Source: Solirubrobacterales bacterium
GTDB lineage: Bacteria > Actinomycetota > Thermoleophilia > Solirubrobacterales > Solirubrobacteraceae
Assembly (NCBI GenBank): GCA_009781575.1
Contig: WQXW01000003.1
Location: 1-22,962, forward strand
Length of the DNA stretch: 22,962 nucleotides
Reading direction: 5' to 3'
Positions 1 to 22,962 of the stretch are shown here, in pieces. How positions within the stretch are numbered: position 1 is the first letter of the stretch; each line of letters begins with the position of its first letter. A program made the translations under genes and the position numbers. Below the pieces are notes generated by a model, which had not been told where the DNA came from, did no database searches, and saw only the letters and a list, made by a program, of their open reading frames with translations.

Positions 1-290
1 AATTGGCCAGCGGCGCCGCCATGATCCGGTATGGCGAAACGGTTGTATTGGTCACTGCCACTGCTTCTGAAAAACCCAGGGCTGGCATCGATTTCTTCCC
101 CCTCAGCACAGATTACGAGGAACGGCTGTATTCCGTGGGGAAAATCCCCGGCGGCAGAAGCGGTTTCATCCGGAGAGAAGGCCGCCCCACGGAGAAAGCG
201 GTCCTCACCTCCCGCCTCATCGACCGGCCCATCCGGCCCCTGTTCCCCGAAGATTACCGGAACGACGTGGCTGTGGTGGCCACGGTGCTG
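1..290 (+). CDS. pnp: Polynucleotide phosphorylase N-terminal fragment (partial both ends)
   Basis: The reading frame beginning at base 3 matches the first RNase PH domain of bacterial PNPase, the 3'-5' phosphorolytic exoribonuclease. Recognisable family blocks are [60 protein letters not shown] and [19 protein letters not shown], in the right order and spacing. The closest resemblance by eye is to Firmicutes PNPases. There is a small apparent insertion (RSG) after KIPGG. The true start lies left of the window. PNPase is about 700 residues long, but here the similarity stops abruptly after VAVVATVL and the frame runs straight into an ion channel. By hand count GC is about 61% in bases 1-240, against about 70% in bases 301-480. 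The identity is secure, but its place in this genome is doubtful and it is most likely a foreign piece joined at a contig end. Confidence 0.85.
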
Positions 291-662
291 GTCGTGCTCA
301 CGCGCGGCGTGGTGCGGCTGATCGGTGAGCACGGGGTGACGATCCAGGCGGTCGCGGGCGCGCTGACGAGCTACCTGCTGATCGGCCTGCTCTTTGCGCT
401 GATCGTGCGCTTTGTCGTGGCCGCCGGGTCGGGTCACTACTTCGCGCAGAGCTCCGGCTCGCACGTCACGCTGAGCGAGGAGATCTATTTCAGCTTCACC
501 ACGCTCACGACCACCGGCTACGGCGATCTCACGCCCACCACCAACGTCGGGCGCATGCTCTCCGTGCTGGAGATGCTCATCGGGCAGATCTACCTGGTGA
601 CTGTGATCGGCCTGCTGATCGGCAACCTGCGGCGCGCGCGTATGCGACGGCCGCAGGAGTGA
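291..662 (+). CDS. Two-TM potassium channel, C-terminal part (5' truncated)
   Basis: This is the C-terminal half of an Ion_trans_2 family K+ channel that would conduct potassium across the inner membrane. The frame shows a hydrophobic helix ([20 protein letters not shown]), then a pore loop with the selectivity filter [10 protein letters not shown] (bases 507-536), then a second hydrophobic helix ([20 protein letters not shown]) and a short basic tail ending in TGA at 660-662. Relatives usually carry extra N-terminal residues, often two more helices. Here the upstream sequence is replaced by PNPase code, with no start codon or ribosome binding site of its own. The junction lies near base 290. 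The gene ends 13 bp from the convergent P450. The channel identity is clear, and the missing N-terminus is probably a joining artefact. Confidence 0.8.
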
Positions 663-675
663 GCGCCCGCGGCGC

Positions 676-2097
676 TCAGCGCGATGCGATCCGCATCGGC
701 ACGCCGCCCACGGGTCGCAGCGTGGCGGACCACTTCATGCGCGCTCGGCCGCCCTGCTCGACGTCGAGTGTCAGGGCGAAGCGCTGCAGCACACGGCTGA
801 CCACCACCTTCGCCTCGAGGTGGCCGAACCGCTTGCCGAGGCATATGCGCCGGCCGCCGCCGAACGGCACGTAAGCGCCCTTGGGGAGCGTCGCCTTCGC
901 CTCCGGCGCCATCCGCTCGGGACGGAAGCTGTGAGGATCGCAAAATACATCCCCCAGTCGATGGCTGGCCCACGGGAAATACTGGAGGTGCATGCCGGCC
1001 GGCACGTGGTGGCCGGCGAGCTCGAACGCGGCGATCGAGCGCCGCTGGCCGGCGGGCACCGGCGGGTACAGGCGGAGCGTCTCATCGAGCGCCTGCTCGA
1101 GGAGCGGCAGTCGCCCGAAGAGCTCGTCCCGCCCGGTGGGCTGCTCGCCGAGTTGCCGGTCGAGCTCCTCGGTGACACGCGCGCGCCAGTGGGGATGCTG
1201 CGCGAGCTCGTACAGCAGCAACGCGACGGTCGTGCTGGTCGTGTCGTGTCCGGCAAACAGGAGTGTCAGTGAATGGTCCAGCAGCTGGCGATCCGAGAGG
1301 CGCCATTCGTCGGCGTCCTCGGCGCGCATCAGCAGCGAGAGGACGTCCTCGCCGTCCAGCGTGCCTCCTCGGCGGCGGTCGATCTCCGCCAGCACGAGCT
1401 CGGCGAGCCGCTTGCGCGCGGATCGCAGCCTGGCGTGAGGGGTACCGGGTCCACGCAACAGCCACAGCGCGAGATCGTTGCCGTAGAAGGAGATCGCGCG
1501 TTCGAATTCGCGCGCCACTTCGGTCGCGCCCAACGCGTCGGGGTCGAAGCCGAACAGCGCTCGCATGGCCACACGCATGCCCAGTGTCCTCGCCCACTCG
1601 TAGATATCGATCCGCTCGCCGGGGCGCCAGCGCTCGAGCGCGCGGTCGACCTCCTCGACCATCACGCGCGTGGCCGCCGCCAGACGCTCGGTGTGAAACA
1701 CCGGCCGCATCAGCGCTCGCGAGCGCTCGTGGTACTCGTCGTCGGTCGTGATCAGCCCGTCGCCCAGCAGCGGGATCAACTCGCGGTACATCCCCTCGCG
1801 CCAATGAACCTTCTCGGCGCCGGCCACCAGCAGGAAGTGCTGCGCCTCCGGCCCCAGCATGACAACCGAAAGGCCGTGAAAGAAGCGGATCGTGAAGATC
1901 GGCCCGTACCGCTCATAGCTCTCGAGGAGCATCGCGACGGGGTCGCGCACGAAGCGCAGGTCGCGCACGGGGCTGATGTTGGTGGGCCCCGGCGGAAGCG
2001 GCGCGCGGCGCGCGGCGCGGCGCTGCTGGCGAAGGTCGCTCACGACCTTGACCACGGGATTGTCGAGCGTGTATCGCGGGGGTGCGATGGTGGGCAT
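676..2097 (-). CDS. Cytochrome P450 monooxygenase
   Basis: A full-length (473 aa) heme-thiolate monooxygenase. It would use electrons from a ferredoxin or reductase not seen here to hydroxylate a hydrophobic substrate. Diagnostic motifs are present and in order: the proline-rich PPGP near residue 36, the I-helix oxygen-activating AGHDTTS at 282-288, the K-helix ExxR (ETLR, about 337-340), a PERF-type segment (FRPERM), and the heme loop FGGGRRICLG at 412-421 with the axial Cys419. There is no obvious N-terminal membrane anchor, so it is probably soluble. The style of the heme loop resembles CYP110/135/138-like bacterial P450s, but I cannot assign a family by eye. The ATG at 2097 has GAGG five bases upstream. 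It diverges from the AraC-type gene by about 56 bp, so that regulator is the natural candidate to control it. The substrate is unknown. Confidence 0.93.
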   Translation of the reverse strand: MPTIAPPRYTLDNPVVKVVSDLRQQRRAARRAPLPPGPTNISPVRDLRFVRDPVAMLLESYERYGPIFTIRFFHGLSVVMLGPEAQHFLLVAGAEKVHWREGMYRELIPLLGDGLITTDDEYHERSRALMRPVFHTERLAAATRVMVEEVDRALERWRPGERIDIYEWARTLGMRVAMRALFGFDPDALGATEVAREFERAISFYGNDLALWLLRGPGTPHARLRSARKRLAELVLAEIDRRRGGTLDGEDVLSLLMRAEDADEWRLSDRQLLDHSLTLLFAGHDTTSTTVALLLYELAQHPHWRARVTEELDRQLGEQPTGRDELFGRLPLLEQALDETLRLYPPVPAGQRRSIAAFELAGHHVPAGMHLQYFPWASHRLGDVFCDPHSFRPERMAPEAKATLPKGAYVPFGGGRRICLGKRFGHLEAKVVVSRVLQRFALTLDVEQGGRARMKWSATLRPVGGVPMRIASR

Positions 2098-2120
2098 CGG
2101 ACCTCGAATCAGGGAAGCGT

Positions 2121-2158
2121 CACCGTGACTTCGTGGGCCGCTACGCTACCACCGTGAC
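2121..2158. promoter_or_regulatory. Candidate operator: repeated CACCGTGAC between P450 and AraC genes
   Basis: The short divergent region contains CACCGTGAC twice in the same orientation, at 2121-2129 and 2150-2158, 29 bp apart. The first copy is also the right side of a perfect small palindrome, GTCACCGTGAC (2119-2129). Direct repeats of this kind between divergent genes are typical of AraC-family binding sites. The second copy overlaps the GTG I prefer as the regulator's start, which would suit autorepression but could also be chance. This is inference only; no promoter hexamers are convincing. Confidence 0.3.
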
Positions 2159-2594
2159 GCCGGAGGAGCTCGCCAACCTCGCGCATCTGCGCCGCGCCCG
2201 CGATCTGATGGATCGCGAGTATGCGCGCCCGCTGGACGTCGCCGCGCTGGCGCGCGTGGCGTTGATGTCGAGTGGGCACTTTTCGCGACAGTTCCGCGCG
2301 ACATACGGGGAGACGCCGTACGCCTACCTGATGACCCGGCGAATCGAGCGCGCCAAGGCGCTGCTGCGCCGCGGCGAGCTGTCGGTCACCGAGGTGTGCG
2401 TCGCGGTGGGGTGCGCATCGCTGGGCTCGTTCAGCGCGCGCTTCACCCAGCTCGTGGGGGAGACGCCCACGGCCTACCGCGCCCGCGACCACGGTGCGCT
2501 GGCGCGCGTGCCGGGTTGCATCGCCAGGGACCTCACCCGCCCGAGCCGCAGGCCCACCGGGATCGAGGCATCGCGCGGGGCAGCGGCTCTGTAG
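2154..2594 (+). CDS. AraC-family helix-turn-helix transcription regulator
   Basis: A short (146 aa) DNA-binding regulator consisting almost wholly of the AraC/XylS double helix-turn-helix. The first HTH is seen at DVAALARVALMSSGHFSRQF, followed by GETPYAYLMTRRIERAKALL. The second HTH is VTEVCVAVGCASLGSFSARF, followed by the family signature GETPTAYRAR. It lacks an N-terminal effector-binding domain, so it may sense a partner or act as a simple repressor or activator. I start it at GTG 2154, giving MTPEELANL. GTG 2133 is in frame and possible; the farther in-frame ATG at 2082 would overlap the P450 start. The VOC gene follows after 9 bp, so the two are probably co-transcribed. Small AraC-type genes are often paired with VOC proteins in actinobacteria. 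Targets probably include the divergent P450. Confidence 0.88.
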   Translation: MTPEELANLAHLRRARDLMDREYARPLDVAALARVALMSSGHFSRQFRATYGETPYAYLMTRRIERAKALLRRGELSVTEVCVAVGCASLGSFSARFTQLVGETPTAYRARDHGALARVPGCIARDLTRPSRRPTGIEASRGAAAL

Positions 2595-2603
2595 CGTGGG
2601 GGC

Positions 2604-3017
2604 ATGAACCTCACCCTCTCCCAATGCTTCGTGCTGGTGCACGATCCCGACCGCGCGCTGGCCTTCTACCGCGACGCCCTCGGGCTGGAGCTGCGCAACG
2701 ACGTGGCCCGCGAGCACTTCCGCTGGATCACCGTGGGCGCCGCCTCCCAGCCGGGCGTGGCGATCGTGCTGACCAACTACCTGAACGGCAGCCCGGCCGA
2801 CGGCGACGCGCTGGCCGCGCTGCTCGCCAAGGGCGCGCTGAACGGCGTGCACTTCCACAGCGACGACCTCGACGCGACCTTCCAGAGGCTGCGCGCCGCG
2901 GGCGCGGAGATAGTGGAAGAGCCGACCGAGCAGCCGTGGGGCACGCGGGACTTCGCCGTGCGCGACCCGTCCGGCAATCTCGTGCGCATCGACCAGCCGC
3001 GCGCCGCGGCCGAGTGA
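2604..3017 (+). CDS. VOC-family (glyoxalase/bleomycin resistance fold) protein
   Basis: A 137-residue single-domain vicinal-oxygen-chelate protein. It contains the standard opening FVLVHDPDRALAFYRDALGLE, a central half beginning GVHFHSDDLDATFQRLRAAGAE, and the closing DFAVRDPSGNLVRIDQ. VOC proteins are metal-dependent lyases, isomerases, dioxygenases or drug-binding proteins, and the substrate cannot be read from this sequence. The final strand ends VRIDQ, whereas metal-binding members usually have Glu at this point, so metal binding is uncertain. It starts at ATG 2604, 9 bp after the AraC-type gene, with only a G-run close to the ATG as a possible ribosome site. It is probably the second gene of a two-gene operon with the regulator. 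It converges with the lipoprotein gene. No strong terminator is visible in the 79-bp gap. Confidence 0.9.
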   Translation: MNLTLSQCFVLVHDPDRALAFYRDALGLELRNDVAREHFRWITVGAASQPGVAIVLTNYLNGSPADGDALAALLAKGALNGVHFHSDDLDATFQRLRAAGAEIVEEPTEQPWGTRDFAVRDPSGNLVRIDQPRAAAE

Positions 3018-3096
3018 AGCCCCGCGCGCCGCGTAGCCGGCCCGCTCCAGCCGGCCCGTTCCCCGTGCGGGCGGACGTGCGGGTGGGCCGCGCGGC

Positions 3097-4257
3097 TCAG
3101 TGCAGCAGTTTCAGCGTGTTTTCACCGTCGTCCACGAAGTAGATTCCCTTCCCGTCGGGTGCGACTGCGAGCCCGAACAGGGTGCCGGCGCCGGTCTTGC
3201 TGTCGGCGGTCTGCACGGCGACCTGCTGGCCGGAGGGGGTGGTTTCGACCATGTTGCCGTCGCCCGCGTTGGTGGTGATGATGTTGCCGTTGGGCGCCAG
3301 CGCGAGCCCGAGCGGTTCCTTCAGGTGACCGCCTTCGGAGACCGTGCTGCCGCCGGCCGGGGCCGGGGTGGTGCGCGTGGTCGCCTGTGGGATCGCGGTG
3401 ATGCGGTTCTCCAGCGTGCTGGCCAGGTACAGCGTGCCGTTCGATCCCAGCGCCAGCCCGGTTGGGCCGATCACGAGCGCCGTGGGTGAGTCCTGCCAGG
3501 CAATCCCGTTGGCGATCACCTTGTCGCTCACCACCTTCGGCGGCTGCGCTTCGCCGGATTCGAGCACGATCCGCACCACGGTGGAGTTGTCGATCTTGTG
3601 CGCGCCCCGCGCGGCACCGCCGTTGAGCGCCATGCTGACGAAAAGCGTGGTCTTTGACCCTTCGCTCACCGCGGTGGAGTACCACGGTCCCTGGATGTTG
3701 GCGCCGGCGATCGTTTTGAGCACCTTGCCGCTGCTGTCGAGCACGATCAGACATCCGGCCTTGGCCGTGGCGGACTTGCCGTCGGCGGTGGGCAGGCTTC
3801 CGACCACCACATATCCGCCCGGCAGGACGTTCAGCGCGGTGGTCAGCCCCACGCCGCCGGGGCAGCTGCCGGGCAGTGCCTTCGCGTCGATCGTGGCAAA
3901 CGGTGAGAGCTTGCCGGTTGGCGTCATCTGCACGATCGTCGTGCCGGTGCCCTGGTTGTTGGCCTTGTCGTTGAAGTTGCTCACCAGCAGGTTTCCCGCC
4001 ACGAGCTTGCCAACGCTGCTCGGAAGCACCACGATTCCATACGGGTTCACATCGCCGTTCGCCGGCACAGTGGAGCCGAGCGTGCTGACCGTTTTCAAGC
4101 CCGCCAACAGTGGCGCCGAGCTCGAGGACGACGACCCATTGGTCGTGCTCGTGTTGCCCGCCGCGGAGGCGTTGGTGAAGTGTTTGCTGCTGCCCCCACA
4201 GCCGGCGAGCAGCAGGAGCGATACACCGGCGAGCGCGGCAATCGACGTTCTGGGCAC
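3097..4257 (-). CDS. Secreted lipoprotein with NHL/beta-propeller-like repeats
   Basis: A 386-residue exported protein. The start is GTG 4257, fixed by a perfect AGGAGG at 4267-4272, nine bases upstream. The longer frame to 4329 is therefore not used. The N-terminus MPRTSIAALAGVSLLLLAGC ends in a lipobox with Cys20, so it should be lipid-anchored outside the membrane. A Ser/Thr/Asn-rich linker follows (about residues 21-50). The rest is rich in short propeller-blade patterns such as GLALGSNGTLYLASTLENRI, PLGLALAPNGNIITTNAGDG and LFGLAVAPDGKGIYFVDDGEN, as in NHL or SMP-30-type beta-propellers. No catalytic residues can be pointed to. Likely roles are ligand or polymer binding at the cell surface. 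Function unknown. Confidence 0.82.
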   Translation of the reverse strand: MPRTSIAALAGVSLLLLAGCGGSSKHFTNASAAGNTSTTNGSSSSSSAPLLAGLKTVSTLGSTVPANGDVNPYGIVVLPSSVGKLVAGNLLVSNFNDKANNQGTGTTIVQMTPTGKLSPFATIDAKALPGSCPGGVGLTTALNVLPGGYVVVGSLPTADGKSATAKAGCLIVLDSSGKVLKTIAGANIQGPWYSTAVSEGSKTTLFVSMALNGGAARGAHKIDNSTVVRIVLESGEAQPPKVVSDKVIANGIAWQDSPTALVIGPTGLALGSNGTLYLASTLENRITAIPQATTRTTPAPAGGSTVSEGGHLKEPLGLALAPNGNIITTNAGDGNMVETTPSGQQVAVQTADSKTGAGTLFGLAVAPDGKGIYFVDDGENTLKLLH

Positions 4258-4266
4258 GATCGGTGG

Positions 4267-4272
4267 CCTCCT
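4267..4272 (-). promoter_or_regulatory. Shine-Dalgarno AGGAGG deciding the lipoprotein start
   Basis: A perfect AGGAGG on the minus strand lies nine bases before GTG 4257 and directly in front of the signal-peptide reading MPRTSIAAL. It rules out the ATG at 4329 as the real start. Confidence 0.75.
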
Positions 4273-4356
4273 GTTGGGAATTCGGGATATCGGCGAGCAG
4301 CCGCCATTGCCACTCACGGGACCTGGCACTGCGCCGGATGACTCCAGCTGTTGCGA

Positions 4357-4815
4357 CTAATGACGCCACTGCGCGCGGAACCTTTCCCGGGGGCTCTCGA
4401 TGACGGCAGCCGCCCAAGGGATCGCGCCGACCGCGCGGAAGTAGCCGGAGTAGATGCCCCAGGGCCGATCGTGCGGTCGGTCGGTGAGCGTCGCGCCGGC
4501 GGCCTCGGCGCGGGTGAGCACCGCATCGACCTCCGCCCTGTTGGCGACGATGTGGCCGATACTGAACTCGCCGCTCTGCGCGGGGCCGGGCGCAATCGCG
4601 GCGTCCTTGGCGAGCTCGCTGCGCGGATACAGCGAAAGGAGCAGCCCGCCGCGCAGCTCGAACAGCGCGATCGCTCCCGCCGGCGCGACGTCGTCGCCGG
4701 CGTACTCGGTGCCGATCACGCCGGCCGCTTGCAGACCGAGGCCATCTCGGTAGAACGCGAGCGAGCGCTCCAGATCGCTGACGGCCAGCGTGATCACATC
4801 GATGTGCGGCTCCAT
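4357..4815 (-). CDS. VOC-family protein with atypical C-terminus
   Basis: A 152-residue VOC-fold protein of the glyoxalase-like type. Clear family features are ITLAVSDLERSLAFYRDGLGL at the N-terminus, then FELRGGLLLSLYPRSELA, HIVANRAEVDAVLTRAEAAGA and RPHDRPWGIYSGYFR. In most relatives YFR is followed by DPDGHLWEV with the last metal-ligand Glu. Here it reads AVGAIPWAAAVIESPRERF and ends soon after, so the closing strand and its ligand are not conserved. I checked the other two frames for a displaced DPDGHLWEV and did not find it, so a simple single-base frameshift is not supported. The ATG at 4815 has only a G-rich upstream stretch as ribosome site. The gap to the downstream lipoprotein is 99 bp, on the same strand. 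Substrate unknown. Confidence 0.82.
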   Translation of the reverse strand: MEPHIDVITLAVSDLERSLAFYRDGLGLQAAGVIGTEYAGDDVAPAGAIALFELRGGLLLSLYPRSELAKDAAIAPGPAQSGEFSIGHIVANRAEVDAVLTRAEAAGATLTDRPHDRPWGIYSGYFRAVGAIPWAAAVIESPRERFRAQWRH

Positions 4816-4970
4816 CCCCCGCCCTTTCGGCCGTCATGTGTCGCCACTCTCGCCCGTGCGTGCCGGGCGAGACCGTGATCATGGCAGCTGACCACCCCGA
4901 CGCAATGAATCTCCAGACCGGCGCCCGCTCCCCTCGGCGCCGGTCGAGCGCCAGCCGGCCGTTGCGTGTT

Positions 4971-5038
4971 TTGTTTTTTGGATTGGTTCCGCGCGGAACG
5001 AATCCTCAAAACAAATCCCCCAACGGCGCCTCAGACAG
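4971..5038 (+). repeat. Dispersed palindromic repeat, copy 1
   Basis: A 44-bp imperfect palindrome (arms 4971-4992 and 4993-5014, 19 of 22 positions paired, centred on GCGC) followed by a 24-bp conserved tail (5015-5038, beginning ATCCCCCAACGGCGCCTC). The tail and right arm match copy 2 at 14219-14286 in inverted orientation. Tail identity is 23 of 24. This copy lies in the 283-bp gap between the VOC gene and the DUF2182 gene and is AT-richer than its surroundings. The rest of that gap holds no gene I can support. Confidence 0.85.
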
Positions 5039-5098
5039 GTGTGTTCGACGAGAGCGCGTGCCGGGACCGGGCCGGACGATCCGACCGCTGCGTTGCCT

Positions 5099-5947
5099 TC
5101 AAGCGGGGATCGTGAGGCCCGGGACCTGGGCCGGGGCGAGCGCGACCGCCAGGCCGAGCACCGCGATGAACGCCGCGACGGTCCCGATGGCCACTCGATT
5201 CCACGGCAGCAGCTTCTCGACCGCCACCAGCACCGCCATGACGATCATCCAGGCCACGTTCATCACGCCGAGCGCGAACAGCGCGGCCATCAGGGCCCAG
5301 CTCGAGCCCACGCAGAAGCCGCCGTGCTCGGCGCCCATCCGCAGTGCGCCGGACACCCCGGGCCGCCGGCGCCGGCCCAGCACGAGCAGCTCGGGATTCC
5401 GGCAGCGGCGCAGGCAGGCGGCCTTGAGCGGCGTCAGCTCGTACACCGCCGCGCCCACGATCACCCCGCCGGCGAGGTACTGGCCGGCCCGATGCCATGC
5501 CAGCCAGGCGAGGTCGAGCGCGCGAACGCCCTCAAACAGCGTGTACGCGAGCATGCCCGCGCCCACCCAGGTGATCAGGTAGCCCACGGCGAACGCGCCG
5601 GCCCGCGCGGTGCGGCCGCCCGCCGCGGGGGCGCCCGCGCTCCGGCCGGCGCCCGCGCTCCGGCCGGCGGCCGCGCCCGCGAGCGCCATCGGCAGCAGCG
5701 AGGGCAGCATCATCGCGGCCATCATCGTGGCCCACACGCCCGCGAACCAGCCCGCGCCACCCAGGTCGGTGCCGGGGCCCATGTCCATGCCCTGCATGCG
5801 CCGCGCGGTGAGCGCCCAGCACGCGGCGGCGACCGCGATCAGGAGGATCGCCGGCGTGGTGCGCGCCAGCCGGTCGCCGGGGGCGGCGCTCACGCTCATG
5901 TGGCGCAGCAGAGGGGAGGACGATGACGCGGACGCATTGGGCCCCAT
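5099..5947 (-). CDS. DUF2182 multi-pass membrane protein
   Basis: A 282-residue integral membrane protein of the DUF2182 family (COG5486, described as predicted metal-binding membrane protein). Family marks include WATMMAAMMLPSLLPM, then the ELTPLKAACLRRCRNPE stretch, MGAEHGGFCVGSSWALM and GVMNVAWMIVMAVLVAVEKLLP. I see about six hydrophobic segments: near 30-47, 66-90, 115-137, 152-172, 212-245 and 252-277. Members usually carry CxGCCW in the HG..C loop; here it is CVGSSW, so two of the three Cys are replaced. A short Ala/Gly/Arg duplication (AGRSAGAGRSAGA) in a loop comes from a repeated GC-rich segment near 5638-5675. The start may be ATG 5947 or ATG 5899; neither has a clear ribosome site. 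It diverges from the DUF899 gene. Biochemical role unknown. Confidence 0.85.
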   Translation of the reverse strand: MGPNASASSSSPLLRHMSVSAAPGDRLARTTPAILLIAVAAACWALTARRMQGMDMGPGTDLGGAGWFAGVWATMMAAMMLPSLLPMALAGAAAGRSAGAGRSAGAPAAGGRTARAGAFAVGYLITWVGAGMLAYTLFEGVRALDLAWLAWHRAGQYLAGGVIVGAAVYELTPLKAACLRRCRNPELLVLGRRRRPGVSGALRMGAEHGGFCVGSSWALMAALFALGVMNVAWMIVMAVLVAVEKLLPWNRVAIGTVAAFIAVLGLAVALAPAQVPGLTIPA

Positions 5948-5984
5948 TTTGCTAAACCCACAGCTTGCCGGGGATTCCGACCTC

Positions 5985-5990
5985 AGGAGG
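5985..5990 (+). promoter_or_regulatory. Shine-Dalgarno AGGAGG for the DUF899 gene
   Basis: AGGAGG seven bases before ATG 5998 fixes the start of the thioredoxin-fold gene and excludes the upstream in-frame start at 5965. The whole space between the two divergent starts is only about 50 bp. Confidence 0.75.
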
Positions 5991-5997
5991 CGCTTCG

Positions 5998-6750
5998 ATG
6001 ACGACGACCGAGCACAGGATCGGCACGCAGGAGGAGTGGCAGGCCGCGCGCGACCAGCTGATGGAGGAGGAGAAGGAGCTCACCCGCCGGGGCGATGAGC
6101 TGACGCGCAAGCGGCGCGCGCTGCCGTGGGTCGCGGTGGAGAAGGAGTACCGGTTTGACACCGAGCACGGCACCAAGGGCCTCGGCGATCTCTTCGACGG
6201 CGCCTCCCAGCTGGTCGTGTACCACTTCATGTTCGGGCCCTCCTATGAGGCCGGCTGCCCGGTGTGCTCCTCGATCGCCGACACGCTCGATCCCCAGGCG
6301 GCCCACCTGCGCGCCAGGGACACCACGCTGCTGCTCGCCTCACGCGCGCCGCTCGAGCGCCTGCTCGCCTTCAGGGAGCGCATGGGCTGGAGTCTGCCCT
6401 GGGTCTCCAGCGGCGGCTCCGACTTCAACCGCGATCTCGGCTTCCAGCACACCGCGGAGGAGCTCGCGCCGTTCCTGAAGGGCGAGATCCCGGCCACCGT
6501 GGTGCAGAACGCGCCCATGTGCGGGACCACCGTGGCGGGATACGTCGGCGAGGGTCCCGGCCTGAGCGTGTATGCGCGCTCCAACGGGGCCGTGTACCGC
6601 ACATATGTGTCCACCGCCCGCGGGCTCGAGCCCGCGATGGCCTACTACGCCCTGCTGGACCGCACGCCGAAGGGCCGCGACGAGGGCGCCGCGGAGCCGT
6701 GTTGGATCCGCCGCCACGACGAGTACGAGGGGAGGAGTGGCAATGCCTGA
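5998..6750 (+). CDS. DUF899 thioredoxin-like protein
   Basis: A 250-residue soluble protein of the DUF899 family, which has a thioredoxin-like fold. The N-terminal third is charged and helical (EEEKELTRRGDELTRKRRAL) and is followed by the conserved LPWVAVEKEYRFDTEHG. The core YHFMFGPSYEAGCPVCSSIAD contains a CxxC pair (Cys87, Cys90), which would allow redox chemistry. Further on, GWSLPWVSSGGSDFNRDLGF and the terminal RRHDEYEG are also typical. The reaction and partner are not established. ATG 5998 is set by the AGGAGG ahead of it. Its stop overlaps the start of the tandem VOC gene by 8 bases, so the two are translationally coupled. DUF899 genes commonly sit beside VOC genes in actinobacteria, but the shared pathway is unknown. 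Confidence 0.9.
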   Translation: MTTTEHRIGTQEEWQAARDQLMEEEKELTRRGDELTRKRRALPWVAVEKEYRFDTEHGTKGLGDLFDGASQLVVYHFMFGPSYEAGCPVCSSIADTLDPQAAHLRARDTTLLLASRAPLERLLAFRERMGWSLPWVSSGGSDFNRDLGFQHTAEELAPFLKGEIPATVVQNAPMCGTTVAGYVGEGPGLSVYARSNGAVYRTYVSTARGLEPAMAYYALLDRTPKGRDEGAAEPCWIRRHDEYEGRSGNA

Positions 6751-7600
6751 CAGGAACGGATACATCGCCGGAGTGCCCTGCTGGGTGGACACCAGCCAGC
6801 CCGACCCGGAGGCCGCGGCGGCCTTCTACAGCGACCTGTTCGGGTGGGACACGCAGGATGTGATGGAGGAGGAGGAGCCCGCCCGGTACTTCATCGCCCG
6901 CCTGCGCGGTGGGGATGTGGCGGCGATCGCCTCCCCGCCGGAGGCCGCCCCGCTGAACGCGTCGTGGAACACCTACATCTGGGTGGACCGCGCCGATGAG
7001 ACCGCCGCGAAGGTGCGCGACGCCGGTGGGCACGTCGTGGCGGAGCCGTTCGATGTGATGGACGCCGGCCGCACCGCGCTGCTGGCCGACCCCGAGGGCG
7101 CCGCGTTCCGTGTGTGGGAGGCCCGCGAGCACATGGGCGCGCGGGTCGTCAACGAACCCGGCTCGTTGAACTTCAACGGTCTCAACACGCGCGACCCCGC
7201 CGCGGCGGGCGCCTTCTATGGCGCGGTGTTCGGTTGGGAGACGCTCGAGGTCGGCCACGCCATGCACGGGTGGCGGCTGCCGGGCTACGGCGATTTCCTG
7301 GAACGCAGCGACCCCGGGCTGCGCGAGCGGATGGCGCAGAGCGGCGCGCCCCACGGCTTCGAGGATATCGTCGCCACGCTCAACCCGATCGCGGAGGACC
7401 AGCCCGCCGTGCCCGCGCACTGGAGCGTCACATTCGCGGTCGACGACGCCGACGCCACCGCCGCGCGGGCGGTGGAGCTCGGCGGCGAGGTGACCGTCGC
7501 CCCGTTCGACGCGCCGTGGGTGAGGATGGCGGTGATCCGCGATCCCCAGGGCGCCACCTTCGTGGCGAGCAGGTTCGCCCCCGAGAACCGGGATCTTTGA
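6743..7600 (+). CDS. Tandem two-domain VOC-family protein
   Basis: A 285-residue protein made of two VOC domains, a common arrangement in actinobacterial glyoxalase-like proteins. Domain 1 (about 6-130) opens with VPCWVDTSQPDPEAAAAFYS and closes with ALLADPEGAAFRVWEA. Domain 2 (about 143-282) opens with SLNFNGLNTRDPAAAGAFYG and closes with AVIRDPQGATFVASRF. The last metal-ligand Glu found in active members is replaced in the second domain (FVASRF), so at most one intact metal site is likely. The start ATG 6743 overlaps the DUF899 stop and is preceded by a GGGGAGGAG ribosome site at 6729-6737. The stop is 18 bp from the convergent UppP gene, with no obvious terminator. Substrate not identifiable. 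Confidence 0.9.
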   Translation: MPDRNGYIAGVPCWVDTSQPDPEAAAAFYSDLFGWDTQDVMEEEEPARYFIARLRGGDVAAIASPPEAAPLNASWNTYIWVDRADETAAKVRDAGGHVVAEPFDVMDAGRTALLADPEGAAFRVWEAREHMGARVVNEPGSLNFNGLNTRDPAAAGAFYGAVFGWETLEVGHAMHGWRLPGYGDFLERSDPGLRERMAQSGAPHGFEDIVATLNPIAEDQPAVPAHWSVTFAVDDADATAARAVELGGEVTVAPFDAPWVRMAVIRDPQGATFVASRFAPENRDL

Positions 7601-7618
7601 CGGGGGCCGCTCGGAGGA

Positions 7619-8731
7619 TCAGGCGAACCGGATGATGCTGGCGCCGCCGAAGATCAGGCAGTAGATCGCGAACGGCGTGAGCGTGCGGTAGCGGAACCAG
7701 CGCACGAGGAACCTCACCGATATGTAGGCCGCGATGCCGGTGACCACCATGCCCACCGCCGCCTGCCCGCGCACGTGCGCGCCGCCCGAGCCGAAGAGGT
7801 CCGGCAGCTTCAGCACACCCGCCGCGAGGATCACCGGCGTGGCCAGCAGGAACGCGAAGCGCGCCGCGTCCTCGTGGTCGAGGCCCCGCCACAGACCGCC
7901 CACCATCGTGACCCCCGCGCGGCTGATCCCCGCCAGCAGCGCGCCTATCTGGAAGAGGCCCACGTACACCGCGTCGCGGTAGGGCATCTGGGAGATGCGC
8001 GCGTCTGAGGCGTACGCCTCGGCGAGCTCATCGAGCGAGCGCGAGCCGCGCTGCGAGGCCAGCGGGGCTGCGCGGCGGCCCGCGCGGGCCGCGTCGCCGC
8101 GCGAGCGCGAGCGCGAGCGCGAGGCGGGGGTGGGTCCGCCGGACGGGTCGTCGTCGTCGTCGGCCTCGGGTGATCCCCCCGCAATCGGCGCGGCCGCCCT
8201 TCGCTCGCGGCCGCCGACCGGGGTGCGGCCGATCGTGGTGCCGCGCTCCACCGCGCGCCTGCGCGCGCGCTCTCCCGCCAAGAGTATGAGCCCGTTTATG
8301 CACAGGAAGATTCCTGCGGCCAGCGGCTTGGCGAGCAGCGTGCGGAAGGCGTGCTCGAGCGTCACACCGGTCAGCCCCACGGGGATGGTGGCGAACACGA
8401 TCATCCACGCCAGCTTCTCATCGGAGTCGCGCACGGTGAATGCGCGCTCGCGCACGCTGCGCCGCGCGCTGCGCACGAACCCGACGACGATCCGGATCCA
8501 GTCGGCGCGGAAGAACCACAACAGCGCCAGCGCGGTGCCCACGTGCAGCGCCACGATGAACGACAGGTAGAACGAGGTGGCGCTGTTTTCCTGCGCCGAC
8601 TGTGTCACGAGCGTCTGCCAGCTGCCGCCGATCCAGGCCGGCACGAGCACCGAGTGGCCGAGGCTCGACACCGGGAACAGCTCGGTGAAGCCCTGCACGA
8701 GCGCCAGCACGATCGCCTGGAAGTACGACAC
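7619..8731 (-). CDS. uppP: Undecaprenyl-diphosphatase (UppP/BacA) with large hydrophilic insert
   Basis: An integral membrane phosphatase that converts undecaprenyl diphosphate to the monophosphate carrier needed for peptidoglycan synthesis; overproduction gives bacitracin resistance. The first active-site motif is QGFTELFPVSSLGH (13-26; Gln and Glu of the Q/ExxxE motif, then SSxGH). The second is GISRAGVTMVGG (268-279), with Arg271 in the catalytic position. The typical protein is about 270 residues; this one is 370. The excess is a low-complexity, charged stretch at about 155-240 containing DDDDD and RSRSRSRG, placed between the helix LCINGLILLAGERA and the next helix. It starts at GTG 8731, three bases after the CHAD stop, with GGAG inside the CHAD gene as ribosome site. 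It is the last gene of the minus-strand operon. Confidence 0.92.
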   Translation of the reverse strand: MSYFQAIVLALVQGFTELFPVSSLGHSVLVPAWIGGSWQTLVTQSAQENSATSFYLSFIVALHVGTALALLWFFRADWIRIVVGFVRSARRSVRERAFTVRDSDEKLAWMIVFATIPVGLTGVTLEHAFRTLLAKPLAAGIFLCINGLILLAGERARRRAVERGTTIGRTPVGGRERRAAAPIAGGSPEADDDDDPSGGPTPASRSRSRSRGDAARAGRRAAPLASQRGSRSLDELAEAYASDARISQMPYRDAVYVGLFQIGALLAGISRAGVTMVGGLWRGLDHEDAARFAFLLATPVILAAGVLKLPDLFGSGGAHVRGQAAVGMVVTGIAAYISVRFLVRWFRYRTLTPFAIYCLIFGGASIIRFA

Positions 8732-8734
8732 CGC

Positions 8735-9649
8735 TCAGTGCTCCACGCGCGGGTGCGCCGCTCGGGTGTGTGGGGGCGCCTTCGCCGCCGCGCGCCGCCA
8801 CTCCTCGCGCCACTGCGCGCGCCGGCGGGCGGCCTCGCCTCGCTCGGCGCCGGCCAGCTCCCGCGCGGCCCTGGCGGTGGCCGCCGCGCGTGCGCTCGCG
8901 GCGTGCCGCTCCAGCCACCGCTCGGCCACGACCGCGTCGTGCAGCTCGCCCAGCACCTCCTGGATTCTGCGGGTCGAGCGCGCCAGCCGCCGGGCGGGCT
9001 TGCCCAGCCAAGGCTCGCACGCTTCGGCGGCGTACCGGCAGCGCTTGGCCGCCAGCCGCACCGCGTGCAGCTCCTCGTCGGAGGGGCTGTGGGGCAGCGC
9101 GCGCACCCGGCGCTCCAGCGCGCGCCACCGGCGCGCGGTCAGCCGCGGCAGCGCCTCGCCCGCCGGGCGCGTGTGCTCCGGCGAGCGCCACACCGGCGTG
9201 CGCGCCGCCGCCGCCAGCCGCTCCACCAGCGCCTGGTGGCGGTCGCTGTGCAACGCCTGCTCGAGCGCCGCGTGCGCCGCGCCGCGCTCGCGCGCCATCG
9301 CCGCCACCAGCCGCGACGCGCCCTGCGCGGCCTGGGGGTCGAGCTCGCCGAGCCGCTCCGCCAGGCGCTGCCACAGCACGTCCGCGTCGCGCGCCGCGCC
9401 CAGCAGCGCCGCCAGCCACCGCAGCTCCTCGCGCAGCGCGCCCGCCCACTCGCGGTCGAGTGCGCCCCCGAACGTGCGCAGATCCGAGCGCAGCCGCCGC
9501 GTCGCCACCCGCGCCTGGTGCACGGTCTCGATGTCCGCATCCGCCGACAGCGGGTCGGCGCGCATGAACCGCCCCACCCCGTCGGCGATCGCCTCGCCGG
9601 CCGCCTGGCCCAGCGACGCCCCGCTCACCCGGGCCACACCCCCGCTCAT
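8735..9649 (-). CDS. CHAD domain protein (polyphosphate-binding)
   Basis: A 304-residue, Arg/Ala-rich helical protein of the CHAD family (conserved histidine alpha-helical domain), whose members bind inorganic polyphosphate. The signature is [20 protein letters not shown] with His44 and a basic face, followed by [11 protein letters not shown] and the second conserved helix [20 protein letters not shown] with His195. The frame remains open far upstream, but the real start is ATG 9649, which overlaps the acyl-CoA dehydrogenase stop as ATGA. The next gene, UppP, begins 3 bp after the stop. It has no signal peptide or membrane helix and no CYTH domain, so it is a stand-alone cytoplasmic CHAD protein. 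Coupling to a lipid-diphosphate phosphatase hints at phosphate handling, which is inference. Confidence 0.9.
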
Positions 9650-10917
9650 CGCTCTGCCCCTGCGCGCACGCCCGGCAGGGTATCGCCGCCGCCGCCGCCG
9701 CCGCGGGCGCGAGCGAGGTGGGGCGCCAGCTCGCGCCGCGCGATCGTCATCTTGTGCACCTCGTCGGGCCCGTCCGCCAACCGCAGCGTGCGCAGGTGCG
9801 CGTACATCCAGGCCAGCGGGAAGTCGTCGCTCACGCCGCCGCCGCCGTGCACCTGGATCGCGCGGTCCACCACCCGCAGCGCCACGTTGGGCGCGGCCAC
9901 CTTGATCGCCGCGATCTCGGTGCGCGCCCGGCGGTTGCCCACCGTGTCCATCAGCCACGCCGCCTTCAACGTCAACAGGCGCGCCATCTCGATTTCCACG
10001 CGCGACTCCGCGATCCAGTCCTGGATGTTGGCGCGGCTCGCCAGCGGCTCGCCGAAGGTGACCCGCGTGGCCGCGCGCGCACACATCGCCTCCAGCGCGC
10101 GCTCCGCTGCGCCGAGCGAGCGCATGCAATGGTGGATGCGCCCCGGACCCAGGCGCGCCTGCGCGATCGCGAAGCCGTCGCCCTCGCGGCCCACGAGGTT
10201 GGACGCCGGCACGCGCACGTCCTCGAAGACGATCTCCGCGTGGCCCTCGTGGTCGTGGTAGCCGAACACTCCCAGGCCGCGCAGCACCCTCACGCCGGGT
10301 GTGTGCAGCGGCACGAGGATCATGCTCTGCTGGCGGTGGCGCTCGGCGCGCGCGTCGCTCTTGCCCATCACGATCATCACGCGGCAGTGGGGATGGAGCA
10401 CGCCCGAGATCCACCACTTGCGCCCGTTCAGCACGTACTCCTCGCCCTCCCGCGCGATGCTCAGCGAGATGTTGGTCGCGTCGGAGCTGGCCGCCTGCGG
10501 CTCGGTCATCGCGAACGCCGAGCGGATCTCGCCGTCCAGCAGCGGCGCCAGCCAGCGCGCGCGCTGCTCCGCGCTGGCGAACTGGAACAGCAGCTCCATG
10601 TTGCCGGTGTCCGGCGCCGCGCAGTTGCACGCCTCCGAGGCGATGTGGCTGCGCCCCAGGATCTCCGCCAGCGGCGCGTACTCGCTGTTGGACAGCCCCG
10701 CGCCGAGCTCGGGGTCGGGCAGGAACATGTTCCACAGCCCCTGTTCTCGCGCGCGCTCCTTCATCTCCTCCATAACGGGCGGCTGGCGATGGTTCTCGCC
10801 CGAGCACTCGCGCCGCTGGCTCTCGTAGATCTCCTCCGCCGGGTACACGTGCTCCTCCATGAACGCCCACAGGCGCTCCCCCAACTCCTCGCTGCGCTCG
10901 CTCGCCCGGAAGTCCAT
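9646..10917 (-). CDS. Acyl-CoA dehydrogenase, ACAD10/11-like
   Basis: A 423-residue flavoprotein that would introduce the alpha-beta double bond into an acyl-CoA and pass electrons to ETF. It has the FAD/substrate block [17 protein letters not shown] (134-150), then [45 protein letters not shown] and the C-terminal [19 protein letters not shown] with [11 protein letters not shown] (378-388). This matches the long-chain-type ACAD10/ACAD11 group, in which the position of the usual catalytic Glu carries Asp (here Asp382). The tail after residue 404 is Gly-rich and not conserved. The ATG at 10917 has no strong ribosome site; a TATCCT box about 22 bases upstream could mark a near-leaderless promoter. 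It is the first gene of the ACAD-CHAD-UppP operon. Confidence 0.92.
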
Positions 10918-10949
10918 CGCTCTGGTTCGTGAGGATAGGGTGCACGGGG

Positions 10950-12296
10950 GTGAGGGGCGATCGCGACACCGGCGCGCACGGCCGCCGCCGCGCAGGCGGC
11001 GCGCCCGGCCGGCCCGAGGCAAGCGGCGCGCCCGGCCGGCCCGAGCCCGCCGGCGGCGCGGAGGACCACCCCGACGCGGGCGGCGCGCCCGGCCGGCCCG
11101 AGCCCGCCGGCGGCGCGGAGGACCACCCCGACGCGGGCGGCGCGCACGGCTACCGCGAGGCGGGGGTCGACTACGACACGCTCGACGCGGCCAAGCGGCT
11201 GGCGATGGCGCAGGCGCTGTCCACCTCGCCGCTGATGGCCGCGCGCGGGGCGCGCGCGCTGGAGGAGTCGCGCGGCGAGCCGGCGTTTCTGTTCGAGCTG
11301 GGCGGACGCACGCTGGCGCTGGTGATCGAGGGCCTCGGCACCAAGTCGGTGATCGCGCGCCACGTGCAGGAGCAGCTTGGGCTCGATCGCTTCGGCGATG
11401 TCGCCTACGACACGGTGGCCGCGATCCTCAACGACCTCTGCTCGGTGGGCGCGCTGCCGCTCGTGGTGGGCGCCTACTTCGCCACCGGCGCGTCCTCGTG
11501 GTACGAGCACCCCTCGCGCGCGGCCTCGCTCGTGGAGGGCTGGCACCGCGCCTGCGTGGACGCCGGCTGCGCGTGGGGCGGGGGGGAGTCGCCCACGCTG
11601 CCCGGCATGCTCGCAGAGCGCGACATCGAGCTGGCCGGCTCCGCCGTCGGCGTGGTGCCGGAGGGGCTCGAGCCCATCCTGGGCCAGCGCCTCGCGCCGG
11701 GCGATGAGATCGTGCTGGTGGCCTCCAGCGGGCTGCACGCCAACGGCGCCTCGCTCGCGCGCCGGCTCGCCGGGCGCCTGGCGCGCGGCTACGCCACGCC
11801 ACTGCCCTCCGGGCGCACGCTCGGCGAGGCGCTGTTGGAGCCCTCGCTCTCCTACGCGCCATTGATCGAGCGGCTGCTGCGCGAGGACGCCGCGCCCGCG
11901 CCCCACTACATCAGCCACATCACCGGCCACGGGCTGCTGAAGCTGATGCGACCCGCGCGCGAGCTCACCTACCGGCTGTGCGCGCTGCCCCCAGTGCCGG
12001 AGGTGCTCGCGTTCCTCGTCGCCGAGGCCGCTCTCGACCCGCGCGAGGCCCACCGCACCTTCAACATGGGCGCCGGCCTGGCGCTCTACTGCGCGCCCGG
12101 CTCCGGCGCGCGCGCGGTGGAGCTCGCCGCCGCGGTGGGGCTGCACGCGCTCGTGGCCGGGACTGTCGATCGGGGCCCCCGGCGCGTGATCGTCGATCCT
12201 CTTGGAATTTCCTACTCCAGCGCCGAGCTCGATCTCGCGCCGCCGACCGCGCGCGGGGCCGCCCGCGCCGGCGGCCGCCCCCCCGATCCTACCTGA
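10950..12296 (+). CDS. PurM/AIR synthase-like protein with repeat-built N-terminal extension
   Basis: A 448-residue member of the PurM superfamily (phosphoribosylformylglycinamidine cyclo-ligase type, ATP-dependent ring closure in purine synthesis). Matching blocks are [16 protein letters not shown] (68-83), [48 protein letters not shown] (210-221), [13 protein letters not shown] and [20 protein letters not shown] (251-270). The ATP/metal loop reads EGLGTK where true PurM has DGVGTK. The first 65 residues are low-complexity, encoded by a 57-bp tandem repeat. No start codon occurs between that repeat and the conserved domain, so the extension must be translated. GTG 10950 has AGGATAGGG nine bases upstream; GTG 10929 is the alternative. 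It diverges from the acyl-CoA dehydrogenase by about 32 bp. It may be the genome's purM or a divergent paralogue. Confidence 0.8.
11023..11136 (+). repeat. 57-bp tandem repeat (two full units plus partial units)
   Basis: Units 11023-11079 and 11080-11136 are identical by eye. A partial unit (GCGGCGCGCCCGGCCGGCCC) occurs upstream near 10997, and another begins at 11137. The period is divisible by three and encodes a 19-residue Gly/Ala/Pro unit containing [15 protein letters not shown], so copy changes keep the PurM-like frame. Confidence 0.9.
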
Positions 12297-12551
12297 GGTT
12301 GAGATCGAGGGTCAGATTCCCGCGTCCCGCCTGCGTATGCGCGTAGTTTGCGGGCCTTCCTCCACCCATGGTGGGTACTGGCGAGTGCCGCATCGCATAC
12401 GATAGAGGGGGTTCTGCTGCGGCTCGGTCTGCCCGAGGGGCGAGCGAGCGGGATCGCAAAACGATGATCGAGGGAGCGATGGTGCGGGAGATCGCCGGCC
12501 ACGGGCATGCGGCCGGCGCCGCCGGGAGCGCGAACGGAGGAACGGATCGGG
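12297..12551 (+). other. Intergenic region ahead of the mce cluster
   Basis: 255 bp between the PurM-like gene and MCE1. It contains a short inverted repeat ACCCA-TGG-TGGGT (about 12364-12376) and a weak -10-like TACGAT at 12398-12403 without a convincing -35. A GGAGG at 12536-12540 serves the MCE1 start. If the mce cluster has its own promoter it should be here, but nothing is decisive. A 63-codon frame here has no recognisable content. Confidence 0.4.
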
Positions 12552-14156
12552 TTGACTGAGCAGGGCGCAGTCTGGTGGAGAGGTCGCTCCGCGGGCATGC
12601 TCGCGGGTGTCCTGGTCGCCTGTGCGCTCCTGGCCGTGATCGTCGTGCTCAGCTCCTCCGGCGGCACCAACGGCGAATACAACGTGCGCGCGATCTTCGA
12701 CGACGCCGGCAACGTGATCCCCGGTGAGGACGTCAAGATTCAGGGCGTGCGCGTGGGCGCGGTGGGCGAAGTGGTGCCCACGCCCGCCGGCAGGGCCGCG
12801 GTCGAGCTGAAGATCTCCAACTCCGGCTTTCAGGACTTCCGCGAAGACGCCAGCTGCACGATCCGCCCCCAGGCGCTGATCGGCGAGAAGTACGTCGACT
12901 GCACCCCCACCCAGCCGCGCATGGAAGGCGCCCCGCTGCCCCCGCCCCTGAGCAGGATCCCCTCCGGCCGGGAAGGCGCCGGGCAGTACATGCTGCCGGT
13001 CACCAACACCCACAGCATGGTCGACCCCGACCTGCTCAACGCCATCACCCGCCTGCCCCAGGCGCAGGGGCTGCGCATCATCCTCAACGAACTCGGCACC
13101 GGCCTGGCCGGTCGCGGGAGCGATCTGAAAGAAGTGATCCGCCGCGCCGATCCCACCCTGCAGGAATTCGACCGCGTGCTGAAAATCCTCGCCGGCGAGA
13201 ACCACGTGCTGGTCAACCTCGCCGAAGAATCCGACCGCGCGCTCGCGCCGATCGCCGCCTCGCGCAACCGCCTCTCCGACTTCATCGCCCAGTCCAACAC
13301 GGTGGCCCGCGCGAGCTCCAACACCACCGCGCTGCGTGAGAACCTCGCGCGCCTGCCGGTCTTCCTGGAAGTGCTCGGGCCTGCCATGAGGCGCCTTGGC
13401 AAGTTCGCCGAAGAAACCACGCCCACGTTCACCGACCTGGGCGCGGCCGCGCCCGGCATAAACCGGCTCACCACCAGCCTCGGCCCCTTCTCCGAAAGCT
13501 CGCGCGCCTTCTTCAACTCGCTGGGCCACAGCGCCAAGACCACCGGGCCCGCGCTGCTTGCCACGCAGCCGCTGCTCCGCCGCCTGGAGACGTTCGGCGG
13601 CGCCGCCAAGCCGTTTGCCACGCCCTTCGCCCAGTTGCTCACCAGCGTGCGCTCCACCGGCGGCCTCGAGCGCCTGCTCGACCTGATCTTCATGAGCGCC
13701 GGCGCCACCAACGGCTACGACCAGCTCGGCCACTTCCTGCGCGCCGAGGGCGTGCTCAACGCCTGCGTGACCTACTCGATCACGCCGTTGCACGGCTGCT
13801 CCGCCAAATTCTCGAACTCCACGGTCGCCAGCGCGCCCGCCAGCGCCACGGCCGCCGGCGTCGTGATGCAGCGCACGCTGGCCGTGCTCAAAGGCCTCAC
13901 GCCCGCCCAGGCGATCGCCGCCTACCCCGGCTCGGTGCCTCCACAGGGCGCGGTCTCCGCCCAGGAAGCCGCCGCCTCCGAAGGGGCCGCCCCCGCGACC
14001 GGCGCCCCCGCGAGCGCCCCCAAGCCGGTGGGTGGCGCCGCGCGCGGCACCACCTACTACACGCCGATCGAAGAAGGCTCCGGCGGTGGGGGCTCGGGTG
14101 CGGGCTCGGGCTCGGGCTCGGGTTCCATGTTGCTCAACTACCTGCTGGGCGGCTAG
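12552..14156 (+). CDS. MCE family protein 1 (MlaD domain)
   Basis: A 534-residue first MCE protein of the cluster. It has one N-terminal membrane helix (about 15-35, MLAGVLVACALLAVIVVL), then an MlaD/MCE beta-domain at about 43-117 (NVRAIFDDAGNVIPGEDVKI, GVRVGAVGEV, RPQALIGEKYVDC), then a long helical region to about 430 that would form the tube or barrel of an MCE assembly. MCE proteins bind and carry lipids or sterols across the envelope to an ABC importer. The C-terminus is unusual: an Ala/Pro-rich stretch, a Gly-Ser linker and a hydrophobic end MLLNYLLGG. It starts at TTG 12552 with GGAGG eleven bases upstream; ATG 12507 is a weaker alternative. Glutamate is mostly GAA here, unlike the GAG of the gene before it. 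Confidence 0.9.
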   Translation: MTEQGAVWWRGRSAGMLAGVLVACALLAVIVVLSSSGGTNGEYNVRAIFDDAGNVIPGEDVKIQGVRVGAVGEVVPTPAGRAAVELKISNSGFQDFREDASCTIRPQALIGEKYVDCTPTQPRMEGAPLPPPLSRIPSGREGAGQYMLPVTNTHSMVDPDLLNAITRLPQAQGLRIILNELGTGLAGRGSDLKEVIRRADPTLQEFDRVLKILAGENHVLVNLAEESDRALAPIAASRNRLSDFIAQSNTVARASSNTTALRENLARLPVFLEVLGPAMRRLGKFAEETTPTFTDLGAAAPGINRLTTSLGPFSESSRAFFNSLGHSAKTTGPALLATQPLLRRLETFGGAAKPFATPFAQLLTSVRSTGGLERLLDLIFMSAGATNGYDQLGHFLRAEGVLNACVTYSITPLHGCSAKFSNSTVASAPASATAAGVVMQRTLAVLKGLTPAQAIAAYPGSVPPQGAVSAQEAAASEGAAPATGAPASAPKPVGGAARGTTYYTPIEEGSGGGGSGAGSGSGSGSMLLNYLLGG

Positions 14157-14218
14157 CTGGTGGGCGCCTCGATGAACGCTTCGCCCGACACCCCACGCAC
14201 CGGCGGGCTCGAACACGT

Positions 14219-14286
14219 CTGTCAGAGGCGCCGTTGGGGGATTTGTTTTGAGGATTCGTTTCGCGCGGAACGAATCCTCAAAACAA
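14219..14286 (-). repeat. Dispersed palindromic repeat, copy 2 (inverted)
   Basis: A near-perfect 44-bp palindrome (arms 14243-14264 and 14265-14286, 21 Watson-Crick pairs of 22 plus one G-T) with the same 24-bp tail as copy 1, here on the left side (14219-14242). It lies in the 177-bp gap between MCE1 and the transglycosylase gene. The arms end in TTGTTTTG and CAAAACAA. It is read through by a spurious upstream extension of the transglycosylase frame. Confidence 0.9.
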
Positions 14287-14333
14287 AAAACGGAACGGAC
14301 GCTCCTCGACCGGCACCGCTGAGCCGCCGGGCG

Positions 14334-16628
14334 GTGACACTCCCGCGCGCGCTGCTCGCCGCCGCCGCGGTGTGCGCGCTCTCCTGCGCGCCCGCGCTGG
14401 GCGCCCCAGCGTCCGCGGTTCCGGCCGGGACCGCGCCCGGTGGCTCGACTGGCGTGAGCACCAGCACCACCACGTCGACCTCCACGAGCGCCACCGCCGG
14501 CGCTCCCGCTCCCGCGGGCTCGCCCACCGAATCGTCCAGCACGAGCACCACCACGAGCGCAACGGTCTCGCCGCAGAGCGAACCCACGCCGACCGTGCGG
14601 GGCCAGAGCGTGCAGGGCGCCAGCGAAGCGGCGCGCGGCACCAGCGAAGCGCCGCTCCCCGGTTCCAAGCCGTCGCACACCACCAGGACCGCGGCAAAGC
14701 CGCACCAGCACGGCTCGCACCACCACGGCTCGCGCGGGTCCCACCACCGCCGATCGCACGCCTCGCACGCCTCGCACACCTCACGCACCACGCACCATGC
14801 GGGCTCGCGCGGGCATCACGCCAACGTGCCCCCCCGCGCGCCCGCGCCGTCGGCGCTCACTCCTCCGCTGCCCTCCTCGCTCGCGCTCCCCGGCGCCGGC
14901 GGCGCGGTGCCCAACTTCTTCATCGCCACCTTCTCGATCCCGCCGTTTTTGTTGCCGATCTACCAGGCCGCCGGCAGCGCCTACGGCGTGCCGTGGCAGG
15001 TGCTGGCCGCGATCAACGAAGTCGAGACCGACTACGGGCGCGACCTCAACGTGTCCAGCGCCGGCGCGGAGGGGTGGATGCAGTTTTTGCCCTCCACCTG
15101 GATGCGGTACGGGGTGGACGCCAACGGCGCCGGCTTCGAGGATCCCTACAACCCCGCCGACGCGATCTTCGCCGCCGCCCGCTACCTCGCGGCGGCCGGC
15201 GCGCGCCACAACATGCGCGCCGCGATCTTCGCCTACAACCACTCCCGGGCGTACGTCGAATCGGTGATGCTCCGCGCGGAGCTGTTGGGCGGCACGCCGC
15301 CCGACCTGCTCGGCGCGCTCACGGGGCTCACCGAAGATCGCTTCCCGGTGCACGCCACCGCGCACTTCGCCGACGGCTTCATCGAAGTGCCCCCCGTCGC
15401 GGGCTCCGGCTCGCAGACACTGGTCGGCACCACGATCTACTCGCGCGAAGGCGCGCCGGTGATCGCGGTGCAGGACGGTGAGATCGTCGGGATGGGCCAA
15501 TCGCCCACGCTGGGGCGCTACATCTCGCTGCGCGACGGCTACCACAACACCTACACCTACGCCGGGCTCGCCTCGCTCGCCTCGCTGTACCCCGTGCTCG
15601 CGCCCCGCCCCGCCGCCGACGCCGCCACGAGCGCGCCGCCGCCGATGGGCGCCGCCGTGCCCCAGGCGGCGAGCCCACGCGCCTTCGCGGCGGGCTCCGA
15701 GGAGGTGTACCTGCACACGTTGCGCCCCGGCGCGCGCGTGCTCGCCGGCACGATCCTCGGCCATCTCGGCGCCGGCTCCTCGATCCCCGGCTCGCGATCC
15801 GGCGAACCCCACATGCTCTTCCAGATCCGCCCCGCCGGCTCCGACGCGCCCCTGATCGACCCCAAGCCGATCCTCGACGGCTGGGTCGAGGGCGAAGACA
15901 GCTCGATCTACCACGCCCGGGGCGAGAACCCGTTCCTCTCGGTCTCACCCACGCCGGGGCAGGCGCTGCTCGAGTCCAAGGGCCAGCTCCAGCAGCAGGT
16001 GCTCCGCGATCACGGCATCTCGCTGCCCCGCTGCGAGCGCCTCGCGATCTCCGCGGGCCGGGTCGACCGGCGTGTGCTCGCCGCGCTGGAGTTCCTCTCC
16101 ACCTCCCAGCTGCAGCCCGGCGTGTCCGCGCGCTCCTGCCCCCGCGCGCCGGCCACCAACGACAGCGCCGCGTCGGTGGAGCTCTCCTCGATCAACCGCG
16201 CGCCGGTGGTCGCCGGCCAGGCCGCCGCCGGCCAGGTCGTTGCCGGCCAGGTCGTTGCCGGCCACGCCGCCGCCGGCCACGCCGCCGCCGGCTCCTCCTC
16301 GCCGCTCGTCGCGCAGGCGATCGAACGGCTCCACGGGCTGCAGGGCGCGATGAAGCCGCTCCGGATCTCGACCAGCGCGCCCGCTGGAGAGATCCTGCTC
16401 TCCTACTCGGCCGCCGCGCCCGGCGCCACGGCCGCCGCGCACACCGCCGGCTCGCTCGATCTGCCGCTGAGCGCCGATCAATGGGTGAAGTTGATCGCCC
16501 GTCTCGGGCAGGTGCCCAACCCCGCCGTGCGCGTGGGGCGCTCCGCGGCGGCGATCCCGGACCCCGTGCCCTCCACACCAACGACCGCGCAGCCGGGTGG
16601 CGCGCTCCAAGTCAATGGCAATCACTAG
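14334..16628 (+). CDS. Secreted lytic transglycosylase with degenerate LytM-like domain, embedded in mce cluster
   Basis: A 764-residue exported protein. The signal peptide is MTLPRALLAAAAVCALSCAPALG. The start is GTG 14334, because the longer frame upstream only reads through the palindromic repeat. Residues 35-110 are Ser/Thr-rich and 120-165 His-rich (HQHGSHHHGSRGSHHRR), followed by a Pro-rich linker. Residues about 203-312 are an MltB/SLT-type transglycosylase that cleaves peptidoglycan glycan strands. VLAAINEVETDYGRDL holds the likely catalytic Glu231 and GAEGWMQFLPSTWMRYG follows. Residues about 360-515 resemble a LytM/M23 fold (GAPVIAVQDGEIVGMG, VLAGTILGHLGAGS), but the zinc-ligand HxH reads HMLF, so it is probably inactive. 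The C-terminus holds 15-bp repeats. Its end overlaps MCE2 by 14 bases, which makes it part of the operon. Confidence 0.85.
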   Translation: MTLPRALLAAAAVCALSCAPALGAPASAVPAGTAPGGSTGVSTSTTTSTSTSATAGAPAPAGSPTESSSTSTTTSATVSPQSEPTPTVRGQSVQGASEAARGTSEAPLPGSKPSHTTRTAAKPHQHGSHHHGSRGSHHRRSHASHASHTSRTTHHAGSRGHHANVPPRAPAPSALTPPLPSSLALPGAGGAVPNFFIATFSIPPFLLPIYQAAGSAYGVPWQVLAAINEVETDYGRDLNVSSAGAEGWMQFLPSTWMRYGVDANGAGFEDPYNPADAIFAAARYLAAAGARHNMRAAIFAYNHSRAYVESVMLRAELLGGTPPDLLGALTGLTEDRFPVHATAHFADGFIEVPPVAGSGSQTLVGTTIYSREGAPVIAVQDGEIVGMGQSPTLGRYISLRDGYHNTYTYAGLASLASLYPVLAPRPAADAATSAPPPMGAAVPQAASPRAFAAGSEEVYLHTLRPGARVLAGTILGHLGAGSSIPGSRSGEPHMLFQIRPAGSDAPLIDPKPILDGWVEGEDSSIYHARGENPFLSVSPTPGQALLESKGQLQQQVLRDHGISLPRCERLAISAGRVDRRVLAALEFLSTSQLQPGVSARSCPRAPATNDSAASVELSSINRAPVVAGQAAAGQVVAGQVVAGHAAAGHAAAGSSSPLVAQAIERLHGLQGAMKPLRISTSAPAGEILLSYSAAAPGATAAAHTAGSLDLPLSADQWVKLIARLGQVPNPAVRVGRSAAAIPDPVPSTPTTAQPGGALQVNGNH
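16212..16291 (+). repeat. 15-bp tandem repeat in the transglycosylase gene
   Basis: Six units begin with GCCGG at 16212, 16227, 16242, 16257, 16272 and 16287. They encode a five-residue motif (AGQVV, AGQAA or AGHAA) at about residues 627-653. Copy number changes would keep frame. Confidence 0.85.
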
Positions 16629-18030
16629 TCCCCCACGCGCGCCCCTACCCGAGCCGCCGCAACCCCCGGAGCGCCCGGCACGCGCCGCGCGCCCCCGGCG
16701 CCCGCTGTTCACGCTGCCGCGCGTGCTCGCGATCGGCGGGCTGGGCCTGGTGATCGCGATCGTCGCGCTCCTGCTCCTCACTCGCAAGAGCGGGGCCGAA
16801 TATCACCTGCTGTTCAGCGACTCCGGCTCGCTGGTGCGCGGCGACGAAGTGCAGGTCGGCGGCGTGCCGGTGGGCACGATCAAGAACATCACGCTCAACA
16901 GGGAATACAAGGCGCTCGTCACCATCCAGGTGGAAGGCGCGCTGGTGCCGTTGCACGAGGGCACCACCGCGCAGATCCGCGTGCCCTCGCTGGCGTCGAT
17001 CGCGAACCGCTACATCGCGCTCTCGCCGGGTCCCAACAACCTGCCGGCGCTGAAGAACGGCGCCACCCTGCAGGGGGCGGCGCTGCAGAGCACGGTCGAC
17101 CTCGACCAGCTGTTCAACATCTTCGACAAGCGCACCCGCGAATCGCTGCAGAAGTTCGTCATCGGCTCCTCCGAACAGTACGCCGGCGCCTCGCGCGCGC
17201 TGAGCGCCGCCACGCTGTACTTCCCGCCCTCGCTCGCCGCGGCCACCCACACCTTCAACGAGCTGGCCGGCGACCAGCGGCTCTTTGAGAGCTTCCTGGT
17301 CGAATCCGCCAAAGCGCTCACGATCCTCGGCGAACACCGCGAACACCTCTCGGGGATCGTCCAGAACGCCAGCGCCACCTTCCAGTCGGTCGCCAACGAG
17401 CAGTCCAACATCACCGCGGGACTGAAGCAGCTGCCGCGCGTGTTCGAAGAAGGCAACCGCACGCTCGCCGAACTGCCCTCCACTCTGCACGCGCTGCGCC
17501 AGCTGGTCGACGCCGCCAAGCCCAGCGCGCCGCGCCTCGCGCCGTTCTTCGCCCAGCTGCAATCGCTGCTCCACCCCGCCGAACCGGTGCTCGCCAACCT
17601 CACCACCGCCTTCTCCAAGCCCGGACCCGCCAACGACCTCACCGACGCGGCCTCCCAGCTGCCCGAAGTGGCGCACATCCTCTCCACCGCCAGCCCCGCG
17701 CTGGTGAAGTCGCTGCGCGAAGCGGTTCCGTTCACCACGCCCTTCGGGCCCTACGCGCCCGACTTCATGGGCCTGTTCCGCAACTTCGGGGTCGGCGCCG
17801 GCTACTACGACGCCAACGGCCACTACACGCGCGTGGCCCCCAACTTCGCCGTGTTCAAGCCCGGCGCCAACGGCAGCCTCCAACCGGTCACCCCGGCGCA
17901 GGGCCTGGAAGGGATCAAGCGCGGCCAGCTGCGCCGCTGCCCCGGCGGCGCCACCGCGCCGGCCGCCGACGGGTCCTCGCCGTTCACCGACAACGGCCAG
18001 CTGAGCTGCGACCCGAGCCAGGTGCCGTGA
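16615..18030 (+). CDS. MCE family protein 2
   Basis: A 471-residue MCE protein. A Pro/Arg-rich cytoplasmic N-terminus precedes one membrane helix (about 35-56, LAIGGLGLVIAIVALLLL). An MlaD domain follows at about 62-138 (YHLLFSDSGSLVRGDEVQVG, GVPVGTIKNI, IANRYIALSPG), then a helical region with FNIFDKRTRESLQKFV and repeated heptad-like stretches to about 400. As in other MCE proteins, the domain should face the periplasm-like space and join a hetero-oligomer for lipid transport. ATG 16615 lies within the end of the transglycosylase gene (14-base overlap), so translation is probably coupled. GTG 16597 is an in-frame alternative. The tail is unremarkable, with two Cys near the end (RRCPGG, SCDPSQ). 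Confidence 0.9.
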   Translation: MAITSPPRAPLPEPPQPPERPARAARPRRPLFTLPRVLAIGGLGLVIAIVALLLLTRKSGAEYHLLFSDSGSLVRGDEVQVGGVPVGTIKNITLNREYKALVTIQVEGALVPLHEGTTAQIRVPSLASIANRYIALSPGPNNLPALKNGATLQGAALQSTVDLDQLFNIFDKRTRESLQKFVIGSSEQYAGASRALSAATLYFPPSLAAATHTFNELAGDQRLFESFLVESAKALTILGEHREHLSGIVQNASATFQSVANEQSNITAGLKQLPRVFEEGNRTLAELPSTLHALRQLVDAAKPSAPRLAPFFAQLQSLLHPAEPVLANLTTAFSKPGPANDLTDAASQLPEVAHILSTASPALVKSLREAVPFTTPFGPYAPDFMGLFRNFGVGAGYYDANGHYTRVAPNFAVFKPGANGSLQPVTPAQGLEGIKRGQLRRCPGGATAPAADGSSPFTDNGQLSCDPSQVP

Positions 18031-18100
18031 GCGCGCGCCTCACATCGATCGCGCTCGCCGCCCCGCGCCCCAGCTCTGAGCTCCCCGTGGGAGGTGTGAG

Positions 18101-19621
18101 GTGAACGCGCGCCGGCGCTCCTCGATCATGGCCAGCCCGCTGCTGATCGGCGCGGTCACCGCGGTGATCGTGGTGGTCGCGGTGTACCTCTCCTACAACG
18201 CCAACAACGGGCTGCCGTTCACGCCGACCTACGATGTCAAAGTCATGCTGCCGGAGGCCTCGGGGCTGCTGCGCGGCAACCAGGTGCGCATCGGGGGCAA
18301 CCGCGTGGGCGTGGTCGCCTCGCTGTCGCCCGTCCAGAACCACGCCACCGGCCGCGTGACAGCGGAAGTGGAAGCGAAGCTCGAAAAGAGCGCCGGGCCG
18401 CTCCCCGTGGACAGCACCGCGATCGTGCTGTCGGCCTCCGCGGTGGGGCTGAAGTATCTCGAACTCGAACCCGGCAAATCGACGCGCACGATCCCCTCCG
18501 GCGGCACGATCCCGGTCACGCAGACGCGCGAACCGGTGACCATCGACAACCTGTTCGACATGTTCGACAAGCCCACGCGTCTGGCCAACCAGCGCAACCT
18601 GGTCGAATTCGGGCGCGGCTTCGTGGGGCGCGGGCTGGGGATCAACGAAGCGGTCCACGAACTGGTGCCGCTCACGATCCACGCGCGCCCGGTGCTGCAC
18701 AACCTCGCCTCGCCCCAGACGGGGCTGCGGGAGTTCTTCATCGCGCTCGACCGCGCCGCCAAAGAAGTCGCGCCCGTCGCGACTCAGCAGGCCGTCTTCT
18801 ACAGCGATCTCGACACCTTCTTCACCGCGTGGGCCGGGGCGGCCAACGGGCTGGAACGCACGATCCGGGGCGGGCCGGCGGCGCTGGCGCAGGCGATCCA
18901 CTCACTTCCCTACGAGGAACCGTTCGTCGAAAAGGCCACCGAGTTCATGCGCCTGTTGCGCCCCGGCGCGCAGGCGCTGCAAACCGCCGCGCCGCCGCTT
19001 TCGCACGCGTTCACGGTGGGCGCCACCAACCTGCGCGCCGCCACCGCGCTGAACAGCTCGATCTCCACCGCCGCGCGCTCGCTCGCGCAGTTCTCGCGCA
19101 ACCCCATCGTGAATGTGGCGCTCGAAGACTTCACCCACACGCTCCGGCTGGGCACGCCGCTCGTGGGGTCGCTTGCGCCGATGCAGAGCACCTGTAACTA
19201 CATCACGCTCGCCTTCCGCAACATCGCCAGCCTCTTCTCGGAGAGCGTCGGCGTGGGCACGGTCGCGCGCGCCGCGGTCGTGCTCTCGCCGGCGGGCCCC
19301 AACAACGAGGGCTTCCCCTCCGCGGTGCCCGCCGACGGACCCTCGGTGGACCGCTCCGCCAGCGTGGTCGGCACCACCGGCGCGCTCGTCGACGACAACC
19401 ACTTGCACTTCAACCCCTACCCCAACGTGTCCGCCCCCGGCCAGCCGCACGAGTGCGAAGCGGGCAACGAGAGCTACACCGCCGGCAGGGCCACGATCGG
19501 CAACGTGCCGGGCAACGTGGGCACCGCGCACGAAGCGACCAAGCGCTCGCAGAACCTCTTCGGGGTGACCTACCCCGCCGCCCAGCTGAGGGACTTCCCC
19601 AAGGAAGGAAAGAGCAAATGA
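18101..19621 (+). CDS. MCE family protein 3
   Basis: A 506-residue MCE protein. A basic start (MNARRRSS) is followed by a membrane helix at about 12-31, an MlaD domain at about 43-124 (TYDVKVMLPEASGLLRGNQV, IGGNRVGVVASL, AVGLKYLELEPG), a conserved NLFDMFDKPTRLANQRNLV segment and a long helical region. The C-terminal ~90 residues are less helical, with a His/Asn/Pro stretch (DDNHLHFNPYPNVSAPG) that recalls the end regions of some actinobacterial Mce proteins. GTG 18101 has GGGAGG six bases upstream (18089-18094). The 70 bp separating it from MCE2 is the largest gap from the transglycosylase gene onward and shows no terminator. Its TGA overlaps the MCE4 ATG. Confidence 0.92.
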   Translation: MNARRRSSIMASPLLIGAVTAVIVVVAVYLSYNANNGLPFTPTYDVKVMLPEASGLLRGNQVRIGGNRVGVVASLSPVQNHATGRVTAEVEAKLEKSAGPLPVDSTAIVLSASAVGLKYLELEPGKSTRTIPSGGTIPVTQTREPVTIDNLFDMFDKPTRLANQRNLVEFGRGFVGRGLGINEAVHELVPLTIHARPVLHNLASPQTGLREFFIALDRAAKEVAPVATQQAVFYSDLDTFFTAWAGAANGLERTIRGGPAALAQAIHSLPYEEPFVEKATEFMRLLRPGAQALQTAAPPLSHAFTVGATNLRAATALNSSISTAARSLAQFSRNPIVNVALEDFTHTLRLGTPLVGSLAPMQSTCNYITLAFRNIASLFSESVGVGTVARAAVVLSPAGPNNEGFPSAVPADGPSVDRSASVVGTTGALVDDNHLHFNPYPNVSAPGQPHECEAGNESYTAGRATIGNVPGNVGTAHEATKRSQNLFGVTYPAAQLRDFPKEGKSK

Positions 19622-21120
19622 GGCTCGGTTGGTGGCGCCGCCACGACGACATCCCCGTGGTGGAGCTGCACCGCTCCAAACCGGTGCGCTTCGGCGCGGT
19701 CGTGCTGGTGGTGCTGGCGGTGCTGCTGTACTTCGGCTTCACCAAGGCCATACCGTTCAAAAAATCGTACGTCCTCAAGGCCCAGTTCACCTCCGCGCTG
19801 AAGATCCACCCCTCCTCGCCGGTGCGCATCGCGGGGGTCGCCGTCGGCCAGGTCACCGGCCTGCGCCGCGAAGGGCGCACCGGCCTGGTCACGATGGAAA
19901 TCCAAGGCAACGGGCTGCCGATCCACAGCGACGCCACGCTCAAGATCCGCCCGCGCATCTTCCTGGAAGGCAACTTCTTCGTCGAACTGCAGCCCGGCAG
20001 CCCCTCCGCGCCCGATCTGCCGTCGGGCTCGACCATCCCGGTCACCCACACCGCGGTGCCGGTGCAGCTGGACCAGCTGCTGGACGCGCTCAACACCGAC
20101 ACCCGCGCCAACCTCCAGGAATTCCTGCACGGCTACGGCGAATCGCTCACCCACAAGCCCAACGCCGCCGAAAATGCCGAACAGGAACCGGAAGTGAGGG
20201 GACTCAACGGCGCGCAGGCGCTCAACCTCGCCTACCAGCGCGGCCCCAAAGCGTTCAAGGGCTCCACGATCGTGGCCCAGGCGTTCAACGGGGTCGAACA
20301 GCACGACATCTCTCACCTGATCGCCAACACCCGGCGGTTGACCCGCGAGCTGAACGTACACGAAAGCGAGCTCGGCGAATGGGTCGACAACTTCGACACC
20401 TTCCTGCACAACTTCGCCGCCGAGGCCTCCAGCCTCCACGAAGCGGTGGCGCGTTTTCCAAAGACCCTCTCCACCACCAGCCGGGCGTTCGTGGCGATTC
20501 GCGCCGCGTTCCCCGAAGTGCGCACCTTCTCGCGCGCGTTCGCCCCCGGCGTGGCGGAGTTCAACGGCACGATCGACGCCGCGCTGCCGTGGATCGACCA
20601 GGTCAAGGCCTCGCTCGCGCCCAACGAGGTGGGCGGCCTGGCACAGGCCCTGCGCAGCGCCACGCCCGCGTTCGCGCAACTGGTGGCCGCGCAGCCCGCC
20701 TTCTACCGCACCCAGGAACAGTTCAGCAAGTGCCTGACCAACGTGTTCTTCCCCGCCGGCAACACCAAGCTCCAGGACGGCTCCAACACCGCCGGCGTGC
20801 CCGACTACCTGGAGTTCTGGTACGCGCTCACGGGCTTCGCCGGGCTCGGGCAGGGCTTCGACGGCAACGGGCCGCGCACCTCCTTCGTGGTCGGCGGCGG
20901 CGGCCAGCCGGTGCTCTCCGCGCCGGTCACCACGATCGGCGGCAAGAGCTCGGGCGAAAAACTGCACCTGATCGCGCGCGCGGCCTACCCGCCGCTGGGC
21001 ACCAGGCCGCGCCTGCCCGCCAGCGAGCCCCCCTACAAGCCGCTGGTGCCCTGCTCCACGCAGCGCCTGCAGAGCTTCAACGGACCGCTGTCCACCGGCC
21101 CCGCGGATGGGAGCGGCTGA
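19618..21120 (+). CDS. MCE family protein 4
   Basis: A 500-residue MCE protein. The membrane helix is at about 24-41 (RFGAVVLVVLAVLLYFGF). The MlaD domain spans about 50-128, with FTSALKIHPSSPVRIAGVAV and IRPRIFLEGNFFVELQPGSP. The helical region then begins QLDQLLDALNTDTRANLQEF. Its end carries a pair of Cys, in FSKCLTNVFFPAG and PLVPCSTQRLQSF. The start ATG 19618 overlaps the MCE3 stop as ATGA, with AGGAAGGA at 19602-19609 as ribosome site. The stop overlaps the next ATG by one base (TGATG). These overlaps show one polycistronic unit with coupled translation, which suits a complex needing fixed subunit ratios. Confidence 0.92.
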   Translation: MRLGWWRRHDDIPVVELHRSKPVRFGAVVLVVLAVLLYFGFTKAIPFKKSYVLKAQFTSALKIHPSSPVRIAGVAVGQVTGLRREGRTGLVTMEIQGNGLPIHSDATLKIRPRIFLEGNFFVELQPGSPSAPDLPSGSTIPVTHTAVPVQLDQLLDALNTDTRANLQEFLHGYGESLTHKPNAAENAEQEPEVRGLNGAQALNLAYQRGPKAFKGSTIVAQAFNGVEQHDISHLIANTRRLTRELNVHESELGEWVDNFDTFLHNFAAEASSLHEAVARFPKTLSTTSRAFVAIRAAFPEVRTFSRAFAPGVAEFNGTIDAALPWIDQVKASLAPNEVGGLAQALRSATPAFAQLVAAQPAFYRTQEQFSKCLTNVFFPAGNTKLQDGSNTAGVPDYLEFWYALTGFAGLGQGFDGNGPRTSFVVGGGGQPVLSAPVTTIGGKSSGEKLHLIARAAYPPLGTRPRLPASEPPYKPLVPCSTQRLQSFNGPLSTGPADGSG

Positions 21121-22631
21121 TGGCCCCGGCGAGCACGCCCGACACCCACGAGGGCGGCCGCGGTATTCGCGACCAGATCCAGCGCTACCGCACCGCGTTC
21201 ATCTCGCTGATCTCGATGGTGCTGATCGCCGCGGTCGTGGGCGGCTACATCCTGGCGCACGAGCGCCTCTCGCTCCCCGGCTGGGTGCCGGTGCTGGGGC
21301 ACGAATACTTCACGCTGAAGGGCGAATTCAGGACCGGCCAGGCGCTCACTCCCGGCCAGGGCCAGACGGTCACGATCGCCGGCGCCAAGATCGGCGAAAT
21401 CTCGAGTGTGGACCTCAACAACGGCGTGGCGCTGGTGAGCATGAACATCACGCCCAAGTACGCCCACTACATCCATCACAACGCCACCATGCTGATGCGG
21501 CCCAAAACCAACCTCAAGGACATGGTGATCGAGGTCGACCCCGGCACCCCCGACACGGGGCAACTGAAGAGCGGAGCCGTGATCCCGCTCTCGCAGACCG
21601 CGCCCGACGTGAACCTCGACGAATTCCTCGCCTCGCTCGACGGCGAAACGCGCGCGCTCCTCCAGGAGCTCCTGGCCGGCGCCGGCCAGGGGCTGGGGCA
21701 CAGCGGACGCACGCTGGCGGCGGTGTACAAGCGCTTCGACCCCGCCGAGCGCGCGCTCGAAGAAATCGGGCACCAACTGCAGTTCCGCCACCAGAACATC
21801 TCCCACGCGATCCACAACTTCCAGCTGCTGCTCGGCGCGATCGGCAGCAAGGACCAGCAGCTCGCCGAAGTGGTCCACTCCTCAAACCAGGTCTTCCGCA
21901 CCTTTGCCAGCGAGGAAAAAGCGTTCCAGCGCACGTTGCACCTGCTGCCGGGCGCGCTCACCTCCACCGAACAGGGGCTCGGCAAGCTCGCCGCCGCCTC
22001 GCGCGTGGTCGCCCCCACGCTCACCCGCCTGGAGCCGTTCGCGCACGCCCTGGCCCCCGCGCTGCGCCAGTTCGAGCCCTTCCTGCGCGAAACCACGCCG
22101 GTGTTCAAGAACGAGATCCGCCCCTTCGCGCGCCAGATCCTGCCGGTCGTGCGGCAGGTCTCGCCCTCGGTCCACCAGCTCTCGCAAGCGTTCCCCGATC
22201 TGAGGACCGGCTTCTCGGTCTTCTCCGAACTGCTCAACGAGTTCGCCTACAACCCCGGCCCCAACCAGGCCGGCTTCCTCTTCTTTTTGCTGTGGGCCAA
22301 CCACAACTTCAACAGCGTCACCAGCCTCGCCGACGCGCACGGCACGCTGGGCCACACGCTGCTGTACTTCAACTGTGAAGTCACGCCGCTGCTGAGCGAG
22401 TCGGCCAAGGTCAACCCGGACGTCAACCTGCTGATCGGCCTGCTCAAACCGCCCACCCCCGCCGAATGCACCGCGCGCGGCCTGCCGGTGCCGAGGTTCG
22501 GCACCGCCCTGGCCGCCCGCGCCCACAGCGCCGCGCATGCCCACGCCGCTGCGCACGGCCTCGCCGCCGCGCGCGCCCACAGTGCCACGCAAGCCCACAG
22601 CGCCGCGGCGCCGAGCGGAGGGGGCCACTGA
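21120..22631 (+). CDS. MCE family protein 5
   Basis: A 503-residue MCE protein. A cytoplasmic N-terminus is followed by a membrane helix at about 26-46 (AFISLISMVLIAAVVGGYIL) and an MlaD domain at about 62-140 (FTLKGEFRTGQALTPGQGQT, IAGAKIGEISSV, TNLKDMVIEVDPG). The long helical region begins NLDEFLASLDGETRALLQEL. A conserved segment NEFAYNPGPNQAGFLFFLLW, typical of actinobacterial Mce proteins, lies near 373-392. The last ~38 residues are an Ala/His-rich low-complexity tail (ARAHSAAHAHAAAHG). The start shares its A with the MCE4 TGA. MCE6 begins one base after its stop, with GGAGGGG near 22617-22623 serving as ribosome site for MCE6. Confidence 0.92.
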   Translation: MAPASTPDTHEGGRGIRDQIQRYRTAFISLISMVLIAAVVGGYILAHERLSLPGWVPVLGHEYFTLKGEFRTGQALTPGQGQTVTIAGAKIGEISSVDLNNGVALVSMNITPKYAHYIHHNATMLMRPKTNLKDMVIEVDPGTPDTGQLKSGAVIPLSQTAPDVNLDEFLASLDGETRALLQELLAGAGQGLGHSGRTLAAVYKRFDPAERALEEIGHQLQFRHQNISHAIHNFQLLLGAIGSKDQQLAEVVHSSNQVFRTFASEEKAFQRTLHLLPGALTSTEQGLGKLAAASRVVAPTLTRLEPFAHALAPALRQFEPFLRETTPVFKNEIRPFARQILPVVRQVSPSVHQLSQAFPDLRTGFSVFSELLNEFAYNPGPNQAGFLFFLLWANHNFNSVTSLADAHGTLGHTLLYFNCEVTPLLSESAKVNPDVNLLIGLLKPPTPAECTARGLPVPRFGTALAARAHSAAHAHAAAHGLAAARAHSATQAHSAAAPSGGGH

Positions 22632-22632
22632 G

Positions 22633-22962
22633 ATGCAGAAGCGCGCGCCCACGCTCGCCAACGTGCTCGTGATCGTGCTGTTTGCGCTGAGCTGCTTCGG
22701 CCTGCTGCTGTTCCTGTGGGAGGCGTTCGGCGGGCCGGTGCCGCTCAAGCCCAAGGGGTACCGCTTCGAGGTGTCGTTCCCGCGCGCGCTCGCGCTGGCC
22801 GAACAGTCGGATGTGCGCATCAGCGGGGTCAACGTGGGCAAAGTGATCTCGCTGAAAGCCGGCGGCGACGGGCGCACGCACGTGATCGTGGAAATGGAAA
22901 ACAAATTCGCGCCCCTGAGCTCGGCCGATCACGTGATCCTGCGCCAGAAGACGCTGCTGGGG
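22633..22962 (+). CDS. MCE family protein 6 (3' truncated by window)
   Basis: The first 110 residues of a sixth MCE protein. After MQKRAPTLAN comes a membrane helix at about 11-29 (VLVIVLFALSCFGLLLFLW), then an MlaD domain from about 43 (YRFEVSFPRALALAEQSDVR, ISGVNVGKVISL, VIVEMENKFAPLSSADHVIL), running off the edge at QKTLLG. It starts at ATG 22633, two bases past the MCE5 stop codon, in the same polycistronic arrangement. With this gene the cluster reaches six MCE genes, the canonical mceA-F number. Confidence 0.9.
   Translation, partial: MQKRAPTLANVLVIVLFALSCFGLLLFLWEAFGGPVPLKPKGYRFEVSFPRALALAEQSDVRISGVNVGKVISLKAGGDGRTHVIVEMENKFAPLSSADHVILRQKTLLG

Follow-up and report, generated by a model that had tools for sequence, protein, structure and literature searches.

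The window, that is, the whole stretch of DNA that was analysed, coincides with a contig of 22,962 bases belonging to a 2.25 Mb MAG (73% complete, 1.4% contamination). A Pfam profile search of the window revealed six genes encoding an MlaD domain (MCE1 to MCE6), which run in one direction from position 12507 to the contig end, where the sixth is cut (table 1). The six genes are consecutive except for a sole interruption, namely the gene of a lytic transglycosylase (LT) located between MCE1 and MCE2. The LT gene overlaps MCE2 by 32 nt if the latter starts at GTG 16597, or by 14 nt if it starts at ATG 16615, confirming the position and the overlap given in the preliminary description.

Table 1. 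Coordinates of the mce genes, of the LT gene with its domains and of the repeat in the window.
Feature	Positions	Strand	Basis and remarks
MCE1	12507..14156	+	MlaD domain, PF02470 2.5e-11; tree orthologue of the second mce gene in other genera
Palindromic dispersed repeat	14225..14308 (outer limits approximate)	.	Between MCE1 and LT start
Lytic transglycosylase (LT)	14334..16628	+	Signal-peptide-like start, linker, SLT, LytM, C-terminal domain
SLT/MltB-type catalytic domain	14949..15338 (approximate)	+	Pfam, Slt35 alignment, Glu and GWMQF motifs
LytM/M23-like domain	15426..15884 (approximate)	+	PF01551 8.3e-8, alignment, fold matches; long internal loop, zinc-ligand motifs absent
C-terminal domain	15885..16625	+	M15/extensin-like weakly in relatives; HxxGxAxD and HIHVGF absent in window
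MCE2	16597..18030	+	PF02470 1.3e-13; tree orthologue of the first mce gene in other genera
MCE3	18101..19621	+	PF02470 1e-12
MCE4	19618..21120	+	PF02470 6.2e-12
MCE5	21120..22631	+	PF02470 7.4e-8
MCE6, cut by contig end	22582..22962	+	PF02470 at 22753-22962, 5e-9

Six different MlaD subunits encoded in one operon are shared with the actinobacterial Mce operons (M. tuberculosis mce1-4 and others). In the genus-level group of uncultured Solirubrobacterales to which the window belongs (hereafter, the group), an ABC ATPase of the MlaF/MceG type is encoded at most two genes after MCE6 in all 18 loci that extend past MCE6 (in L068 as a Pfam ABC_tran match); the window contig itself ends in MCE6. Unlike the actinobacterial Mce operons, which comprise two yrbE and six mce genes, the first two mce genes are here swapped with respect to other genera, the LT gene stands between them and the yrbE matches are found elsewhere. 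No YrbE match was obtained in the window or in 20 group loci (tblastn, 1e-4), a pair of yrbE genes immediately upstream thus being absent. MlaE matches are present in 23 of the 24 group genomes, and among the matches listed none falls on the mce contig, the yrbE matches of the group being located on contigs other than that of the mce operon. A tree built from 72 MCE proteins of 12 loci shows the six mce genes to be one-to-one orthologues throughout the order and the first two to have changed places in the group, so that the operon was rebuilt at exactly the MCE1-MCE2 junction. A protein of about 245-345 aa, the start of which is signal-peptide-like, is encoded upstream of MCE1 in 17 of the 20 fetched group loci (e.g. 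L068:5300-6208), the other three contigs ending near MCE1; it was not found in the window, was without a Pfam match in both copies scanned and has weak relatives next to mce arrays at five further loci. At the opposite end of the window (1-662), the first ORF seems to fuse two stretches, which we take to be polynucleotide-phosphorylase-like and potassium-channel-like, possibly as the result of an assembly chimera at the contig end.

The maximum extent of the LT open reading frame is 14160-16628 on the forward strand, yielding 822 aa from GTG 14160 and 764 aa from GTG 14334. The translation from GTG 14334 opens with a signal-peptide-like stretch (read by eye), from which the LT is probably exported, and continues into a low-complexity linker rich in Ser, Thr, Pro and His, start and linker together accounting for approximately 205 residues. 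The frame is also open from GTG 14160, a start that would place the LT 3 nt from MCE1, matching the relatives. It is less favoured, because the dispersed repeat occupies part of the stretch 14160-14334 and the signal-peptide-like sequence begins at 14334. The repeat has an inner stem of 21 pairs with a core at 14246-14283 (z -7.3). The core, AGGATTCGTT-8-AACGAATCCT, occurs at 11 places in the MAG of the window and has no exact match among the 20 group loci L067-L086 (337 kb). Of the 10 other copies in the MAG, 5 were examined, all of which fall outside called genes. The repeat looks like a REP-type element, and the window gave no Rfam match at gathering thresholds. The repeat, the LytM domain devoid of zinc ligands and the C-terminal domain had all been overlooked in the preliminary description.

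The assignment of the LT to the MltB/SLT type made there is borne out by Pfam matches to SLT_2 (5e-16; 59.2 bits, cut-off 24.3) and SLT (2.7e-10; 40.3 bits, cut-off 21.3), which, together with Peptidase_M23 (8.3e-8), all exceed the cut-offs. Among PDB sequences the best matches were obtained with Slt35/MltB chains (7.7e-7), with which the LT shares the SLT_2/SLT domain and an alignable catalytic Glu region, the latter coinciding with the VET motif of Slt35, whose Glu we take to be the catalytic one. The window LT differs from MltB/Slt35 in its long linker and in the fusion of the SLT domain, behind that linker, to a LytM and a C-terminal one, and it scores far under the MltB equivalog TIGR02282 (43.7 bits versus the NCBIfam cut-off of 281.4). 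The catalytic motif, INEVETDYG, with the Glu codon at 15024-15026 in the window, is indeed intact, being identical in 18/18 operon LTs, and the catalytic Glu and the GWMQF motif are both kept in all 78 LT family members compared.

The two domains that follow are in a different state. The zinc pattern HxGxD of the LytM domain was found in 0/78 family members, and the second His of HxH in 0/18 operon LTs, 0/20 other group LTs and 5/40 LTs of other genera, the window sequence reading HML; the HxxxD and HxH ligands of an active M23 peptidase are thus missing from the LT. For the C-terminal domain, a scan of three relatives returned PF06904 (extensin-like) below the cut-off (E 0.013-0.21). The motifs HxxGxAxD and HIHVGF, which presumably resemble those of M15-like peptidases, are both kept in 32/40 LTs of other genera, in 4/20 other group LTs and in 2/18 operon LTs; the window, where both are missing, does not have the signature of an M15/extensin-like peptidase. 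From the intact Glu motif, the LytM domain without zinc ligands and the loss of the C-terminal motifs, the glycan-cutting domain would plausibly be the only active one in the window LT. Reading the loss of the M15-like motifs as a sign of recruitment to Mce is weakened by the fact that most group paralogues outside the operon lost them as well, so that the loss is no peculiarity of the operon LTs.

An AlphaFold2 model of the LT built with 23 sequences has a mean pLDDT of 64 and a pTM of 0.42, with low values in part of the SLT region. Most of the best 50 of 101 Foldseek matches are LytM/M23 structures, including EnvC, DipM and SpoIIQ; a cyanophage ejectosome protein ranks first and known LT structures are absent from these 50, so that the LT assignment rests on the sequence rather than on the model. 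EnvC, DipM and SpoIIQ lack the full set of zinc ligands, and SpoIIQ, itself of the LytM fold, builds a trans-envelope channel together with SpoIIIAH. The LytM fold is thus shared with these proteins, from which the window LytM domain differs in being fused behind an SLT domain. By analogy with SpoIIQ, the LT might be an anchor instead of a cutter, its LytM and C-terminal domains tying the tunnel to the wall and the SLT domain serving for glycan binding or slow local remodelling. The absence of the zinc pattern throughout the family and of the second His in every operon copy, as well as the nature of the fold matches, would agree with this proposal. It is nevertheless considered improbable in view of the invariant Glu motif of the 18 operon copies and of the dN/dS value of the SLT domain, the lowest in the protein (see below), which together point to catalysis.

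The distribution of the arrangement was determined in 24 group genomes, of which 23 have MlaD matches and 18 a high-scoring match of the operon-type LT. Genome G201 has no mce match; G203 and G204, in which the mce arrays are incomplete and an operon-type LT match is lacking, were left out. Of the 21 mce loci thus considered (the window and 20 fetched), 18 carry the LT gene between MCE1 and MCE2, including L083, whose contig ends after the LT, and L068, in which MCE2 was missed by gene calling and an MlaD domain is listed at its place. A chance co-location of LT and mce genes is rejected by these 18 loci. MCE1 and MCE2 are adjacent, without an LT, in G099, G184 and G205. Outside the group, the LT is found in none of 60 mce loci from other genera of the order (59 genomes, in sets of 20 and 40), with the qualification that six or more mce genes were called in 41 of these loci, the other 19 being cut by contig ends or miscalled, so that the first mce junction is not visible in every locus. 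Only 3 of 156 non-group junctions exceed 600 nt, one of them separating two operons; the other two are spanned only by opposite-strand ORFs and were read as missed MCE genes.

Thus, a hydrolase gene lies within the operon of the machine and is conserved there inside the group, yet not outside it. The expectation of a conserved gene order across many genomes, which the preliminary description had raised and a neighbourhood check has now addressed, holds for 18/21 loci of the group and fails for the 60 loci of other genera and the three group loci without LT. In view of the latter two sets, in which Mce systems persist without the LT, its being a general Mce component is not supported. Nor is this an undescribed system, as had been suggested: the LT family being otherwise stand-alone, the locus represents a variant of a known one. 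What is confirmed is a lineage-specific Mce operon variant with an embedded LT, the catalytic motif of which is intact.

Within the group the packing is tight, the MCE1-LT spacing ranging from -4 to +13 nt in 14/16 operon copies (window and L071 set aside); an in-frame LT start nearer MCE1 is readable in L070, L071 and L080. The group is also deep, the window and its closest relative being 62% identical over the concatenated MCE proteins. In the database, 42 loci encoding LT relatives were found, 16 with the LT downstream of MCE1 and 26 without this order; the 16 belong to MAGs with differing isolate names and overlap the genomes already counted. The top-scoring relatives are from Solirubrobacterales, Solirubrobacteraceae and other actinobacterial MAGs, isolate names of which (palsa, Chersky) suggest a permafrost and soil habitat.

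The full-length identity among the 18 operon LTs falls to 0.46, and that of the 130-residue SLT core stays at 0.72 or above. From pairwise Nei-Gojobori calculations on six pairs, which are rough because of the high GC and not independent as they share members, the dN/dS of the SLT domain is 0.14-0.23 versus 0.20-0.41 for MCE1-3, being lower than that of every MCE gene of the same pair in 6/6 cases. In the same calculations (with the pair L079/L081 left out of the domain values, and five pairs for the C-terminal domain), dN/dS is 0.37-0.76 for the linker and 0.30-0.63 for the C-terminal domain. Taken over its full length, the LT has a dN/dS of 0.33-0.47 in the six pairs and is under weaker constraint than the MCE genes next to it. 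Thus, the catalytic domain is held more firmly than the adjoining transporter genes, and the rest of the LT less so. These values bear on the reading of the LT as a decaying duplicate or an assembly artefact devoid of present function, for which one could invoke the low-complexity linker, the degenerate C-terminal domain and the origin of the window from a single contig of an incomplete MAG. With the LT frame open in all 18 operon loci, the SLT domain under purifying selection and the same gene order in database MAGs of different isolate names, such a reading is very unlikely indeed.

With respect to the origin of the operon LT, the SLT-LytM region is matched in 194/201 genomes of the order, and a tree of 78 LTs resolves the 18 operon copies as one clade (SH-aLRT 100), with two further clades made up of the 20 other group copies (96) and of the 40 copies of other genera (97), the depth of one clade being made unsure by the very long branch of L134 and by two fused giants. 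The operon LTs forming one clade, there is no sign of exchange with copies outside the operon. Horizontal gain from another family is disfavoured by this tree, which is restricted to LTs of the order and in which the operon copies are placed together with the other ones. The operon LT is best read as a duplicate of the stand-alone LT family of the order; the tree being unrooted, we infer that the duplication took place within the group. Besides the MAG of the window, which has no second match, 17 genomes bear the operon LT; in 16 of them a second, different LT match is present elsewhere (E 4e-57 or better), and in G160 there is only a weaker one. Thus, a homologue is generally available in these genomes for general wall work. 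The three LT-less loci form one clade and the grouping of the LT-bearing loci is little supported (57/20); a gain inside the group and a gain with loss are both conceivable, a single change of state being enough in either case.

An LT and an mce match are 26-56 kb apart on one contig in 19 non-group genomes, which are hand-picked examples among the matches listed and do not give a rate. The corresponding distances within the group are 30 kb in G099 and 49 kb in G105. G165, not counted among the 19, agrees, with about 21 and 39 kb among the matches listed. G005 is a counter-example, the pairs listed being more than 370 kb apart, though at its locus L122 one LT has an mce gene at a distance of up to about 9 kb. 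The LT may therefore be regarded as a candidate old chromosomal neighbour of mce, a duplicate of which would have been captured by the operon.

The stand-alone habit of the family also speaks for the possibility that an LT paralogue involved in general growth or division simply landed in the mce operon, where it borrows the promoter with no tie to Mce, and is retained as its deletion would disturb the operon or as general wall turnover benefits. None of the 40 fetched non-group LT loci has the LT adjoining an mce gene (in L122 one is approximately nine genes away), and the neighbours at two stand-alone loci, ftsH and beta-oxidation genes in L109, and ccmF and Nramp genes in L130, include nothing reminiscent of a transport tunnel. 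The identical position and the tight junctions of the 18 copies across a deep clade, and the grouping of these copies apart from those outside the operon, argue against mere carriage, which we regard as a serious rival, though rather less probable than not.

A functional link between LT and Mce is the most likely reading. Its specific form, a lineage-specific recruitment of a wall-cutting LT for the benefit of the Mce tunnel of single-membrane cells, is advanced tentatively, with confidence that stops just short of even. According to this proposal, a stand-alone LT consisting of SLT, a LytM domain without zinc ligands and an M15-like domain would have been duplicated in the ancestry of the group, and one duplicate captured by the mce operon at the junction of its first two genes. 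Presumably co-transcribed, it would be made together with the six Mce subunits and exported, and would then cut or nick glycan strands at the places where Mce complexes assemble, allowing the tunnel to be threaded through, or anchored in, the thick wall of the single-membrane cell. The LytM and C-terminal domains would serve for binding to peptidoglycan or to Mce rather than for peptide cleavage. In favour of the proposal stand the position in 18/21 loci, the tight MCE1-LT spacing, the single clade, the invariant catalytic motif and the low dN/dS of the SLT domain. The mce loci devoid of an LT, the second LT match of most genomes, the weaker constraint on the full-length LT, the loss of the M15-like motifs outside the operon too and the middling confidence of the structure model weigh against it. 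Wall opening for the tunnel fits the available evidence. VirB1 and FlgJ/SltF are dedicated peptidoglycan hydrolases of trans-envelope machines.

A type VI secretion system (T6SS) requires the dedicated wall hydrolase TagX, an L,D-endopeptidase proposed to act by peptide cleavage, as reported in PMC5061870. With TagX the LT shares the encoding of a wall-cutting enzyme in the gene cluster of a wall-crossing machine, the difference being that here a transglycosylase would act on behalf of a lipid-transporting tunnel, and in an actinobacterium with a single membrane. In PMC10665443, the MCE hexamers of PqiB and Mce1 are described as tunnels spanning the periplasm, and MlaDE homologues, with a function stated to be unknown, are ascribed to monoderm Actinobacteria, mainly Solirubrobacterales among others. 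Among the open-licence papers listed on mce, MlaD, LTs and Thermoleophilia, judged mostly by titles and the opening lines of abstracts, no description of an LT inside an mce operon was found, in agreement with the preliminary description, which knew of no Mce system with a dedicated transglycosylase, and the available parts of PMC9850167, PMC9947336, PMC10665443, PMC9882608 and PMC1810536 describe none. In a preprint on the mycobacterial Mce structure the word ‘peptidoglycan’ has 0 occurrences. How Mce tunnels pass through, or are seated in, peptidoglycan seems unaddressed.

In M. tuberculosis, Mce1 and Mce4 proteins are the most under-represented ones in an mceG mutant, the exceptions being RipC, Rv2536 and CelA1, and RipC is a weak peptidoglycan hydrolase (PMC9947336). 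The depletion of RipC hints at a wider link between Mce and the wall. It would also fit a model in which the LT is a built-in subunit of the Mce transporter, docked via its LytM domain and opening or seating the tunnel, with a separately encoded hydrolase doing the same job in other Mce systems; this extended version is rather less probable than not. The presence of the LT in the operon suggests that the Mce tunnels of the group come equipped with a tool of their own for being fitted into the wall. The LT-bearing lineage lends itself to asking whether Mce requires wall remodelling, the gene and its active-site residue being defined and the three sister loci without LT constituting a natural control.

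The loci of the stand-alone LTs present some features of their own. A small protein (e.g. L109:11455-12258) is encoded no more than two genes from the LT in 19/40 non-group LT loci; two copies scanned gave no Pfam match, and no blastp match was found between this neighbour and the protein encoded upstream of MCE1 in the group. The SLT domain is joined to long extra sequence in L138:5506-13200 (2565 aa), L134:8029-13488 (1820 aa) and L140:4-3752 (1250 aa), the lengths being those of the genes as called. Finally, a further LT occurs in a similar gene row in five loci (L198, L199, L200, L201 and L203), the row of L201:619-7272 consisting of DnaJ, a small gene, ClpB, a 289-aa protein without Pfam match and the LT.
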